The notes under the pieces were generated by a model that did no database searches, had not been told where the DNA came from, and saw nothing but the letters and a program-made list of their open reading frames with translations. This document shows positions 1 through 64,000 of a DNA stretch of 64,000 nt, in pieces. The position numbers and the translations under genes are program-made. Every line of letters starts with the position of its first letter. The stretch's first letter is position 1. The stretch is from Demequina sp. NBRC 110051. Lineage in GTDB: Bacteria; Actinomycetota; Actinomycetes; Actinomycetales; Demequinaceae. Location of the stretch: NCBI RefSeq assembly GCF_002090055.1, contig NZ_BBRH01000007.1, positions 186,001 through 250,000 of the forward strand, given 5' to 3'.

Positions 1-359
1 TCGTCGTGAGCATCGAGCCTGATAAACACCGCCCACGGCGCCTCGCGGCGCACGTAGGCCGCCAGCGCCCGGCGCAGCGTCTTGGCGCGTGAGGCGGTCT
101 CCTCGGCGATCCAGATGGGCCCGTGGCGCGCCCACAGGTACCGGAATCCGCGCCCCTCGTAGCGGGTCAGCGAGATGACAGCGACGGCCTCGCCGTCGGC
201 GCGCACCACCAGGCGCCGCCAATGCTCGCGACCCTCGACCCGCTCGTCGTAGGCGTCCCACGCCGGACCCTGCTCGATGGGCACGGGACGGCCGGACTGC
301 CGGGCGAGCTCAAGGAACTCGTCCGTGGGGACGGGGGCGACGGACAGCGCTGCACTCAC
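1..359 (-). CDS. FemX/FemAB-family peptidoglycan bridge aminoacyltransferase, N-terminal part
   Basis: Only the first 119 codons are inside the window; the 3' end lies beyond position 1. From a GTG start at 359 the protein runs VSAALSVAPVPTDEF and continues with features of the Fem family, including GREHWRRLVVRADGE and FRYLWARHGPIW. Known members move an amino acid from aminoacyl-tRNA to the stem peptide of a lipid-linked peptidoglycan precursor at the inner face of the membrane. The next gene upstream on the same strand is an ATP-grasp ligase 78 bases away, so the two may be co-transcribed and build one interpeptide bridge (inference). No clear Shine-Dalgarno precedes the GTG. The family call is fairly safe; the amino acid used cannot be read from this fragment. 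Confidence 0.62.
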   Translation of the reverse strand, partial: MSAALSVAPVPTDEFLELARQSGRPVPIEQGPAWDAYDERVEGREHWRRLVVRADGEAVAVISLTRYEGRGFRYLWARHGPIWIAEETASRAKTLRRALAAYVRREAPWAVFIRLDAHD

Positions 360-385
360 GCCGACAAGGGTAACGGCGTGAGGGC

Positions 386-399
386 GGCCGATGCCGTGG
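386..399 (+). repeat. 14-base dispersed motif, copy 1
   Basis: Exact GGCCGATGCCGTGG in the spacer between the ATP-grasp gene and the FemX-like gene. It is one of 14 exact copies in the window. Confidence 0.85.
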
Positions 400-437
400 C
401 GGGGCCGCGCGACCCCCGCACTTTCGTACGGGTCGGG

Positions 438-1721
438 CTAGAAGCCCGACTCCGTCGGGCGCGGGTAATGCTGCAGATACTTCGTCACCAGGCGAGCGTC
501 GAGAGCGGCGACGTAGGCACGGCGGGCGAGTGTCGCATCGGCCGCATACTTCAGTGGATGCTGGACGCCGTGGGCCTTCCTGGCGGAGTCGACCTTGGCG
601 CGCAGGGTCGCGTCCGGGAGGTAGCGGCGCAGCATGGGCCACGGCACCACGGAGTACAGGACGGACTCGGGAGGCAGTGCGGAGCCCTCGTGGGCGGGGG
701 TCTGCACGTGGCCGGGCAGGAGGTCGCGGGCCATGACCTCGGCGACGTTGACGCCCGAGGCGGTCACGTAGAAGTTATTGCGGCCGATACGGGGGTTGAC
801 CTCGAAGAACACCTTCTCGCCCGTGACGGACGAGACCTTGTAATCGAAGTTCGCGAAGCCGGTGTAGTCGGCGGCGTCGAGGAACCGGCGGGCGGCGTCA
901 AAGGCTTCCGAGTCGATCCCCGTGAGGATCGCGGCGGGGATGCCCAGGGTGCCGGGAGTGTGCTCCTCGAGCAGCACCTGGCCGCCGGCGAGCAGCGTGA
1001 CCTCACCGGCGCTCGAGCGGTAGGCGGTGAGCGAGCGCATGTGGGTCTCGTCGCCAGGCACCAACTCCTGCAGCAGGAACTCGCTGGGATAGTCGCGCGC
1101 GTCGAGGTGGTCGAGCACCTCGCGCACCTCGTCGACGCTGGTGAGGTGGTGGATCTTCTGCTTGTCGGGGAACTCGACGTCGTACCAATCGGCGCTCGAG
1201 GACGGCTTGCCGATCAGCGGGAAGGTGAGCTCGAGCTCCTCGATGCGCGCGATGGCGGCGGCCGGGGTGACGGCGCCCTGTTCCGGCTGCGCCGGCGTGA
1301 AGCCCACCGGGATGGTCATTGGCGTGCGGATGCCCACCTGGTCGCACAGCGCCGCGAACGCGGTCTTCGAGGACACGCGGTCGAAGGCCTCGAGGTCGCA
1401 CAGCGGCACCAGCCAGCGCTCGTCGAGTTCGGCGCGGTGCTGGGCGATGACCCGCACCGTCCAGTCGAGGTTGGTGAAGAGGACCAGCTCGTGGTCGGGG
1501 TGCTCCGCGGCGAGCCCGTTGAGGCGCGCGACGAGCGCGGCCGGCTCGTCCATGCGGGGCTCATGGAGCCATTCGGCCAGCGTGGAGCGCTTCATGAAGG
1601 TGGTCTCGACGCGGCTCATGACCTTCACGGTCCAGCCAAAGCGCTCGTGGGCGGCACGCAGGAACGCGTACACGCCGATGTCGCCGCCGAGCCCGACGAC
1701 CATGACCGGCTTGGTTCTCAC
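438..1721 (-). CDS. ATP-grasp ligase, D-aspartate-ligase-like, probable peptidoglycan bridge enzyme
   Basis: A 427-residue ATP-grasp protein. The opening MVVGLGGDIGVYAFLRAAHE resembles the start of enterococcal Aslfm-type D-aspartate ligases, and later segments such as LIGKPSSSADWYD, LLQELVPGDETHMRS and FFEVNPRIGRNNFY fit the ATP-binding and metal-binding parts of the fold. Aslfm attaches D-Asp to the lysine side chain of the peptidoglycan stem. Neighbouring a FemX-type transferase, it would supply the acidic residue (D-Asp or D-Glu) of a two-residue bridge (inference). The GTG start at 1721 has a good GAGGAGG ribosome site 5 bases upstream. A generic carboxylate-amine ligase of other specificity remains possible. 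Confidence 0.6.
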   Translation of the reverse strand: MRTKPVMVVGLGGDIGVYAFLRAAHERFGWTVKVMSRVETTFMKRSTLAEWLHEPRMDEPAALVARLNGLAAEHPDHELVLFTNLDWTVRVIAQHRAELDERWLVPLCDLEAFDRVSSKTAFAALCDQVGIRTPMTIPVGFTPAQPEQGAVTPAAAIARIEELELTFPLIGKPSSSADWYDVEFPDKQKIHHLTSVDEVREVLDHLDARDYPSEFLLQELVPGDETHMRSLTAYRSSAGEVTLLAGGQVLLEEHTPGTLGIPAAILTGIDSEAFDAARRFLDAADYTGFANFDYKVSSVTGEKVFFEVNPRIGRNNFYVTASGVNVAEVMARDLLPGHVQTPAHEGSALPPESVLYSVVPWPMLRRYLPDATLRAKVDSARKAHGVQHPLKYAADATLARRAYVAALDARLVTKYLQHYPRPTESGF

Positions 1722-1787
1722 GCTGCCTCCTCGTGTCCGGCGGCCAGTCTACGAGGGCGGCGGCGCCTGGCGGCATGTTCTAGCCCG

Positions 1788-1891
1788 ATCGGTTTGGCCC
1801 ACAGCTGTGGCCCGTGTGCACCCATGGTGCACGGGATGTTGCCCCGGGAGTCACTCCGGTCACACGAGCCACATGCGTGGGCCAAACCGAT
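1788..1891. repeat. long inverted repeat in divergent spacer, with nested palindromes
   Basis: The arm ATCGGTTTGGCCCAC (1788-1802) is perfectly complementary to GTGGGCCAAACCGAT (1877-1891). Inside lie the palindrome CCACAGCTGTGG (1799-1810), the hairpin GTGCACC-CAT-GGTGCAC (1816-1832) and an imperfect CCGGGAGT/ACTCCGG hairpin near 1845-1858. It sits between the minus-strand ATP-grasp gene and rpsF, in a 448-base stretch (1722-2169) where I see no gene. Function unknown. Confidence 0.75.
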
Positions 1892-1927
1892 TCTGATTGC
1901 GCCCGGCCCCGTACCGTCCACCACACA

Positions 1928-1979
1928 CCTGGGGCGCGTGTGATGGGTGTGACGGGAGTGGAACCTCACGTGCCCCAGG
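1928..1979. repeat. second inverted repeat in the same spacer
   Basis: CCTGGGGCGCGTG (1928-1940) pairs with CACGTGCCCCAGG (1967-1979) at 12 of 13 positions; the remaining pair is a G-U wobble if transcribed rightward. The loop is 26 bases. Together with the 1788-1891 repeat it makes most of the spacer capable of folding. Confidence 0.65.
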
Positions 1980-2055
1980 GGTTTCATGCGTCACCGCTGT
2001 GTGTTGGGCGGTAAGCGGCGGGAAACCGGCCTGGCGCTCATGCGGGCGCACGGGG

Positions 2056-2061
2056 TATCCT
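2056..2061 (+). promoter_or_regulatory. -10 box of the rpsF operon
   Basis: TATCCT lies about 108 bases before the rpsF start. A transcript starting near 2068 would carry a leader of about 100 bases. No convincing -35 box is visible. Confidence 0.45.
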
Positions 2062-2114
2062 TGAGGGCCGCTCGTGTGGGCACCACCCGGTGACCACCGC
2101 GCGGCAGCATCAAC

Positions 2115-2158
2115 CCTCCTGCCATGGAACGTCCATGGCCGCTTAAGTCCAGAGGAGG
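2115..2158 (+). promoter_or_regulatory. rpsF leader structure that can hide the ribosome site
   Basis: CCTCCT (2115-2120) can pair with the rpsF Shine-Dalgarno AGGAGG (2153-2158). Between them lies a perfect 8-bp hairpin with a 3-base loop, GCCATGGA-acg-TCCATGGC (2121-2139). This would sequester the ribosome site, as expected for autoregulation by S6 or the S6:S18 complex. The published S6:S18 loop signature is not obvious here, so the ligand is inference. Confidence 0.45.
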
Positions 2159-2169
2159 TGGGTTACTCG

Positions 2170-2460
2170 ATGCGTCAGTACGAAATGATGGTCATCCTCG
2201 ATCCCGAGGTGGACGAGCGCACGGTTGCACCGTCGCTTGAGAAGTACCTGAACGTGGTCACGACCGACAAGGGCACCGTCGACAACGTCGACGTCTGGGG
2301 CCGTCGTCGCCTGGCCTACCCGATCAAGAAGAAGAGCGACGGCATCTACGTCGTCATCAACTTCACCGCGGAGTCCGCGACGGCCAAGGAGCTGGACCGC
2401 CAGCTGGGCCTGAACGAGACGATTCTGCGCACCAAGCTGCTGCGTCCCGACGCCAAGTAG
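2170..2460 (+). CDS. rpsF: 30S ribosomal protein S6
   Basis: S6 of 96 residues, starting [18 protein letters not shown] and carrying the conserved [18 protein letters not shown] segment. S6 binds S18 and the central domain of 16S rRNA in the small subunit. The ATG at 2170 was chosen because it gives the usual S6 N-terminus and follows AGGAGG at 2153-2158; the frame is open upstream, but the extra residues would be leader. It is first in the rpsF-ssb-rpsR-rplI operon, an arrangement widely conserved in bacteria. Confidence 0.97.
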
Positions 2461-2511
2461 CACTGATCCCGACCGCAACCAATTTCTTAGACGAGACCTA
2501 GGGGAATACAC

Positions 2512-3018
2512 ATGGCAGGCGAGACTCCGATCACCATCGTGGGCAATCTGACCGGCGACCCGGAACTGCGATTCATCCAGTCCGGCGCGGCGGTGGCCAA
2601 CTTCACGGTGGCGTCCACCCCCCGCACGTTCGACCGTCAGTCGAACGAGTGGAAGGACGGGGACACCCTGTTCATGCGCTGCTCCCTGTGGCGCGAGGCC
2701 GCGGAGAACGTGGCCGAGTCGCTCACCAAGGGCATGCGGGTCATCGTGACCGGCCGCCTGGTGCAGCGCTCGTTTGAGTCAAACGGCGAGAAGCGCTCGG
2801 TTGTCGAGCTGCAGGTCGATGAGGTCGGCCCCTCGCTGCGTTACGCCACCGCCAAGGTGAACCGTACGCAGCGTCAGGGTGGCGGCAACTTCGGCGGCGG
2901 CAACAACAACGGCGGCGGCTTCGGCGGCGGTGGTTTTGGTGGCGGTTCGGCTCCGGCTGGTGGCTCGAACAGCGACCCGTGGGCCTCGGCCCCGGCGTCC
3001 GACGAGCCCCCGTTCTAA
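2512..3018 (+). CDS. ssb: single-stranded DNA-binding protein
   Basis: SSB of 168 residues. An N-terminal OB fold (about 1-110, with [18 protein letters not shown] and [18 protein letters not shown]) is followed by a glycine-rich flexible linker (about 120-150) and a short acidic tip ending DEPPF, the tail that docks replication and repair partners. It coats single-stranded DNA as a tetramer. The ATG at 2512 follows AGGGGA. It lies 51 bases after rpsF and 33 bases before rpsR in the same operon. The GGG/FGG repeat region is compositionally simple but normal for the family. Confidence 0.96.
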
Positions 3019-3051
3019 ACACTTCATTTCCACTTTTCAGGAGCAACAAGA

Positions 3052-3288
3052 ATGGCTAAGCACGACATCCGCAAGCCGCGGAAGAAGGTGAACCCGCTCA
3101 AGGCGACCAAGGTCGACAAGATCGACTACAAGGACACCGCCCTGCTGCGTAAGTTCATCTCGGACCGCGGAAAGATCCGCTCGCGCCGCGTGACCGGCGT
3201 GTCCGTCCAGGAGCAGCGCGAGATCGCGCGCGCGATCAAGGTCGCCCGCGAGATGGCCCTTCTCCCCTACGCCGGCTCCGGCCGCTGA
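3052..3288 (+). CDS. rpsR: 30S ribosomal protein S18
   Basis: S18 of 78 residues with the hallmark [22 protein letters not shown] and a C-terminal [12 protein letters not shown]. It pairs with S6 on the small-subunit platform. It contains no cysteines, so it is the zinc-free form. An AGGAG site (3040-3044) precedes the ATG. rplI follows 14 bases later, and translation of the two is probably closely linked. Confidence 0.97.
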
Positions 3289-3302
3289 TCGGGGGTAAGA
3301 AG

Positions 3303-3749
3303 ATGGCCAAGCTCATCCTGACCCACGAGGTCGCAGGCCTCGGCATCGCCGGTGACGTCGTTGACGTCAAGGACGGCTACGCGCGCAACTACCTCGTTCC
3401 CCGCAAGCTGGCGACCCCCTGGTCGGCCGGCGCGGAGAAGCAGATCGAGGCGATGCGTAAGGCGCAGCGCGCCAAGGAGATCGCGTCCGTCGAGGAGGCC
3501 CAGGCCGCTCGCGACTCGCTGCAGTCCGCCCCCGTCAAGGTGGCTGTGACTGCTGGCAAGTCCGGCCGTCTCTTCGGTTCGGTCACGCCGGCGGACATCG
3601 CCGACGCGATCGGTGAGCGCGCGAAGGTCGACAAGCGTCGCGTCCACATCGGCCAGCCCATCAAGGCGCTGGGCGAGTACGCGGTGCAGATCTCGCTGCA
3701 CGATGACATCTCCGCGACCGTCACCGTCCAGGTGGTCGCCGCGAAGTAA
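3303..3749 (+). CDS. rplI: 50S ribosomal protein L9
   Basis: L9 of 148 residues, the standard two-domain protein. The N-terminal rRNA-binding domain shows the invariant DVKDGYARNYLVPRKLA (about 22-38), a long connecting helix follows, and the C-terminal domain has GKLFGSVT-like GRLFGSVTPADIADAI. It binds domain V of 23S rRNA and helps keep frame and subunit spacing. GGGGGTAAG precedes the ATG. It is last in the ribosomal operon and is followed by a strong hairpin. Confidence 0.97.
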   Translation: MAKLILTHEVAGLGIAGDVVDVKDGYARNYLVPRKLATPWSAGAEKQIEAMRKAQRAKEIASVEEAQAARDSLQSAPVKVAVTAGKSGRLFGSVTPADIADAIGERAKVDKRRVHIGQPIKALGEYAVQISLHDDISATVTVQVVAAK

Positions 3750-3757
3750 GCGTCCTG

Positions 3758-3813
3758 CGACGCTCGCAAGGGCCCGGTTCCGACACTTGGCGGCGCCGGG
3801 CCCTTGTGCGTCG
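3758..3813 (+). terminator. terminator hairpin after rplI
   Basis: CAAGGGCCCGG (3767-3777) pairs perfectly with CCGGGCCCTTG (3796-3806), and the stem is extended by CGACGC (3758-3763) with GCGTCG (3808-3813) across a small bulge. There is no U-tract, as is common in actinobacteria. Confidence 0.75.
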
Positions 3814-3826
3814 AGGGGGGAAAATC

Positions 3827-4029
3827 TGTGGACAACGGGCCGATGCGACACGCCGGTGGGCGACACGCCGAGGACTTTATGCGGGGTTCTGTCCACAGCC
3901 TCGTTGGCATCAACATCGCTGGTAAATAGTAGATGGTTGGACAAAGTCAGGCACTATCCACATTCCTGTCCACAGTCGTTCTCGGGCTTTATACACAGGT
4001 CTTCCACGTGTGAGGTCCAGTTGTCCACC
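3827..4029. promoter_or_regulatory. cluster of DnaA-box-like 9-mers upstream of dnaB
   Basis: One perfect actinobacterial DnaA box, TTGTCCACA (minus strand, 3827-3835), and five one-mismatch boxes lie within 203 bases: CTGTCCACA (3889-3897), CTATCCACA (3954-3962), CTGTCCACA (3966-3974), TTATACACA (3989-3997) and TTGTCCACC (4021-4029). All are in the 443-base spacer (3750-4192), which otherwise holds the rplI terminator and presumably the dnaB promoter. dnaA and dnaN are not adjacent, so this is more likely DnaA control of dnaB or a titration site than oriC itself. Confidence 0.6.
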
Positions 4030-4192
4030 GGTTCCTCCACGGGCGGGTCGACCCCGGGTTTGTGTCGCCCGCGCGGGGGCCTTATCTTGACGTGTCCCCC
4101 CGCGCCTGAGCCGACGATGTCACAGGGGCGAGGCAAGGTAGACAACACGGCCCACCACGGGGCCACACGGCCAGGAAGGGAGCGGCGCGCAG

Positions 4193-5560
4193 ATGTCGAT
4201 CGACGAGCTTGAGGCAAGTTACGGTGACGAGCCGCGCACGTTCGACCGCCTGCCCCCGCAGAACCTCGAGGCCGAGCAGTCGGTGATCGGCTCCATGCTG
4301 CTGTCGAAGGACGCGATGGCGGACGTCATCGAGATGATCCGCTCCGACGATTTCTACAAGCCCGCGCACGAGAAGATCTTCGATGTCGCGGTGAAGCTCT
4401 ACAACGGCGGCGACCCGGTCGACGCCCTCACCGTTGGCGCCGAGCTCCAGCGCACCGGTGAGCTCGCCCGCATCGGCGGCGCCGAGTATCTCCACACCCT
4501 GATCTCGGTGGTGCCCTCGGCAGCCTCGGCGGGCTACTACGCCAAGCTGGTGCGCGAGCAGTCGATCCTGCGCCGCCTTGTGGAGGCGGGCACGCGCATC
4601 GCGGCCATGGGCTACGACGGCGATGGTGCGGAGATCGATCTGGTGGTCGACGGCGCGCAGGCCGAGATCTTCGCGGTGACCGAGCGGCGCAACTCCGCCG
4701 ACTACCTGTCGATCGGCGACGTGATGGAGGCCACGCTCGAGCAGATCGATGCGTCCTCGTCGCGCGACGGGTCCATGTTGGGCGTCCCCACGGGCTTCAC
4801 GCAGCTGGACGAGCTCACGGGTGGTCTGCAGGCGGGACAGATGGTCGTCATCGCGGCGCGTCCCGCGATCGGTAAGTCGACGCTGGGTCTCGACATCGCC
4901 CGCTCGGCCGCCATTCACCACAACAAGGCGGCGGTGATCTTCTCGCTCGAAATGAGCCGCGAGGAAATCACCAAGCGCATGCTGTCGGCCGAGGCCTCGG
5001 TGAAGCTGTCGCGCCTGACCAAGGGCCCCATGGGACCCAACGACTGGGAGCGCCTCGCGCAGACCGCAGCTCAGATCGCGAAGGCGCCGCTGTACATCGA
5101 TGACTCCCCCAACATGACGCTCATGGAGATTCGCGCCAAGTGCCGCCGCCTCAAGCAGCAGCACGACCTCCAGCTGGTGGTGCTCGACTACCTGCAGCTG
5201 ATGAGCTCGGGCCGCAAGGTCGAGTCACGTCAGCAGGAGGTGTCCGAGTTCTCGCGTGCGCTCAAGTTGCTGGCGAAGGAGATCGAGGTGCCGGTCATCG
5301 CGATCTCGCAGCTGAACCGTGGCTCGGAACAGCGTGGCGACAAGAAGCCCATGCTCTCGGACATGCGAGAGTCCGGCGCGATCGAGCAGGACGCCGACAT
5401 CGTCATCCTGCTCCACCGCGAGGACGCCTACGACCGCGACAACCGCCCAGGTGAGGCCGATTTCATCGTCGCCAAGCACCGCGCGGGTCCCACCGACTCC
5501 ATCGCCGTGGCCTTCAAGAAGGACTACGCCCACTTCACGGACATGGCGCCCGATATGTAG
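4193..5560 (+). CDS. dnaB: replicative DNA helicase DnaB
   Basis: DnaB of 455 residues, the hexameric helicase of the replication fork. The N-terminal primase-interacting domain (about 20-125, starting PPQNLEAEQSVIGSMLL) is joined to the RecA-like motor with Walker A ARPAIGKST (K228), Walker B LVVLDYLQLM and the late motif GAIEQDADIVILLHR. It contains no intein, although actinobacterial dnaB genes often host one. The ATG at 4193 follows AAGGGAG. It is preceded by a DnaA-box cluster that may couple its expression to initiation (inference). It converges on the LacI gene, 42 bases away. Confidence 0.97.
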   Translation: MSIDELEASYGDEPRTFDRLPPQNLEAEQSVIGSMLLSKDAMADVIEMIRSDDFYKPAHEKIFDVAVKLYNGGDPVDALTVGAELQRTGELARIGGAEYLHTLISVVPSAASAGYYAKLVREQSILRRLVEAGTRIAAMGYDGDGAEIDLVVDGAQAEIFAVTERRNSADYLSIGDVMEATLEQIDASSSRDGSMLGVPTGFTQLDELTGGLQAGQMVVIAARPAIGKSTLGLDIARSAAIHHNKAAVIFSLEMSREEITKRMLSAEASVKLSRLTKGPMGPNDWERLAQTAAQIAKAPLYIDDSPNMTLMEIRAKCRRLKQQHDLQLVVLDYLQLMSSGRKVESRQQEVSEFSRALKLLAKEIEVPVIAISQLNRGSEQRGDKKPMLSDMRESGAIEQDADIVILLHREDAYDRDNRPGEADFIVAKHRAGPTDSIAVAFKKDYAHFTDMAPDM

Positions 5561-5602
5561 GTGCCGCGCGTTCCGGGAGTGCGCCGTGCGGTGCGTACCG
5601 GG

Positions 5603-6634
5603 TCAGGCCCGCGGTGGTGCGGTCGACTCCCGCTCGACGAGCTCGAGCGGCACGATGACGTCGGGGATGGCATGCAGGTGGGTCGACCCGATCTGGCTGA
5701 GCACCATGCGCACCAGCTCGCGCCCCATCTGGGGGAAGTCCTGGCGGATCGTGGTGAGTGGCGGCACCGAGTAGCGGCTGAGCGAGATGCCGTCGAAGCC
5801 CATCACGGAGATGTCGTCCGGCACGGTGAGGCCGGCGGCGTGCAGCGCAAGCATCACGCCGAAGGCCATCTCGTCGTTCGCGCACATCACCGCCGTCACG
5901 GAGGAGTTGGCGGCGAGGGCGCGGCCGGCGGCATAGCCGGACTCGGGGGTCCAGTCGCCGATGAGCGGCGCATGAATCTCCGCTCCCCTCTCCGCCAGCG
6001 CCGTGCGCCAGCCCGCGGTACGCAGGCGTGCGGGCTCAGAATCTGCCGGCCCCGCGACCAGATGCACGGTGGCGTGCCCCAGGCTTAACAGGTAGGCGGT
6101 CGCGCTGCGGGCGCCGTCGTACTCGTCGCTGACCACACGCGGGTAGCGGCCGTGGGCGCGGGAGTCGGAGACCACCACGGGCATGGTGGGTGGCAATGCG
6201 AGCGGGTCGCCAGCGCCACCCTCGGCTCGCATCACGATGATGCCGTCGACGGTCTGGTGCTGCAGGCGCTTGGCGGCGGGCTCCCACTCGGCCGACGTGG
6301 TGTCGTGGGCGCTCAGCAGCGTCACCGAGTAGTCCTCGGCCTCCGCGGCGCGCAGGATGGCGTCCGTGGTCAGCGCCTCACCGGTGCGGTCAAAGCGACG
6401 GGCGAGCAATCCGATGGAGCCGTACCGCCCGTCGCGCAGCGCTCGAGCCGCGCGGTTGGGCGAATAGCCCAGCTGTTCCATGGCGCGCAAAACCTTGTCG
6501 CGCGTCTCGGGCCGGACCACCTCCGCCCCGGTCGACACTCGTGAGACCGTTTGCGCGGAGACTCCGGCGAGACGTGCGACATCGCCGATCGACGGGCCTC
6601 GTTTGACCCCGCCGCGTGCCTCGATGCGCGCCAT
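5603..6634 (-). CDS. LacI-family repressor of the galactoside operon
   Basis: A 343-residue LacI/GalR regulator. The helix-turn-helix (SIGDVARLAGVSAQTVSRVS, about 15-34) and hinge helix (NRAARALRDG) are followed by a periplasmic-binding-protein-like effector domain with VSDEYDGARSATAYLLSLGH and PDDISVMGFDGISLSRY. Members usually bind a sugar and release a palindromic operator. It is transcribed away from the adjoining sugar transporter, beta-galactosidase and alpha-galactosidase genes, so a galactoside or its product is the likely inducer (inference). Candidate operators lie in the 299-base divergent spacer. Confidence 0.88.
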   Translation of the reverse strand: MARIEARGGVKRGPSIGDVARLAGVSAQTVSRVSTGAEVVRPETRDKVLRAMEQLGYSPNRAARALRDGRYGSIGLLARRFDRTGEALTTDAILRAAEAEDYSVTLLSAHDTTSAEWEPAAKRLQHQTVDGIIVMRAEGGAGDPLALPPTMPVVVSDSRAHGRYPRVVSDEYDGARSATAYLLSLGHATVHLVAGPADSEPARLRTAGWRTALAERGAEIHAPLIGDWTPESGYAAGRALAANSSVTAVMCANDEMAFGVMLALHAAGLTVPDDISVMGFDGISLSRYSVPPLTTIRQDFPQMGRELVRMVLSQIGSTHLHAIPDVIVPLELVERESTAPPRA

Positions 6635-6671
6635 GGAGGGATTGTAGGGGTATCGCGATGATTCGCGCGAT

Positions 6672-6703
6672 GTTCACGTTCCCATCGCCGAATGTGAACG
6701 TTC
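6672..6703. promoter_or_regulatory. candidate LacI-type operators near the repressor start
   Basis: GTTCAC (6672-6677) and GTGAAC (6694-6699) form an inverted repeat, and GAACGTTC (6696-6703) is a perfect palindrome with the central CG typical of LacI-family sites. ACGTTC also occurs as a direct repeat at 6676 and 6698. Assignment to the adjoining repressor is inference from position. Confidence 0.45.
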
Positions 6704-6772
6704 TAACGGCCTGGAATGCCTTTACCTGATCGTGATGTGGCGCGTGTTCCGTCCGCACCGCCGCCGCGCTAT

Positions 6773-6784
6773 GTTTACCTAAAC
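6773..6784. promoter_or_regulatory. second candidate operator of the galactoside operon
   Basis: GTTTA-CC-TAAAC, a 12-base palindrome with 5-base arms, lies about 150 bases before the binding-protein start in the same divergent spacer (6635-6933). No gene is seen in that spacer. Confidence 0.4.
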
Positions 6785-6933
6785 AACCCCGTGGGGAGCG
6801 CAGCCGGACAGTGACGTCGGCCCGCAGCGCCCGTCGCCGATGACGGCCCATCCGATCGGGGATGTTCGTCCCGGTGAGCGTTCGACGTGGTGCGCTCGTG
6901 TGTCCGGGCATGACCCGACCAGAAGGGTGGTCA

Positions 6934-8265
6934 ATGATGACCAAGTTTCGTAAAGGACTCACTTTCGCCGCGGCCGCGACTCTCGCGTTCTCTCTGACCG
7001 CCTGCTCGAGCGACGACGGCACGGAGGGTGCTGAGGGCACCGACGGCGGCTCGGGAGAGGCCGCAGCGGCCGGCGACAACTCGCTGACCGTGTGGGCCTG
7101 GGACCCGGCGTTCAACATCTTCGCGATGGAGGAGGCGGAGAAGGTGTACCAGGAGGAGCACCCCGACTTCACCCTGGACATCCAGGAAGTGACGTGGGAG
7201 GACCTGCAGCCTCGCCTCACGACCCTCGCGCAGTCGCAGGAGTTCGGTGAGCTGCCCGACATCTTCCTCATGCAGAACAACGCCTTCCAGAAGAACGCGC
7301 TGAACTACCCCGACCTCTTCACCCCCATCACCGACTCGGGCATCGCATTCGACGAGTTCCCCGAGGGCGTGACCGCCTACTCGGTCATCGACGGCGAGAA
7401 TTATGGAGTGCCGTTCGACGCAGGAACGGCCATCAGTGCCCTGCGCACGGATATTCTCGAGGAGGCCGGCCTGACGGTCGACGACTTCACCGACATCACC
7501 TGGGACGAGTACATCGCTCTGGGCGAGCAGGTGCTCGAGGCCACCGGCAAGCCCATGCTCTCGGGCATCGCGGGCGAGCCCGACACGATCCTGATGATGC
7601 TGCAGTCGGCCGGCCAGAGCCTCTTCGACGCCGAGGGCAACCCCACCATCACCGACAACGAGGCGCTCTCGTCGGCCATCGACATTTACTCCCAGATGGT
7701 CGAGAAGGGCATCTACCTCGAGGTCAACTCGTGGGACGAGTACATTGGCTCGCTGGTCAACGGCAACGTGGCAGGCACCATCAACGGCATCTGGATCTCG
7801 GGCTCGCTGCAGACCGCCGAGGACCAGGCCGGCAACTGGGGCGTGACCAACCTGCCCATCGTCGACGGTGTCGACGGAGCGACTCACTACTCCGCCAACG
7901 GTGGATCCTCGTGGGCCGTCAGCTCCAACGCCAACGTCGAACTCGCCACGGACTTCCTGGCCTCGACCTTCGCCGGCTCGACCGAGCTGTACGACACCAT
8001 CCTGCCCAGCGCGGGTGCGGTCGCGAACTGGCTGCCTGCCGGTGACTCGGACGTCTACTCCGAGCCCCAGGAGTTCTACGGTGGCCAGCCCATCTACGCC
8101 GACGTGATCTCGTTCGGCGCCGAGGTTCCCGCGAACAACACGGGCGCCTACTACTACGAGGCACGTGACGCCGTGGGTGTGGCGATCACGCAGATCATGG
8201 GCGGCACCGCGCCTGCCGACGCACTCGGCGAGGCTCAGTCCACCGTCGAGTTCGCGATGAACTAA
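6934..8265 (+). CDS. extracellular sugar-binding lipoprotein of an ABC importer
   Basis: A family 1 solute-binding protein of 443 residues. A lipoprotein signal ends at the lipobox LTAC (Cys about residue 24), then an acidic Gly/Glu linker leads to the binding fold starting NSLTVWAWDPAFNIFAMEEAE. It would be anchored outside the membrane and hand a galactoside to the two permeases encoded next (specificity inferred from the galactosidases). The ATG at 6934 was chosen because AGAAGGG (6921-6927) lies 6 bases upstream; a longer open frame back to 6862 has no ribosome site. No ATPase gene is in the operon, so a shared MsiK-like ATPase elsewhere is likely. Confidence 0.88.
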   Translation: MMTKFRKGLTFAAAATLAFSLTACSSDDGTEGAEGTDGGSGEAAAAGDNSLTVWAWDPAFNIFAMEEAEKVYQEEHPDFTLDIQEVTWEDLQPRLTTLAQSQEFGELPDIFLMQNNAFQKNALNYPDLFTPITDSGIAFDEFPEGVTAYSVIDGENYGVPFDAGTAISALRTDILEEAGLTVDDFTDITWDEYIALGEQVLEATGKPMLSGIAGEPDTILMMLQSAGQSLFDAEGNPTITDNEALSSAIDIYSQMVEKGIYLEVNSWDEYIGSLVNGNVAGTINGIWISGSLQTAEDQAGNWGVTNLPIVDGVDGATHYSANGGSSWAVSSNANVELATDFLASTFAGSTELYDTILPSAGAVANWLPAGDSDVYSEPQEFYGGQPIYADVISFGAEVPANNTGAYYYEARDAVGVAITQIMGGTAPADALGEAQSTVEFAMN

Positions 8266-8279
8266 CACCACCTCGGACA

Positions 8280-8309
8280 GGGAGGGGGTCGGTCAGCCGG
8301 CCCCCTCCC
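8280..8309 (+). terminator. intra-operon hairpin after the binding-protein gene
   Basis: GGGAGGGGG (8280-8288) pairs perfectly with CCCCCTCCC (8301-8309). Such hairpins between binding-protein and permease genes usually stabilise the upstream message and reduce read-through. Confidence 0.65.
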
Positions 8310-8330
8310 ACACCCCCAAGGGAGTATCTC

Positions 8331-9293
8331 GTGTCAATGATGACGCCCGTGGTGCGGCCGGATCGCGCCACCACGACACCCGCCAAGCGCACCAAGGGTT
8401 CGCCGCGCTACTCGTCGCCCGCCGCTCGCCGGCGCAGTCTCACCGGCTGGGCCTTCCTGATCCCCGCCGCCGCCCTCATCGGCCTCATGATGTTCTGGCC
8501 GATGTTCCAGGCCCTCATCCTGTCGTTCCAGACCGGGCGCGGCAGCAACCTCGACTGGGCAGACCCGCTGACGTTCAACTACGACCGTATGTTGGACGAC
8601 GACATCTTCCGCCTCACCCTCACTACGACGCTGCTGTACCTGGTGATCCAGGTGCCCATCATGCTCGTGACGGCGCTGGTACTGGCGAACATCCTGAACA
8701 ACCCGCGCCTCAAGTGGAAGGGCTTTTGGCGCACCGCGATCTTCGTGCCCGCCGCGATCTCGCTCGTGTCCTACTCGCTCGTGTTCCGCACCATCTTCGC
8801 GACCGACGGGTTGGTGAACGATGCGCTTATATGGGTCGGCTTCATCGATAATCCCATTAATTGGCTGGGCGAGACCAACACCGCCCGCCTGGTGATCATC
8901 CTTGGCCTGCTGTGGCGCTGGACTGGTTTTAACGTCATCTTCTACCTCGCGGCGCTCCAGAACATCGACCCCACCACGCTCGAGGCCGCCAAGATGGACG
9001 GCGCCGGACCCATCCGCACCTTCTTCTCCGTGACCATCCCGCAGATGAAGCCCATGATCCTGCTCACCGTGATCATGTCGACCAACGGCACCATCCAGAT
9101 GTTCGACGAGTCGTACAACCTCACGCGAGGCGGGCCCGCGAACACCACGATGACCATGTCGCACTACCTGTTCGACGTGTCCTTCCAGAACAACCCCAAC
9201 TTCGGCTACGGCGCCGCACTGTCCTACGTGATCCTCATCATCGTGGCCGTGCTCGCCGCCATCCAGATGAAGGTCGGTGACAAGCGTGACTGA
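8331..9293 (+). CDS. sugar ABC transporter permease (MalF type)
   Basis: A 320-residue inner-membrane permease. A basic cytoplasmic N-terminus of about 40 residues is followed by about six membrane helices, and the EAA loop reads TTLEAAKMDGAGPIRTFFSVTIPQMKP-like across about residues 215-240, where the ATPase docks. The GTG start at 8331 follows AAGGGAG at 8318-8324. It is the first of a permease pair serving the lipoprotein upstream. Its stop overlaps the start of the second permease gene, so the subunits are translationally coupled. Confidence 0.9.
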   Translation: MSMMTPVVRPDRATTTPAKRTKGSPRYSSPAARRRSLTGWAFLIPAAALIGLMMFWPMFQALILSFQTGRGSNLDWADPLTFNYDRMLDDDIFRLTLTTTLLYLVIQVPIMLVTALVLANILNNPRLKWKGFWRTAIFVPAAISLVSYSLVFRTIFATDGLVNDALIWVGFIDNPINWLGETNTARLVIILGLLWRWTGFNVIFYLAALQNIDPTTLEAAKMDGAGPIRTFFSVTIPQMKPMILLTVIMSTNGTIQMFDESYNLTRGGPANTTMTMSHYLFDVSFQNNPNFGYGAALSYVILIIVAVLAAIQMKVGDKRD

Positions 9294-10137
9294 CGTGGCA
9301 ATGAAGCCTTCGAAGGCGCCCACCCGCACCACGGCCCGGTGGCGCGAGGTGCCCAAGTACGCGTTCCTCAGCATCGTCGCGTTGCTGTCGATCGGGCCGC
9401 TGTACTTCATGGTGGTCTCCGCGACCAACACCACGCAGGACGTGCTCGGCTCGAGCATGCTGCCCGGCACCAACCTCATCGCCAACTGGCAGTCGCTCAC
9501 CGAGTTCCAAGACGTGGGCTCGGCGATGTATCACTCGATCATCAACGCCGTGGCGACCACCGTCCTCGCGCTCGTGGTCTGCTCGATCGCCGGCTACGGC
9601 TTCGAGGTGTACCACTCGCCCAACAAGGACCGCCTCATGTGGGTCCTCATGCTCGCGATGATGATCCCGTTCGCCGCGACCATGATCCCGCTGTTCCAGC
9701 TGTTCGCGGATGCCGGCCTGGTGAACTCCACCTGGGCGGTGGTGCTCCCCGCGATCGCCACCCCGCTGCTGATCTTGCTGTTTCGGCAGTCGGCGCGCAG
9801 CTTCCCTCACGAGATCATCGAGGCAGCGCGCATCGACGGACTCAAGGAGGTCGCGATCTTCTGGCGCATGTTCGTGCCGACCATGAAGCCCACCTATGCG
9901 GCTGCGGCGGTCATCACGTTCATGACGGCATGGAACAACTTCCTGTGGCCCAAGGTCATCCTGGTCAACCCGGACTACCAGACCATGCCCATGCTGATCT
10001 CGAACTTCACGGGGGGCTACGTGATCGACTACGGCGCGCTCATGCTCGCGGTGCTCATCACCTCGCTTCCCACCATCATCATCTTCTTCGTCCTGCAGCG
10101 CTCCTTCGTCGCAGGCTTCACTGGAGTCGTCAAGTGA
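9286..10137 (+). CDS. sugar ABC transporter permease (MalG type)
   Basis: Partner permease of about 283 residues with about six membrane helices and the EAA motif EIIEAARIDGLKEVAIFWRM. Start choice is uncertain: in-frame GTG codons occur at 9277, 9286 and 9295 and an ATG at 9301. I prefer GTG 9286 because AAGGTCGG lies 8 bases before it. Either early start overlaps the end of the first permease. Its own stop overlaps the GTG of the beta-galactosidase gene, so importer and hydrolase are made together. Confidence 0.88.
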   Translation: MTDVAMKPSKAPTRTTARWREVPKYAFLSIVALLSIGPLYFMVVSATNTTQDVLGSSMLPGTNLIANWQSLTEFQDVGSAMYHSIINAVATTVLALVVCSIAGYGFEVYHSPNKDRLMWVLMLAMMIPFAATMIPLFQLFADAGLVNSTWAVVLPAIATPLLILLFRQSARSFPHEIIEAARIDGLKEVAIFWRMFVPTMKPTYAAAAVITFMTAWNNFLWPKVILVNPDYQTMPMLISNFTGGYVIDYGALMLAVLITSLPTIIIFFVLQRSFVAGFTGVVK

Positions 10138-13100
10138 CCTTTGACATCGCCCGCATCACCGATCCCGAGTACGTCTGCGAGAACCGCCGGACGGCTCACA
10201 GCGATCACCGCTGGTTCGCCTCTCACGAGGAGGCCGCCAGCGGCGACAGCTCCTTCGAGCAGAGCCTGAATGGCCTGTGGAAGGTCCACCACGCGAAGAA
10301 CCCGTCGATGGTGATCCCCGGCTGGGAAGCGCCCGAGTACGACGTGGACGGCTGGGACGACATCCCGGTGCCCGGCCACATGCAGATGCACAGCTACGAC
10401 CGCCCGCAGTACACCAACGTCCAGTACCCCTGGGATGGTGCGGAGGACCTCGAGCCGGGCCAGGTCCCCACCCGCTGGAACCCCGTCGCGAGCTACGTGC
10501 GCCACTTCACGCTCGAGCACCCGCTGGCCGACGGAGAGCGCCTGAGCGTGACCTTCCACGGCGCCGAGTCCGGCATCGCCCTGTGGCTGAACGGCGCGTA
10601 CGTCGGCTGGGCGACCGACTCGTTCACGCCCAGCGAGTTCGACCTCACCGAGCACCTGGTGGACGGCGAGAACCGCCTGGCAGCCCAGGTGTTTCGGTGG
10701 ACCGCGGCGTCCTGGCTCGAGGATCAGGACTTCTTTCGCTTCCACGGCATCTTCCGCGACGTGACGCTCTACCGCCGCCCGGCGGTACACCTCGAGGACC
10801 TCAAGGTCTCGACCGAGGTGGCCGCGGATCGCACCAGCGCGACTATCACCCTCAACACCCTCCTCGAGGGCGCCGGCCGTGTCCGGGCCACCCTCGCGGG
10901 CGGCGAGGAACTTGCGGCCGATGCCGAGGGTCGCCTGAGCGTGACGCTCACCGATCCGCACCTGTGGAGCGCCGAGGACCCCTATCTGCACGTCGCCACC
11001 CTCGAGGTGCTCGACGGGCACGGCGAGGTGACCGAGGTGGTGACCCAGCGCATCGGCCTGCGTCAGGTCGTCATCGAGGACGCCCTGATCAAGGTCAACG
11101 GCGAGCGCGTGGTGTTCTACGGCACTAACCGTCACGAGTTCGGGCCGCGCGGACGCGTGATGACGCGCGCCGAGATCGAGGCGGACCTGCTGCTGATGAA
11201 GCGCGCCAACATCAATGCGGTGCGCACTAGCCACTACCCCAACCAGAGCGCCTTTTACGAGCTGTGCGACGAGCTGGGGCTGTACGTCATCGACGAGATG
11301 AACCTCGAGACCCACGCGATGTGGGACCAGGTGGTGCAGGGCAAGCTCACGGTCGAGCAGGCACTGCCGGGCGACCGTCCCGAGTGGCGGGCGGCCCTGA
11401 TGGACCGCGCCGCGAGCATGTTCGAGCGCGACAAGAACCACGCGAGCATCGTCATCTGGTCGCTGGGCAACGAGTCCTTCGGCGGCACCTTGCTCCTCGA
11501 AACGGGCGACTGGTTCCGCGCCACCGACCCCAGCCGTCCCGTACATTACGAGGGCGTTCACTGGGATCCGCGCTACCCGCAGACCACGGATATCACGAGC
11601 CAGATGTACACGTTCGCCGAGGACGTCGAGAAGCACCTGGCCGAGCACCGCGACAAGCCCTTCCTGCTGTGCGAGTACGCGCACTCGATGGGCAACTCGT
11701 TCGGCGCGGTCGACAAGTACATGGACCTCACCGAGTCGGAGCCGCTGTTCCAGGGCGCCTTCATCTGGGACTTCGTGGACCAGACCCTGCCGCTGACCGA
11801 CCGCTACGGCGTGGACTACCTGGGCTATGGCGGCGACCACGGCGAGGCTCCGCATGACGCCGAGTTCTCCGCCAACGGCATCGTTTTCGCCGACCGCACG
11901 CCCACGCCTGCGTACCAGGAGGTGCGCTACCTGTACCAGCCGCTGCGCACCACCATCGGCCCGGATAGCTTCGAGGTCCGCAGCCGCCGCCTGTTCATCG
12001 CCACCGGCGACCTCGAGGCCGTCGTCACCCTCGCCCGCGAGGGCGTGACGCTGCGTAGCGCGACGGTTGAGATCGACGTGCCCGCGGGCGAGACCCGCAC
12101 CTACCCGCTGCCGTTCGAGGTGCCAGCCGAGGGCGAGCACACCGTCCAGGTGTCCTTCCGCCAGCGCGCCGCCACGGCATGGGCCCCGGCGGGATACGAG
12201 GTCGCCTGGGAGCAGGCAATCGTGGGGACGAACGCTGCCAGGGTGACCACGGCATCGGCCCCCCGCGTGGTGGAGTCGACCCACAACATCGGCGTGCACG
12301 GCCCGCACTTCTCGGTGCTGTTCTCCCGCCTGCACGGGGGCCTCATCTCGTACCGCTACGGGCGCACCTCGGACGGCGGGCGCGAGCTGCTGCGCGACAT
12401 GCCGCAGCCCAGCTTCTGGCACGCACCCACGTCCAATGAGCGCGGCTGGAACATGCCGTTCCGTGACGGCCAGTGGCTGCTCGCGAGCCGCTATCGCAAG
12501 CGCCGCGAGGGGTGGGAGCACCCGCGGGTCACGCGTCACGACGACGGCGTCAGCGTTCAGTACGGCTTCGAACTGCCCACGGTTCCCGCGAGCGAGGTCG
12601 ACCTCACGTATCGCGTGGACGGCGACGGCCACGTGGCGGTCACCATCGACCTGCGCCCGGGAGAGGGCCTGCCCGACGTGCCCGAGCTGGGCCTCCTGCT
12701 CACCGTCGACGCCGACCTCAGGAACCTCACCTGGTACGGCGAGGGTCCCCATGAGTCGTATGTGGACCGTCGCGGTGGCGCCCGCCTGGGCGTGTACTCC
12801 GCGGACGTGCGCGAGCAGCTCACCCGCTACATGCGCCCGCAGGAATCGGGAAGCCACACGGGCGTGCGGTGGGCCGAGGTCGTGGACCGCGCCGGCTACG
12901 GCGTGCGCCTCGATGCGGAAACCCCGATGGAGCTCTCGGCCCTGCCGTGGACCCCGTTCGAGATCGAGAATGCGCGTCATCCCAACAAGCTGCCGCCCAT
13001 CCACCACACCGTGCTGCGACCCGCCCTCATGCGCCGCGGCGCGGGCGGCGACAACTCGTGGGGAGCCATGACCCACCCCGAGTACCGCGTGCCGACGGGT

Positions 13101-13142
13101 GACCTCACGTTCACCTTCGGGTTCCAGGGAGTGCTGCGCTGA
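10134..13142 (+). CDS. lacZ: beta-galactosidase, glycoside hydrolase family 2
   Basis: A 1002-residue LacZ-type enzyme that cleaves terminal beta-galactosides such as lactose in the cytoplasm. The order is an N-terminal jelly-roll with DFFRFHGIFRDVTLYRRP, immunoglobulin-like domains, a TIM barrel and a large C-terminal beta domain. Acid/base E447 lies in VIWSLGNESFGG and nucleophile E514 in LLCEYAHSMGNS, matching E461 and E537 of the E. coli enzyme. The GTG at 10134 overlaps the permease stop (GTGA) and replaces an upstream open frame that would run through the permease. A copy of the 14-base motif sits at 12247-12260 and is read as TASA. Confidence 0.95.
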   Translation: MTFDIARITDPEYVCENRRTAHSDHRWFASHEEAASGDSSFEQSLNGLWKVHHAKNPSMVIPGWEAPEYDVDGWDDIPVPGHMQMHSYDRPQYTNVQYPWDGAEDLEPGQVPTRWNPVASYVRHFTLEHPLADGERLSVTFHGAESGIALWLNGAYVGWATDSFTPSEFDLTEHLVDGENRLAAQVFRWTAASWLEDQDFFRFHGIFRDVTLYRRPAVHLEDLKVSTEVAADRTSATITLNTLLEGAGRVRATLAGGEELAADAEGRLSVTLTDPHLWSAEDPYLHVATLEVLDGHGEVTEVVTQRIGLRQVVIEDALIKVNGERVVFYGTNRHEFGPRGRVMTRAEIEADLLLMKRANINAVRTSHYPNQSAFYELCDELGLYVIDEMNLETHAMWDQVVQGKLTVEQALPGDRPEWRAALMDRAASMFERDKNHASIVIWSLGNESFGGTLLLETGDWFRATDPSRPVHYEGVHWDPRYPQTTDITSQMYTFAEDVEKHLAEHRDKPFLLCEYAHSMGNSFGAVDKYMDLTESEPLFQGAFIWDFVDQTLPLTDRYGVDYLGYGGDHGEAPHDAEFSANGIVFADRTPTPAYQEVRYLYQPLRTTIGPDSFEVRSRRLFIATGDLEAVVTLAREGVTLRSATVEIDVPAGETRTYPLPFEVPAEGEHTVQVSFRQRAATAWAPAGYEVAWEQAIVGTNAARVTTASAPRVVESTHNIGVHGPHFSVLFSRLHGGLISYRYGRTSDGGRELLRDMPQPSFWHAPTSNERGWNMPFRDGQWLLASRYRKRREGWEHPRVTRHDDGVSVQYGFELPTVPASEVDLTYRVDGDGHVAVTIDLRPGEGLPDVPELGLLLTVDADLRNLTWYGEGPHESYVDRRGGARLGVYSADVREQLTRYMRPQESGSHTGVRWAEVVDRAGYGVRLDAETPMELSALPWTPFEIENARHPNKLPPIHHTVLRPALMRRGAGGDNSWGAMTHPEYRVPTGDLTFTFGFQGVLR
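12247..12260 (-). repeat. 14-base dispersed motif, copy 2
   Basis: Exact copy, read on the plus strand as CCACGGCATCGGCC, inside lacZ (frame ACG-GCA-TCG-GCC, peptide TASA). A 13/14 copy (CCACGGCATGGGCC) lies at 12172-12185. Confidence 0.85.
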
Positions 13143-13183
13143 CCGGCGCGGCCACGCACGGCGCCGTCCTCTCCGACGGCGCC

Positions 13184-15301
13184 GTGCGCCTGTCCGCGGC
13201 GGGCGCGGAACTGATCCTCGATCTCGCGGCCGGCTACCCGGTGGTCCTTCACTGGGGCGCGCCCCTGGGCGCCGTCGAGGTTGCGGACCTCCGCGCGGCC
13301 ACCGCCCCCGCCGCCCCCGGCGCCGACCTGGACGACCCGGTTGACCCCGGCATGCTGCGCGAGACCGCTCGCGGCTACACGGGCCGCCCCGCCCTGCGTG
13401 GCCACCGGGGGCCGCTCGCCTTCTCGCCGCTGCTTGTCGTGGAGGAGGTCTCCATCGACCCCGCCTGCGTGACCGTGCGGATGGCCGATGCCGCGGCCGG
13501 CTTGGCGCTGTCCCTCACCCTGACGATGACCGAGCACGGCGTGCTGCTCATCGACCAGGCGGTCACCAACGCCGGCGATGACACCTACAGCCTCGACGAG
13601 CTCTCCACGTGGCTGCCCGTGCCCGACCGCGCCAGCGAAACCCTCGACTTCTCCGGCCGCTGGCTACTCGAGCGCCAACCCCAGCGCCTGCCCTTCGCGC
13701 CCGGTCTGCGCCTGCGCGAGGGTCGCGAGGGCCGCTCCGGCCACGACCACACCATCGTGCAGTGCGCGCTGACCGCGGACGCGACTACCGAGCGCGGCGA
13801 GGTATGGGCGCTCGGCGTGCTGTGGAGCGGCGGCATCCGCCACCTCGCCGAGCGCGACGTGCGCGGCCGCGGCGCCCTGGGTGCAGGCGAGCTGCTTGAA
13901 CCCGGCGAGGCCGAGCTCGCCCCCGGTGAGGCGTACGCCGCCCCCACCGTCGCCGCCTTCTATTCGGGCGAGGGCCTCGACGGCATCTCGGCCGCGTCCC
14001 ACGCGTGGCTGCGCTCGCGGCCCGGCCGCCCGGCACAGGCGCGCCCCCTCACACTGAACGTGTGGGAGGCCGTCTATTTCGACCACGACCTCGCGACCCT
14101 GACGGCGCTCGCAGACCGCGCCGCGGCCGTAGGCGTGGAGCGCTTTGTGCTCGACGACGGCTGGTTCGGCTCGCGCCGCGACGACACGAGCGGGCTGGGC
14201 GACTGGGTGGTCTCTCCGGACGCGTGGCCCTCGGGCCTCGCGCCCCTCGTCGACCATGTTCACGGCCTGGGCATGCAGTTCGGCCTGTGGTTCGAGGGCG
14301 AGATGGTGAGCCCCGATTCCGACCTGTACCGCGCCCACCCCGACTGGATCCTCCAGGTGCCGGGCCGCGTGCCGCCCCAGGCCCGCTTCCAGCAGGTGCT
14401 CGACCTGGTGAACCCGGACGCCTACGCGCACGTGCTCGAGCAGGTCAGCGCGTTGATCGCGGAGCTCGGCATCGACTACCTCAAGTGGGACCACAACCGC
14501 TTCCTCACCGACCCCGGCCACGCGGGCGTGCCCGCGCCCCGGCGCCAGACCCAGGCGATCTACCGGCTCTTCGACGAGTTGAAGAGCCGTCACCCGGGGC
14601 TCGAGGTCGAGTCGTGCGCGTCGGGCGGCGGGCGCGTGGACCTCGGCATGGTCTTCCACGCCGACCGTTTCTGGACGTCGGACCAGAACGACCCCCTCGA
14701 GCGTCAGCAGATCCAGCGCTGGACGAGCCTCGTGATCCCGCCGGAGATGCTTGGCAGCCACATCGGCCCCACCACTTCGCACACCACGGGCCGCACCCAC
14801 GGTGTAGGGCTGCGCGCCGCCACGGCGCTGTTCGGCCACGCCGGGCTCGAGTGGAACCTGCTCGAGGCCACCGAGGACGAACGCGCCGCGATCACGCGCT
14901 TTGCGGCGCTGTACCGCGAGCAGCGGGACCTGCTGCACGCGGGCCGCGTGGTGAGGGTTGACCACCCGGACCCGGCCGCGCTGGTGCACGGCGTTGTGGC
15001 GGCCGATGCGTCACGAGCGTTGTTCGCCTACGTCCAGCTGACGACGTCGGCAGGCATCACGCCAGCCGCGATGCGGCTGCCGGGGCTCACGCCCGACGCA
15101 CGTTACCGCGTGCGCGTGCGCGACGTGGTCACCGGCGAGGCCATCCAGAAGCGCGGGCCGGGCTGGATGAGTGGCGTTGATGACCGTGGCGTGGACCAGG
15201 GCGCCCTCGAGCTCAGCGGCGCGGCGCTCGCACAGCTGGGGCTGAGGCCCCCGATCCTGCGGCCCGAACAGGCGATGCTCGTCGAGGCAGTACGACTCTA
15301 G
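13184..15301 (+). CDS. alpha-galactosidase, glycoside hydrolase family 36
   Basis: A GH36 enzyme of 705 residues that removes alpha-linked galactose from melibiose, raffinose and similar sugars. An N-terminal beta-sandwich (LHWGAPLG) precedes a TIM barrel with FVLDDGWFGSRRDD, nucleophile D436 in YLKWDHNR, ESCASGGGRVD and acid/base D500 in FWTSDQNDPLERQQIQRW. The only in-frame start candidate is the GTG at 13184, 41 bases after lacZ and without an evident ribosome site, so initiation is poorly defined. With lacZ it lets one operon process both alpha- and beta-galactosides. Confidence 0.93.
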   Translation: MRLSAAGAELILDLAAGYPVVLHWGAPLGAVEVADLRAATAPAAPGADLDDPVDPGMLRETARGYTGRPALRGHRGPLAFSPLLVVEEVSIDPACVTVRMADAAAGLALSLTLTMTEHGVLLIDQAVTNAGDDTYSLDELSTWLPVPDRASETLDFSGRWLLERQPQRLPFAPGLRLREGREGRSGHDHTIVQCALTADATTERGEVWALGVLWSGGIRHLAERDVRGRGALGAGELLEPGEAELAPGEAYAAPTVAAFYSGEGLDGISAASHAWLRSRPGRPAQARPLTLNVWEAVYFDHDLATLTALADRAAAVGVERFVLDDGWFGSRRDDTSGLGDWVVSPDAWPSGLAPLVDHVHGLGMQFGLWFEGEMVSPDSDLYRAHPDWILQVPGRVPPQARFQQVLDLVNPDAYAHVLEQVSALIAELGIDYLKWDHNRFLTDPGHAGVPAPRRQTQAIYRLFDELKSRHPGLEVESCASGGGRVDLGMVFHADRFWTSDQNDPLERQQIQRWTSLVIPPEMLGSHIGPTTSHTTGRTHGVGLRAATALFGHAGLEWNLLEATEDERAAITRFAALYREQRDLLHAGRVVRVDHPDPAALVHGVVAADASRALFAYVQLTTSAGITPAAMRLPGLTPDARYRVRVRDVVTGEAIQKRGPGWMSGVDDRGVDQGALELSGAALAQLGLRPPILRPEQAMLVEAVRL

Positions 15302-15313
15302 GAAGGACCGCTC

Positions 15314-16300
15314 ATGGAGAGTGCGACCAAGAACAGACAGTCCGTCGCCACGCTGAGGGCCGTGATCGAGCGCGCCTACGGAGCCGGCCAGGTGCCCGAG
15401 GGTGACGACTTCGCCACCGAGCTGTCCTACGGCTGGTTCAATGCCCTGTACTGGCTGCGTCTGCGCGACGGCTCCCAGGCCGTGCTCAAGATCGCACCGC
15501 CTGCGGACGTGCCCGTCATGACCCGCGAGCACGGGATGCTGCGCAACGAGATCGCGGCGATGAAGATCGTGGCGGAGCGCTCGGGCGTGCCGCTGCCACG
15601 TATCCATCACGTGGATCTCAGCGGCGACCTCATCGACGCCGACTACTTCCTGATGGAGTACGTCGACGCCCCGTGCTTTGGCATCGCGGCCGAGGCCGGC
15701 GAGATGACCGAGGCCCAGGTCGACGAGGGCTTCGTCCACCTCGGCGAACTCAATCGCGACCTGTGCGAGATCGTGGGCCCGCACTTCGGGCCGCTCGACG
15801 GGCCCGACTTCTCGACGTGGCGCGAGGCCGCGACCGCGCTCTTCGAGGACACCCTTCAGGATGGCCTGCGCGCTGAGTTCCAGATGGCATGGTCCTACGA
15901 CGAGCTCCGCGAGACGTGGGCGAGTCACGCCCACGTGCTCGACGAGGTCGCCGAGCCCAGGTTTGTCGAGGTGGACCTGTGGGCCAAGAACTCGATGATT
16001 CGCGACGGCCGCATTGTCGCGATCATCGACCACGAGCGTGCGCTGTGGGGCGACCCCCTCATGGAGGCCGGGCTCACAGGACTCGACCTGCCCGCCTTCC
16101 CCGACCCCGCGCCGTTCATGCGCGGCTTCGGCCTCAGCGACCTCACGCAGTCGCAGCGCACGCGGCGCCGGCTCTACACCTTGTTGTTGGCGGTGACCAT
16201 GGCGGTCGAGGGCCCCTACCGCGCGCAGGAGCCCGCACAGCGCGCGTGGGCGGCGGAGCAGCTCGACATCGCCATGGGGCTCCTGGGCCGCACGCGGTAG
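15314..16300 (+). CDS. APH-fold phosphotransferase in the galactoside operon
   Basis: A 328-residue aminoglycoside-phosphotransferase-fold kinase. The N-lobe has AVLKIAPP and a helix Glu, and the catalytic loop reads FVEVDLWAKN followed by IIDHERALWGDP. The Brenner motif is therefore ExDxxxxN rather than the usual HxDxxxxN; I recall a Firmicutes-type subfamily with this variant, so it need not be inactive. It follows the alpha-galactosidase gene directly, with AGGAAGG overlapping that stop codon, which suggests phosphorylation of a sugar or small metabolite of the pathway rather than antibiotic resistance (inference). The substrate is unknown. Confidence 0.65.
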   Translation: MESATKNRQSVATLRAVIERAYGAGQVPEGDDFATELSYGWFNALYWLRLRDGSQAVLKIAPPADVPVMTREHGMLRNEIAAMKIVAERSGVPLPRIHHVDLSGDLIDADYFLMEYVDAPCFGIAAEAGEMTEAQVDEGFVHLGELNRDLCEIVGPHFGPLDGPDFSTWREAATALFEDTLQDGLRAEFQMAWSYDELRETWASHAHVLDEVAEPRFVEVDLWAKNSMIRDGRIVAIIDHERALWGDPLMEAGLTGLDLPAFPDPAPFMRGFGLSDLTQSQRTRRRLYTLLLAVTMAVEGPYRAQEPAQRAWAAEQLDIAMGLLGRTR

Positions 16301-16305
16301 CATCC

Positions 16306-17703
16306 ATGGCCGCGCTCGCGCCGCGCGTGGACCGCCTGGGCACCCGGCCTCTCGGCCGTCTGCTGTGGGAGTCGTGCACCCACACCACCCTGTCGGTGGG
16401 CGTCTACGGCGTCTACGCCCTGACGAACGCGTGGTTCGTCGCGCGCGGGGTGGGGCCCACCGCGCTCGCGGCCGTCAACCTGGTGGCGCCCGTGCTGCTG
16501 CTCGTGGGCGCCGTGTCGACCACTATCGGTGTGGGGGCGGCGTCGCTGGTGTCGCGCGCGCTCGGCGGGGCCCACCCGCAGCGTGCGGCGCGCGCCGCCG
16601 GCAACGCCATGGGACTGTTCTGGGTGGCCGCCCTCGCGACCACCGCGCTTGGCTTGATCTTCGTCGAGCCCCTCCTCACGGGGCTGGGCGCGACCGACGC
16701 CACGCGTGGCTACGCCCGCGACTATGCCGTCATCATCCTGGCCGGCGCCGTGGTCTCGACCGGATTCTCGAGCCTGGTGCGCGCCGAGGGCAGGATGGCG
16801 TTCTCCACGCTGTTGTGGGTGTTGCCAGTCGCCGTCCAGATCACTCTCGACCCGCTGCTGATCTGGGGTCTTGACATGGGCGTGCGCGGAGCGGCGCTCG
16901 GCACCGTGGGCGGCCAGGCCGTCTCCGCGGTCCTCAGCGTCTGGTTCTTCTTTGTGCAGCGGCGCCGGCCGTATCGGATCCGGGCGGCCGACCTTCGCCC
17001 CCACGGCGCGACGCTCGGCGCGCTGATCTCGATCGGGGCGCCCACGTTCCTCGCCGGCGCGGGCGTGACCGTCCTGGTGCTGCTGGTCAACCGCTCGCTC
17101 GCGGCGGGTGCGGGCGCCGCCGCGGCGCTTGCGACCTTCGCCGTCGCGTCGCGTATCCAGACCTTCGTCACCATGCCCCAGACCGGCATCAGTCAGGGGG
17201 CGCAGCCCGTCATCGGGTACAACGCCGGCGCGGGACTCGCGCCGCGCGTGCGCCGGGCGCTCCGCCTGTCGCTGACCGCCACCTCCTTGTACGGCGTGGC
17301 CATCGGAGCCGTGGTCGCCACCGCCGCACCGTGGCTCGTGGCGCTCTTCGTGGACGAGCCTGCGGTGCTTGATGTCGCCGTGCCGGCGCTGCGGATCCTC
17401 GCCGTGGGATGCGCCGTCGCTGGTGTGACGCCGCTGGTATCGGCCTACTTTCAGGCCATCGGCCGTCCCAGCTCGTCGTATGTGCTGTCGGTGGGGACGC
17501 TCGTCGCCATCAAGATCCCGCTCGTCGTGGTCGCGAGTCCTGCTGGCCCCACGGGCATCTGGATTGCCCTCGCCGCCGGCGAGGCGGCGGCCGCGGTCGC
17601 CGCGCTGAGCGTGGCCGCAGTTCATGTGCGCCGAGGTGAACCCATCCGCTCGGCGCGTGGCTCCGAATCCGGGGAGAATGGATCACTAGGAGGATCGCCA
17701 TGA
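16306..17703 (+). CDS. MATE-family efflux transporter
   Basis: A 465-residue multidrug and toxin extrusion family protein with about 12 membrane helices in two pseudo-repeats, including LVAPVLLLVGAVSTTIGVGAASLVSRALGG and FVTMPQTGISQGAQPVIGYNAGAG, both typical of MATE transporters. Such proteins export organic cations or other compounds using sodium or proton gradients. The ATG at 16306 lies 5 bases after the kinase stop. The open frame extends far upstream through the kinase gene, but nothing there resembles MATE. The stop overlaps the next start (ATGA). Its role in the sugar operon is unclear. Confidence 0.88.
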   Translation: MAALAPRVDRLGTRPLGRLLWESCTHTTLSVGVYGVYALTNAWFVARGVGPTALAAVNLVAPVLLLVGAVSTTIGVGAASLVSRALGGAHPQRAARAAGNAMGLFWVAALATTALGLIFVEPLLTGLGATDATRGYARDYAVIILAGAVVSTGFSSLVRAEGRMAFSTLLWVLPVAVQITLDPLLIWGLDMGVRGAALGTVGGQAVSAVLSVWFFFVQRRRPYRIRAADLRPHGATLGALISIGAPTFLAGAGVTVLVLLVNRSLAAGAGAAAALATFAVASRIQTFVTMPQTGISQGAQPVIGYNAGAGLAPRVRRALRLSLTATSLYGVAIGAVVATAAPWLVALFVDEPAVLDVAVPALRILAVGCAVAGVTPLVSAYFQAIGRPSSSYVLSVGTLVAIKIPLVVVASPAGPTGIWIALAAGEAAAAVAALSVAAVHVRRGEPIRSARGSESGENGSLGGSP

Positions 17704-18326
17704 CCGTCGTTCAGCACTCCCGCCGTGCGGGGATCGCCGCCCTGGCGCTCATGGTGAGCGCCTGTGCCACCGACGCTGGAAGTGAAACCGACAGCGCCAC
17801 GCCCGCCGCAACCTCCCCATCGGAGGCGACACCCGCGGCCGAGCCCACGGCGACGGGTCATGCCGACGACGCGATGGACTCGTCGCCTTCTGACTCGGCG
17901 GAGCCTGTCGAGGCGCCCGAGGCGCTGCAGTTCAGCGCCACCACCCTCGCCGACGGGGAGCCCTTCGAGGGCGCCTCGCTTGCCGGCACCGACGCGATCC
18001 TGTGGGCGTGGGCGGCGTGGTGCCCCACCTGCCAAGCGGAGGCACCCGACGTGGCCGAGGCGATCGACCAGCTGCCGGACGGAGTGACGCTGTATGGCCT
18101 CCCCGGCCGCGACACCGTCGAGGCCTCCCAGGGCTTCGTCGACACGTACGCGCTGGGCGACATTGACCACATCTTCGACGAGGACGGCGCACTGTGGGCG
18201 GGCTTCGAGGTGGCCTATCAGCCCGCCTTCGTCCTCATCAACGATGACGGCTCGATCGAGACCGTGCCCGGCGCGCTCGACACCGGCGGCATTGTCGCCG
18301 CCGCCGAGGAGCTCGCGGCTCGTTAG
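17700..18326 (+). CDS. TlpA-like thioredoxin-fold lipoprotein
   Basis: A 208-residue exported thioredoxin-family protein. A signal peptide ends at lipobox VSAC (Cys about 22), a Ser/Thr/Ala/Pro-rich linker runs to about residue 75, and the thioredoxin fold has active site WCPTC (in LWAWAAWCPTCQAEAP) and the cis-Pro segment YQPAFVLI. It probably oxidises or reduces thiols of exported proteins. AGGAGG (17690-17695) precedes the ATG. It converges on a CcdA-like gene with a 4-base overlap (18323-18326), and that protein could supply electrons across the membrane (inference). Confidence 0.85.
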   Translation: MTVVQHSRRAGIAALALMVSACATDAGSETDSATPAATSPSEATPAAEPTATGHADDAMDSSPSDSAEPVEAPEALQFSATTLADGEPFEGASLAGTDAILWAWAAWCPTCQAEAPDVAEAIDQLPDGVTLYGLPGRDTVEASQGFVDTYALGDIDHIFDEDGALWAGFEVAYQPAFVLINDDGSIETVPGALDTGGIVAAAEELAAR

Positions 18327-19324
18327 CCGTCTCGCCGGGCCGCCCGCCGGATCGCGTCGAGGGTCGCCGCATCGGCGGTGCGAATGGCCGATGCGATGGT
18401 CGGCTTGTCGGCTCCCTCGCCCTGCGGAGGCTGAGGCTCCGACGTCGAGCTGTGTGTCGCACGGGCCGCCCGTCGTCCTCGCACCAGGATCAGCGCGGCC
18501 ACGGTGAGGACCGCGGTCACGACGACCACGAGGATGGTCGTCCCCCATGAGCCGATCCACGCGGCCGCGGAGGACTGCCAAGTGAGCGTCGTGGTGAGGA
18601 CGCCGTCGAGGGTGGTGATGCCAAATCGAGGCAGTACCTCGGCCAGACCAAAGACCGTGACGTACAGGCCCGCGACGATCATGATGACGCCGCCCACCCG
18701 CATCAGCGTGGGCGTGTGACGGCGGAGGGCAGAGGCGACGGTCGCGCCAGCGAGGGCTGCGGCCATCGACACGGCGAGGATCGCGGCCCCCATGCCCGCG
18801 CCGTAGATGACGAAGGGCAGGATCGCGGCGATGGCGCCCGAGGCGCCGACGGACTGGGCGACCACGCCGAGGAACAGCCCGATGGTGCAGCTGAGCGAGG
18901 CGACCGCGAAGGTCGCGCCGTAGGCGACTTGAGACAGGAATGAGCGTCGCGGCGCGGTGGTGCGCACGCGCAAGCCCGGACCGCGCAACTCGCCGGTGAC
19001 GGCGAGGATCGCGCCCAGCGCGACGAGGGCGACGCCGATCACGACGGTGACGTACGACACGTACGGCAAGATCGCGCCCTGGAGGGCGATGTTGACGGCG
19101 CCGAAGAGCAGCCCGAAGGCGAGGAACACCGCCATGAAGCCCGTGGTCATCGCGAGGCCGAACAGCACCGCACGGCGCAGGGCGGCGGCGCGCGTGACCC
19201 CCTCCTCCGCGCTGCCGGTGACGAGTACCGTGAGGTAGGCCGGCAAGAGCGCAAAGCCGCAGGGGTTGAACGCCGCGACGGCGCCCAAGAGCAGCGCGTA
19301 GGCGGCATCGGCCGGATCGAGCAT
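18323..19324 (-). CDS. CcdA/DsbD-like membrane thiol-electron transporter
   Basis: A 333-residue membrane protein with the CcdA hallmark FNPCGFALLPAYL near the N-terminus and a second conserved Cys in ASLSCTIGLFLG, giving the cysteine pair that carries electrons from cytoplasmic thioredoxin to exported thiol proteins. About eight membrane segments are visible, more than the six of minimal CcdA, followed by a charged cytoplasmic tail of about 60 residues. The ATG at 19324 was chosen because GAGGGAGGAG lies just upstream; the open frame extends to 19417 without a signal. The TlpA-like lipoprotein encoded convergently is the obvious partner. Confidence 0.82.
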   Translation of the reverse strand: MLDPADAAYALLLGAVAAFNPCGFALLPAYLTVLVTGSAEEGVTRAAALRRAVLFGLAMTTGFMAVFLAFGLLFGAVNIALQGAILPYVSYVTVVIGVALVALGAILAVTGELRGPGLRVRTTAPRRSFLSQVAYGATFAVASLSCTIGLFLGVVAQSVGASGAIAAILPFVIYGAGMGAAILAVSMAAALAGATVASALRRHTPTLMRVGGVIMIVAGLYVTVFGLAEVLPRFGITTLDGVLTTTLTWQSSAAAWIGSWGTTILVVVVTAVLTVAALILVRGRRAARATHSSTSEPQPPQGEGADKPTIASAIRTADAATLDAIRRAARRDG

Positions 19325-19424
19325 CGACGCTCCTCCCTCGACGGTCGCTCCACTGTAGTTCGAACGGTGCGTCACGCCGGATGGGTGGCGGGTCTGGCTC
19401 AATGCGTCGCTCGTCATTGCGAAC

Positions 19425-19437
19425 GATAACGGTTATC
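19425..19437. promoter_or_regulatory. Zur-type operator
   Basis: GATAACGGTTATC, a perfect palindrome around a central G, lies about 100 bases before the AztD-like gene and on the far side of the CcdA-like start. It resembles actinobacterial Zur boxes. Zinc repression of the downstream gene is the inference. Confidence 0.6.
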
Positions 19438-19534
19438 ATTCTGTGGTAGCGTCCTCCGCGAGGCGACCTCGCGAGCGAGCCTCGGTCACACACCACACGT
19501 TCTAGAAAGGCCGGCGTTCGCGCCGATCCCCACC

Positions 19535-20869
19535 ATGACTGACATCGACATCACCCGTGCATTGAAGCGCCCCAGGCTGCTCGCTGGCGCCGGCGTCCTG
19601 ATTCTTGGCCTCGCCGGCTGCGCGAGCGGCGACGCCGAGAGCGCGAGCCAGCCCACGGCATCGGCCACGGCCGAGGCGCACGACGACCACGACCACGAGG
19701 ACGAGGGTCACGACGAGCACGAGGACGCCGCGGCCACCGAGAGCGCCGCGGCGACGCCGCGCCTGGTCGCGACCTACGACGGCGGCATCGTCGTCCTCGA
19801 CGCCTCCACGCTCGAGACCGTGGCGGACATCGAACTCACCGGTTTCCACCGCCTCAACAGCGCAGGCGACGGACGCCACGTGGGCGTCTCGACGACCGGC
19901 GGCTTCGAGATTCTGGACGCGGGCACGTGGTCCGAGGCCCACGGCGACCACGCCCACTACTTCACCGCCGAGCCCGCACTCACGGACCTCGTGGTCGAGG
20001 CGGAGACGCCCGGTCACCTCGTGAACCACGATGGCTACTCGGCGCTGTTCGACGACGGCACGGGCCACGTGGTGGTCGTCGACTCGGCCGAGTGGACCCA
20101 CATGGTCGAGGAGGGCCACCTCGACGTGGTGCGTGAGTACACCACCGAGGCGGCTCACCACGGCGTCGCGGTCGCGACTTCCGAGGGCAACCTGTTGGTG
20201 ACCATCGGCGACGAGGACTCCCGCTCGGGTGCGACGGTGCTCGACGAGAACGGCGAGGTGATCGTGTCCTCCGAGGACTGCGTGGGAGTGCACGGCGAGA
20301 CCGCGTTCACCAACGCGTCGGGCGAGGAGATCCTCATGACCGGCTGCGAGGACGGCGCGCTCGTCTTCCACGGCGACCACGTCCACAAGCTCGACGGCGG
20401 CGCCGAGTACGCGCGCTCTGGCAACCTATTCTCGGCTGAGGGCTCGGACGTGGTGCTGGGCGACTACAAGACCGACCCCGAGGGCTCCCTCACCCAGGTC
20501 GCCGTCATCGACACGGCCGCCGAGACCATCACGCCCGTCGACCCCTTCGACGGTTCCGGAGCCGAGTACACGTTCCGCAACCTGGCGCGCGGCGACAACG
20601 CCGAGCTGCTGGTCCTCGGCACCGACGGCACGCTGCGCGTGCTCGACGAGTCCGGCGCGCTGGTGCGCACCATTCAGGTCATTGACGCCTGGGAGACGCC
20701 CGACGAGTGGCAGTCGCCCCAGCCCACGCTCATCACCCTCGATGGCATGGCGTACGTGACCGAGCCCGCCACCCGCGAGATCCACATCGTCGACTACGTG
20801 GGCGGCGAGGTGTGGAAGTCCGCCGAGGTCGGTGTGACCACCAACGAGATCGTGGGCGTGACGGCCTGA
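19535..20869 (+). CDS. aztD: AztD-like zinc metallochaperone lipoprotein
   Basis: A 444-residue exported protein. A lipoprotein signal ends at LAGC (Cys about 29), followed by a His/Asp/Glu-rich metal-binding stretch (HDDHDHEDEGHDEHED, about 51-66) and a beta-propeller-like body with repeated units such as IVVLDASTLETVADIEL and LRVLDESGALVRTI. AztD proteins deliver zinc to the binding protein of an AztABC importer; no aztABC genes are in this window. A Zur-type box upstream supports a zinc role. The 14-base motif at 19653-19666 is read as TASA in the linker before the His-rich stretch. A strong terminator follows. Confidence 0.8.
   Translation: MTDIDITRALKRPRLLAGAGVLILGLAGCASGDAESASQPTASATAEAHDDHDHEDEGHDEHEDAAATESAAATPRLVATYDGGIVVLDASTLETVADIELTGFHRLNSAGDGRHVGVSTTGGFEILDAGTWSEAHGDHAHYFTAEPALTDLVVEAETPGHLVNHDGYSALFDDGTGHVVVVDSAEWTHMVEEGHLDVVREYTTEAAHHGVAVATSEGNLLVTIGDEDSRSGATVLDENGEVIVSSEDCVGVHGETAFTNASGEEILMTGCEDGALVFHGDHVHKLDGGAEYARSGNLFSAEGSDVVLGDYKTDPEGSLTQVAVIDTAAETITPVDPFDGSGAEYTFRNLARGDNAELLVLGTDGTLRVLDESGALVRTIQVIDAWETPDEWQSPQPTLITLDGMAYVTEPATREIHIVDYVGGEVWKSAEVGVTTNEIVGVTA
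19653..19666 (-). repeat. 14-base dispersed motif, copy 3
   Basis: Exact copy inside the aztD-like gene, read as TASA just after the lipobox, in the disordered linker. Confidence 0.85.
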
Positions 20870-20884
20870 ACCCGCTCAGCTGAA

Positions 20885-20923
20885 CGTACGGCCGCCGTCC
20901 CCGCGTGGGGCGGCGGCCGTACG
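20885..20923 (+). terminator. strong terminator after the aztD-like gene
   Basis: CGTACGGCCGCCG (20885-20897) pairs perfectly with CGGCGGCCGTACG (20911-20923), and inner CCCC/GGGG (20899-20902 with 20907-20910) extends the stem. No U-tract. Confidence 0.8.
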
Positions 20924-20959
20924 CGGTGCGTGCTCGGGGCGACCCGAGGACGCGGCCCA

Positions 20960-20973
20960 CCACGGCATCGGCC
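20960..20973 (-). repeat. 14-base dispersed motif, copy 4
   Basis: Exact copy in the spacer between the terminator and the aldose epimerase promoter. Confidence 0.85.
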
Positions 20974-21016
20974 CTCGCCAGGACCTTCGCGGTGTGCTGC
21001 CCGTCGCCCGGCGCGG

Positions 21017-21022
21017 TAGTTT
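21017..21022 (+). promoter_or_regulatory. leaderless promoter -10 of the aldose epimerase gene
   Basis: TAGTTT ends 6 bases before the ATG at 21029 and there is no Shine-Dalgarno, the arrangement of actinobacterial leaderless transcripts. Confidence 0.65.
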
Positions 21023-21028
21023 CGCCCC

Positions 21029-21928
21029 ATGAGCCTCACCGGACAGCAGACCACCCTCACCCACGGCGACCAGGTCGCCACGATCGCAAGCCTGGGCGCG
21101 GCGCTGCGCACCTACACCGTGGGCGGCCGCGACGTGGTGCTGCCGTATGGCGAGGACGAGTTCCCGCCCGCCTTCGCCGGCATGGTCCTCGCACCCTGGC
21201 CCAACCGCCTGCGTGACGGCCAGTACAGCTTCGGCGGCGAGGACCTCCAGGTTGCGGTGTCGGAGCCCGACCGCGGCACCGCGTTGCACGGCCTCGCGTC
21301 GTTCCAGTACTGGACGGTGGCAACGGCCACCGAGACGTCGGTGACCCTCACCTTCGACCTCGCGCCGAGCCCCGGCTATCCGTTCTGCCTCTCGCTCGCG
21401 ACCACCTACACGCTGTCCGATGCCGGGCTCACCATCACGACCGAGGCGCGCAACATCGGCGCTACCGCGCTGCCGTACGGCGTGGGCTTCCACCCCTGGT
21501 TCGCGCCCGGCGGCACGGCCCTCGACGAGTGCACGCTGCAGCTCACCGCGGATCAGAACGTGGCGGTCGACGAGCGGCTGCTGCCCACCGGAGCGGTGGA
21601 TGTCGCAGGGTCATTCGATATCCGCGAGCCACGGTCGCTGGCCGGTGTGGGCTTCGACGACGCATGGGTGGCCCCTGCGCTGGATGAGGACGGGCTTTCG
21701 TGGGCCCGCCTGGGCTGGGCCGACGGCTCTACCGTCGAGATCTGGGCCGACTCCGAGGCCAAGGCCTGGCAGATCTGCACCGGCGACCAGGTGGACGCGA
21801 TCCGCCGCGCCGGCGTCGCGATCGAGCCCATGTCCTGCATCGCCGACGCGTTCCGCACCGGCGACGACCTCGTCACCCTCCAGCCCGGCGAGTCGCACTC
21901 GCTGACGTGGGGCGTGCGGCTGGTCTAG
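21029..21928 (+). CDS. aldose 1-epimerase (galactose mutarotase)
   Basis: A 299-residue galactose-mutarotase-like beta-sandwich enzyme interconverting the alpha and beta anomers of hexoses. Conserved pieces are LAPWPNRLRDGQYSFGG, ALHGLASFQYW (catalytic-site His), LPYGVGFHPWF (second His) and the late IEPMSCIADAFRTGDDL. It would convert beta-galactose released by LacZ into the alpha form used by galactokinase, linking it to the galactoside operon 5 kb away. It has its own leaderless promoter, so regulation is probably separate. A 265-base stretch after it (21929-22193) holds a 12-base palindrome GCGCCGCGGCGC (21956-21967) and no gene that I can see. Confidence 0.88.
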   Translation: MSLTGQQTTLTHGDQVATIASLGAALRTYTVGGRDVVLPYGEDEFPPAFAGMVLAPWPNRLRDGQYSFGGEDLQVAVSEPDRGTALHGLASFQYWTVATATETSVTLTFDLAPSPGYPFCLSLATTYTLSDAGLTITTEARNIGATALPYGVGFHPWFAPGGTALDECTLQLTADQNVAVDERLLPTGAVDVAGSFDIREPRSLAGVGFDDAWVAPALDEDGLSWARLGWADGSTVEIWADSEAKAWQICTGDQVDAIRRAGVAIEPMSCIADAFRTGDDLVTLQPGESHSLTWGVRLV

Positions 21929-22193
21929 GAGGTGCCTGACGCTCAGGGTCTAACCGCGCCGCGGCGCACGCTCCTGGTGGGTTGCGGGAAGTTGGGGTTG
22001 CGCCTCACCGCGACGTCTCGGGTCTGTCGACGTCCGTTGGACTCAAGGTGACACCGTGCGGTTCACACGCAAAGACGACAAGATCGTCGTCGGCCAGCCG
22101 GGCCAGCGGTCTTCGTGGCGAGGTTCCAACCGTCCCCTGGAATCCATATCCGTCCAGCGAAGGGGCTTGGTAGTGTCTCGCCGAGGGGGATTC

Positions 22194-22703
22194 ATGAAAA
22201 TCAAACGAGTTTCAGGGCCGCTGTTTGCCATGGCACTGGTCGTTTCCAGTGCAGGCTGTAGCAACAGCAATGAGACTGTGCACCAGGCCAGTCCGTTATC
22301 CACGCCAACGATGACACCGGCGATGTCGTCGACGGACGAACTCTTCAATGCATTGATGGCCGACTGTGGTATGTCGGAATCCGGATTCACCAATGCGACG
22401 AGGGCTGTGAATGACCCGACTGCGGCTGAGCAGACTTTCAGTCCTACAAGAACGATGGCATGCGTACAGGACACGCTGATCGCCGCGGGCGCTGACGATT
22501 TCGACTTCCCTTCCGCGAGGCAAGTCTTTAGATCAGAAGTTCCTGACGGGTGGGACGCCATGACACCCTCGGAGGAGAGCTTCATTGCTTCGCATGATGC
22601 AATGGTCGATGGCGAGCCGGTCAACGTCCAGGTCGCCTACCGCATTGGCTCACGCGAGCTCGACATTCTGCTCGCTTCCAACGTCACCGTTTGGGTGGAA
22701 TAG
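22194..22703 (+). CDS. hypothetical lipoprotein in a lower-GC patch
   Basis: A 169-residue protein I do not recognise. The ATG at 22194 follows GAGGGGG at 22183-22189, and a TAGTGT box lies at 22171-22176. A signal peptide ends at lipobox SSAGC (Cys about 19), followed by a short Ser/Thr/Pro linker and a small globular domain with four spread features: ELFNALMADCGMSES, MACVQDTLIAAG, VFRSEVPDGWDAM and VQVAYRIGSREL. Codon use and base composition (nearer 55 percent G+C) differ from both flanks, suggesting recent acquisition. Function unknown. Confidence 0.6.
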   Translation: MKIKRVSGPLFAMALVVSSAGCSNSNETVHQASPLSTPTMTPAMSSTDELFNALMADCGMSESGFTNATRAVNDPTAAEQTFSPTRTMACVQDTLIAAGADDFDFPSARQVFRSEVPDGWDAMTPSEESFIASHDAMVDGEPVNVQVAYRIGSRELDILLASNVTVWVE

Positions 22704-22909
22704 ATATCCAGCGCCTCCCGTGCGTACTTGATGGTTTCGTGAAGTTGCGCGTCAACTATGTGCAGTACCGTCAATTACACGGCTTGCGGCATGGGTCGCC
22801 CAGAAGCTGGGGCAATGTGTTCGACGGCTCGCTGATACAGGAGTTCCTGGGTCACCTGGAGTACCCCAGTTACCGCGACGGCTACTGGGAGATGGTCGCT
22901 GTCCGCTAG
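22691..22909 (+). CDS. short hypothetical open frame, possibly a gene remnant
   Basis: An open frame of up to 72 codons with only a TTG start, overlapping the end of the lipoprotein gene. It reads through LRVNYVQYRQLHGLRHGSPR and ends FLGHLEYPSYRDGYWEMVAVR. The lack of a ribosome site and the abrupt start suggest a 5'-truncated remnant rather than a working gene. It shares the lower G+C of the preceding lipoprotein gene. I do not recognise the family. Confidence 0.25.
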   Translation: MGGIDIQRLPCVLDGFVKLRVNYVQYRQLHGLRHGSPRSWGNVFDGSLIQEFLGHLEYPSYRDGYWEMVAVR

Positions 22910-22933
22910 CCCACGCGCGCGGTGGTGTTCGGC

Positions 22934-24574
22934 TTAGGCTGCGCCAGCCAGGCGTTGCGCGCGCCGTTGTGCCTGGACGGAGGGGTCTGGGACCGGAGCA
23001 GCCGCAAGCAGCCGGCGCGTGTACTCGGCGCTCGGGTGGGTCAGGACCTGCTCGCGGTGACCCTCTTCGATGACTCGTCCGCGATGGAGCACCGTCACGG
23101 TGTCGCAGAGCTCGTCGATGACGGCAAGGTCATGGCTGATGAACAGGCATCCGAAGCCCATCTCCCGCTGCACGTCCCGAAAAACGTCGAGGACCTGCGC
23201 CTGGACGGAGACATCGAGCGCGCTGGTGGGTTCATCGGCGATGAGCAGTGTGGGACGGAGCGCCACGGCCCGTGCGATGGCGACGCGCTGCTTCTGACCT
23301 CCGGACAGCTCGTGCCCGTAATGGTCCGCATGTCCGTCGAGGCGGACGGCCTCGAGGAGCTCCTGCACGCGAGCCTTCACGGCCGCGCCCCTCAGCCCCT
23401 CGACCTGCGTCAAGGGCTCGGCGACCGTCTGGGCGACCGTGTAGCGAGGGTTGAGCGACGTCGAGGGGTTCTGGAAGACCACGCCGATGGCCTGGCGTGC
23501 GTGCCGCCGCTGTCGCGGTGTGGCGCTGGTGACCTCGCGCCCGTTGACCGCCACGTGCCCCGCGGTGATGGGAGCCGCGCCGATGACCGCGCGGCCGATG
23601 GTCGACTTCCCGCTACCGGACTCGCCGACCAGGCCACGCATCTCGCCAGGGCGCACGTGGACATCGACGCCGTCGACGGCACGCACCGTGCGCTTGAGGC
23701 GTCCGCCGTATTCGACAACGAGCCCGCTGATCTCCAGGGCACGGTCGGCGGACACGGGGGCGGGAGAGGGGCCACGGCGACCGATACGCGGTACCGCATC
23801 GAGCAGCGCGCGCGTGTAGTCGCGCTGGGGAGAGTCGAAGATGGACTGTGTGGTGCCATGTTCGACCAACGCTCCTTGGTGCATGACCAGCACGCGATCG
23901 GCGATGTCGGCCACCACACCCATGTCATGGGTGATCAGCAGGACGCCGCGGCCCTGTTCACGCCCCAGGCGGCTCAGCACATCCAAGATCTCGGCCTGGA
24001 TGGTGACGTCCAGGGCCGTCGTGGGCTCGTCCGCGATCAGCAGCTGCGGGTCGGCGGCGAGAGCCATCGCGATCCCCACTCGTTGACATTGACCGCCGCT
24101 GAGCTCGTGGGGGTACTGCTTCATGCGGAGTTCGGGCTCGGGGATCTCGACGAGCGTGAGCAACTCGATTGCGCGTCGCCGCGCTTCCTTCGCGCTTAGA
24201 CGCGAGGAGTGTGCGCGGACCGCTTCGACGACCTGAAAGCCGATGGTGAAGACCGGGTTGAGGGACGCGATGGGGTCCTGGGAGATGAGCGCCGCGGTGT
24301 TTCCTCGCATCGATCGCAGTTCGCGCTGGGACATCGCGAGCACGTCCTTGCCATCGAGCCGGATCGATCCGGTCACCCCAGCCCCCTCTGGGAGCAGGCG
24401 CAAGATGGACATGGCGGACACGGATTTGCCCGAGCCCGATTCGCCCACAAGCGCCACCACCTCGCCGCCCGCGACATCCAGGTCGATGCCGTGGACGACT
24501 TCGTGAGCCGGGCGGGATCCGAAAGTCACCCTGAGGTCGCGGATGGTGAGCAGGGGAGTCGAGGCGTCCGTCAT
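22934..24574 (-). CDS. fused DppD-DppF oligopeptide ABC transporter ATPase
   Basis: A 546-residue protein with two complete ABC ATPase domains. Each has Walker [10 protein letters not shown], a signature ([30 protein letters not shown]) and Walker B-DEPT ([24 protein letters not shown]), joined by a linker at about 265-285. It combines the usual separate DppD and DppF subunits and would energise the permease pair encoded upstream. Its ATG lies 2 bases after the regulator stop. It is the last gene of the minus-strand peptide operon. Confidence 0.92.
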
Positions 24575-24576
24575 CG

Positions 24577-25104
24577 CTAGTCGTCCGTTCCGCGAGCGTC
24601 ACGCTCTCGCTTGTGCTGCTCCCAGTCGGCGAGCATCTGTGTGTGGTAGTCCTGCACCCATCGCAGGTAGTCGCGGCCGTTGCGCAGACGCGTCCGTGCC
24701 GCCGTGTCCTCGGGGCGCAGCCATCCGATGGTCTCGTCGAGCGTGCGGATCTCGCGGTCGAAGAAGCGTCGCTCGTTGGCCAGGAAGCTTCCCCACGGGT
24801 CGTCCTCCGCCCGGAAGTAGTGGTTCCGGTCCCCAGGCACCGGGTGGCGACGGATGAAGGTCATGTCAATGAGGCGGCGCGTCGCCATGGAGACGGCGCC
24901 GGCGCTCGCCCCTAGTGCGGTCGCAAGGTCGGCAGACGAGATGTAGGGCCTATCCATGATGAGCAGATAGCCCAGCACACGGCCGTCCATGCGTGACGTA
25001 CCGGCCTGCTCCCAGATCAGGCTGAGGTCTTCGGCGAACTGACGGCGGTACTGCTCGCGTTCGCGCTCCTCGGCGGACTGGGCGGACTGGGTCGACTCAT
25101 CCAT
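24577..25104 (-). CDS. GbsR/MarR-type transcriptional regulator inside the peptide operon
   Basis: A 175-residue winged-helix regulator. The DNA-binding part is MDRPYISSADLATALGASAGAVSMATRRLIDMTFIRR-like over about residues 50-85, followed by helical dimerisation segments. The pattern RQFAEDLSLIWEQAGTSRMDGRVLGYLLI resembles GbsR and related MarR-superfamily regulators. I chose the ATG at 25104 because AGGAGG (minus strand, 25113-25118) lies 8 bases upstream; an open frame extends further but would overlap the permease gene. Being inside the operon, it may autoregulate it through the AT-rich operator region near 30090-30136 (inference). Confidence 0.75.
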   Translation of the reverse strand: MDESTQSAQSAEEREREQYRRQFAEDLSLIWEQAGTSRMDGRVLGYLLIMDRPYISSADLATALGASAGAVSMATRRLIDMTFIRRHPVPGDRNHYFRAEDDPWGSFLANERRFFDREIRTLDETIGWLRPEDTAARTRLRNGRDYLRWVQDYHTQMLADWEQHKRERDARGTDD

Positions 25105-25150
25105 GCGTGTGTGTCCTCCTGACGGCTCGGCGTTCATAGCATCCCATCGT

Positions 25151-26038
25151 TCAGCGCCGTTCACGAGGGTCGAACGCGGAGCGCAACTCCTCGCCGATGG
25201 CCACCACCGACAGCACCGTGAGTGCGAGCATCACACTGGGGAGGACCAGGACATGGGGAGCGGTTTGGAAGATGCGGGACCCCGCCGCGATCTGCAGTCC
25301 CCACGAGATCGCGGGCGACGAGAGGCCGATGCCCAGATAGGTGAGCGTGCTCTCCGCGACGATGACCATGCCGATCGAGATGGTCGCGAGCACGAAGACC
25401 GGCTGGATGGCATTGGGGAGAACGTAGCGCTTGATGATGCGCGGCAGACGGAGGCCCATCGTGCGGGCGGCGAGCACATACTCGGAGTGCCGCACAGACC
25501 TGACGGACGCGCGCATCAGGCGGGCCATGGTGGGCCACCCGAACACACCCAGGACCAGACTGACCGTCCAGACGTTGCGCGCGCCGAGCGTGTTGAGCAC
25601 AACGATGGCGGCGAGCAAGAAGGGGAATCCCAGGAAGACTTCGGTGACGCGCTGGACAATCCAGTCCACGACTCGACCACCCAGGCCCGACAGCGTGCCC
25701 AGCGTCAGCGCGATCCCCAGCGCGATCGCCGTCGCGAGGAATCCCACCGTGATGGAGCTTTGGGCGCCATAGACAGAGTTGGCCCAGATGTCGCATCCCT
25801 GCAAGTCGTAGCCGAAGGGGTGGCCGGGTGCGGGCCCCTCCGCGCTGTGGGCGAGGTCGCAGGCCCGCGGGTCTCCATTGCCAAAGAGGCCCGCGAAGAA
25901 CGCGGGGAAGAGCGCGAACAGGAGCAACACTGCGAGCACGGAGGTTGCGATCCACATGAGCGGGCGCCGGATCAGGGAGCGCCATAGCCCACGGTGCGCT
26001 GGGGTCGTGGGGGGCAGGTTCAAGGAGGTGTCAGCCAC
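25151..26038 (-). CDS. oligopeptide ABC transporter permease (DppC type)
   Basis: A 295-residue inner-membrane permease with an N-terminal cytoplasmic stretch, one early membrane helix, an extracytoplasmic segment with GHPFGYDLQGCDIWANSVYGAQ (the DppC/OppC signature HPFGTDxxGRD in variant form) and the BPD permease loop EYVLAARTMGLRLPRIIKRYVLPNAIQP. It pairs with the DppB-type permease, whose stop overlaps its start by 8 bases. It feeds peptides delivered by the lipoprotein encoded first in the operon. Confidence 0.9.
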   Translation of the reverse strand: MADTSLNLPPTTPAHRGLWRSLIRRPLMWIATSVLAVLLLFALFPAFFAGLFGNGDPRACDLAHSAEGPAPGHPFGYDLQGCDIWANSVYGAQSSITVGFLATAIALGIALTLGTLSGLGGRVVDWIVQRVTEVFLGFPFLLAAIVVLNTLGARNVWTVSLVLGVFGWPTMARLMRASVRSVRHSEYVLAARTMGLRLPRIIKRYVLPNAIQPVFVLATISIGMVIVAESTLTYLGIGLSSPAISWGLQIAAGSRIFQTAPHVLVLPSVMLALTVLSVVAIGEELRSAFDPRERR

Positions 26039-26963
26039 GGCGAATCCTCGGGTCGAGCAAGGTGTGGAGCACGTCGACCAGCAGCGTGGTGACGAGGAAG
26101 ATCACGATGAGAGCCGTCGAGATCGCCGCGACCATCGCAGCCTCGTGGGTGCGGATGGCCTGGAACAAGAGGTTGCCGACCCCGGGGAGATTGAAGATCC
26201 CCTCGATGACCACGGTGCCGCCGAGCAAAAAACCTAGATCGGTGGCGAGGTAGGTCGCGGTCGGGATGAGGGAGTTGCGCATCACGTGGAGTCCGATCAC
26301 GCGTCTCTCGCCGACACCTTTCGCGCGTGCCGTACGCACGTACTCGGCGCCGAGGTTCTCGATGATGGAACTACGGACCAGGCGCGAGACCGATGCCAGG
26401 CCGAAGACGGCGATCACCAGCGACGGCAAGATGTACGACAACGGCCATCCAGCGGAGGTACCCGCCACGGGGAACCACCCCAGCCTCACCCCGAAGAGCA
26501 ACTGGCCCATGATCGCGAGCACGAAGACGGGGATGCAGCTCGCGCCGATGGTGGTGACGAGCAGTACCCGGTCGATGGTCTTGCCGTGGCGCAAGGCGGA
26601 GACGATGCCGATGGACAGTCCGAGCACCACCTGAATGGTCCACGCGGTCAAAGCGAGAGTGATGGTCACGGGCCACCGCGAGGCCAGCTGGGGTGCGATC
26701 GCGCGTCCCGAGAGGTCGACGCCCAGGTCGCCGTGGACGAGTCCGCTCAGGAAGTGGAGGTACTGCACCCCGACGGGCTCGTCGAGCATGTAGGCCTCGG
26801 TGAGGGCTGCCACCACGGAGTCGGGTAGTTGGCGGTCTCCCGCCAGCGCCTGGATGGGGTCCCCGGGAAGGGAGAACACGCTCCAGTAGATGACAAAGGT
26901 GACACCGAGGAAGACGAGTGCAAAGCCCGCGAGTCGTTGGGCGACGGCCAGGGCGATCTTCAT
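26031..26963 (-). CDS. oligopeptide ABC transporter permease (DppB type)
   Basis: A 310-residue permease with about six membrane helices. The family start RLAGFALVFLGVTFVIYWSVFSLPGDPIQALAG and the coupling loop EYVRTARAKGVGERRVIGLHVMRNSLIP are clear. Its start overlaps the end of the carboxypeptidase gene by 4 bases and its stop overlaps the DppC-type start, so import and peptide processing appear translationally coupled. Confidence 0.9.
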   Translation of the reverse strand: MKIALAVAQRLAGFALVFLGVTFVIYWSVFSLPGDPIQALAGDRQLPDSVVAALTEAYMLDEPVGVQYLHFLSGLVHGDLGVDLSGRAIAPQLASRWPVTITLALTAWTIQVVLGLSIGIVSALRHGKTIDRVLLVTTIGASCIPVFVLAIMGQLLFGVRLGWFPVAGTSAGWPLSYILPSLVIAVFGLASVSRLVRSSIIENLGAEYVRTARAKGVGERRVIGLHVMRNSLIPTATYLATDLGFLLGGTVVIEGIFNLPGVGNLLFQAIRTHEAAMVAAISTALIVIFLVTTLLVDVLHTLLDPRIRRG

Positions 26964-28360
26964 TGCTGCCCCACGGTGAACACGGCCGCGAGAATCGCTC
27001 CGTACTGGACGCCGGCCAGGGCATTGATGGGCAGCGCGCTGGAGGTGTCGGCGGCTGCGGCCTCGTGTGCCCAGGACTCGAACTGTTCGCGCGTCTGCCC
27101 CGCGACCTGTCGCAGCGCGGCGCTCGCGGATCCAGTGGCAATCTCTGCCTCGAAGGCGCGCAGCAGGATGCCGCCGAATCGCAACCGGAACATGTGCACA
27201 AGGTCGTGTGCGCTGTGACGCTCCGCGACGGTAGCGCTCCGCTGCGACTCCGTGAGGGCCGAGCGCGCGAGCTGGGACTCACCGGAGGCGGCGACCATGG
27301 GAGCGAAGACGCGGCTCGCGCGCAGGAACGGCGTGTCGAGCGTGAGGTGCGGCTCGGCGACAGCGAGCAGTTCCACGAGGCGCCGACCCGACCTGAGGAG
27401 CTGCCCACCGGTGTCGGACAGGAGCTCGGCGTAGGCAAGATCGGTGGCGCTGGTGTCGTCGGTTTCGGTGCTTGACCAGAAGGGAAGCTCGGCGATCAGG
27501 GAGAAGGCTCCGTGGCGGCCCGCGTAACTCGTCGAATCGGCACCGCCCGATCCGGTCGGGTAGGGATCGAACCCCATGGCCTCGGCCCAGTCGTAGGCCT
27601 GCTCGAGGGTGCCGGTCTCGAAGATCGCATCCGCGGCCTTGGTGTAGTGCGCGGCCTCCGCCTCGCCTTGGTGCAGGGGCACGGACAAGGACGCCGGGAT
27701 CGCGTGGAGCAGCCCGTAGAGCTCGGGGGCCGGCCGTGAGACGTAGTAGTAGGCGCCGCCGGCCTCACTGTTGTGCAGGGGTACGTAGACATCCGGCTCG
27801 GCGATGTCGATGGCGGCGGCCAGTGCCCGAGTCTCGGGCATCATCGCATCGAAGTGGGCCTTCTTGTAGGCGAAGGGAAAGGTCCACTCGACCTGTTCGT
27901 CCGGAGCAGGACGGTAGAACTCTCGTGCGTAAGCGACGCGGTCGCCGGGGTCCGCGAACCACCCCTCGTTGAGACGCATGGCGTCCGGATCGACACAGGG
28001 GATGACCCACCACGTGCTGTCGGCGCCGTCGCGCAGAGCCTGGTCATGAATCAGCTGCTCGACGAGGTGCAGGACCGTCCACGAGCCGATGGGCTCATTG
28101 GGGTGAACCCCTCCCACGACGAGGACCGAGCGGGCGCCGTCTCCAATGCGATACAGAGGTAGCGTCTCGCCAAGCCTGCTGGTGCCGACGTCTTGCCGGG
28201 TCACGAGGCCGGGCGCCTGGAGGCGCAACTCCTCGATCGCCCGGTGGAGAGCATCGACGGAGGGGAAGTCGCGGCGCTCGGCGAGCCCGCCGGCTCGCCG
28301 GAGGATGTCCTCCGGCGAGCCGACGGCCGCGCGGGTCGTCGCAGAGAGGGGGTCGACCAC
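26960..28360 (-). CDS. M14-family zinc carboxypeptidase
   Basis: A 466-residue metallocarboxypeptidase-like protein without a signal peptide, so probably cytoplasmic. The zinc ligands are visible as H86 and E89 in GGVHPNEPIG and H196 in VPLHNSEAGG, followed by a C-terminal helical region of about 170 residues. It likely trims imported peptides from the carboxyl end. It stands between the binding-protein gene and the permeases, an unusual place for a hydrolase, which ties it to the importer. The GTG start at 28360 has GAAGGA about 9 bases upstream. The exact peptide substrate is unknown. Confidence 0.78.
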   Translation of the reverse strand: MVDPLSATTRAAVGSPEDILRRAGGLAERRDFPSVDALHRAIEELRLQAPGLVTRQDVGTSRLGETLPLYRIGDGARSVLVVGGVHPNEPIGSWTVLHLVEQLIHDQALRDGADSTWWVIPCVDPDAMRLNEGWFADPGDRVAYAREFYRPAPDEQVEWTFPFAYKKAHFDAMMPETRALAAAIDIAEPDVYVPLHNSEAGGAYYYVSRPAPELYGLLHAIPASLSVPLHQGEAEAAHYTKAADAIFETGTLEQAYDWAEAMGFDPYPTGSGGADSTSYAGRHGAFSLIAELPFWSSTETDDTSATDLAYAELLSDTGGQLLRSGRRLVELLAVAEPHLTLDTPFLRASRVFAPMVAASGESQLARSALTESQRSATVAERHSAHDLVHMFRLRFGGILLRAFEAEIATGSASAALRQVAGQTREQFESWAHEAAAADTSSALPINALAGVQYGAILAAVFTVGQQ

Positions 28361-28383
28361 GGTGGGGTCCTTCGAGGTGGGAG

Positions 28384-30000
28384 TTACGACGCGAGCTGGA
28401 TCTGCGTGAGGTCGGGAGCGCCCGAGACCGTGTGAAGGCCAGCGATGCGCTCGGAGGTCACGTAGAGGTAGCGGTTGCCGAACAGCGGGATGGTCGGGAA
28501 GTCCTCGAGGATGCGTTCCTGGACGGCCGTGTATCCCTCGTAGGAGGCCTCCGCGGTCTCGGCGGCGTTGGCTTCAGCGATGAGCGCGTCGACCTCGGGC
28601 TCCGAGTAACCGCCCGCACCGAAGTTTCCTTCGCCCTCGGCGGTGTAGACCGCCTGCAGCGTGTTCTGCTGGCTCGGGTACAGCGCACCCCAGCGGGCAC
28701 GGAAGGGTCCGTTGACGTCACCGCTCATGACCTGATCGGTGAAGGCCGCCCAGTCAGCGGCGGGCGTGGGCACCACGTCCTCGATGCCGAGGTTCTGGCG
28801 AATCTGGTTGGCGATCGCCTCGAACAGGTCTTCCTGACCCCAGTTCGCGACGAACAGGATCTCCATGGTGCCCTCGAAGCCGCCTGCCTCGTCGAGCAGC
28901 GCCTTGGCCGCCTCGGGGTCGAACTCGCAGTACTCGCCGCAGATGCCGGCCGGGTCGCCCGGCATGGACGGTGAGGTCAGCGAGGTGGCGGGAATCTGCG
29001 AGCCGCCGAACACGGCGTCGTTGATCGCCTCGCGGTCGATGGCCATCGAGATGGCCTGTCGTACACGGATGTCGCTGAAGCGCGGGTCCTCGATGTTGAA
29101 CCCGAGGAAGTCGACGCCAGGGGCATCGAGTTCGTAGAGGTGGTCGGGGAAGTCGGTACGAGCCTGCTGAGCCTGGGCGGCGGCAATGCCGACGATGTCG
29201 ACCTCGCCCGCGAGGGCGTCGGTGTAGGCGACGGTCGTGTCGATGTAGGGGACGAACGTGATCGCGTCGACTGTCGGCTCGGGCCCGGCGTAGTCCTCGT
29301 AGGCGACGGTCTCAAGCGGTGCGTCGGGAGTCCACGAGCTCGACGCCTTGAAGGGGCCGTTGCCAATCGGATCCGCCTCAAACGCCTCGAGGTCGTCGAA
29401 CGCCTCCGACGGCAGCGGGTAGAGCGCCGTCTGTCCGATGGTCAACTGCAAGGGGTACTGGCGATCCGGGTTTTCCAGTTCGACAGTGAAGGTGAGGTCG
29501 TCGACGACGGTCAGTCCCGACAGCGTCTCGGCCGTGGGTTCGCCCTCGAGGGGGCTGGTCTCGTCGTATCCGACGATGTTCGCGAGCTGGCCCGCGTTGA
29601 CCCATGCGTTCGGGGCGTATGCGGCGTAGTTCCACGTGTCGACATAGTCCTGCGCGGTGACGGGGTCGCCGTTGTGGAAGGTCCACCCGTCACGCAGTGT
29701 CACGGTCCAGGTCACCGCATCGTCAGACTCGACCGACTCGGCGGCGAGGAAGCTGACGTCGCCGTTCTCGTCGAGCTGGACGAGCGGGGCCCACAGCGCT
29801 TCGACGATGTTGTACGAAGCGAAGTGGTTGCCGGGGATGAGGTGGTCGGGGGTTTCCACTGCGAAGCGGACGGGTTCCTGAGCTGCCTCGGTGGTGGGGG
29901 TGGCCTCTTCCTCATCGGCACTGGAGCAGCCGGCGAGGGCGATGACGCCCACGACCACCGCGCCGAGGCCCGCGCCTAGCCTGTTACGTGGTTTCCGCAT
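28384..30000 (-). CDS. oligopeptide-binding lipoprotein of an ABC importer
   Basis: A family 5 solute-binding protein of 538 residues. The signal peptide ends at lipobox ALAGC (Cys about 25), an acidic Glu/Thr linker follows, and the fold shows WTVTLRDGWTFHNGDPVTAQDY and FLGFNIEDPRFSDIRVRQAISMAIDRE, both diagnostic. It captures peptides outside the membrane for the DppBC-type permeases. The ATG at 30000 follows AAGGAGAA; the upstream open frame lacks a signal peptide. It is first in the operon, 23 bases before the carboxypeptidase gene. Confidence 0.92.
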   Translation of the reverse strand: MRKPRNRLGAGLGAVVVGVIALAGCSSADEEEATPTTEAAQEPVRFAVETPDHLIPGNHFASYNIVEALWAPLVQLDENGDVSFLAAESVESDDAVTWTVTLRDGWTFHNGDPVTAQDYVDTWNYAAYAPNAWVNAGQLANIVGYDETSPLEGEPTAETLSGLTVVDDLTFTVELENPDRQYPLQLTIGQTALYPLPSEAFDDLEAFEADPIGNGPFKASSSWTPDAPLETVAYEDYAGPEPTVDAITFVPYIDTTVAYTDALAGEVDIVGIAAAQAQQARTDFPDHLYELDAPGVDFLGFNIEDPRFSDIRVRQAISMAIDREAINDAVFGGSQIPATSLTSPSMPGDPAGICGEYCEFDPEAAKALLDEAGGFEGTMEILFVANWGQEDLFEAIANQIRQNLGIEDVVPTPAADWAAFTDQVMSGDVNGPFRARWGALYPSQQNTLQAVYTAEGEGNFGAGGYSEPEVDALIAEANAAETAEASYEGYTAVQERILEDFPTIPLFGNRYLYVTSERIAGLHTVSGAPDLTQIQLAS

Positions 30001-30086
30001 GAGTTCTCCTTGTCGCCACGGCTCGTGCGGCCCGTGGTCGGATTGGCGCCCCCGGGGCTGGAGGCTGGCCACGACGTTAGACCCTC

Positions 30087-30136
30087 AATCTTCAAAATCA
30101 GATGAATCTTCAGAATTTTTTGAACTTGTTACAAGT
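30087..30136. promoter_or_regulatory. AT-rich operator region between the peptide operon and the PaiB-like gene
   Basis: Unlike the surrounding DNA, this spacer is AT-rich. It holds the direct repeat AATCTTCA (30087-30094 and 30105-30112), an inverted repeat TTCAAAA...TTTTGAA (30091-30097 against the T-run to about 30124), and the perfect palindrome ACTTGTTACAAGT (30124-30136). These are good candidate sites for the GbsR/MarR-type regulator of the operon. The whole spacer is 30001-30247 and no gene is seen in it. Confidence 0.5.
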
Positions 30137-30247
30137 ACGAAACTTAGTATCGGGCACGCTGGGACTTCGTTTACGTCGCTGAAACCGATCGGCAAGCGGT
30201 CCCATGCATCAGCGAACAGCCTTCGTCGCCACACGATTGGAGCCACC

Positions 30248-30877
30248 ATGCGCCACAACCCGGACTACGACTTCGGCGATGGTGCCGCTCTTCGGGATCT
30301 CATCCGCGAGCACCCGTGGATGACTCTTGTGACGCACGTGCCCGAGCGGGGGGTCGTGGCCTCTCACTATCCCGTGCTGCTTGAGGACGATCCGGACGAC
30401 ATCGTGCTCGTGAGCCATGTGGGACGGCCGGACGAGCGGCTGCACGAACTTGGCCGCCACGAATCGATGGCGATCATTTACGGCCCTCACGGCTACGTCT
30501 CGCCCAGCTGGTACGGCACGTCACCCGCGGTGCCCACGTGGAACTTCGCCGTGGCTCACCTGTATGGCACGCCCGAGATCCTGTCCGATGACGAGAACCT
30601 GCAGGTCCTCGACCGGCTTGTGGCGCACTTTGAGGCGCCGCTGCCGGAGCCACACCTGATGCGTCAGACGACGGAGAACGCCGCCTACGCGGAGCGCATC
30701 GTGCGCGGCACCGTGGGCTTCCGCATGAGGATCGAGCGGGTCGAAGCCAAGGAGAAGATGAGCCAAGACAAGCCCGCGGAGGTCGTCGGCCGTGTGATCT
30801 CCGCACTCGAGCAGCCCGGCCCGTACCAGAACGCCCCCTTGGCGCGGCGCATGGCTCACATCAACGGTGTGGCATGA
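30248..30877 (+). CDS. PaiB-family FMN-binding protein
   Basis: A 209-residue flavin-binding split-barrel protein of the PaiB type. Conserved pieces are MRHNPDYDF at the start, HPWMTLVTH, VASHYPVLLE, VSHVGRPDERL and GYVSPSWYGTSPAVPTWNFAVAHLYG. PaiB was named as a negative regulator of protease and sporulation genes in Bacillus, but the biochemical role is not settled. GGAG at 30238-30241 precedes the ATG. It overlaps the amidohydrolase gene by 4 bases and is divergent from the peptide-import operon, so the two units may share control. Confidence 0.82.
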   Translation: MRHNPDYDFGDGAALRDLIREHPWMTLVTHVPERGVVASHYPVLLEDDPDDIVLVSHVGRPDERLHELGRHESMAIIYGPHGYVSPSWYGTSPAVPTWNFAVAHLYGTPEILSDDENLQVLDRLVAHFEAPLPEPHLMRQTTENAAYAERIVRGTVGFRMRIERVEAKEKMSQDKPAEVVGRVISALEQPGPYQNAPLARRMAHINGVA

Positions 30878-32388
30878 GCGCGCAGGCACACGCGGACTCA
30901 GGCCTGGTTCTCGCTAATGTGCGGCCCTACGGCGGGGAGCCCTGTGATGTGACCATTCGCGACGGCGTGATTGCCGTCCTCGCCCCGGCGGGTGAGGCCC
31001 CCCGCACCGGTGAGGTTCGCGACTTCGAGGGTAGGTGGGTCGGCCCGGGCCTGTGGGACTCGCATGTGCACTTCACTCAGCAGGTCATCCGGCGCATGCG
31101 CGTCGACCTCGACGGCTGCGCGGGGCCACAGGAAGCCCTCGATCGCATGCGCACCGCACGCGAGATCGGTGCACCTTTCTTGGGCGGACTCTTGGTGGGA
31201 TACGGGTTCCGCGACGCGCTGTGGAGCTCGCCGACCACGCTCGCTGCGTTCGACGCTGCCGTGCCCGACGTACCCGCGGTGATGATTAGCGGCGACCTCC
31301 ACTGTGGATGGATGAACACCGCCGCGGCGGCCCGGCTCGGAGTGGACATTGACTCCTCGGGACTGCTGCGCGAGGCCCCCATGGTCGCCGCACTCGGCGT
31401 GATCGACGGCAACATCGAGTTACCCGTGTCGGCGTTTCAGGAGGCCGCCAAGGCGGGTGCCGCCCGCGGCTTGGTGGGCGTCGTCGACTTCGAGAATGCC
31501 GACAATGTGGCGCAATGGCCGGCGCGGACCGCCGAGGGCTTCGATGCCCTGCGCGTCGAGGTCGCAGCGTGGCCGGACCGACTCGACGACGTGATTGCCA
31601 GGGGCATCCGGACGGGTGACATCGTCGACGATGCCGGTCTCGTCACGTTCGGGCGACTCAAGGTCGTCGCCGATGGCTCGCTCAACACCCGGACGGCATG
31701 GTGCTGGGACCCCTACCCCGGTACGGATTCCGCCGACGTCGAGGCGTACGGCTTGCCCGGTGTCACGCCGGGAGGGCTGCGTGTGCTGCTGTCGCGTGCG
31801 CATGAGGCGGGCATCGAGGCGGCCGTACACGCGATCGGTGACCGCACCAATACGGAAGCACTGGACGCGTTTGCCGACCTGGGCATCGGCGGTGTGATCG
31901 AACATGCGCAACTGGTGCGCGACCAGGATCTTGCGCGATTTGGCGCGCTCGGCGTGACCGCGAGCATTCAGCCCGAACACGCGATGGACGACCGTGACAT
32001 TGCGGACCACGTGTGGGCCGGAAGGAGCGACCGCGCGTTCGCCTTCGGCGCGCTGCACCGCGCCGGTGCACGGCTGCGTCTGGGATCCGACGCACCCGTC
32101 GCTCCCTTGGATCCGTGGATGTCGATCGCCGCCGCGGTCTTCCGCACGCGGGACGGGCGCGAGCCTTGGCACCCCGAGTTGTGCCTTCCCCTGGACGTCG
32201 CGCTCGCCTCGTCTAGCCGCACCACACTCGCGGTGGGACAGCCGGCTGATCTCGTCGTCACCGACCGCGACCCCTACACATGCGGGCCCGACGAGCTCCG
32301 CGCCATGGGCGTGGCGGCCACCTTCGTCGGCGGTCGCTGCACGTGGTCGAGCGATGTCGAGGCATCGTCGTCCGGGACAGCTGCCTGA
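30874..32388 (+). CDS. YtcJ-like amidohydrolase (amidohydrolase family 3)
   Basis: A 504-residue TIM-barrel amidohydrolase. The metal-binding HxH is in GLWDSHVHFTQQ, later ligands are in AAVHAIGDRTN and GVIEHAQLV, and the final catalytic Asp in RLRLGSDAPVAPLDPW. Members hydrolyse N-substituted formamides and other amides; the natural substrate of YtcJ is unknown. The ATG overlaps the PaiB-like stop (ATGA). Divergence from a peptide importer and carboxypeptidase suggests a place in scavenging an amide or peptide derivative (inference). It converges on the GNAT gene with a 6-base gap. Confidence 0.8.
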   Translation: MSAQAHADSGLVLANVRPYGGEPCDVTIRDGVIAVLAPAGEAPRTGEVRDFEGRWVGPGLWDSHVHFTQQVIRRMRVDLDGCAGPQEALDRMRTAREIGAPFLGGLLVGYGFRDALWSSPTTLAAFDAAVPDVPAVMISGDLHCGWMNTAAAARLGVDIDSSGLLREAPMVAALGVIDGNIELPVSAFQEAAKAGAARGLVGVVDFENADNVAQWPARTAEGFDALRVEVAAWPDRLDDVIARGIRTGDIVDDAGLVTFGRLKVVADGSLNTRTAWCWDPYPGTDSADVEAYGLPGVTPGGLRVLLSRAHEAGIEAAVHAIGDRTNTEALDAFADLGIGGVIEHAQLVRDQDLARFGALGVTASIQPEHAMDDRDIADHVWAGRSDRAFAFGALHRAGARLRLGSDAPVAPLDPWMSIAAAVFRTRDGREPWHPELCLPLDVALASSSRTTLAVGQPADLVVTDRDPYTCGPDELRAMGVAATFVGGRCTWSSDVEASSSGTAA

Positions 32389-32394
32389 CCGCGT

Positions 32395-32955
32395 CTAGGA
32401 CAAGCGCAGCATCACCACGTCGGTCTCGCGGTTGCCGCCCACGTCAAAGGTACGTGCGCCCACCAGGGTGAAGCCGTGGCGCCGGTAGAACGCCTGCGCG
32501 CGCAGGTTGGCATCGTTGGTGCCGAGCCACACCGGGCCGGGGCCGTGTCCCTCACGGGTGGCGGCCACGGCCGCCTCCATGAGCGCGCCGGCGAGGCCGC
32601 CGCCGTGGGCCTCGGCGCGCACGTAGATCTTGGACAGCTCATGGATCGGGTCGGTGGCGACGCCCGCGTCGCTGAGCGCGACCGCGGCCTCGGGGTCGCT
32701 GCACGGGCCGAACGTCGCCAAGGCGTAGCCGTCGAGCGTTCCGGCGACCACGGCATCGGCCACCACCACGGCATGGGTGGGCGATGAGATCCACCCGCCG
32801 ATCACGTCGGCGTTGAGCTTGGCCGCGATGTGCGCGTCCATCGCCTCGCGCGTGGTGGTCGGCGGGCACGCGAGTGGGAAGGTGACGGCGGCGAGGTCGA
32901 CAAGCGCGGGGATGTCCGATGCGGTGGCCGGGCGGACGGTGTGCGTGACGGTCAT
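32395..32955 (-). CDS. GNAT-family N-acetyltransferase
   Basis: A 186-residue acetyltransferase starting MTVTHTVRPATASDIPALVDLA. The acetyl-CoA-binding region reads KIYVRAEAHGGGLAGALMEAAV, followed by the C-terminal NANLRAQAFYRRHGFTLVGARTF. It would transfer an acetyl group from acetyl-CoA to an amine; the acceptor is unknown. The ATG at 32955 overlaps the vapC stop, so it is translated together with the toxin-antitoxin pair. The 14-base motif at 32748-32761 is read as ADAV. A decayed partial copy of this gene lies at 33713-33885. Confidence 0.85.
   Translation of the reverse strand: MTVTHTVRPATASDIPALVDLAAVTFPLACPPTTTREAMDAHIAAKLNADVIGGWISSPTHAVVVADAVVAGTLDGYALATFGPCSDPEAAVALSDAGVATDPIHELSKIYVRAEAHGGGLAGALMEAAVAATREGHGPGPVWLGTNDANLRAQAFYRRHGFTLVGARTFDVGGNRETDVVMLRLS
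32748..32761 (-). repeat. 14-base dispersed motif, copy 5
   Basis: Exact copy inside the GNAT gene (peptide ADAV in VVADAVVAGT). A weaker 11/14 copy follows at 32766-32779. Confidence 0.85.
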
Positions 32956-33377
32956 GATTCCCAAGGGTTGAGCACGGCGACTCCGGTGCGGGCGAAGTCC
33001 TGGACATTGCGGGTGGCGACGGGCATGCCGTGCACCTGGGCGGTGGCGGCGATCATGATGTCAGCGAGCCCTGGGGCGTCAGGTCGCGACGTTAGTGTCG
33101 CCGCAAACTGGGCTGCATCGGCCGTGAAGTCGAGGACTCTGCCATCAAAGGTGACGACAAGGCCGTCGATCCAGGTCTCGAGGCCGTCCGCCTGCGGTGC
33201 GTCGCCGCGCTGGCGAATCAGCGCCGCGCCGTGGCGCAGTTCCATGAGCACGACGGCGGGAAGGAACAGGTCCGTGACGCTGACCGACCGCGACCATCGG
33301 GCCACGGCCGGGTCCGGCGTGGTGCGGCGCAGTTCTGACAGGACATTCGTGTCGAGCGCGTAGCGCGTGGCGCTCAC
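32952..33377 (-). CDS. vapC: VapC-type PIN-domain toxin
   Basis: A 141-residue PIN nuclease with the acidic active-site pattern: first Asp in YALDTNVLSELRR, a Glu in VVLMELRHGAA, an Asp in GLADIMIAATAQ and the terminal Asp/Asn region VATRNVQDFARTG. VapC toxins cleave tRNA or rRNA and are neutralised by the antitoxin encoded just upstream. The GTG start overlaps the antitoxin stop (GTGA). The stop overlaps the start of the GNAT gene, an unusual third member of the operon. Confidence 0.88.
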   Translation of the reverse strand: MSATRYALDTNVLSELRRTTPDPAVARWSRSVSVTDLFLPAVVLMELRHGAALIRQRGDAPQADGLETWIDGLVVTFDGRVLDFTADAAQFAATLTSRPDAPGLADIMIAATAQVHGMPVATRNVQDFARTGVAVLNPWES

Positions 33378-33613
33378 CGGTCGAGCTCGTCGAGTGTGCC
33401 GTCGAGGCCCGGAAAGTCCGCGTTGTCACCGCTCGGGAGTGCGCGGACCGCGTCCCACAGGGACGTCGAAGGGGTCGCGTGCTCGATGCGCACCACGCGG
33501 TAGACCGGAACGCCGCGCCGAGTGATGACAGCCTCTCCATCCGCATCGACCGCGGCCGTCACGACACCGGGTCGTTGATTGAGGTCTTGAGACTTGAACT
33601 CGCGGACGCTCAC
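33374..33613 (-). CDS. vapB: Phd/YefM-type antitoxin of the vapBC pair
   Basis: A 79-residue antitoxin. The N-terminal DNA-binding part reads VREFKSQDLNQRPGVVTAAVDADGEAVITRRGVPVYRVV-like over about residues 3-42 in the Phd/YefM fold, and the acidic C-terminal tail (DFPGLDGTLDELDR) should wrap the toxin. The GTG at 33613 follows AGGAGGTGG. A palindrome directly in front of the gene is the likely autoregulatory site. Confidence 0.85.
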   Translation of the reverse strand: MSVREFKSQDLNQRPGVVTAAVDADGEAVITRRGVPVYRVVRIEHATPSTSLWDAVRALPSGDNADFPGLDGTLDELDR

Positions 33614-33624
33614 CTGCCACCTCC

Positions 33625-33638
33625 TAGATAGGTATCTA
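33625..33638. promoter_or_regulatory. autoregulatory operator of the vapB-vapC operon
   Basis: TAGATA-GG-TATCTA has 6-base perfect arms and lies between a minus-strand -10 box TACGAT (33640-33645) and the vapB ribosome site, the expected position for repression by the toxin-antitoxin complex. Confidence 0.6.
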
Positions 33639-33712
33639 CATCGTAGGCGCCTCGCCTGCGCGTTGCTAGGGGGCGTCGCGTGGCCGCGACGGACGAGGCT
33701 AGCGAGAACTCA

Positions 33713-33885
33713 GCCCGTCGCCAGGGCGTGGCCGTAGAGGGTTCCGGTGACCACGGCATCGGCCACGGGAACCGACTGAGTGGGCGAGGACACCCAGCCA
33801 CCGAGCACGTCGCCGTTGAGAGTGGCTGCCATGTGTGCATTAACCGCCGCGCGGTAGCGTGCCGCAAACGAGCCGACCGGGGGGT
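33713..33885 (-). pseudogene. truncated duplicate of the GNAT acetyltransferase gene
   Basis: The minus strand reads RAAVNAHMAATLNGDVLGGW, then SSPTQSVPVADAVVTGTLYG, then HALATG and a stop. This matches GNAT residues REAMDAHIAAKLNADVIGGW and following, from the gene at 32395-32955, at about two residues in three. The N-terminal start and the whole acetyl-CoA-binding half are missing. It includes its own exact copy of the 14-base motif, evidently duplicated with it. The vapBC genes lie between the intact and broken copies. Confidence 0.75.
33751..33764 (-). repeat. 14-base dispersed motif, copy 6
   Basis: Exact copy inside the GNAT pseudogene, at the same position as the copy in the intact gene; part of that duplication. 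Confidence 0.85.
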
Positions 33886-33890
33886 AGGGG

Positions 33891-34187
33891 ATGGACAAGC
33901 CGGCGAACCCATGGCACTTCTTGTGGGCCATGCCTTTGAGCTCCGCTGGTGCGATGTTCGTGTACGCCATTGCTCTGCTGAGCACCGGCTGGGTTTTCGG
34001 TGGGACGCCGCACGACGGTCTTTCCGATCCTCTTGAAACGTTGATGTGGATCGCGGTCGGGTCTGCCGTGTGGATGTACCCGGTGGCCGTCGTGCCGTGG
34101 ACTCGTGCGTGGAAGCCGCGGATCATCGTGGCGTGTGGTCTCACGGTGGTCTTGACGGCCGGCATCTTCGTGTGGCTCAGCGCGTAG
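33891..34187 (+). CDS. small three-helix membrane protein, unknown
   Basis: A 98-residue open frame, MDKPANPWHFLWAMPLSSAG onward, with three hydrophobic segments (about 9-33, 49-68 and 76-96) and a conserved-looking loop HDGLSDPLETLMW between the first two. I do not recognise a family. The G-rich GGGGTAGGGG directly before the ATG is close for a ribosome site, and no promoter is clear. It overlaps no other gene and reads away from the GNAT pseudogene. It could be a genuine small membrane protein; confidence is limited by length. Confidence 0.45.
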   Translation: MDKPANPWHFLWAMPLSSAGAMFVYAIALLSTGWVFGGTPHDGLSDPLETLMWIAVGSAVWMYPVAVVPWTRAWKPRIIVACGLTVVLTAGIFVWLSA

Positions 34188-34270
34188 CGGGTGGCGTGCC
34201 CAACATGTCGTGGGGGGAGTGGCACCGCGCACCGGGCCGCGTCAGGTCGGCAACCACGCTAGGGGCAGAG

Positions 34271-34323
34271 CCTTGCGGCGGAAAGTCTCCATTGCACTGC
34301 CAGGTCGAAGAGACGCCGCAAGG
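34271..34323. terminator. two-part hairpin between convergent genes
   Basis: CCTTGCGGCG (34271-34280) pairs perfectly with CGCCGCAAGG (34314-34323), and an inner GTCTC (34285-34289) with GAGAC (34310-34314). It lies between the small membrane-protein gene and the end of the flippase gene, so a bidirectional terminator is likely. Confidence 0.5.
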
Positions 34324-34362
34324 AGGGTCGAATGTTTCAGGTTGTCCGTCTGCCTACAGCAG

Positions 34363-36843
34363 CTACATCTCACCCTTGCGGTTGAGCCACTGCATGGCCA
34401 CGTATCCCATCGGGATACGGATCCAGTACGTGATGAACCTATAGATCAGCACCACCGGCGTCGCCACCGGCAGCGGAACGCCCGCACCCGTGAGTCCGGC
34501 GATCAGAGAGGCCTCCACGGCTCCCAAACCACCGGGGGTCGGCACCACCGCGCCCACGGCGTTGGACAGGAAGAACAGGATCGTCACGTCGATGATCGCG
34601 AGGTCCTGGCCGAAGGCCTCGAGGGTGCAGTAGAAGGTGCCGACAAAGGCCACGGTCTGCACCAGGTTGCCCGCGAGACCCAGGGCCAGGCGCCATGGCT
34701 GGCCCAGGATCTGCACCAGACGCGGCCATGTCTGGCGCACGGTCGGCATGATCTTGGCGAGGGTCCAGCGCCGCACCTTGGGCACCAGCATGAACGCCGT
34801 GATGACCACCGCCGCGACGCCGATGCCGATGAGCACCGCCGTCGACGGCAGTGCAGCGAGCGTGCCCTCGGAGCCGGTGAACAGCGTCAGGGCCAGGAGT
34901 CCGATCACGGTGACGACCACCGCGGAGACCTGCACCAGCGCGACCGTCGCGACCGCGAGTGGTCCCGCCACGCGCCGGCGCGTCAGCAGGCGCAGGTTCA
35001 GCGCTGCGGGCCCCACGCCAGCGGGCACGGCGACGGCGATGTACCCGGCCGCTACCTGGGTGAACAGTACCCGGCCCCAGGGCAGCCGCACGGGCGAGAA
35101 AGCGAGCATCGCCAGGGCTGCACCCGCATACGTCAGCAGCGACCACGCGAAGGCTCCGACGAGCCACGCGGGGTTCGCGCTCGACAGCGCCCCCAGCACC
35201 TCCTGGGTGTTGAACGTGGTGAGGATGACGGTGCCGATCAGGACGGCGGCGCCGAACAGGATGATGGTGCGCCACCCGAAACGGGCGATGTTCTGCTGCT
35301 CGATCTCGGCATCGGGCACACGCGCCACGATCGCCGCGCGCGTGTCTTTCAGCCGGTCGCCGTGCGCCTTGAGCGCCTTCTGCGTCGAGCGCGGCAGCAC
35401 GATGGACTGGAGCAGGGGCGCGACCTGCTCCACGATGTCCTCGCCCAACGCGCGGAAAGCCGCGTCGACGGCGCGGTCCGATCCCACGATCGCCGCGGTG
35501 GCCGCGAGGACCTGGACGTTGTCGAGTCGCCGGGCGAGCGTCGATGTCGCCACCTCGCCCATGTCCCAGCTGGTGATCCAGACCAGCGGCGTGCCTGTGG
35601 CCTCGCCGTCGCCCACCAGGATCGTGTCGGCCGAGACCTGGCGGTGAGCGACGCCCGCGGCATGGGCCTGGCCGAACTGCGACCAGATCGAGTCGAGCAT
35701 CTCGTCGTCGACCTCGTCGGCGGTCATCTCCGACAGCGCCCGCATGGCGACGGGACGTTGGTAGACCACCAGCATGGTGTCGCGCGCCTGGCTCATGCCC
35801 AGCACGCGCGCGGTCCGCACGCCCGCCGAGCGTGCGGCGTGCGAGACGAGCGCCGTGGATTCGGCCGCGTGGCGCAGGCTCACCTCGGCACGCGGGTCCA
35901 GGCCGCGGAAACGGATGGTCTGCCACCACTTGGAGATGAAGCCGGCCGCGTGCTGGTCGCCGTCGAGCGCGAGCACGATGAGCTGGTGGCCCTCGACGGT
36001 CGTCACCGAGTAGATGCGACCGGAGCGTGTGCGGCCAATCGCCGCGGCGACATCGTCGTGCCCCTCCGGCTCGTACGCGTCGTGATGGTCGGCGCGGACG
36101 ATCCTGCGCGGCTCAAACCCCGCCCGGCGGATGCCGTCGGCGAGCTGCGCGCCATACGCCCGATCGGCCGTCGAGCCCACCGCCCAGCGCAGCACCAGGC
36201 CCGAGGCGCGTCCGATCAACACCACGGTGATCGCCGCAGGCAGCGTCACGATGCCCGAGATGACGCCGACGGCGGCGGCGATCCACACGAACGGCCACGA
36301 GATCGACAGCACCCGGCGCGTGGTGCGCAGCCCCGCGGCCGTCAGCATGGCGGCGACAGCGGCGAGGTAGGCGGGCAGCTGCACCACCATCTCGCCCTCG
36401 GAGGTCCTCACCGACAGCGAGCGAACCAGCTCGTCGGCGCCGAACTCGAGTGTCGTGATCGCGGCGATCACGGTGACGATGAACGCCAGGACGCCAGCGC
36501 CGATGACCTCGAGGATGCGCCGTGGCTCGCGCCTGAAGCCCAGGTCGACGATCACCGCGAGCGGCACAACGATCGTCACGATGCCGGAGAAGAGGTTGAC
36601 GGGCGCGACCAGGAGGCGCTGCAGCACGCGCGCGAAGCCCTGCACATCCTCGGTCAGGCCCTCGGTGGTGGCGGTGCCGTAGGCGCCCAGCAGCAGCACC
36701 AGCACGATCCCGAGCGTCGTGATCGAGGCCGCGATGATGTCCGTGACGCGGTGCACCCGGGTCTCGGGTGCGTCGATGACCGTGACCCCCCGGAGCGGAT
36801 CGTCGCTGGCAGGGGCGTCCTGCGTCGCGTCGCGGTCGGCCAT
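34363..36843 (-). CDS. flippase-like (UPF0104/MprF-type) membrane protein with degenerate kinase-like domain
   Basis: An 826-residue protein. About six membrane helices (about 30-240) lead into a cytoplasmic region of about 240 residues, then a C-terminal membrane domain of about eight helices with the UPF0104 signature TPGGLGAVEASLIAGLTGAGVPL. The C-terminal part resembles the lipid-flippase domain of lysylphosphatidylglycerol synthase. The cytoplasmic region looks like a protein-kinase or APH fold: HRQVSADTILVGDG (H400) and ITSWDMGEVA (D427) mimic HRDxxxxN and DFG, but the catalytic Asp is Gln, so it is probably a pseudokinase. A TAGACT box 7 bases before the ATG suggests a leaderless mRNA. 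Confidence 0.75.
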   Translation of the reverse strand: MADRDATQDAPASDDPLRGVTVIDAPETRVHRVTDIIAASITTLGIVLVLLLGAYGTATTEGLTEDVQGFARVLQRLLVAPVNLFSGIVTIVVPLAVIVDLGFRREPRRILEVIGAGVLAFIVTVIAAITTLEFGADELVRSLSVRTSEGEMVVQLPAYLAAVAAMLTAAGLRTTRRVLSISWPFVWIAAAVGVISGIVTLPAAITVVLIGRASGLVLRWAVGSTADRAYGAQLADGIRRAGFEPRRIVRADHHDAYEPEGHDDVAAAIGRTRSGRIYSVTTVEGHQLIVLALDGDQHAAGFISKWWQTIRFRGLDPRAEVSLRHAAESTALVSHAARSAGVRTARVLGMSQARDTMLVVYQRPVAMRALSEMTADEVDDEMLDSIWSQFGQAHAAGVAHRQVSADTILVGDGEATGTPLVWITSWDMGEVATSTLARRLDNVQVLAATAAIVGSDRAVDAAFRALGEDIVEQVAPLLQSIVLPRSTQKALKAHGDRLKDTRAAIVARVPDAEIEQQNIARFGWRTIILFGAAVLIGTVILTTFNTQEVLGALSSANPAWLVGAFAWSLLTYAGAALAMLAFSPVRLPWGRVLFTQVAAGYIAVAVPAGVGPAALNLRLLTRRRVAGPLAVATVALVQVSAVVVTVIGLLALTLFTGSEGTLAALPSTAVLIGIGVAAVVITAFMLVPKVRRWTLAKIMPTVRQTWPRLVQILGQPWRLALGLAGNLVQTVAFVGTFYCTLEAFGQDLAIIDVTILFFLSNAVGAVVPTPGGLGAVEASLIAGLTGAGVPLPVATPVVLIYRFITYWIRIPMGYVAMQWLNRKGEM

Positions 36844-36850
36844 GGCCTCG

Positions 36851-36856
36851 AGTCTA
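36851..36856 (-). promoter_or_regulatory. leaderless promoter -10 of the flippase-like gene
   Basis: TAGACT on the minus strand ends 7 bases before the ATG at 36843, with no ribosome site between. Confidence 0.5.
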
Positions 36857-36873
36857 GGAGGTGAAATGCCGGT

Positions 36874-37695
36874 TTAGGCGACTCCGAGGGCCTCGAGCCA
36901 CTCGCCCGGCACCAGCTCGGGGCCGATGAAGGACACCGCGTCGAGCGTCCAGTGCGCTGCAATGAGCGGACCGAGCCGTCCGGTGCGATGGAACCAGTAC
37001 GCGAACACCACACCCATCACCATGTTGCCCAGCGCCATCGGCCAGCCTTGATAGAGGTGATACGCGCCCCTGAGCAGGGCCGATGCCGCGATCGCCGCCC
37101 ACGGCGACCACGCCAATTCCTTCAGCCGGGTCACCAGATAGCCGACGGCGATCGTCTCCTCGAGCACCCCCGCGACGGCCGCCGAGAGCAACAGGATGGT
37201 GGCGGCCCACCACGCATCGGGCAGCCCCGACGTGTCGATCCGCACCGTTTGGCCGAGCGCCCGCGACACCGCGTAGAGCGCAAGCCCCGGCAGGCCGATG
37301 CAGGCAGCGAGCGCAAGCCCACGCAGGGCATCGGCCCCCGCCGCCTTCCAACCGCCGGTGAGCCCGAGGACCCGGTGCACCGACCGCCCGCCCATCGACA
37401 GCAGGTAGAACGCCAGCGCGACGGGCATCAAGAGATACGCCTGGCGCACCACCTGAGAGAGCAGGTCCAGGTAGTCGATCTGGGAGCGCGAGGGGTTGAG
37501 AGTCGTGGACTGCTGCCCAATCGCCGGCTCGGCAAGGTAGCGCTCTACCAGCGTGATCGCCGCCGAGATCGCGTAGTAACCCAGCGACAGGCCTAGCACG
37601 ATGACAATCTCGACCTTGAGGCGCCGTCGGCTGGGCACGGCTGTCTGGACGGCCGATGCCGTGGCTGGCTGGGCGGCGTCCGCTGACGTATCCAT
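36874..37695 (-). CDS. CPBP-family intramembrane glutamic protease
   Basis: A 273-residue membrane protein of the CPBP/Abi family. About seven helices are visible, with the paired glutamates in VAGVLEETIAVGYLVTRL and later His residues in GAYHLYQGWPMALGN and LGPLIAAHWTLDAV, matching the EExxxR, FxxxH and HxxxN/D motifs of these proteases and prenyl-protein peptidases. The target is unknown. I prefer the ATG at 37695 to the GTG at 37701: the minus-strand -10 box TAGGGT (37705-37710) would place transcription start close to the ATG, inside the GTG extension. The 14-base motif at 37651-37664 is read as TASA in the cytoplasmic N-terminus. Confidence 0.82.
   Translation of the reverse strand: MDTSADAAQPATASAVQTAVPSRRRLKVEIVIVLGLSLGYYAISAAITLVERYLAEPAIGQQSTTLNPSRSQIDYLDLLSQVVRQAYLLMPVALAFYLLSMGGRSVHRVLGLTGGWKAAGADALRGLALAACIGLPGLALYAVSRALGQTVRIDTSGLPDAWWAATILLLSAAVAGVLEETIAVGYLVTRLKELAWSPWAAIAASALLRGAYHLYQGWPMALGNMVMGVVFAYWFHRTGRLGPLIAAHWTLDAVSFIGPELVPGEWLEALGVA
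37651..37664 (+). repeat. 14-base dispersed motif, copy 7
   Basis: Exact copy near the 5' end of the CPBP protease gene (peptide TASA). A 12/14 copy lies further into the gene at about 37323-37336. Confidence 0.85.
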
Positions 37696-37754
37696 GGTCA
37701 CGCCACCCTAACGAGCGGCACGTTCGCTACGTCACCCCGCCGCGGCACGGGCCG

Positions 37755-37760
37755 TAGTCT
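37755..37760 (+). promoter_or_regulatory. leaderless promoter -10 of the MOSC gene
   Basis: TAGTCT ends 6 bases before the ATG at 37767; no Shine-Dalgarno is present. Confidence 0.62.
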
Positions 37761-37766
37761 CGAGGC

Positions 37767-38450
37767 ATGACTGTGGTGACCGCGATCCGCCGCTATCCGG
37801 TGAAGTCGATGGGCGGCGAGTCCTTGGACCGAGTGGACCTCGACGCGCGCGGGCTGGTGGGCGACCGTGCATGGGCGGTCCGCGACGGTGACTCGCGCCT
37901 GGCTTCCGGCAAGAACACCAAGCGCATGGTGCGCCGCGACGGCGTGTTCGCGTTCAGCGCCGCGACACGGGCCGAGGGCGTCGTGGTCAGCGGGCCCGGC
38001 GGGCGCCACGGGCTGGCCGGCGATCCTGCCGTGGACGCCTGGCTCGCGGACGCGCTCGCGGCCGAGGTGGCGCTCGCTCCCGAGACGGACGTGCCGCACT
38101 TCGACGACGGCGCCGTGTCCCTCGTGGGCACCGCGACGCTCGACTGGTGCGCGCGGGAACTGGGAGCCGACGCGGACGCCCGCCGCCTGCGCGCCAACCT
38201 CGTCGTCGCAACGACGGAGCCGTTCGAGGAGGAGCGATGGGAGGGCGAGGTGCGCATCGGCACCGCGGTGCTGCAGCCTGCCGGGCGGATCGAGCGGTGC
38301 CGCACCATCGACCTGGCCCAGGACGGTGTCACGGACGCGACCCGCTGGTTGCAGCCGCTCGGCAAGTCCCGGGACCTGCGCGTCGCGATCTACCTGGACG
38401 TGGTCACGCCGGGCGCGATCGCGGTCGGGGACCTGGTGACCGCCGGCTGA
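37767..38450 (+). CDS. MOSC-domain protein
   Basis: A 227-residue protein with an N-terminal MOSC beta-barrel part (IRRYPVKSMGGESLDRVDLDARGLVGDRAWAVRD in pieces over about 7-40) and the C-terminal MOSC domain with RLRANLVVATTEPFEEERW, GRIERCRTIDL (conserved Cys about 178) and YLDVVTPGAIAVGDLV. MOSC proteins handle molybdenum cofactor-linked sulfur or N-hydroxylated substrates (YcbX, mARC type). No molybdenum genes are nearby. It converges on purB with a 10-base gap. Confidence 0.83.
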   Translation: MTVVTAIRRYPVKSMGGESLDRVDLDARGLVGDRAWAVRDGDSRLASGKNTKRMVRRDGVFAFSAATRAEGVVVSGPGGRHGLAGDPAVDAWLADALAAEVALAPETDVPHFDDGAVSLVGTATLDWCARELGADADARRLRANLVVATTEPFEEERWEGEVRIGTAVLQPAGRIERCRTIDLAQDGVTDATRWLQPLGKSRDLRVAIYLDVVTPGAIAVGDLVTAG

Positions 38451-38460
38451 GCGAGCCGCC

Positions 38461-39885
38461 CTATGAGAGGTAGTCGGCCACCAACTTCTCCGCGAGCCCC
38501 ACATAGGTGCCGGGCGTGAGCGCGGCCAGGCGCTCCTTCACTTCCGAAGGCAACTCCAACCCGTCGACGAACTCACCAATCGCCGCGGCGTCGATGACGT
38601 GCCCACGCGTGAGGTCCTTGAGGCGCTCGTAGGGGTTCTCCATGCCGGGCACGCCCGCGATGGCGGCCGCACGCATCGCCGACTGAATGGGCTCGGCGAG
38701 CACCTCCCACGACGAATCCAGATCGGCGGCGAGCGCGGCCTCGTTCACGGACAGGGCGCCCAGACCGCGGCGCACGTTGTCGATCGCGAGCAGCGAGTGG
38801 CCGAACGCCACGCCGATGTTGCGCTGCGTGGTCGAGTCGGTGAGGTCGCGCTGGAGGCGCGAGGTGACGAGCGTCGAGGCAAGCGTGTCGAGCAGCGCCG
38901 CGGAGATCTCGAGGTTGGCCTCGGCGTTCTCGAACCGGATCGGGTTGATCTTGTGCGGCATGGCCGACGAGCCGATCGCCCCCGCCACGGCCGCCTGCGC
39001 GAAGTAGCCCAGCGAGATATAGGTCCACACGTCGGTGGCGAGGTTGTGCAGAATGCGACCGAAGCGGGCGACGTCCGCGTACAACTCGGCCTGCCAGTCG
39101 TGGCTCTCGATCTGCGTCGTGAGGGGATTCCAGGTGAGGCCGATGCCCTCCACGAAGGTCCGCGACACGCTCACCCAGTCGGTGCTCGGCACGGCAGCGG
39201 TGTGGGCACCGAACGTTCCGGTCGCGCCGTTGATCTTGCCCAGGTACTCCTGGCCCTCGATGCGACGAAGCTGGCGGCGCAGGCGGTGCGCGAGCACAGC
39301 AAGCTCCTTGCCCAGGGTGGTGGGTGTCGCGGTCTGGCCGTGCGTGCGCGACAGCATGGGGGTGCCGGCCGTCGAGCGGGCGAGGTCGGCGACCTGGGTG
39401 ACCAGGGCATCGGCCGCCGGAAGCCAGGCCTGCTGGACGGCGCCCTTCACCATGAGCGCGTAGGACAGGTTGTTGATGTCCTCGGAGGTGCACGCGAAGT
39501 GGACGAGTTCGGCGAGCGGCGCGAGGCTCGTGCCCTCGATGCGGCGCTTGATGTAGTACTCGATCGCCTTGACGTCGTGGACGGTCACTTTTTCGATCTC
39601 GGCGTGCTCGCGGATGCCGTCGGCGCCGAACTCGGCGGGGATGGTGCGAAGTAACGCGATCTCCTCGACCGTGAGGTCGCGCGTGCCGGGCACGGCGGCG
39701 GTGGCGCACAGGTGGATGAACCACTCGACCTCGACGAACAGGCGCGCACGGTTCAGCGCGGGCTCGCTCAGGTGGTCGACGAGCGGCGCGGCGGCCGAGC
39801 GGTAGCGCCCGTCCAGCGGGGTGAGCGCGATCGCGGGTTGGACGTCGGCGAGGGTCACATACGAGGCGGGGTTCCACTCAGTCAC
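38461..39885 (-). CDS. purB: adenylosuccinate lyase
   Basis: A 474-residue fumarase-superfamily enzyme acting twice in purine synthesis (SAICAR and adenylosuccinate cleavage). It shows ALTPLDGRYRSAAAPLVDHL at the N-terminus, HFACTSEDINNLSYALM, SRTHGQTATPTTLGKE and the catalytic signature loop GSSAMPHKINPIRFENAEAN. Length and motifs match the E. coli-type PurB. The GTG start at 39885 has no ribosome site; AACAAT lies 6 bases upstream and could be a weak leaderless -10. A 13/14 copy of the 14-base motif (39402-39415) is read as ADAL. Confidence 0.95.
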   Translation of the reverse strand: MTEWNPASYVTLADVQPAIALTPLDGRYRSAAAPLVDHLSEPALNRARLFVEVEWFIHLCATAAVPGTRDLTVEEIALLRTIPAEFGADGIREHAEIEKVTVHDVKAIEYYIKRRIEGTSLAPLAELVHFACTSEDINNLSYALMVKGAVQQAWLPAADALVTQVADLARSTAGTPMLSRTHGQTATPTTLGKELAVLAHRLRRQLRRIEGQEYLGKINGATGTFGAHTAAVPSTDWVSVSRTFVEGIGLTWNPLTTQIESHDWQAELYADVARFGRILHNLATDVWTYISLGYFAQAAVAGAIGSSAMPHKINPIRFENAEANLEISAALLDTLASTLVTSRLQRDLTDSTTQRNIGVAFGHSLLAIDNVRRGLGALSVNEAALAADLDSSWEVLAEPIQSAMRAAAIAGVPGMENPYERLKDLTRGHVIDAAAIGEFVDGLELPSEVKERLAALTPGTYVGLAEKLVADYLS

Positions 39886-39946
39886 GCGGCCATTGTTCCA
39901 TGCACAGGCGCGCCCGGGCGGTGGCGCTGTCCACAGCCCACCGGAC

Positions 39947-39960
39947 GGCCGATGCCGTGG
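39947..39960 (+). repeat. 14-base dispersed motif, copy 8
   Basis: Exact copy in the 101-base divergent spacer between purB and the WXG100-like gene, next to a DnaA-box-like CTGTCCACA (39927-39935). Confidence 0.85.
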
Positions 39961-39974
39961 TCGGCTGCCGTCCG

Positions 39975-39980
39975 TAGCGT
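39975..39980 (+). promoter_or_regulatory. leaderless promoter -10 of the WXG100-like gene
   Basis: TAGCGT ends 6 bases before the ATG at 39987. Confidence 0.6.
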
Positions 39981-39986
39981 CGCCCT

Positions 39987-40244
39987 ATGGACGGGGTGAG
40001 CGTGCCGGTGCCGCTGTGGCTTCCGGCGTTCGATATCGAGGCGGCGGCCGATGCCGTGGAGGAGGCTCGTCGTCGGCTCGCTTCGGCCGCTGGGGTCGAG
40101 TGGGTCTCGGCGGCCGCCGACGAGTTCCGCGCCGAGGTGGAGGGGCTGCAGTGGCGGGTCGAGGCGCTCGCGGGGCATATCGAGGAGGCACGGGTGGCGT
40201 GGCGGCTCGCGCAGGATGCGGCGGAACGGGCGGGGCAGTGGTGA
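39987..40244 (+). CDS. WXG100/ESX-like small helical protein
   Basis: An 85-residue protein predicted to be two helices with a turn at about residue 38: AADAVEEARRRLASAAGVEW, then VSAAADEFRAEVEGLQWRVE and a final helical stretch to AERAGQW. The W-x-S turn followed by AADEFR is the pattern of the WXG100 (ESAT-6-like) family, whose members are carried by type VII secretion as helical pairs. It has a leaderless start and is followed after 4 bases by a large protein with a similar helical N-terminus, its likely partner. The 14-base motif at 40046-40059 is read as ADAV. No type VII machinery genes are in the window. Confidence 0.55.
   Translation: MDGVSVPVPLWLPAFDIEAAADAVEEARRRLASAAGVEWVSAAADEFRAEVEGLQWRVEALAGHIEEARVAWRLAQDAAERAGQW
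40046..40059 (+). repeat. 14-base dispersed motif, copy 9
   Basis: Exact copy inside the WXG100-like gene (peptide ADAV), only 99 bases from the previous copy. Confidence 0.85.
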
Positions 40245-40248
40245 GGGC

Positions 40249-41706
40249 ATGAGCGACCCGGTACCCGTAGGCGTGGCGGGCGGTGCCGGCGGGACGCAAG
40301 CCGTGACCGAGGACCTCGAGGCGGCCGCACGCGTGGTGGACGATGCTGCCGCCGCGCTCGACGACGTGGCCACGCGCCTGGCACGCGCCGCGGACCTGCT
40401 CGCGGAGGCGTTGCCGCGCGCGGGGCCGAGCGTGGCCGGCGCGCTCGCCCGGGCGGACGGTGTGATCGGGATGGCACGGTGGGACGTGGGCGGCGCGGGG
40501 GCGCTGTCGCGCGAGGTGGACGACGTCGCCGCGCGCCTGGTGGCGGTGGCGGAGGCGTACGCGCGGGCCGAGGACGCGGCGCGCGGCGGTGTGGGGGTGG
40601 TCGAATCGGTGGGTCGCTTTGTGGGGGATGCGGTCGCGACGGTCGGGTGGCTCGCCCGCGCCCGCGCGCTGGTGGGGTGGCGTGCGTCGGTACCGGGCGC
40701 CGTCGCGGCCGTCGCGGGCGAGGACCCGGTGGGAGCAGCGCTCACGCCCGATGCGCTGCCACCCATGACCGGCTACGTCAATCGCGGCACGGTCGGGGCC
40801 GTCACGGGCACTCTCGACGCCACCGGCCCGCCGTGGCTGCGCCACTACGACCGGATCGTCATTGCCCTGCGGGGGGCCATGACCGGCCTTGAGGCGGTGT
40901 TCGAGGATCGGCTCGCGGGCGCGCAGCCCGCCGGGCCGGCGCACCCCTCGGAGGTTCCTCGCCGCATGGAGGCGCTCGCCACGAGCATCGACTCGCTGAG
41001 CTACGCGGACACGGGCGTCGTGGCGATCGACCAGCTGACCGGCGAGGACAGTCACGACCGCTATGTGGTGACCATCCCCGGCACGTACGACAACTCCGTC
41101 ACCTCTATCAACCCGTTCGATTGGCGCAGCAATCTAGACCTCCAGGACGGCGCGGTCGCCGACTCGCTGCGCTTCACGGTGGACTCCATGGAGGCCATGA
41201 GGATCCCGCGCGACGCCGAGGTGATGCTCGTGGGCCACAGCCAGGGAGGCATGGTGGCGACGGCCCTCGCGGGCCTCGACGGGATCGAGGAGCGCTTCAC
41301 CATCACCGACGTCGTCACGTTCGGCTCACCCGTCGCGGACCTGCCGCACCGTGACGGCGTCACCTACGCGCACGTCGAGGACGTCTCAGACACCGTGCCG
41401 GCCCTCGACAAGGGAGGCCGTGACGAGGCGGCGAACGTCACCACGTGGTCGGGCGACGCGCGCGCGTCAGGCGACCACGCGATCGCCGCGGCGGCCCTGG
41501 GTCCCATCTCGCTGCATGCGATGAGGACGTACCGGGCCACGGCATCGGCCATCGACAAACTCAACGACCCCTCGACCGCCGCCTGGCGAGACGGGGTGCG
41601 CGGATACACGCAGTCGGTGAGCGCGCGGCGAAGAGAGTTTAGGCCGGCGCCGGTAAGTCCTGCTCCCGCCCGGCCGGCGAACGTCAGTCCCGATCGGCGC
41701 CCGTGA
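40249..41706 (+). CDS. probable type VII secreted alpha/beta hydrolase
   Basis: A 485-residue protein without a classical signal peptide. Residues about 15-170 are Ala-rich helices with a W-x-x-G turn (W78 in RWDVGG) and a YxxxE element (Y104-E108, AYARAED), the secretion signature of ESX substrates. Residues about 230-460 form an alpha/beta hydrolase with the serine nucleophile S331 in LVGHSQGGMVA, a likely lipase or esterase. The ATG at 40249 follows the WXG100-like gene by 4 bases. The 14-base motif at 41537-41550 is read as TASA near the C-terminus. The 3' end overlaps the opposing holin-like gene by 23 bases. No immunity gene is evident. Confidence 0.6.
   Translation: MSDPVPVGVAGGAGGTQAVTEDLEAAARVVDDAAAALDDVATRLARAADLLAEALPRAGPSVAGALARADGVIGMARWDVGGAGALSREVDDVAARLVAVAEAYARAEDAARGGVGVVESVGRFVGDAVATVGWLARARALVGWRASVPGAVAAVAGEDPVGAALTPDALPPMTGYVNRGTVGAVTGTLDATGPPWLRHYDRIVIALRGAMTGLEAVFEDRLAGAQPAGPAHPSEVPRRMEALATSIDSLSYADTGVVAIDQLTGEDSHDRYVVTIPGTYDNSVTSINPFDWRSNLDLQDGAVADSLRFTVDSMEAMRIPRDAEVMLVGHSQGGMVATALAGLDGIEERFTITDVVTFGSPVADLPHRDGVTYAHVEDVSDTVPALDKGGRDEAANVTTWSGDARASGDHAIAAAALGPISLHAMRTYRATASAIDKLNDPSTAAWRDGVRGYTQSVSARRREFRPAPVSPAPARPANVSPDRRP
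41537..41550 (-). repeat. 14-base dispersed motif, copy 10
   Basis: Exact copy inside the hydrolase gene (peptide TASA in YRATASAID). Confidence 0.85.
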
Positions 41707-42070
41707 GTCCTCGCACGATGCCCGAGATGATGGTGATGACGAGTGCCGCCACGAGGGTCAGCCAGAATCCGCCCAGCTCGAGCTCGATGCCGTCGAACCA
41801 GGTGGTGATCCACGCGCCGATCCACAGCACAAATGCGTTCACTACCAGCGCGAACAGGCCCAGCGTGAGGATGGTGATGGGCAGCGCGAGGATCTGCAGC
41901 ACGGGCTTCACGGCCATATTCAGCAGGTGCAGGATGATGCCGATGGCTCCGTAGACCAGCGCACGGGTCCACCACTCGCCCTCTCCACCCGTGACGGCGA
42001 CATCGAGGGGCAGCAGCGTCGCGACCCAGACGGCGACGGCCATGGCGAGCACATTCAGCACAAACCTCAT
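41684..42070 (-). CDS. phage-holin-family-4-like membrane protein
   Basis: A 128-residue protein with four hydrophobic segments, starting MRFVLNVLAMAVAVWVATLL and containing HLLNMAVKPVLQILALPITILTLGLFALVVNA in pieces, the pattern of the YvlD/holin_4_2 family. Despite the family name these are chromosomal membrane proteins of unknown role in many actinobacteria; nothing here suggests a prophage. I chose the ATG at 42070, which begins directly with the first membrane helix. It is divergent from the aminotransferase gene. Confidence 0.78.
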   Translation of the reverse strand: MRFVLNVLAMAVAVWVATLLPLDVAVTGGEGEWWTRALVYGAIGIILHLLNMAVKPVLQILALPITILTLGLFALVVNAFVLWIGAWITTWFDGIELELGGFWLTLVAALVITIISGIVRGLTGADRD

Positions 42071-42122
42071 GCGGGCGAGTCTTCCATACGGACCCCAGCC
42101 CGCCACCTGGCACCATGTCCTC

Positions 42123-43205
42123 ATGAGTCTTCCCCAGCCCCGGCCCGAGGTCACCGGCCTGCCCGCCTACGTCCCCGGTGCCCGCGGCGACGCCGACCGC
42201 CTGCCCCCCGTGAAGCTGTCCTCGAACGAGATCCCCTACCCGCCGCTGCCCTCGGTCGCCGCCGCGATCGCGCGCGTGGGCGACGGGATCCACCGTTACC
42301 CGGACATGGGTGCGGTCGCGCTGCACGAGCGGCTCGCCGAGCGCTTTGGCGTCAGCCCCGAGCAGGTCGCCGTCGGCGGCGGCTCGGTCGCGGTGCTGCA
42401 GCACATCCTCCAGGCCTACGTGGGAGCCGGCGACGAGGTGCTGTTCGCCTGGCGCTCGTTTGAGGCCTACCCGATCCTCACGTCGATCACCGGCGCCGTG
42501 CCCGTCATGGTTCCGGTCACGTCGGACGGCAGGCACGACATCGACGCGATGATCGCGGCCGTCACGGAGCGCACGCGCGTCGTGATGCTGTGCTCGCCCA
42601 ACAACCCCACCGGCCCTACGCTCACGCGCGAGCAGTTCGCCCGCTTCATGGCAGGCGTGCCGTCGTCGGTGCTGGTGGTGCTCGACGAGGCCTACGTGGA
42701 GTTCGTACGGGCGGCCGATGCCGTGGCTGGCCTGGAAGAGCTGGGTCGCCACCCGAACCTCCTGGTGCTGCGCACGTTCTCGAAGGCGTACGGGCTGGCG
42801 GGGGCCCGGGTGGGATTCGCGCTGGGCTCGGCGGGCCTGATCGCGCCCGTGCGCGCGTGCGTGACGCCCTTCTCGGTGTCATCCGCGGCTCAGGCCGCTG
42901 CGCTCGCCTCGCTCGAGCCCGTGGCCGAACAGGAACTGCTGGAGCGCGTCGAGTCCGTCGTGGCCGAGCGTCCACGCCTGCGCGACGGCCTGCGTGACCT
43001 CGGCTGGGACGTGCCCGAGGCCCAGGGCAACTTCGTGTGGCTGCCCGCGGGCGCACGCACCGTGGAGATCGCGGTCGCGCTCGCGGCCCTCGAGCCCGCG
43101 GTGCTGGTGCGCCCGTTCGCCGGCGAGGGCATTCGCGTGACGGTCGGCTCGGCCGTCGAGAACGACGCGGTGCTCGCAGCGATGGAGGCGCATCGGGGTG
43201 CCTGA
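42123..43205 (+). CDS. hisC: histidinol-phosphate/aromatic aminotransferase family
   Basis: A 360-residue fold-type I PLP aminotransferase. It has LSSNEIPYPPLP, RYPDMGAVALHERLAERFGV, VMLCSPNNPTGP, VLDEAYVEF and the PLP lysine K221 in LRTFSKAYGLAGARVGFALG. Proteins like this act on histidinol phosphate or aromatic amino acids; with no other his genes nearby it may be the aromatic paralogue (pat). CACCAT lies 6 bases before the ATG and there is no ribosome site, so a leaderless mRNA is possible. The 14-base motif at 42713-42726 is read as ADAV. Confidence 0.87.
   Translation: MSLPQPRPEVTGLPAYVPGARGDADRLPPVKLSSNEIPYPPLPSVAAAIARVGDGIHRYPDMGAVALHERLAERFGVSPEQVAVGGGSVAVLQHILQAYVGAGDEVLFAWRSFEAYPILTSITGAVPVMVPVTSDGRHDIDAMIAAVTERTRVVMLCSPNNPTGPTLTREQFARFMAGVPSSVLVVLDEAYVEFVRAADAVAGLEELGRHPNLLVLRTFSKAYGLAGARVGFALGSAGLIAPVRACVTPFSVSSAAQAAALASLEPVAEQELLERVESVVAERPRLRDGLRDLGWDVPEAQGNFVWLPAGARTVEIAVALAALEPAVLVRPFAGEGIRVTVGSAVENDAVLAAMEAHRGA
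42713..42726 (+). repeat. 14-base dispersed motif, copy 11
   Basis: Exact copy inside the hisC-like gene (peptide ADAV in RAADAVAGLEE). Confidence 0.85.
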
Positions 43206-43217
43206 CGGTGCCTGCTG

Positions 43218-43223
43218 TAATCT
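43218..43223 (+). promoter_or_regulatory. -10 box before the surface-polymer locus
   Basis: TAATCT lies 69 bases before the permease GTG in the 86-base spacer; no convincing -35 is seen. Confidence 0.4.
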
Positions 43224-43291
43224 TGGGGCGTGTTTCGCCGCCATCGCGCCTTCGTAGGCGCTGAGAATTGCGCCGCGACCCTAGGAGACAC

Positions 43292-44158
43292 GTGACCCCC
43301 ACCGACTATGAGGCGATCGCGCGCGACGCGGGCCTCGAACGCGTTGGCGCCCGCCCGCCGCTAGGCCAGTACCTGGCCGAGATGTGGCACCGGCGCGCCT
43401 TCGCAACCTCCCTGGCGAAGTTCCGCGTCCAGGCCCAGGTGAGCGAAAACCGCCTGGGTCTCGCGTGGATCGTGCTGCGGCCACTCCTGAACGCCGCTCT
43501 CTACGGCACGGTCTTCGGCATCATCCTGCCGCGAGACACCCGTCCCGACGACGTCGCCTTCGTGCCGTTCGTTGTGGTCGGCGTGTTCATCTTCGAGTTC
43601 TTCTCGAAGTCCTTCTCCGACGGCGCCAAATCGATCACGGGCAATGCGTCGCTGGTGCGGTCGCTGAACTTCCCGCGCATGCTGCTGCCCTTGGCGCAGA
43701 TCATTCAGCAGGTCATCGAGCTGGTGCCCATGCTGCTGATCCTGGCGGTCATCGTGTTGGGCTTCGGTGCGCCGCTCACGTGGTGGTGGCTCCTCGTCAT
43801 CCCGGCCATGGTGCTCATGGCGATGTTCAACTTCGGCATCGCGCTCCTCGCGGCTCGTGTCACGGTGCACCTGCGTGACCTCACCCAGGTCATCCCGCTC
43901 ATCACGCGCCTGTTCTTCTACGCCTCCGGCATCTTCTTCTCGCTCGAGGAGGTGCTCGCCGACCAGCCCGCGTGGATGCAGAAGGTCGCGGAGCTCAACC
44001 CCGTGCACGCGTACATCACCATCGTGCGTGACATCATGCTCGGCGGCCACAACGCCCCGGGCTGGATGTGGGCCGTCGCCGCCATTGCCGGTGTCGTCAC
44101 CATGGCGGTGGGCATCGTGTTCTTCTGGCGCGCGGAGGAGAGGTACGGCCATGACTGA
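43292..44158 (+). CDS. polysaccharide/teichoic acid ABC exporter permease (TagG type)
   Basis: A 288-residue ABC-2 permease with an N-terminal cytoplasmic segment, about six membrane helices and the family pieces SENRLGLAWIVLRPLLNAALYG and LTQVIPLITRLFFYASGIFFS. It would export a completed surface glycan linked to lipid. The GTG at 43292 was chosen because CTAGGAGA lies just upstream and the extra upstream codons have no signal. It overlaps the ATPase gene by 8 bases. The genes downstream make and transfer a nonulosonic acid, so that polymer is the probable cargo (inference). Confidence 0.88.
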   Translation: MTPTDYEAIARDAGLERVGARPPLGQYLAEMWHRRAFATSLAKFRVQAQVSENRLGLAWIVLRPLLNAALYGTVFGIILPRDTRPDDVAFVPFVVVGVFIFEFFSKSFSDGAKSITGNASLVRSLNFPRMLLPLAQIIQQVIELVPMLLILAVIVLGFGAPLTWWWLLVIPAMVLMAMFNFGIALLAARVTVHLRDLTQVIPLITRLFFYASGIFFSLEEVLADQPAWMQKVAELNPVHAYITIVRDIMLGGHNAPGWMWAVAAIAGVVTMAVGIVFFWRAEERYGHD

Positions 44159-44888
44159 TCAGCTCGGCAACCCGACCGTCGTGGTCGACGACCTCCACAT
44201 CAAGTACAAGACGTTCACCTCGGGTAAGAAGGCGTCGCAGAACCGCGCGCTGCTGACCCGCCAGCGCGGCATCCGCGTGGTGCACGCGCTCAAGGGCGTG
44301 TCCTTCGTGGCGCGTGAGGGCGAATCCATCGGCGTCATCGGCCACAACGGCTCCGGCAAGTCGACGCTCATGCGCGCGATCTCTGGACTCATCGCCCCGG
44401 CGCAAGGCCAGGTGTTCGCCTCGAGCCGTCCCGCGCTGCTCGGTGTCAACGCCGCGCTCATCCCGTCGCTCTCGGGCGAGAAGAACGTCATCCTCGGCGG
44501 TCTCGCCTTGGGACTCACGCCCCAGCAGATCGAGGCGAAGTACCCGGAGATCGTGGACTTCGCCGACCTCGACGAGTTCATCGACCTGCCCATGAAGAGC
44601 TACTCCTCCGGTATGTCGTCGCGACTGCGTTTCTCGATCGCGGTCTCGCGTGAGCACCAGATCCTGCTGGTGGACGAGGCGCTTGCGGTGGGCGACAAGG
44701 GCTTCCGTCAGAAGAGCGAGGCGCGTATCAGGGCGATGCGCGAGCAGGCCGGCACGGTGTTCCTGGTGAGCCACTCCATGAAGTCCATCCTCGACACCTG
44801 CAACAGGGTGCTGTGGATCGACCACGGAAACCTCAAGATGGACGGCGACCCCGAAGAGGTCGTGAAGGCCTACCAGGCCTCCAAGTAG
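44151..44888 (+). CDS. polysaccharide/teichoic acid ABC exporter ATPase (TagH type)
   Basis: A 245-residue ABC ATPase with Walker A GVIGHNGSGKSTLM, a family-typical short signature region KSYSSGMSSRLRFSIAV and Walker B ILLVDEALAVGDKGF. The SSGM signature and the VGDKxFQxK-like stretch mark the ABC-2 polysaccharide/teichoic acid exporter subfamily (TagH/RfbB/KpsT). There is no C-terminal carbohydrate-binding domain, so chain selection probably does not depend on it. GGAGGAGAGG (44134-44143) precedes the ATG. It partners the overlapping permease. Confidence 0.92.
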   Translation: MTDQLGNPTVVVDDLHIKYKTFTSGKKASQNRALLTRQRGIRVVHALKGVSFVAREGESIGVIGHNGSGKSTLMRAISGLIAPAQGQVFASSRPALLGVNAALIPSLSGEKNVILGGLALGLTPQQIEAKYPEIVDFADLDEFIDLPMKSYSSGMSSRLRFSIAVSREHQILLVDEALAVGDKGFRQKSEARIRAMREQAGTVFLVSHSMKSILDTCNRVLWIDHGNLKMDGDPEEVVKAYQASK

Positions 44889-44936
44889 ACACCTGATCGC
44901 AACCGGCCGTTCAGGTCGCTGTGCTGTGCTGTGCCC

Positions 44937-45908
44937 ATGGCACGAGTCGGATGGGTTGAGTCACCTCTCCAGTTGGTGAACGCGGTCGAGTATGCGGCCG
45001 CCGTCGGCGACCCCGTGCACCTGTGCCTGCGGGCGGGTGTGGCGCAGCTGGGCGACACGGGCCGGCTGTTCGCGCCCAGCCTCCCGCGCGGCGTCACCAT
45101 GTCCGGACCGTGGAGGTCTGCGACTCGGTCGCCGATGACGACGGCGCGCAGGCGCCTGATCGGCGACGCGAACTCGGGGCAATTGCGAGCGCTCACCACA
45201 TTCACCGGTGCTCAGGACCTCGTCGTGGTGGACGACGGCTCGGGCACCTTGTCCCTGGCGCGCCGCCTGGCTCGTGGATTGCCGCTCGCGCGTCACGGCA
45301 AGCAGGAGTCCTCGCTTCACCGGGTGCTCGGCGCCGCGGCCTCGGTGCGCATGCGTACGGCCGCCGAGGACGGCCGCCTCACGGTTTTTACGGCCTATCC
45401 GGAGGCCGATGCCGTCAGTGCCTTGCGTACGCTCGGCGCCACCGTGGTGCGCAACGACTACTCGTGGCTGAGATCCAGCGCGTTCGCCACGGAGGCGGCG
45501 GATGCGGAGCACGTCGTCGTGGGCTCGGCCCTCGTCGACGACGGCTATCTCGACGGCGACGCCTATGCGGCGTGGCTTGCCGACCTGGCGCGCGAGGGTG
45601 CGGTCACCTACCTTCCTCACCGTCGTGAGCGGCGCGAGTCGCTCAGCCGGTGGGCCCAGATTGACGGCGTCGAGGTGCGTCGCCCTGTCTTGCCGATCGA
45701 GATCCTGATCGCCGGCATGCCCGGTGTGCGGCGCGTCACGACCCTTCCGTCCTCGGTGGTCGCGACGCTCTCCACGCTGCTGGATGCATCCGTCGACCTC
45801 GACGTCACCCACGTGCCGGAGCAGTGGTTCACGTCGCGCGCTGACCATTCGGTGCGAGAGCTGCTCGAGGACGTCGTGAACCGGGGGCGATCGCGTGCCG
45901 CCGCGTAA
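44937..45908 (+). CDS. GT52/polysialyltransferase-like glycosyltransferase
   Basis: A 323-residue protein starting MARVGWVESPLQLVNAVEYA; the ESPLQ opening is typical of GT52-type sialyltransferases and related capsular enzymes. Later pieces are LVVVDDGSGTLSLARRLARG, HVVVGSALVDDGYLDGD, AVTYLPHRRE and VTTLPSSVVATL, matching the GT-B nucleotide-sugar site of that group (HR/KPH and Ser-Ser motifs). It likely transfers a CMP-activated nonulosonic acid made by the next two genes. I prefer the ATG at 44937 to the GTG at 44931. The 3' end overlaps the neuA-like gene by 14 bases. Confidence 0.6.
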   Translation: MARVGWVESPLQLVNAVEYAAAVGDPVHLCLRAGVAQLGDTGRLFAPSLPRGVTMSGPWRSATRSPMTTARRRLIGDANSGQLRALTTFTGAQDLVVVDDGSGTLSLARRLARGLPLARHGKQESSLHRVLGAAASVRMRTAAEDGRLTVFTAYPEADAVSALRTLGATVVRNDYSWLRSSAFATEAADAEHVVVGSALVDDGYLDGDAYAAWLADLAREGAVTYLPHRRERRESLSRWAQIDGVEVRRPVLPIEILIAGMPGVRRVTTLPSSVVATLSTLLDASVDLDVTHVPEQWFTSRADHSVRELLEDVVNRGRSRAAA

Positions 45909-47064
45909 GGGGCGGGTTGTCGCCGTCATCCCTGCACGCGGCGGCTCCAAGGGAGTGCCGGGCAAGAACGTCGCCCGCGTGGGCGGTGTCCCCCTCGTCT
46001 CCCGCGCCGTTGCGGCCGCCCGCGCGGCCCATGGCATCGACGACGTGTACGTCTCCACCGATGACGCGCCGATCGCCGAGGCGGCGCTCGCCGCCGGCGC
46101 GCGGATCGTCGACCGCCCTGCTGACATCGCGGGCGACCTCGCCAGCAGCGAGGACGCGCTCCTGCACGCCCTCGACGTGATCGGGGCCGAAGGGCCCCCG
46201 GTGGGGGTGCTCGTGTTTCTCCAGGCCACCTCGCCGTTTATCGACGCGGACGCGCTGGGCCGCGCGGTCGCGCGCGTTGCCCAGGGCGACGAGGACGCAG
46301 TGTTCTCCGCCTACGAGACCCACGGATTCCTGTGGCGGCTGACGCCGCAGGGCGCCGAGGGGGTGAACCACGACAAGTCCTTCCGTCCGCGTCGCCAGGA
46401 CCGCGAGGCGCAGTTCCAAGAATCCGGGGCCTTCTACGTGATGGACGCCGCCGGGTTCCGTGAGGCCCGCCACCGGTTCTTCGGACGCGTGGGGCTCGAG
46501 CAGGTCGACGCGATCGCCGGGCTGGAGATCGACGACCCCCACGAGCTGGAGGCGGCGCGAGCTCTTGCGCCGCTGCTCGACAGCCACGGCATCGGCCCCA
46601 TCGACGCGCTGGTGATGGACTTCGACGGGGTTCACACAGATGACCTCGCGGAGGTCCATCAGGACGGCTCGGAGGCCGTCACGGTGAGCCGCAGCGATGG
46701 GATGGGACTCGCGATGCTGCGCGACGCCGGCCTGCCCATGCTCATCCTGAGCAAGGAACGCAACCCCGTCGTCGAGGCCCGCGGTCGAAAGCTAGGTATC
46801 GAGACGGTGTACGGCGCTGACGACAAGGTGAACATCCTGCGGCAGTGGAGTGAACATCGCGGGTTTTCGCTGTCGAAGGTTGCGTACGTGGGAAACGATG
46901 TGAACGACGTGGAAAGCATGGCCTCGGTCGGCTGGCCCGTCACCGTCCCAGACGCCCACCCAGCGGCGCGCGCCGTGGCCAGGGTCCACTTGACCCGACC
47001 CGGTGGGCGCGGAGCACTCCGCGAGCTCGCGGAGATGATTTTGACCACTCGTGAAGGAGCATGA
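45895..47064 (+). CDS. neuA: CMP-nonulosonate (sialate) synthetase fused to a KdsC-like HAD phosphatase
   Basis: A 389-residue bifunctional protein. Residues about 7-225 form the CMP-sialate synthetase with VAVIPARGGSKGVPGKN, VSTDDAPIAEAALAAGA, FLQATSPFIDADAL and FQESGAFYVMDAAGF. Residues about 237-385 form a HAD phosphatase with D242/D244 in LVMDFDGVHTDD, LILSKERNPVVEARGRKLG and VAYVGNDVNDVESM. The phosphatase could remove the 9-phosphate of a nonulosonate (Kdn or Neu5Ac type) before activation. The GTG follows GGGGGCGA. The 14-base motif at 46584-46597 falls exactly in the interdomain linker (HGIG frame). Confidence 0.87.
   Translation: MPPRKGRVVAVIPARGGSKGVPGKNVARVGGVPLVSRAVAAARAAHGIDDVYVSTDDAPIAEAALAAGARIVDRPADIAGDLASSEDALLHALDVIGAEGPPVGVLVFLQATSPFIDADALGRAVARVAQGDEDAVFSAYETHGFLWRLTPQGAEGVNHDKSFRPRRQDREAQFQESGAFYVMDAAGFREARHRFFGRVGLEQVDAIAGLEIDDPHELEAARALAPLLDSHGIGPIDALVMDFDGVHTDDLAEVHQDGSEAVTVSRSDGMGLAMLRDAGLPMLILSKERNPVVEARGRKLGIETVYGADDKVNILRQWSEHRGFSLSKVAYVGNDVNDVESMASVGWPVTVPDAHPAARAVARVHLTRPGGRGALRELAEMILTTREGA
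46584..46597 (-). repeat. 14-base dispersed motif, copy 12
   Basis: Exact copy in the neuA linker, read in a different frame from the others (CAC-GGC-ATC-GGC, peptide HGIG). Confidence 0.85.
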
Positions 47065-47065
47065 C

Positions 47066-47941
47066 ATGGCTGAAGCAGTACAGATCGGCGCCCACAAGGT
47101 AGGACCCGGCCAGCCGGTCTACGTGATCGCGGAGATCGGACTCAACCACAACGGTTCGGTCGACAACGCCCTGCGTCTGATCGACGTCGCCATCGAGGCC
47201 GGTTGCCAGGCGGTGAAGTTCCAGAAGCGCACGCCCGAGATCTCCACCCCGGAGCACATGAAGGACACCCCGCGCGACACCCCGTGGGGCACCATGACCT
47301 ACCTCGAGTACCGCTACAAGGTGGAGTTCGAGAAGGACGAGTACGCGCAGATCGACGCCTACTGCAAGGCGCGTGGCATCGACTGGTTCGCCTCGCCGTG
47401 GGACGAGCCCGCCGTGGACTTCCTTGAGGAGATGGACACCGTCGCGTACAAGATCGCCTCGGCATCCGTCACGGACCTGGGCATGCTGCGCCGCATCAAG
47501 GAGACCGGCAAGCCCGTCATCCTGTCGACCGGCATGTCGACCATCGAGCAGATCGACACCGCTGTGGAGACGCTCGGCACCGACAACCTGGTGATCCTGC
47601 ACGCCACGTCGACCTACCCGCTTCCTCCTGAGGAAGCGAACCTCCTCATGATCCCCACGCTCGCGGAGCGCTACGGCCTGCCCACGGGCTACTCGGGTCA
47701 CGAGCCGGGCCTGCAGATTTCCGTCGCCGCGGTTGCCCTGGGCGCCGTCGCCGTGGAGCGCCACATCACGCTCGACCGCACCATGTGGGGATCGGACCAC
47801 GCCGCCTCGCTCGAGCCCGGCGGCCTCAAGACGCTCGTGCGTGACATTCGCATCATCGAGCAGGGCCTCGGCGATGGCGTGAAGCGTGTGTTCCCCGGTG
47901 AGCTCGCTCCGCTGAGCAAGCTGCGCCGGGTCGGTGCGTAA
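47066..47941 (+). CDS. neuB: nonulosonic acid synthase (NeuB family), lacking the SAF domain
   Basis: A 291-residue NeuB TIM barrel that condenses PEP with ManNAc or a mannose derivative. It shows YVIAEIGLNHNGSVDNALRLID, AVKFQKRTPE, DWFASPWDEPAVDFLEEMD, YKIASASVTDLGMLR, VILSTGMSTIEQID, LPTGYSGHEPGL and ERHITLDRTMWGSDHAASLEP. The usual C-terminal SAF (antifreeze-like) domain of about 60 residues, which completes the active site of the dimer partner, is absent: the protein stops at LSKLRRVGA just where it should begin. GAAGGAG precedes the ATG at 47066. No UDP-GlcNAc 2-epimerase gene is nearby, so the sugar precursor is uncertain. Confidence 0.9.
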   Translation: MAEAVQIGAHKVGPGQPVYVIAEIGLNHNGSVDNALRLIDVAIEAGCQAVKFQKRTPEISTPEHMKDTPRDTPWGTMTYLEYRYKVEFEKDEYAQIDAYCKARGIDWFASPWDEPAVDFLEEMDTVAYKIASASVTDLGMLRRIKETGKPVILSTGMSTIEQIDTAVETLGTDNLVILHATSTYPLPPEEANLLMIPTLAERYGLPTGYSGHEPGLQISVAAVALGAVAVERHITLDRTMWGSDHAASLEPGGLKTLVRDIRIIEQGLGDGVKRVFPGELAPLSKLRRVGA

Positions 47942-47969
47942 GCACCCGCACCGCACGATCACGTTCGCT

Positions 47970-48003
47970 GCTGGGGTCGCCGCGCCTGCGCGGTGGCCCC
48001 AGC
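47970..48003 (+). terminator. hairpin after neuB
   Basis: GCTGGGG (47970-47976) pairs with CCCCAGC (47997-48003), with an inner CCGCGC/GCGCGG stem (47980-47985 with 47988-47993). No U-tract; it may attenuate rather than end transcription, since the locus continues. Confidence 0.5.
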
Positions 48004-48025
48004 GTTCGCAGGGCGCGCGGCAGTC

Positions 48026-49015
48026 ATGACGCGTCCTGACATCACAGTCATCGTGCCGGTGCTGAACGGCGAAGACGTCCTGGGGGTCACGCTCGAGAGC
48101 CTGGTGCGCCAGCAAGAGAGCGTCCCACGGCTCCAGGTCATCGGCATCAACGATGGCTCCACCGACCGCACCGGCGACGTCTTCGCGCATTATGCGAAAC
48201 GGATCGACGACCTCACGGTCATCACCCACGACGAGCCGGCGGGGCTGGCCTCGGCACGCAACCGCGGGCTCGAGGCCGCCGAGGGCGACCGCCTGGTGTT
48301 CCTCGACGGCGACGACTGGCTCGCACCGGGCCGGCTGTCCACGCTCGCCGGCCACCTCGACACGCTCGGATGCGACTTTGTGCGCACGGACCACCTCATC
48401 GCACGCGGCAGGTCCCGCGTGAGGCACACCGTCCCGTTCTTCCCTCGCGGCGAGGTCCGCTCGCCGCGCACGGCCATCGGCCCGCACGACCACGCCACGA
48501 TGGTCGACTACCCGTACGCATGGGCCGGGATGTTTACCCGCCGCATGCTCGAGCGCGGGCTGCTCCATTTTCATGAGGGCCTCGCGACCGCCGAGGACCG
48601 TCCGTGGATCTGGCGACTACACCTGCAGGCGGACACCTTCGCAGTGGTGGATGCGCCGCCGCTGTTCTATCGACGCGGCAGCGCCACCTCGCTCACGCAG
48701 ATCCTCGACGCCAGACAGCTCGACTTTTTGCGCGCCTTCGACCTCGCCCGCGACGTCGTCGAGGCCGACCATGAGGCGCCGCTTTGGCGCTCCAAGTTCG
48801 TGCGCCAGATGTCGGCGATCGCCGCACATCACCTGGGGCGTGCCTCGCGTATGGCGCGGCCCTTGCGTCGCGAACTCGACACTGGCGTGCGAGCACTCTT
48901 CGCCTCTGTCGACCCGGAGGTTCTCGCGCAGCAGTGGACGGAGTTCTCTCCGTCGCGGCGAGACCGACTCCGCAAGCACGTCCCCGCCGAGATCCGCAGG
49001 AGTGTGAAGCGATGA
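48026..49015 (+). CDS. family 2 glycosyltransferase
   Basis: A 329-residue GT-A glycosyltransferase starting MTRPDITVIVPVLNGEDVLG. It has INDGSTDRTGDVF, EPAGLASARNRGLEAAEGDRLVFLDGDDW (the DxD-like metal site) and a late acceptor region TAEDRPWIWRLHL with a basic helical tail. It would add one sugar to the growing surface polymer from a nucleotide sugar. A GTG at 47993 is an alternative start but lies within the preceding hairpin. Its stop overlaps the next gene (ATGA). Confidence 0.85.
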   Translation: MTRPDITVIVPVLNGEDVLGVTLESLVRQQESVPRLQVIGINDGSTDRTGDVFAHYAKRIDDLTVITHDEPAGLASARNRGLEAAEGDRLVFLDGDDWLAPGRLSTLAGHLDTLGCDFVRTDHLIARGRSRVRHTVPFFPRGEVRSPRTAIGPHDHATMVDYPYAWAGMFTRRMLERGLLHFHEGLATAEDRPWIWRLHLQADTFAVVDAPPLFYRRGSATSLTQILDARQLDFLRAFDLARDVVEADHEAPLWRSKFVRQMSAIAAHHLGRASRMARPLRRELDTGVRALFASVDPEVLAQQWTEFSPSRRDRLRKHVPAEIRRSVKR

Positions 49016-50328
49016 TCCAGCTCGTGATGGCCTCCACCTTGTTTAGCGCGATGACCGCCGCCGCCGCGATCGACGAGGGTCTCCTGGGGCCGCGGGACAC
49101 CACCCGCATCCTCGTGGTGTCCAACAATGCCGCGGTCCCGGAGGTGGTGCAGCCCCTGCACCGGATCCCTGGCTCCGACACGGTGCTCGAGAGGTTCGAC
49201 CGCGTCGTGGACCTCAACGAGGCGCTCGTCCAGGCACACCCCAGCTCGTGGCGCCCGCGCCACGATGACCTCGCCATGCATCAGCAGCATTTCCGCTCCC
49301 TGTGGGGGCTGGGCACTGAGACGGTGCAACTGGTGACCGAATCCCTTCACGTGCCGCCCGCCTCGAGCCTCGCCCGCATCTTCGGCGACAGCGAGCTGGT
49401 CGTCCTGAGCGAAGGGCTCATGAGCTTTGGGCCTACACGCTTCACCCAGCCCCCGCAGGTGGCCCAGCGCATCGCCTCGCTGGTCTACCTCGAGCTTGTC
49501 GCCGGGCTGAGGCCGCTGTTGTTCGAGGAACTCGACATTCCTCACCGGCCGGTGTCGATGGACGCGTTCCGCGTGGTGGTCAATGAGATGGCCGAGGTGT
49601 GTGCGCCCGCCATCGACGCCGCCGTGCCGCCCTCAGACGTGCCCACGGCGATCGTGTTTGGGCAATACCTGTCCGCGCTGGGCCTGTGGACGCCCGAGGA
49701 GGAAGAGGCCGCGCACATCGGCATGATGCGCACGGCCTATGACAAGGGCGCGCGGCGCATCGTGTTCAAGCCCCATCCGGCCGCCTCGCCCGCACTCCTC
49801 AATACCTACCGGGACGCGGCCGAGTCTTGGGGTGCGCAGTTCGTGACGTGGGAGGACGGGACACCGGCGGAGGTGTTGCTGGCTCGCGTGCCCTGCGTCG
49901 TCATCGTCGCGGGATTCTCGACGGTCCTCGTCACGGCGCGGGCACTGTTCGGCACCCCCATCGAGTCGTACGCGACCGAGGAACTCCTCGGAAGCCTGAC
50001 CCCGTTCCAGAACAGCAATCGTGTGCCGGTCACCATTGTCGACGCGTTGACGCGCCATGCCGAGGACTACGGGGCCGTCGAGAGCCTCCAGTCGCTCGTC
50101 GTGGCGGTGAGTTACGCCATGCAGGCGCGCCACCTGGATCACAGGCGCGAGGAGGCCGTCGCGACGCTCGCTCAGATGCCGAGCGCGGACCGGCATCGGT
50201 ACTTCTATCGCAAGCGCCTCACGGCACTCGACCTGCCCGGAGGCGCCGCGTCCGGGAGGTTCACCAGGACGCTACGCCGGTGGGGACGCAGGCTCCCCGC
50301 CTCGTGGCGCCGCCGGCTCGCGTGGTGA
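49012..50328 (+). CDS. polysialyltransferase-like glycosyltransferase
   Basis: A 438-residue protein resembling bacterial alpha-2,8-polysialyltransferases (GT38 type). The opening MIQLVMASTLFSAMTAAAAI, the middle RRIVFKPHPAASPALLNTYR with the KPHP nucleotide-binding motif and VVIVAGFSTVLVTARALFG with the Ser-Thr motif fit that family, and the C-terminus is strongly basic as in peripheral membrane transferases. With neuA and neuB in the same operon it probably polymerises or attaches the CMP-nonulosonate. The ATG overlaps the GT2 stop. Confidence 0.7.
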   Translation: MIQLVMASTLFSAMTAAAAIDEGLLGPRDTTRILVVSNNAAVPEVVQPLHRIPGSDTVLERFDRVVDLNEALVQAHPSSWRPRHDDLAMHQQHFRSLWGLGTETVQLVTESLHVPPASSLARIFGDSELVVLSEGLMSFGPTRFTQPPQVAQRIASLVYLELVAGLRPLLFEELDIPHRPVSMDAFRVVVNEMAEVCAPAIDAAVPPSDVPTAIVFGQYLSALGLWTPEEEEAAHIGMMRTAYDKGARRIVFKPHPAASPALLNTYRDAAESWGAQFVTWEDGTPAEVLLARVPCVVIVAGFSTVLVTARALFGTPIESYATEELLGSLTPFQNSNRVPVTIVDALTRHAEDYGAVESLQSLVVAVSYAMQARHLDHRREEAVATLAQMPSADRHRYFYRKRLTALDLPGGAASGRFTRTLRRWGRRLPASWRRRLAW

Positions 50329-50368
50329 CCACGGGCCGCCCGCGCCACGCTCATCTCGACACCGGTCG

Positions 50369-50374
50369 TAGGGT
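50369..50374 (+). promoter_or_regulatory. leaderless promoter -10 of the second GT-B-like gene
   Basis: TAGGGT ends 6 bases before the GTG at 50381; no ribosome site. Confidence 0.6.
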
Positions 50375-50380
50375 CGAACC

Positions 50381-51613
50381 GTGAAGGCCCTCGTCGTGGC
50401 GGATTCCGACTCGTACCTGAAGTGGGCGGTGTCGCGGGCCCTCGATCTGCCCGCCAGTTGGGACGTCGAGGTCGTCGTGGTCGCCAACGCCGTGACCCCG
50501 AGCCCGCAACAGCGCCACGATGCGGTCGCCGGGAGGTGGCCCGAGGTCGCGGTCGTCGACGTGCAGGACGTGGGACGGCGGGTCTCTTCGGGAGTGGACA
50601 TCCTGCTGCTGGCGTGCCGAGGCCCGCTCATCGGTCACCTGTTCTCCACGGTGTTGGCCGATGCCTCGCGACGTCCCGTCGTCGCGGCGGGGATTCCGGG
50701 CTTGTGGTTCCCGCCCACCGAGCGCGGTCTCGCGTTTCGCGCGGAGGTGGACGTGATGATTGTCCATAGCGAGCGCGAAAGGGACGCGGGTCGAGCGCTT
50801 GTTAGGCACGGGGCCCACCAGTGGGGACTCGCCAGCCTCGCCGTCGCCACAGCCCGGCCGGCCCCCGCAGAACGCACCGATGCGCGCGATGGAGCGTTGG
50901 TCTTCGCGCCCCAGGCCTTGGTGCCGCGCACCGTAGCGGACAGGCGACGGCTGCTGGACGCCCTGATCGACACCGCCCGCGCGCACCCCGACGTGCCCGT
51001 GGTGATCAAGCTGCGCGGCGGAGAGGACGAGGCTCAGACCCATCGCGAGTTCGCGTCCTTTCCGCAGCTAGCCGACGAGGCCGGGCCGCTTCCGGCGAAC
51101 CTGCAGTTTGCCCGTGGCGCCCTGGCCGATCACCTCGATGGCGCGCTCGGCCTCGTCACGGTCAGCTCGACGGCCGCACTCGAGGCGATTGCCGCGCGTG
51201 TGCCGACGCTCATCATCGGGGACTTTGGGGTCGACGAGGAAAACCTCAACATCGTGTTCGCCGGGAGCGGCCTGGTCGGCACGTTGGATGACGTGCGCGC
51301 GCTGCGGCTTTTCGAGCCGCACCAGGAGTGGCTCGCCGCCAACTACTTTCATGACGCCCAGGCCTCCGACTGGGTTGCCACCGTGGAGGCGCTCGCGGTC
51401 GATCCAGCCGCACGCGAGCGGCTGCGCCGGGAGCGGCCCGCACTGCAGCGCGCTCGCGGGACCCGCGCGGTCCTCGCGCGCGCCAGGCGAAGGGCTCAGG
51501 CGCTGGGCGCCGCGGATGTGTGGTGGAGGCGCGCCGCCATGAGCGCTCTCCGAGGGGTATCGGCCGTGGTGCGGCGGACGCCCCAGACGTCCGACACGGG
51601 CCCCTCATCTTGA
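50381..51613 (+). CDS. putative GT-B glycosyltransferase (DUF6716-like) of the surface-polymer locus
   Basis: A 410-residue protein starting VKALVVADSDSYLKWAVSRAL. It shows DILLLACRGPLIGHLFSTVLA, DVMIVHSERERDAGRALV, VVIKLRGGEDEAQTHREF and ALGLVTVSSTAALEAIAARVPTLIIGDFGV in pieces; the Lys/Arg site and the Ser-Ser-Thr loop resemble polysialyltransferase-type GT-B enzymes. I recall such proteins in actinobacterial surface-glycan loci under a DUF label, but the number is from memory. It has its own leaderless promoter. The C-terminal 60 residues are Arg-rich. Confidence 0.5.
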   Translation: MKALVVADSDSYLKWAVSRALDLPASWDVEVVVVANAVTPSPQQRHDAVAGRWPEVAVVDVQDVGRRVSSGVDILLLACRGPLIGHLFSTVLADASRRPVVAAGIPGLWFPPTERGLAFRAEVDVMIVHSERERDAGRALVRHGAHQWGLASLAVATARPAPAERTDARDGALVFAPQALVPRTVADRRRLLDALIDTARAHPDVPVVIKLRGGEDEAQTHREFASFPQLADEAGPLPANLQFARGALADHLDGALGLVTVSSTAALEAIAARVPTLIIGDFGVDEENLNIVFAGSGLVGTLDDVRALRLFEPHQEWLAANYFHDAQASDWVATVEALAVDPAARERLRRERPALQRARGTRAVLARARRRAQALGAADVWWRRAAMSALRGVSAVVRRTPQTSDTGPSS

Positions 51614-51616
51614 AAC

Positions 51617-51651
51617 CTACGGTGCCGTAGCCTACGCTTGCGTAAGTTACG
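51617..51651. promoter_or_regulatory. three stacked palindromes, TetR-type operators, before the E1-alpha gene
   Basis: CTACGG-TG-CCGTAG (51617-51630), TACGC-TT-GCGTA (51633-51644) and CGTAA-G-TTACG (51641-51651) follow each other, the last two overlapping. TACG...CGTA arms are common in TetR-family operators of acyl-CoA and 2-oxoacid pathways. No regulator gene is adjacent. Confidence 0.6.
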
Positions 51652-51669
51652 ACCGGAGGCGCCGATCCC

Positions 51670-52830
51670 GTGCCACGGTCCGTGCGGAAGGAGGCACCCG
51701 TGGCCGCAGGAGGACCCCTCTCCACCGATGATCTGGTGCAGCTGCTCACCCCAGCAGGCGAGCGCATAGGCCACCAGCAGTTCGACGCCTACGCGTCCCA
51801 CCTCACACCCGAGGAACTGCGCGCCATGTGGCGCGACATGACCCTGGTGCGCGCCTTTGACAAGGAGGCCACGAGCCTGCAGCGTCAGGGCGAGCTGGGG
51901 CTGTGGGTGCAGTCGTGGGGCCAGGAGGCGGCGCAGATCGGCTCGGGCCACGCGCTGAACTCCCAGGACTTCGTCTTCCCCAGCTACCGCGAGCACGGCG
52001 TGGCCCACACGCGCGGGGTGGACCTGGTCGAGGTGCTGCGCATCTTCCGCGGCCTCCAACACGGCGCATGGACGCCCGCGGATCACAACTTCCACCTCTA
52101 CACGCTGGTGATTGGCTCGCACGCCCTGCACGCCACCGGCTACGCGATGGGTCTCACCAAGGACGGCCTGGTCGCCACGGGCGACCCCGCGAAGGATGCG
52201 GCCGTCGTCGCGTACTTCGGCGACGGCGCCACGAGCCAGGGAGATGTCGCCGAGGCGCTCACGTTCGCCTCCGTCTACGACGCCCCCGTGGTGTTCTTCG
52301 TCCAGAACAACCAGTACGCGATCTCCGAGTCCGCCACCCGCCAGAGCCGCGTGCCCATCGCCGACCGCGGCAAGGGCGTGGGCATCCCCTCGGTGCGCGT
52401 CGACGGCAACGACGTCATCGCCTCTCACGCGGTGACCCGCTGGGCCCTCGAGCACGCGCGCAGCGGCCAGGGCCCCGTCCTTATCGAGGCCTTCACCTAC
52501 CGTATGGGCGCCCACACCACCTCGGACGACCCCACCCGCTACCGGCCCAAGGCCGAAGAGCAGCTGTGGGCCGAGCGCGACCCGATCGCCCGCTTGGAGG
52601 CACACCTCGAAGCGGCCGGCGAGCTCCCCGACGAGTTCCGGGCTGAGGTCGAGGCCCAGGCGAAGGCGCTCGGCGAGCGCACTCGCACCACCGTGCGCGG
52701 CTGGACCAAGCCCGACACCCTCGGCATGTTCGACCACGTCTATGCCGAACCCCATGCCAGCGTGGAGGCGGAGCGCGCGTGGTTCGACCGCTACCAGCGT
52801 TCCTTCGCGGATCAGGAGGCGACCCGATGA
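51670..52830 (+). CDS. 2-oxoacid dehydrogenase E1 component, alpha subunit
   Basis: A 386-residue thiamine-diphosphate enzyme subunit of the pyruvate or branched-chain 2-oxoacid dehydrogenase type. It has LWVQSWGQEAAQIGSGHAL, VFPSYREHGVAHTRGV, the cofactor motif GDG (184-186) to NN (about 213-214) in FGDGATSQGDVAEALTF...VQNN, and FTYRMGAHTTSDDPTRYR (phosphorylation-loop equivalent). With E1-beta it decarboxylates the 2-oxoacid and passes the acyl group to E2. The GTG at 51670 follows CGGAGG. Its stop overlaps the E1-beta start. Pyruvate or branched-chain specificity cannot be settled by eye. Confidence 0.9.
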   Translation: MPRSVRKEAPVAAGGPLSTDDLVQLLTPAGERIGHQQFDAYASHLTPEELRAMWRDMTLVRAFDKEATSLQRQGELGLWVQSWGQEAAQIGSGHALNSQDFVFPSYREHGVAHTRGVDLVEVLRIFRGLQHGAWTPADHNFHLYTLVIGSHALHATGYAMGLTKDGLVATGDPAKDAAVVAYFGDGATSQGDVAEALTFASVYDAPVVFFVQNNQYAISESATRQSRVPIADRGKGVGIPSVRVDGNDVIASHAVTRWALEHARSGQGPVLIEAFTYRMGAHTTSDDPTRYRPKAEEQLWAERDPIARLEAHLEAAGELPDEFRAEVEAQAKALGERTRTTVRGWTKPDTLGMFDHVYAEPHASVEAERAWFDRYQRSFADQEATR

Positions 52831-53927
52831 CGACCCTCGACGAGCGTCCGGCGACGGCGCGTACGCAGCACGCCGCGGCATCGGGCTCCGGTGCGCGCGC
52901 CGAGCGACCCGCGCCCACCACCATGACCATGGCCGGCGCGATCAACGCGGGCCTGCGCGCCGCGATGGAGCGTGACCCCAAGACGCTGCTGATGGGCGAG
53001 GACATCGGCGCGCTCGGCGGCGTGTTCCGCGTCACCGACGGCCTGCACAAGGACTTCGGCGACGACCGCGTCATGGACACCCCGCTCGCGGAGTCAGGCA
53101 TCGTCGGCACGGCGATCGGCATGGCGATGCGCGGATACCGTCCTGTGATCGAGATTCAGTTCGACGGTTTCATTTTCCCCGCGTACGACCAGATCACCAC
53201 GCAGCTGGCGAAGATGCACTACCGCTCGGGCGGAGCCATCCAGCTGCCCGTGGTCATCCGTGTGCCGTTCGCCGGTGGCATCGGCGCGGTCGAGCACCAC
53301 TCCGAGAGCCCCGAGGCGCTGTTCGCGCACACCGCGGGCCTGCGCATCGTGTCGCCGGCCACCCCGCAGGACGCGTTCGACATGATCCAGCAGGCGATCG
53401 CGTCGCCCGACCCGGTGATGTTCTTCGAGCCCAAGGCGCGCTACTGGGACAAGGGCGAGGTCGACACGACTCGCGTGAAGGCCCAGCTCGACACGGCAGC
53501 CGGCGCCTCCACCGGCACCGCCGAGATGTCCCGCGCACGCGTGGCCCGCGAGGGATCCGACGTCACCGTCGTCTCCTACGGCCCCACCGTGCGCCTCGCC
53601 CTCCAGGCCGCGCAGGTGGCCGCCGGCGACGGCACCGACATCGAGGTCATCGACCTGCGCTCCATCTCGCCGCTCGACTCCGACACCGTCGTGAAGTCCG
53701 CGCGCAAGACGGGCCGTGTGGTGGTGGTCCACGAGGCGCCCACGTCCTTCGGCTCCGGCGCCGAGCTGTCCAGTCGCGTCCACGAGCAGGCCTTCTTCCA
53801 CCTCCACGCGCCCGTGCTGCGCGTGGGCGGCTTCTCCACGCCCTACCCTGGGGCCGTCTTCGAGCACGACTACTTGCCCAGCCTCGACCGCGTTCTCGAC
53901 GCCGTCGACAAGGTCATGGCCCACTGA
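52827..53927 (+). CDS. 2-oxoacid dehydrogenase E1 component, beta subunit
   Basis: A 366-residue transketolase-like beta subunit. After a variable N-terminus of about 35 residues it shows AINAGLRAAMERDPKTLLMGEDIGALGGVFRVTDGL, FGDDRVMDTPLAESGIVGTAIGMAMRGYRPVIEIQF and VRVPFAGGIGAVEHHSESPEALF in pieces, and the C-terminal VIDLRSISPLDSDTVVKSARKTGRVVVVHEA. It forms the alpha2beta2 E1 with the preceding product. AGGAGG (52814-52819) precedes the ATG, which overlaps the E1-alpha stop. Confidence 0.93.
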   Translation: MTTLDERPATARTQHAAASGSGARAERPAPTTMTMAGAINAGLRAAMERDPKTLLMGEDIGALGGVFRVTDGLHKDFGDDRVMDTPLAESGIVGTAIGMAMRGYRPVIEIQFDGFIFPAYDQITTQLAKMHYRSGGAIQLPVVIRVPFAGGIGAVEHHSESPEALFAHTAGLRIVSPATPQDAFDMIQQAIASPDPVMFFEPKARYWDKGEVDTTRVKAQLDTAAGASTGTAEMSRARVAREGSDVTVVSYGPTVRLALQAAQVAAGDGTDIEVIDLRSISPLDSDTVVKSARKTGRVVVVHEAPTSFGSGAELSSRVHEQAFFHLHAPVLRVGGFSTPYPGAVFEHDYLPSLDRVLDAVDKVMAH

Positions 53928-53938
53928 GGGGAACGCCG

Positions 53939-55366
53939 ATGCCTACCTACCAGCAGTTCAACCTGCCCGACGCCGGCGAGGGCCTCACCGAGGCAGACAT
54001 CGTCACGTGGTCGGTCGCCGTCGGCGACACCGTCGAGGTCAACCAGCCCATCGTCGAGATCGAGACCGCCAAGTCCCTCGTCGAGCTCCCCAGCCCCTTC
54101 TCTGGCGTCGTGACCCGCCTGCTGGTCGACGAGGGTGAGACCGTCGAGGTCGGCGTGCCGATCCTCGAGGTCGACGTGGACCCCGACGGCGAGGCTCCCG
54201 CGGAGCCTTCCGCTCCCGTTCAGACGGCCGATGCCGTGGCCGAGCAGCCGTCGCCGGTCGCCCAGGAATCGGCGCAGGATTCCGCGCACGCTTCCGCACC
54301 GGCGGCGCCCAGCGCCGCTGCCGCGGCGCCTGCCGCGCCCGCCGAGGAAGGCTCCGGAGCGGTGCTGGTGGGCTACGGCGTCAAGGCCGGATCGGCGACG
54401 CGCCGCGAGCGCGTCGAGGGCTCGCTCGAGCCCATCGGCGGCGCCGAGGCCGGGGCTGAGTACCCGGTGCTCGCCAAGCCTCCGGTGCGCAAGCTTGCCA
54501 AGGAGCTCGGCGTCGACCTCACCACCGTCACCCCGTCGGGCCCCGGCGGGCTCGTGACGCGCGAAGACGTCGAGCAGCAGGTGAAGGCCACGGCCGCCCA
54601 GACGCTCGCGACCTACGCGGGCGACGACCAGCCGTGGCTCGCGTCCGGCACCACCACGCGCGACGGGCGCTCGACCCGCGTGCCCGTGAAGTCGGTGCGC
54701 AAGCGCACGGCCGAGGCGATGGTGCAGTCCGCCTTCACCGCCCCGCACGTCACCGAGTTCCTGACGGTCGACGTCACCGAGACGATGAACCTCGTCGCGC
54801 GCCTCAAGCAGGACCGCGACTTCGCCGACGTGCGTGTCACGCCCCTGCTCATCGTGGCGAAGGCGTTGCTCCTCGCGGTTCGCCGTCACCCCGAGGTCAA
54901 CGCGAGCTGGGACGACGAGGCGCAGGAGATCGTCTACAAGCACTACGTGAACCTCGGCATCGCCGCCTCGACCCCGCGCGGGCTCGTGGTGCCCAACATC
55001 AAGGACGCTCACCGCCTGCCGCTGCACGCGCTCGCGGTCGAGCTGCAGGACCTGACTGCTCAGGCTCGCAACGGCTCGACCTCGCCGCGCGCCATGAACG
55101 ACGGCACGGTCACGATCACGAACATCGGCCCGCTCGGGATCGACACGGGTACGCCGATCCTCAACCCCGGCGAATCCGCAATCCTCGCCTTCGGCGCGGT
55201 GCGTCAGCAGCCGTGGGTGCACGAGGGAGAGATCGCCGTGCGGTGGGTGACCACGCTCGCGCTGAGCTTTGATCACCGCCTGATCGACGGCGAGCTGGGT
55301 GCGCGCGTGCTGGCCGACGTGGGTCGCGTGATGCAGGACCCCAGCCAGGGTCTCGTCTGGGCATGA
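53939..55366 (+). CDS. dihydrolipoyl acyltransferase (E2) of a 2-oxoacid dehydrogenase
   Basis: A 475-residue E2. One lipoyl domain (about 4-78) carries the lipoylated K45 in IETAKSLVE, an Ala/Pro/Ser-rich linker follows, then a peripheral-subunit-binding domain (PPVRKLAKELGVDLTTVTPSGPGGLVTREDV in pieces, about 182-215) and the catalytic core with H446 and D450 in LSFDHRLIDG. It moves the acyl group to CoA and forms the core of the complex. GAGGGGA precedes the ATG. The 14-base motif at 54226-54239 is read as ADAV at the start of the linker. No E3 gene follows. Confidence 0.94.
   Translation: MPTYQQFNLPDAGEGLTEADIVTWSVAVGDTVEVNQPIVEIETAKSLVELPSPFSGVVTRLLVDEGETVEVGVPILEVDVDPDGEAPAEPSAPVQTADAVAEQPSPVAQESAQDSAHASAPAAPSAAAAAPAAPAEEGSGAVLVGYGVKAGSATRRERVEGSLEPIGGAEAGAEYPVLAKPPVRKLAKELGVDLTTVTPSGPGGLVTREDVEQQVKATAAQTLATYAGDDQPWLASGTTTRDGRSTRVPVKSVRKRTAEAMVQSAFTAPHVTEFLTVDVTETMNLVARLKQDRDFADVRVTPLLIVAKALLLAVRRHPEVNASWDDEAQEIVYKHYVNLGIAASTPRGLVVPNIKDAHRLPLHALAVELQDLTAQARNGSTSPRAMNDGTVTITNIGPLGIDTGTPILNPGESAILAFGAVRQQPWVHEGEIAVRWVTTLALSFDHRLIDGELGARVLADVGRVMQDPSQGLVWA
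54226..54239 (+). repeat. 14-base dispersed motif, copy 13
   Basis: Exact copy in the E2 interdomain linker (peptide ADAV in VQTADAVAEQP). Confidence 0.85.
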
Positions 55367-56637
55367 CCGCGCCCGCCGGAGCCCCCGCGACTGGGGGCGG
55401 CTCCGGCGTGGTCCGCTCGCGCGTCGCGATCCTTGCCTCCGCGCAGCTGATCGCCGGCGTGGGGGTGAGTTCGGCGATCGCCGTGGGCGGTTTGCTGGCC
55501 GAGGAGATCTCCGGCACCGCGTCCTTCTCCGGCCTGCCGCAGACGGCGAACGTGCTGGGCGCGGCGGTGATGGCCGTGCCGCTGGCGCGCCTCGCCGGTC
55601 GGGCGGGCCGTCGCACGGCGCTCGCCTCGGGCTTCGCCCTCGCCGCCGTCGGCGCGGCCGTCGCGCTGCTGTCCGCGGCCGTCGCGTCTCTGCCGTTGCT
55701 CATCCTGGGCTGCCTCCTCCTTGGCGCCGGCATGGCAGCCGGGTTGCAGGCACGCTTCGCCGCGACCGATGGGGTCTCGGACCGCCGCCGCGGCATCGTC
55801 CTGTCGATCGTCGTATGGGCGTCCTCGCTCGGCGCCATCGTGGGGCCCAACCTCATCGACCCCGGCACGCGGGTGGGTCAGGCGCTCGGCATCATCCCGC
55901 TGGGAGGGTCGTGGGTGTTCGCCCTTGCGGCGTTGCTGGTAGCCGCCGCCATCATCGTCCTGCTGCTGCGCGGGGTGCGCCCCGCGAGCGCGCCGCCGCG
56001 GCGCCGGATCCGCGTGACGCTGCAGAGCCTCCTGGCCCACCCCGACGGACGCTTGGGGCTTGTGGCCATGGCGAGCGGGCACGCGGTGATGGTGGGCGTC
56101 ATGGCCATGAGCAGCGTGCATCTGCACGGCCACGGCTCCACGCTGACGTTCATCGGCATCGTCATCAGCGCGCACGTCGCGGGCATGTACATGCTCGCGC
56201 CGCTGTTCGGGTGGCTGACGGATCGCTGGGGCGCGCGTGCGGTCGTGGGTCTCGGCGCCGGCGTGCTGCTCGCGGGATGCGCCGGTGCGGCGACGTCGGG
56301 ACTGATGGATCAGGGACACGGCTCGCACCGCGCCGCCGAGGTCTGGGCCACCGTGGGCCTGGTGCTGATTGGGTTCGGGTGGTCGGCCGTCACCGTCGCG
56401 GCGGCCACCCTCATCGCCGTCCTGTCCCACCACGGCGACGCGGCTCCCACGGACATTCAGGGCGTCGCCGACCTCACCATGGGGCTCGCGGGCGCGAGCG
56501 CGGGAGCCCTCTCGGGCGTCGCCCTCGCGCAACTGGGTTACACGGGCCTCGCGATCGCGGGCGCGCTGCTGCTCCTCCCGCTCGCCTGGGCGCTGATGAG
56601 GCGGCCAGCCGCAGCCACCGTCACGAGCCCCAGCTGA
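55363..56637 (+). CDS. MFS transporter
   Basis: A 424-residue major-facilitator protein with about 12 membrane helices and the motif-A-like loop RLAGRAGRRTALASGFALAAVG after helix 2 and LTDRWGARAVVGLGAG after helix 8. A His/Gly-rich loop (MDQGHGSHRAAEV, HHGDAAPTD) lies in the C-terminal half. The ATG overlaps the E2 stop (ATGA), so it belongs to the dehydrogenase operon; it may move the oxoacid, its amino acid or a product (inference). Its 3' end overlaps the opposing glycosylase gene by 17 bases. Confidence 0.87.
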   Translation: MTAPAGAPATGGGSGVVRSRVAILASAQLIAGVGVSSAIAVGGLLAEEISGTASFSGLPQTANVLGAAVMAVPLARLAGRAGRRTALASGFALAAVGAAVALLSAAVASLPLLILGCLLLGAGMAAGLQARFAATDGVSDRRRGIVLSIVVWASSLGAIVGPNLIDPGTRVGQALGIIPLGGSWVFALAALLVAAAIIVLLLRGVRPASAPPRRRIRVTLQSLLAHPDGRLGLVAMASGHAVMVGVMAMSSVHLHGHGSTLTFIGIVISAHVAGMYMLAPLFGWLTDRWGARAVVGLGAGVLLAGCAGAATSGLMDQGHGSHRAAEVWATVGLVLIGFGWSAVTVAAATLIAVLSHHGDAAPTDIQGVADLTMGLAGASAGALSGVALAQLGYTGLAIAGALLLLPLAWALMRRPAAATVTSPS

Positions 56638-57751
56638 CCTCCACGGGTAGGCCCACGAACTCGCCATAGGGCTCGAAAGCCTTCTGAGCCGCCGCACGCT
56701 CGCGTGTCCCCAGCCTCACGAGCGGCTCGACCTCGACCACGCACCGCGTCGCCTTCAGCGACCGCTTCCACGTGCCGACTACGCGGCCGGCGCGCACCAG
56801 CGTCGCGCGGAACACGCCGTTGCTCCCCGGCACGACGGCGTCCAGGTGGCCGTCGTCCAGGAACGCCGAGCGGTCCCCGTAGCCCAGCATGTACTCGTCG
56901 AAGCCCGGCGGGATGACCCAACCCCCGGCCGGTGCGACCCCTCCGGCGAGCGACGCCGCCACGTCACCCGACACGAGCATGGGCCCGTCCTCCGTCGCGA
57001 CCTCGACCACGTCCTCACCGGCCCCGACCACGCCCGCGCGGCAGTCGCGCACGCCCAGGCCCGTCCACCGCGCCAGGTCCTTCACGTTCACGGGGCCGTG
57101 GGAGCGCACGTAGCGCCGAGCGATCTCGGCGAGCGCCTCTTCGTGGCCGAGGTCGCGCTGGTGCGGCGCCCACTCGTCGAGCAGCACGAACGTCTGCTCC
57201 TTGCCGACGTTCGGGGCGATGCAGGTCAGCCCCACCTGGGAGGCGTACCAGAGCAGGTGGTAACCCACCTGTCCCGGCGCCTCGATGCCGGCCGCCGCGA
57301 CGGCCTCGAGGCACGCGGCGCGGGTGAGTCGACCCCCGCCGGCGAGGGCCTCTACCAACGCCGCGTTGGATCGCGTCACGGTGTCCTCGTCGATCCCCAA
57401 GAAGGCACGTCGCCTGGCCGCATCGCGCAGGGGTTTGACGCCCATCAGGGTGAGCATCCAGCGGGCATCGGCGGACGGCACCAGGTGGACCGTGCCGCGC
57501 ATAGGCCAGGTGCGCAGCGCCTCACGCCGTTCGAGCGCTGACTCGACCACCGCCTGGGTGACGGAACCTGGTGGCCCGGCCGTGGCATCGGCCGCCTGCA
57601 GTCGCATCCCGAGCGACCACAGGCCGCTCGAGAGATCCTGCGCCTGCATGGCCCCGAACCACGTCACGGCGTCCCCGACCGACGCGAACCGCTCGCCGTG
57701 CAGGCGCAGGGCCCTCATGCGCAGGGACTGGATCTCGGGACGCGTGAGCAT
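56621..57751 (-). CDS. winged-helix DNA glycosylase-like protein (AlkX/AlkZ, YcaQ family)
   Basis: A 376-residue protein of the HTH_42 family. The N-terminal region has TWFGAMQAQDLSSGLWSLGMR with the QxQ motif used by AlkZ/AlkX glycosylases to unhook bulky or crosslinked DNA adducts, and further RTWPMRGTVHLVPSADARW, LTRAACLEAVAAAG, VNVKDLARWTGLGVRDCRAG and a C-terminal VIPPGFDEYMLGYGDRS typical of the family. The minus-strand TAGCGT box ends 6 bases before the ATG at 57751, giving a leaderless mRNA that shares its -10 region with the divergent uORF promoter. Confidence 0.82.
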   Translation of the reverse strand: MLTRPEIQSLRMRALRLHGERFASVGDAVTWFGAMQAQDLSSGLWSLGMRLQAADATAGPPGSVTQAVVESALERREALRTWPMRGTVHLVPSADARWMLTLMGVKPLRDAARRRAFLGIDEDTVTRSNAALVEALAGGGRLTRAACLEAVAAAGIEAPGQVGYHLLWYASQVGLTCIAPNVGKEQTFVLLDEWAPHQRDLGHEEALAEIARRYVRSHGPVNVKDLARWTGLGVRDCRAGVVGAGEDVVEVATEDGPMLVSGDVAASLAGGVAPAGGWVIPPGFDEYMLGYGDRSAFLDDGHLDAVVPGSNGVFRATLVRAGRVVGTWKRSLKATRCVVEVEPLVRLGTRERAAAQKAFEPYGEFVGLPVEVSWGS

Positions 57752-57757
57752 CAGGCC

Positions 57758-57767
57758 ACGCTAGCCT
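57758..57767. promoter_or_regulatory. overlapping divergent leaderless -10 boxes
   Basis: ACGCTAGCCT contains TAGCCT on the plus strand (57762-57767), 6 bases before the uORF ATG at 57774, and TAGCGT on the minus strand (57758-57763), 6 bases before the glycosylase ATG at 57751. The two boxes share the central TA, so both promoters are packed into 10 bases. Confidence 0.65.
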
Positions 57768-57773
57768 CGCCCT

Positions 57774-57800
57774 ATGACATCGGCGAGGGACGAGGGATGA
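57774..57800 (+). CDS. leaderless 8-codon upstream ORF coupled to the DUF2332 gene
   Basis: ATG ACA TCG GCG AGG GAC GAG GGA TGA encodes MTSARDEG. Its ATG sits exactly 6 bases after a TAGCCT box, and its stop overlaps the start of the DUF2332 gene (ATGA at 57797-57800). The GAGGGACGAGGG inside it is the ribosome site of the main gene. It looks like a leader peptide controlling or feeding reinitiation; the sequence has no repeated codons pointing to amino-acid attenuation. Confidence 0.5.
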   Translation: MTSARDEG

Positions 57801-58834
57801 GCCTCGAGGACTGGACGGCGCGTGAGCCGGACGACCTCGAGGCCGTCGCGGCCGAGGCGCGCCGGTGGGCAGACAGCGCCGCCGACTCCCCGCTGTACCG
57901 GCTCTTCGCGCTGTCGATCGCCGAGGATCCGGACATGCTCGCCGTGCTCGCGCGCATCCCCGGCGTGCCGCCGATGAACCTCCTGCTGGGCTCCGTCAAG
58001 CTCCACCTCAGCGCCGGCGATCCCCTCGCCGCCTGGTACCCGCACCTTGCGCCGCGGCCGCTCGCGCCGTCCCGCGAGGCGTACCTCGCCCTACGCTCGC
58101 ACGTCCTCGAGACGGCCGATGCCGTGGTCGCCCAGGCGAGCGGGCGGCGGACCCAGACCAACGAGACCGGACGCGCCGCCGTGTTGTTGCCCTGGGTCGC
58201 TGCCTTCGCGGGGGACGAGCCCGTGCACGCCATCGATGTGGGGGCATCGGCCGGGCTCAACCTCGGCCTGGACCGCTTCTCGTACCGCTACACCTGGGAG
58301 GGCGGCGCCACCACCCTGGGTCGCGGCGCGCCCACCCTCGAGTGTGAGTGGCGCGGCGACGGACCACCCCTGAGCGCGCTGCCCATGCTCGCGAGCCGCA
58401 CCGGCATCGACATCCATCCCGTCGACGCGGCCGATCCCGACCAGGCCGCGTGGCTCGAGGCGCTCGTGTGGCCCGAGCATCAGGATCGCCTGGAGCGCCT
58501 GCGCGCGGCCATCGAGACGCGGCGCGACATCGACGTGGCGATGATCGCGGGAGACGCGGCGCAGGTGCTTGCGGAGGTCGAGGCGGGCCTACCGCCCGGG
58601 CCCCTGGTGATCTGGCACACGGTCGCGCTCTACCAGGCGCCGCCGGAGGTGCAGGAGCGGATCGATGCCGCCGTCGTGGGTATTGCCCGGCACCGGCGGG
58701 TTCTGCGACTCGGAATGGAGCCCGTAAGAGGACTCCCCGACGTGCAGGTGCGCGTGGGGCCGTCGTTCGATGCGGCCCGCACCGTGGCCACCGCGCACGC
58801 GCACGGGAGGTGGGTAGAGCCCGCGTACCCTTGA
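57797..58834 (+). CDS. DUF2332-family protein
   Basis: A 345-residue protein of the actinobacterial and proteobacterial DUF2332 family, recognised from PLYRLFALSIAEDPDMLAVLA, ETADAVVAQASGRRTQTNETGRAAVLLPW, AIDVGASAGLNLGLDRFSYRY and LVIWHTVALYQAP. The IDVGASAGLNL glycine loop resembles an S-adenosylmethionine site, so a methyltransferase-like fold is possible (inference). The function is unknown. The ATG at 57797 overlaps the stop of a leaderless uORF. The 14-base motif at 58114-58127 is read as ADAV. Confidence 0.8.
   Translation: MSLEDWTAREPDDLEAVAAEARRWADSAADSPLYRLFALSIAEDPDMLAVLARIPGVPPMNLLLGSVKLHLSAGDPLAAWYPHLAPRPLAPSREAYLALRSHVLETADAVVAQASGRRTQTNETGRAAVLLPWVAAFAGDEPVHAIDVGASAGLNLGLDRFSYRYTWEGGATTLGRGAPTLECEWRGDGPPLSALPMLASRTGIDIHPVDAADPDQAAWLEALVWPEHQDRLERLRAAIETRRDIDVAMIAGDAAQVLAEVEAGLPPGPLVIWHTVALYQAPPEVQERIDAAVVGIARHRRVLRLGMEPVRGLPDVQVRVGPSFDAARTVATAHAHGRWVEPAYP
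58114..58127 (+). repeat. 14-base dispersed motif, copy 14
   Basis: Exact copy inside the DUF2332 gene (peptide ADAV in ETADAVVAQ). Confidence 0.85.
58826..58831 (+). promoter_or_regulatory. leaderless promoter -10 of the CopD-CtaG gene
   Basis: TACCCT, inside the end of the DUF2332 gene, ends 6 bases before the ATG at 58838. Confidence 0.58.
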
Positions 58835-58837
58835 CGC

Positions 58838-60685
58838 ATGTCCGTCGACGTCCTCGTCACCCTGACGGGCGCGATCCGTGACATCTTCCTCGGCCTGACG
58901 GCCGGCGCCCTCGTGATGCTCGCCGGGGTCGTGCCCTCCTCGCATCGCGCCGCCGACCGCGCCTCGCAGGTCGCGCGCGTAGCCGCGGCCGTCTGGGCGC
59001 TCGCGGCGGTGGCGTACATCTTCGTCTCCTACGCCTACATCAGGAACGATGCCGTGGCGCCGGAGCGCTTCGTCGAGGAGGTCTGGTCCTTCGTCACGAC
59101 GATCGACCTGGGCCAGGCGTATCTCCAGATGGCGCTCGCGGCCGTCGTCGTCTCGGTCCTCGCGGGATTGGTGCGCCGCCCGTCGACGGCTGCCTGGACG
59201 CTGGTGCCCGTGGTGTGGGCGCTCGGCTGGCAGGCGCAGACCGGGCACGCCGCCGGCGCGACCGACCATCACCTCGCCACCTCCGCGATGTTCCTGCACC
59301 TTGCCGGATCGGCACTGTGGATGGGCGTGCTCGGCGCGCTGTTCTTGATGCGCCGCCCCCTGGGACTCGAGGCCAAGACCGTGGTGCGGCGCAGTTCGCG
59401 GATCATGATCTGGGCCGCGGTTGCGCTGATCGTCTCGGGGATCGCGAACGCCTGGATCCGCATGGAGGGGCCAGCGGACCTGGTCACCACCACCTACGGC
59501 TGGCTGCTGCTGCTCAAGGTGGCGCTCATGAGCGCCGCGATCGCGCTGGCCGCCGGGCACCGGCGCGTGGCGCTGCCGCGACTCACGGACGCGCACGTGC
59601 GCGACCGATTCTGGCGCATCATGACGGTCGATGTCGCGGCAATCGTCGCGGTGATCGCCGTCGCCGCGGTCCTGTCCGGCACGGCGCCCCCGCTTCCGAT
59701 CGTGGCGCTCGAGGACCCCAGCCCCGCCTACTTCCTCACGGGCTACGAGCTGCCGCCCGCGCCATCGTTCGTGAACTGGATCGGCCTGTGGAGGCTCGAG
59801 ATCCTCACCGGAGCCGCGATCGTGGCCGCTGGCGTGGTCTACGTGCGTTGGGTGGTGCGCCTGCGCCGACGCGGCGACGCCTGGGCCTGGTGGCGGACGG
59901 CCTCGTTCCTCAGCGGCCTCGCGATCATGGTGTGGATCACGCAGGGCGGTCCGGCCGTCTACGGCATGGTGACGTTTTCTGGCCACATGGTGTCGCACAT
60001 GATGCTCGCGATGCTCGCGCCGCTGCCGCTCACGTTTGGCGCGCCCGTCACGCTGGCACTCAGGGCGCTGCCGCCACGGCGCGATGGCTCGCGAGGGCCG
60101 CGCGAGTGGGTGCGCGTGATCGTTGAATCCCGCTTCATGGCGGTGATCTCGAATCCGATCTTTGCGGCCGTGAACTTTGCCGGATCGCTGTTCATCTTCT
60201 ACTACACGCCGCTGTTCGAGTTCGCGCTGCGCAACCACGTGGGCCACCTGTGGATGATCGCCCACTTCACCCTCGCGGGCTACCTGTTCGCCAACGCCCT
60301 CGTGGGTATCGACCCTGGTCCCAAGCGTCCCGCCTATCCCATGCGTGTGGTGTTGCTGTTCGCGACCATGGCGTTCCATGCCTTCTTCGGGGTGGCGCTC
60401 ACAAGCTCGGAGGTGCTGCTCGCGCCCACCTTCTTGGGGCTCATGGGCCGCACCTGGGGTCCCGACGCGATCACGGATCAGCAGTATGGCGGCCAGATCG
60501 CGTGGGGGATCGGCGAACTTCCCGTGCTCGCCCTCGCGATCGGCGTCATCATCGCGTGGCGCCTGGCCGACGAGAAGGAGAGCCGTCGCAAGGATCGTCA
60601 GGCGGAGCGCGACGACGATGCGGAGCTCAGGGCCTACAACGAGATGCTGGCCGAGGCCGCCGACAACGACCGTCGGCTCCGCTAA
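58838..60685 (+). CDS. CopD-CtaG fusion: copper uptake and cytochrome oxidase assembly membrane protein
   Basis: A 615-residue membrane protein. The N-terminal half (to about 300) is CopD-like with HLATSAMFLHLAGSALWMGVLGAL and about eight helices. The C-terminal half is CtaG-like (caa3_CtaG) with YGMVTFSGHMVSHMMLAMLAPLPLTFGAP, LWMIAHFTLAGYLFANALVGIDPGPKRP and MAFHAFFGVALTSS, including the His residues proposed to handle copper. The fusion is common in actinobacteria and supplies copper for cytochrome c oxidase. A charged tail of about 45 residues ends the protein. It lies 3 bases after the DUF2332 stop with its own leaderless promoter. Confidence 0.88.
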   Translation: MSVDVLVTLTGAIRDIFLGLTAGALVMLAGVVPSSHRAADRASQVARVAAAVWALAAVAYIFVSYAYIRNDAVAPERFVEEVWSFVTTIDLGQAYLQMALAAVVVSVLAGLVRRPSTAAWTLVPVVWALGWQAQTGHAAGATDHHLATSAMFLHLAGSALWMGVLGALFLMRRPLGLEAKTVVRRSSRIMIWAAVALIVSGIANAWIRMEGPADLVTTTYGWLLLLKVALMSAAIALAAGHRRVALPRLTDAHVRDRFWRIMTVDVAAIVAVIAVAAVLSGTAPPLPIVALEDPSPAYFLTGYELPPAPSFVNWIGLWRLEILTGAAIVAAGVVYVRWVVRLRRRGDAWAWWRTASFLSGLAIMVWITQGGPAVYGMVTFSGHMVSHMMLAMLAPLPLTFGAPVTLALRALPPRRDGSRGPREWVRVIVESRFMAVISNPIFAAVNFAGSLFIFYYTPLFEFALRNHVGHLWMIAHFTLAGYLFANALVGIDPGPKRPAYPMRVVLLFATMAFHAFFGVALTSSEVLLAPTFLGLMGRTWGPDAITDQQYGGQIAWGIGELPVLALAIGVIIAWRLADEKESRRKDRQAERDDDAELRAYNEMLAEAADNDRRLR

Positions 60686-61147
60686 GTTTCCACAGATTTT
60701 GTCCACAGCCTTGTGAAGGAACGGTAAACCCGCACCAACAGTTGTGGAAAAACCTGGGGGAAAGCGGTGGAGGAAAATCTCACTCCGCGCGGGCTTGCAT
60801 CCGGGTCCGTGGGGGAGTACGACTAGTCGCATCGGATCTTCGTTCGAGCCTCTCCGACATCACCCCGCCAGGGGACTATGCGTGGGGCCTCAAGGGGGTA
60901 GGGTCGCCATGAGCGGCGGCAAAACCCCTGGTCAGGCGCCATTTGCGGAGGGGCCGACGCGGAGTGAAGGGCGATCAGGACAACGGGAGACCACGGACGC
61001 CACCGCCGCCCAGGCGAGGGTGATCCGCCACTGCGGGTGACGGCGCAGGGTCTCGCGGCCCCGGTCGTCGGTCGAGAGGGCGCCTGTCCACAGGGGAGGC
61101 GTAGCCGGAGCGTCAATCACGGCCATCGGCCTGAGGAGTTATCCCCA
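60686..61147. promoter_or_regulatory. gene-poor gap with second DnaA-box cluster
   Basis: Between the CopD-CtaG stop and the DUF4190 gene lie 691 bases in which I see no convincing gene. DnaA-box-like 9-mers occur at 60686-60694 (GTTTCCACA), 60699-60707 (TTGTCCACA, perfect), 60743-60751 (minus strand TTTTCCACA), 61084-61092 (CTGTCCACA) and 61139-61147 (TTATCCCCA). A perfect palindrome CGACTAGTCG lies at 60820-60829. A 43-codon frame at 60909-61040 has a fair ribosome site but no recognisable content. The remainder to 61376 holds a terminator and three copies of an AGATCCGCG-like repeat (near 61230, 61282 and 61347). Confidence 0.55.
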
Positions 61148-61172
61148 GGAACGTAAACTCTCGGTCCACGGC

Positions 61173-61205
61173 AAGGCCCCCCGGACCCGAATTCCGGGGG
61201 GCCTT
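61173..61205. terminator. strong hairpin in the gap before the DUF4190 gene
   Basis: AAGGCCCCCCGG (61173-61184) pairs perfectly with CCGGGGGGCCTT (61194-61205) around a 9-base loop. It can work in either direction. Confidence 0.75.
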
Positions 61206-61376
61206 CGCCTTGCCTGGACCGCGCGAGATCCGCGGCTGCCACGACAGTAGGCGAGCCCCGCACGGGCCCCCGGGACCGACACGCGGATCTGCCCGCCCCT
61301 CATTTCTCTGAGGAGGCCGCGGGCGTACGGTGGTGAACGACGCCGCAGATCCGCGAGAGTTCCGAGGGAGCAGCGC

Positions 61377-62006
61377 ATGCCAGACCCGCGACACGACGAC
61401 ACGACGATGGCCGATCATGGAGCGCCCACCGAGGTGCTCGACGTGAGCGAGGCGCGTGCCGACACGGGCGCTGACGATGGTGCGGCCGACGGCGGGGCCG
61501 GCTCGTCCGGGTCGTGGATGGGCCCTGCGGCGTGGGTCACGGGGGCCATCGGGCTGTGGCACGCGGCGATCCCGCTGGGCCATCTCGGCATCGCGGCCGC
61601 CAAGCGCGGCGACGTGAGCAGGCGGGGCTTCGCCGTCGCCGGCACGATCCTGGGCTACGTGGGGCTCCTCATCACCGCGCTATTGCTGTGGGTGGTGGTC
61701 CGGGGACCGCTCCCGGAGACCGTCGACGCCTACGCCCACCACGACGTGGTCGAGGTCGGCAATGCGGTGGGAGCCGCCCTCGCGGCCGACGAGTCCCTCC
61801 CCGCCGTCGAGGCCGCCGCGAGCGGGTACGTGGTGGGAGAGACCGCCGTCACGGGTCTCCTCGAGACGCAGCGCACCGTGAGCCTCACGCCCGTCGCAGG
61901 CACTGGCTGGTGCGTGCAACTCGACTACGTGGGCGGCACCGTCGGCTCGTGGTCGTTCGACTCCGCCGAGGGTGTGACCGAGGGCGGCACCTGCGCGGCA
62001 GGATAA
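61377..62006 (+). CDS. DUF4190-domain membrane protein
   Basis: A 209-residue protein. An Asp/Ala/Gly-rich cytoplasmic N-terminus of about 50 residues precedes two membrane helices joined by GHLGIAAAKRGDVSRRGFAVAGTILGY, the DUF4190 signature, then an extracytoplasmic domain with two cysteines (WCVQLDY and GGTCAAG) that could form a disulfide. The ATG at 61377 follows GAGGGAG; ATG 61407 is an alternative. Function unknown. It converges on the uridylyltransferase gene with a 3-base gap. Confidence 0.78.
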   Translation: MPDPRHDDTTMADHGAPTEVLDVSEARADTGADDGAADGGAGSSGSWMGPAAWVTGAIGLWHAAIPLGHLGIAAAKRGDVSRRGFAVAGTILGYVGLLITALLLWVVVRGPLPETVDAYAHHDVVEVGNAVGAALAADESLPAVEAAASGYVVGETAVTGLLETQRTVSLTPVAGTGWCVQLDYVGGTVGSWSFDSAEGVTEGGTCAAG

Positions 62007-62009
62007 GCG

Positions 62010-63392
62010 CTACCCCGCGAGCGTCGACCCGTCACCGAGCGTGCGGGGCTCGCCCTCGTCGGCAAGCGATGCATCGCCGGTGACCGTCACGTTCTCGCCG
62101 AAGGACCAGTCGCCCTTCACCGTCAGCGATGTGGCGGCCTTGAGCGACGGAGCCCCGTGCGGGAAGTGGGCGTCGAAGGCGGACACCGTCTTGTAGTGCT
62201 TCGAGTCGAGGTCGATGAGCGGCGCCTTCTCGACCGCGAGCCGCAGCCCCGCGTCATCGCCCAACTCGTAGGCGTCCGAGCGCAGCAGCAGCAGATCGTT
62301 GGTGGTCTTTACGGGAAGGAACCGCTCGCGGCCCACCACGATGGCCGTCGCGCCCTCGAACACCTCGATCGCGGCGCCCATGGCGGATTCGAGCTGGTAC
62401 ACCTTGGGGGAGGTGCCGTCAGTGGGGTCCACGGTCTTCTCGTTGCGGATGAGTGGCAGTCCCAGGACCGCGCCGCGCTCGGTCAGCGCCTTCTTGATGG
62501 CGACCAGGTCGAACCACAGGTTGTTGGTGTGGAAGAACGGGTGGCGGAACTCGTCGGTGAAGTAGTCCATCTCCTCGGGCGCGGTCTGCGCGGTGTCGCG
62601 CAGGATCAGCTGCCCGTCGGCCTTGCGGATGGCGAGGTGGCCGCCCTTGCGGTCGGCCGGGGTGCGCGGGCACAACTCGGCGGCGTAGGGGGCGCCGGAC
62701 TGGGCGAACCAGCCCGCGATCTGTGCGTTCGGTACGGCCCCCAGGTTGTCCGAGTTCGACACGCTCGCGTACAGGAAGCCCGCGTCGAGGAGGGCGTCGA
62801 GGACGCCGGAGGACAGCAGCGCGGTGTAGATGTCGCCGTGGCCGGGAGGGCACCACTCGAGGCTGGGGTCGGCGGGCCAGTCCACCGGCGTGAGGTCGTC
62901 CACGCGGATCTTGGGCTCGCGGTTCTGGAGGAAGTCGAGCGGCAGGCCCTCGACCTCGATGCCGCGGTGCGCGGCGAGTGCCTCGAGCGAGTCGTCCTGG
63001 GTGCGGAACGAGTTCATCAGCACCAGCGGCAGGCGAGCGCCGTACGCCTCACGGGCATGCAGGACCTGGGCGGCGATGATGTCGAGGAAGGACTTGCCGT
63101 CGCGCACGGGCAGCAGCGACTTGGCCTTGTCCATGCCCATCGACGTGCCCAGGCCGCCATTGAGCTTGATGACGGCGGTCTTCTGGATCGCGGCAGCAGC
63201 CGCGTCATCCGAGATCTCGACATCCGCCAGCTTGTCGGGATCCAGTAGCGGCTCGATGGTGTCCTCGAGCACCAGGCCGGTCGCGCCGGCCTCGAGCTCC
63301 CCATAGTAGTGCGTGAAGACGTCGATGGCCGCCGGGGCGACGCCGGCGTCACGCATCTTGTTCTGGGCCTGGGCGAGTCCGTCTGCGCTCAT
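62010..63392 (-). CDS. UTP-glucose-1-phosphate uridylyltransferase (UDPGP type)
   Basis: A 460-residue eukaryote-like UDP-sugar pyrophosphorylase. It shows the nucleotide-binding LNGGLGTSMGMDKAKSLLPVRDG, LVLMNSFRTQDDSLEAL, EWCPPGHGDIYTALLSSGVLD, NSDNLGAVPNAQIAGWFA and the late FLPVKTTNDLLLLRSDAYEL. It makes UDP-glucose for cell-wall and storage glycans and for the Leloir galactose pathway, so it may serve the galactoside genes too. The ATG at 63392 has no ribosome site; a minus-strand TACGCT box (63400-63405) lies 7 bases upstream, so the mRNA is probably leaderless. Confidence 0.92.
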   Translation of the reverse strand: MSADGLAQAQNKMRDAGVAPAAIDVFTHYYGELEAGATGLVLEDTIEPLLDPDKLADVEISDDAAAAAIQKTAVIKLNGGLGTSMGMDKAKSLLPVRDGKSFLDIIAAQVLHAREAYGARLPLVLMNSFRTQDDSLEALAAHRGIEVEGLPLDFLQNREPKIRVDDLTPVDWPADPSLEWCPPGHGDIYTALLSSGVLDALLDAGFLYASVSNSDNLGAVPNAQIAGWFAQSGAPYAAELCPRTPADRKGGHLAIRKADGQLILRDTAQTAPEEMDYFTDEFRHPFFHTNNLWFDLVAIKKALTERGAVLGLPLIRNEKTVDPTDGTSPKVYQLESAMGAAIEVFEGATAIVVGRERFLPVKTTNDLLLLRSDAYELGDDAGLRLAVEKAPLIDLDSKHYKTVSAFDAHFPHGAPSLKAATSLTVKGDWSFGENVTVTGDASLADEGEPRTLGDGSTLAG

Positions 63393-63399
63393 GGCGTCC

Positions 63400-63405
63400 A
63401 GCGTA
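63400..63405 (-). promoter_or_regulatory. leaderless promoter -10 of the uridylyltransferase gene
   Basis: TACGCT on the minus strand, 7 bases before the ATG at 63392. Confidence 0.5.
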
Positions 63406-63422
63406 GCCGGGGCGCGCGAGAG

Positions 63423-63428
63423 TAGTCT
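63423..63428 (+). promoter_or_regulatory. -10 box of the DUF202 gene pair
   Basis: TAGTCT lies 29 bases before the ATG at 63458. This gene has a normal ribosome site (GGAAGGGGA), so the mRNA is led. Confidence 0.5.
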
Positions 63429-63457
63429 CGCAGGCGGCTGTCCACGGAAGGGGAACG

Positions 63458-63829
63458 ATGAGTGAACGCCGCTGGCCGCGCAGCGTCTATGGCCTGGGTG
63501 ACGAGCCCGATGCGCGCTTCTCCATGGCGAACGAGCGCACGTTCCTCGCGTGGATTCGCACTGCCATGGCCTTCATCGCCGGTGCGGTGGCCCTCGAGGC
63601 GCTCGCCGCGCCCCTTGATCCCACCCTCCGACTGATTGCCTCGTTGCTGTTGGTCGCGACGGGCATTGTGCTCATCGCGGAGGCGTGGTGGGGATGGATG
63701 CGCACCGAGCGGGCGCTGCGCCAGAACGCGCCCATGCCGGCGCCGCTGTCCGCGCTGCCCGCCGCGGTAGGCCTGCTCGTCGTCGCCATCCTCGTGGGAG
63801 CGGGCCTGGTGGTGGGGGCGCTGGCGTGA
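63458..63829 (+). CDS. DUF202 (YidH-like) membrane protein
   Basis: A 123-residue protein with three membrane helices. The cytoplasmic start contains DARFSMANERTFLAWIRTAMAFIAGAVAL, the DUF202 signature (NERTFLAWIRT). In E. coli the related YidH and YidG are small inner-membrane proteins of unknown role, also encoded as a pair. Here too a second DUF202 gene overlaps its stop (GTGA). Ribosome site GGAAGGGGA precedes the ATG. Confidence 0.87.
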   Translation: MSERRWPRSVYGLGDEPDARFSMANERTFLAWIRTAMAFIAGAVALEALAAPLDPTLRLIASLLLVATGIVLIAEAWWGWMRTERALRQNAPMPAPLSALPAAVGLLVVAILVGAGLVVGALA

Positions 63830-64000
63830 CGATGCCCGCGGGGGAGGGGCTGTACGCCGAGCGAACGGCACTCGCGTGGCGTCGCACCATCCTCGCCATC
63901 GCCACGGGAACGGCCATCGCCGGTCGCTATCTTGGGGCGGGCAGCACGTGGCTCGGCGTTGTGCTGCCGCTTGCCGCGCTGGTGGGGGGAGGCATCCTTC
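63826..64000 (+). CDS. second DUF202 (YidG-like) membrane protein, 5' part
   Basis: Starts at GTG 63826, overlapping the previous stop, or at ATG 63832, and runs off the window end. The visible 58 codons read GLYAERTALAWRRTILAIATG followed by a membrane helix, the DUF202 signature in the shorter YidG-like form. It pairs with the preceding gene. Confidence 0.78.
   Translation, partial: MTMPAGEGLYAERTALAWRRTILAIATGTAIAGRYLGAGSTWLGVVLPLAALVGGGIL

Follow-up and report, generated by a model that had tools for sequence, protein, structure and literature searches.

We put the probability at about one half that, in Demequina sp. NBRC 110051, the 45-bp gap between an AlkZ-like DNA glycosylase gene and a divergent DUF2332 gene holds a compact bidirectional promoter, one arm of which feeds DUF2332 through a leaderless, ATGA-coupled upstream ORF (uORF) of eight codons. 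All coordinates below refer to the window, i.e., the whole stretch of 64,000 nucleotides that was analysed.

The predicted glycosylase gene (HTH_42, PF06224; 56621..57751, minus strand) has a leaderless-type start, with the -10 element TAGCGT (57758..57763, minus strand) situated six bases before its ATG at 57751-57749. On the plus strand, the -10 element TAGCCT (57762..57767), which is kept in the four closest species, is followed after six bases by the ATG of the ORF MTSARDEG* (57774..57800), with which the DUF2332 mRNA is predicted to begin. These two distances, as well as the overlap of the small ORF's stop with the DUF2332 start, had been read in the preliminary description, and a script check of the coordinates returned the same positions, with 57749-57776 reading CAT-CAGGCC-ACGCTAGCCT-CGCCCT-ATG. 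The two opposite-strand hexamers overlap reciprocally, as in bidirectional promoters with a shared -10. Since both have the TA dinucleotide at 57762-57763 in common, the transcription start sites predicted from the spacing, 57751 and 57774, are 23 bp apart. A search for a good -35 element on both sides produced at best 3 matches out of 6.

The DUF2332 gene (PF10094, E-value 2.6e-73) occupies 57797..58834 on the plus strand. Its ATG (57797-57799) and the TGA of the uORF (57798-57800) overlap as ATGA, so that an ATG at a predicted 5' end is combined with a TGA lying over a downstream RTG, the arrangement of RTGA-coupled leaderless small ORFs. A Shine-Dalgarno-like CGAGGGA is present within the uORF (57784..57790, plus strand), and the DUF2332 AUG falls into the loop of a small predicted hairpin, CGAGG-GATGAG-CCTCG (57791..57806, plus strand). 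Leaderless translation of DUF2332 itself from 57774 was rejected, as this ATG is in the wrong frame and the homologous start is at 57797. Inside the gene, a glycine-rich AIDVGASAGLNLGLDRF stretch at 58221-58280 may resemble motif I of SAM-methyltransferases. We also observed a third leaderless-type promoter within 1.1 kb: the Caa3_CtaG/CopD-domain gene that follows DUF2332 has TACCCT (58826..58831, plus strand, within the end of DUF2332) six bases before its ATG at 58838 (the arrangement spans 58826-58841), and a similar TACNCT-TGA...ATG order is readable in loci L002, L003, L014, and L017.

In the reading we prefer, the TA at 57762-57763, being self-complementary, would serve a sigma-70-type RNA polymerase as positions -12/-11 of a -10 element whichever way it transcribes. 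Leftward initiation at or near 57751 would yield a leaderless mRNA for the glycosylase, while rightward initiation at or near 57774 would yield a DUF2332 mRNA that has AUG as its first codon. A ribosome could then initiate at the 57774 AUG without a Shine-Dalgarno site, read eight codons, stop at the UGA inside AUGA, and reinitiate on the DUF2332 AUG, thus supplementing a modest Shine-Dalgarno site; the uORF peptide itself is probably not the product of importance. Transcription in one direction probably leaves the other undisturbed at ordinary activity, and no switch is proposed. The promoter steps rest on motifs, spacing, conservation, and the genus-level enrichment of both leaderless spacing and TA-sharing pairs; the start sites, the translation of the uORF, and the reinitiation we infer.

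Leaderless-type spacing is a strong signal in Demequina. In the window, TAnnnT occurred exactly six bases before an ATG 7 times, compared to 7 occurrences summed over 13 other distances (0-4 and 8-15). In 1.784 Mb taken from four Demequina genomes (G000, the one studied here, and G039, G031, and G009), the numbers of TAnnnT at 6 and at 7 nt before candidate starts were 39 and 33, 40 and 19, 36 and 32, and 37 and 21, respectively. The background at distances from 13 to 40 had means of 3.0-4.8 across the four genomes (4.75 in the first). The presence of the peak in each genome, along with the window counts, indicates that the spacing is a genuine signal.

Divergent combinations of such starts were found as well. 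The 242 divergent gene pairs of the four-genome sample contained 20 start combinations with leaderless spacing on both sides, and none of the 20 was listed with a common TA. The pairing was incomplete, as it missed two TA-sharing modules of G009 in which one partner gene was not called. There were four TA-sharing modules in the 1.784 Mb (the locus under study, its G039 ortholog, and the two in G009); TA sharing is thus recurrent but uncommon.

The glycosylase side of the promoter is the firmer one. The protein matches the PF06224 profile with an E-value of 6.5e-55 over residues 29-365 and carries MQAQD at residues 35-39. The QAQ at 36-38 fits the (Q/H)-aliphatic-Q type of AZL proteins, as that motif is defined in the accessible text of PMC9040887, so that domain and motif both point to an AlkZ-like (HTH_42) glycosylase. 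Among the 44 Demequina genomes, DUF2332 was present in 26, and in 16 of these 26 loci the AlkZ-like gene lay divergently beside it (within flanks of 1.5 kb). When starts were looked for up to 30 codons from the expected position, the AlkZ-like gene had, in all 16 divergent loci, an in-frame ATG or GTG preceded by TAnnnT at 6-7 nt. The predicted leaderless-type promoter and start on this side are therefore well supported, as firmly as sequence alone permits.

Common use of the TA is restricted to close relatives. The block CCACGCTAGCCTCG is identical in L001-L004, which are the locus of the genome studied here and those of the three relatives whose DUF2332 is most similar, although fourfold sites are only 56-62% identical between L001 and L002 (56% and 62% in the two flanking genes) and 51-52% between L001 and L003. 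With the glycosylase side kept in 16/16 divergent loci and this block unchanged in four species, the preliminary reading of two divergent leaderless-type promoters with a common TA is supported for this clade. In the remaining 12 divergent loci, the bases flanking the AlkZ -10 on the plus strand are variable and form no TA-sharing TAnnnT; several of these loci have an independent promoter-like TAnnnT slightly further right, with a Shine-Dalgarno leader. TA sharing probably is a derived state of one clade, which argues against its being necessary for co-ordinating the AlkZ/DUF2332 pair. In L004 (genome G041, completeness 50), the AlkZ-like and DUF2332 genes each align in two pieces in different frames, probably because of assembly errors.

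This distribution bears on two other explanations. If only the AlkZ promoter were real, the plus-strand TAGCCT would have arisen incidentally from the sequence upstream of that promoter, and DUF2332 would be transcribed from elsewhere, e.g., from inside the AlkZ gene. The contrast between the AlkZ side (16/16 divergent loci) and the TA-sharing TAGCCT (4/16) is in line with such a picture; still, TAGCCTCG does not differ among the four close species, while the same flank is variable in the other 12 divergent loci, and TAGCCT is the sole plus-strand TAnnnT in the 45-bp gap. We regard a single-promoter origin as highly improbable.

The preliminary description had suggested a switch between glycosylase and DUF2332, in which the binding of polymerase in one orientation prevents transcription in the opposite one and expression is reciprocal. 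One common TA should indeed make simultaneous binding sterically impossible, as is stated for bidirectional promoters in the available portion of PMC12825309, and 16 of the 26 loci retain the divergent pair. Yet the pair persists in the 12 divergent loci where the AlkZ -10 has no TA in common with a plus-strand TAnnnT. Moreover, all five E. coli bidirectional promoters that were tested proved too weak at basal level for polymerases to compete, and competition appeared only once one direction was substantially activated (2026 E. coli study, in its accessible part). Because these published basal-level data oppose it, the suggested switch is unsupported and we keep it as an unlikely alternative, although competition between the two directions may occur under regulation.

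Returning to the bidirectional promoter, we observed that its geometry recurs in the genus. The exact module CAY-N6-ANNNTANNNT-N6-RTG was found once in the window, twice in the genome studied here, and 78 times in the 44 Demequina genomes, compared to 21 matches for a reversed-pattern control (binomial P 3e-9, a value that treats the matches as independent, which they are not since orthologs are included). The divergent arrangement is thus conserved in the four closest species and above chance in the genus, yet without TA sharing in 12 of the 16 divergent loci. A double-leaderless module with the 18-bp geometry (TANNNTA), matched for the number and kind of its fixed bases, showed no enrichment (11 matches vs. 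14 for the control), while abutting -10 elements (TATA) were uninformative, with 0 matches vs. 0 for the control in the 44 genomes. In 138 non-Demequina genomes of the order, the excess was weak (179 matches vs. 111), and in several of them control matches outnumbered the real ones.

The flanking ORFs were read for 75 of the 78 matches. ORFs of at least 60 codons were present on both sides in 39 of the 75 and were not in 36. One cluster of protein pairs comprised 19 loci in 19 different genomes. In its representative, L054, the Pfam matches (obtained for this locus only) were to a tRNA_edit-domain protein and a small kinase-like P-loop protein; the genes of this cluster diverge across a 22-bp gap, and both -10 elements have the TA in common. 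Another cluster comprised 6 loci, represented by L051 with a patatin gene and a gene whose protein had no Pfam match.

These recurrences suggest a wider proposal, which we put forward tentatively and consider rather doubtful: that Demequina, and perhaps actinobacteria broadly, use a recurrent 28-bp module (start, 6 bp, ANNNTANNNT, 6 bp, start) in which two leaderless genes share one TA; one gene pair retains it in 19 of the 44 genomes, and one of its arms sometimes carries a small leaderless ORF coupled through RTGA. Transcriptional choice would be fixed by the common TA, and the coupled ORF would set the translation of one side, so that fewer than 60 bp would give a fixed expression ratio.

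The uORF is less widely distributed than the promoter. It was found in 2 of the 26 Demequina DUF2332 loci, as MTSARDEG* in L001 and MTSARDEE* in L002 (genome G039), both with ATGA, and was absent from the other 24. L003 and L004 lack an ATG where transcription is predicted to begin and have strong Shine-Dalgarno sites instead (-9.8 and -10.3 kcal/mol). The anti-SD energies in L001 and L002 are -6.4 and -4.0 kcal/mol, compared to a median of -3.6 for the genes of the sample and a random median of -2.5. The two species with the uORF therefore have weaker sites than the two nearest ones without it.

Between G000 and G039, the 45-bp spacer is identical at 42 of 45 positions and the 29-bp leader at 27 of 29; for the leader, the binomial P is 1.3e-5 against the DUF2332 fourfold rate. 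Given the 56-62% identity at fourfold sites, the leader appears to be under constraint, though not provably as an ORF: the two changes are a synonymous one in an arginine codon and a Gly/Glu replacement in the last codon, and with just two differing sites coding constraint on the uORF cannot be shown. On the other hand, an identity of at least 89% between these genomes was also reached by 2 of the 8 other intergenic spacers compared, so that compact regulatory DNA may commonly be conserved to this degree. (Nine spacers were comparable in all; the one under study scored 0.551 with a different G039 start and 42/45 with homologous starts.) The conservation that the preliminary description had proposed to check is thus partial. 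The ORF itself is confined to 2/26 loci, and within those two its length, its overlap, and 27/29 leader bases are kept.

In both leader folds (G000 and G039) the DUF2332 AUG lies in the loop of a small hairpin, and 4 bp of the hairpin also occur in the G039 fold, but neither leader is clearly more stable than its shuffles (z of -1.61 and +0.17). A fold beginning at the DUF2332 ATG (z of -2.15) was left out, this being coding sequence. Leaderless spacing at the gene's own start was observed in 6 of the 26 loci; hence leaderless expression of DUF2332 is not foreign to the genus.

Could the uORF be incidental to a real bidirectional promoter? Polymerase prefers a purine at +1, and the A could precede TG by chance; DUF2332 would then use its own SD-like GAGG, and what is conserved would be promoter and leader DNA. 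We consider this quite possible. Such an origin is favoured by the occurrence of the uORF in 2/26 loci, by the commonness of short-ORF RTGA overlaps, by the usable Shine-Dalgarno site of L001 (-6.4 kcal/mol vs. the gene median of -3.6), and by compact spacers that are conserved without any uORF. Conversely, the G039 site is weak (-4.0) while the ATG, the frame, the length, and the ATGA are all kept, and leaderless-type short ORFs are in excess only if RTGA-ended, a contrast that is borderline. In mycobacteria, moreover, leaderless initiation requires an ATG or GTG at the 5' end and nothing beyond it, according to the accessible text of PMC4633059.

The counts behind these arguments are as follows. 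RTGA overlaps of short ORFs with candidate gene starts numbered 1267 in the four-genome sample; they are common and, taken alone, weak evidence. Among out-of-frame short ORFs with leaderless spacing, 13 were RTGA-ended on a gene start compared to 5.7 expected, and 10 had other ends compared to 9.5 expected. For RTGA ends the excess is modest (Poisson P 0.006, or 0.03 with two ortholog pairs collapsed on the observed side only), and the difference between RTGA and other ends is borderline (Fisher P 0.054). These counts (13 vs. 5.7) are those of the pooled training; an earlier count on the 1.784 Mb gave 14 vs. about 5.7 and missed the present uORF through its start call, and a still smaller, earlier subset of 264 kb contained 4 RTGA uORFs at distance 6-7. 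The excess agrees with the over-representation of RTGA-coupled leaderless small ORFs reported for mycobacteria in the part of PMC4633059 that deals with them.

A clear parallel to the present locus is L052/L185 (L185:1501-2259), a TA-sharing module with a leaderless-type ORF of 36 codons that is linked through RTGA to a gene for a THAP4-like heme-binding domain. The encoded peptide, probably a membrane peptide, is conserved: of the codon changes, 6 are synonymous and 1 is non-synonymous. Elsewhere in the window, at 43230-43295, we noticed a GTG-started ORF of 21 codons with leaderless spacing (TAATCT, 6 nt) and a GTGA end on an ABC-2 membrane gene; G039 keeps both its length of 21 codons and the overlap.

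A second candidate for a conserved case, the 17-codon RTGA uORF of a DsbD/CcdA-like gene (L059, L175, L178), was set aside, as just 6 of the 30 orthologous loci (the best 30 of 44 genomes) had a leaderless-spaced RTGA uORF, of 17 codons in three and of 16 codons in three. In these loci (L212-L241), within 45 nt before the start, CCCAWCC was present in 25/30 and CGAA just before the start in 30/30, both overlying the uORF. This pair resembles a promoter of the SigK/ECF type, from which the gene would be transcribed almost without a leader. Because these elements are kept more widely than the uORF over which they lie, that uORF looks incidental; the present one could be so likewise, and our confidence in it is reduced.

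If the preferred reading, a bidirectional promoter with a coupled uORF, is true, one TA serves two promoters and both messages open at a start codon, i.e., a minimal length of DNA is used for two genes, while the eight-codon ORF supplements or replaces a Shine-Dalgarno leader. Two published phenomena would be extended to the little-studied genus Demequina, and the genus comparison predicts divergent gene pairs, leaderless on both sides, whose start codons are exactly 22 bp apart. Even then, the locus alone would not explain the biological roles of AlkZ-like glycosylases or DUF2332. Among the literature matches listed, where subscription journals were mostly outside coverage, no paper title concerned double-leaderless bidirectional promoters or Demequina promoters, and DUF2332 appeared in none of the AlkZ/DUF2332 matches listed.

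The founding paper on bidirectional promoters is reportedly that of Warman et al. 2021 (Nature Microbiology). In such promoters, as described in the accessible text of later work by Warman, Grainger and colleagues (PMC12825309, PMC10268837), transcription start sites on opposite strands are 7-25 bp apart, the common spacings being 18, then 10 and 23 bp (PMC12825309). The Demequina locus resembles them in that its opposite-strand -10 elements share bases and its predicted 23 bp is one of the listed spacings. It differs in that both RNAs are predicted to begin with AUG, i.e., to be leaderless; and in Demequina the double-leaderless 23-bp form is enriched while the 18-bp form, the commonest in PMC12825309, is not.

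The preliminary proposal of a leaderless leader peptide coupled to DUF2332, narrow as its distribution is (2/26 loci), describes a plausible arrangement of a documented type. In the mycobacterial RTGA-coupled leaderless small ORFs, the available text of Shell et al. 2015 (PMC4633059) indicates that the linkage is conserved and that the peptide need not be. The Demequina ORF likewise stands at a predicted leaderless 5' end with its TGA over the RTG start of an annotated gene. Unlike those described there, it belongs to another actinobacterial genus, is very short at eight codons, depends on a shared bidirectional -10, and is known here from sequence. The 5'-terminal uAUGs of E. coli mRNAs led by a Shine-Dalgarno site (Beck et al. 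2016, PMC4965119) are similar in that the AUG lies at the extreme, here predicted, 5' end upstream of an SD-led gene; mutation of such a uAUG can raise or lower expression of the downstream gene. Unlike the Demequina uORF, they were studied in E. coli, and RTGA coupling is not their defining feature in the sections of that paper available.

A review of translational coupling (PMC12548453) gives, in its accessible part, the -4 nt NTGA overlap as the commonest, within the most efficient range (-4 to +3 nt), and mentions coupled uORFs briefly. The ATGA of the Demequina locus is an overlap of this kind, with an eight-codon leaderless ORF rather than a full gene as the upstream partner. The 23-bp spacing with a shared -10, RTGA-coupled leaderless small ORFs, and 5'-terminal uAUGs have thus all been published, and the locus is a further example of them and not a new switch; the genus-wide recurrence of TA-sharing double-leaderless modules may deserve attention.
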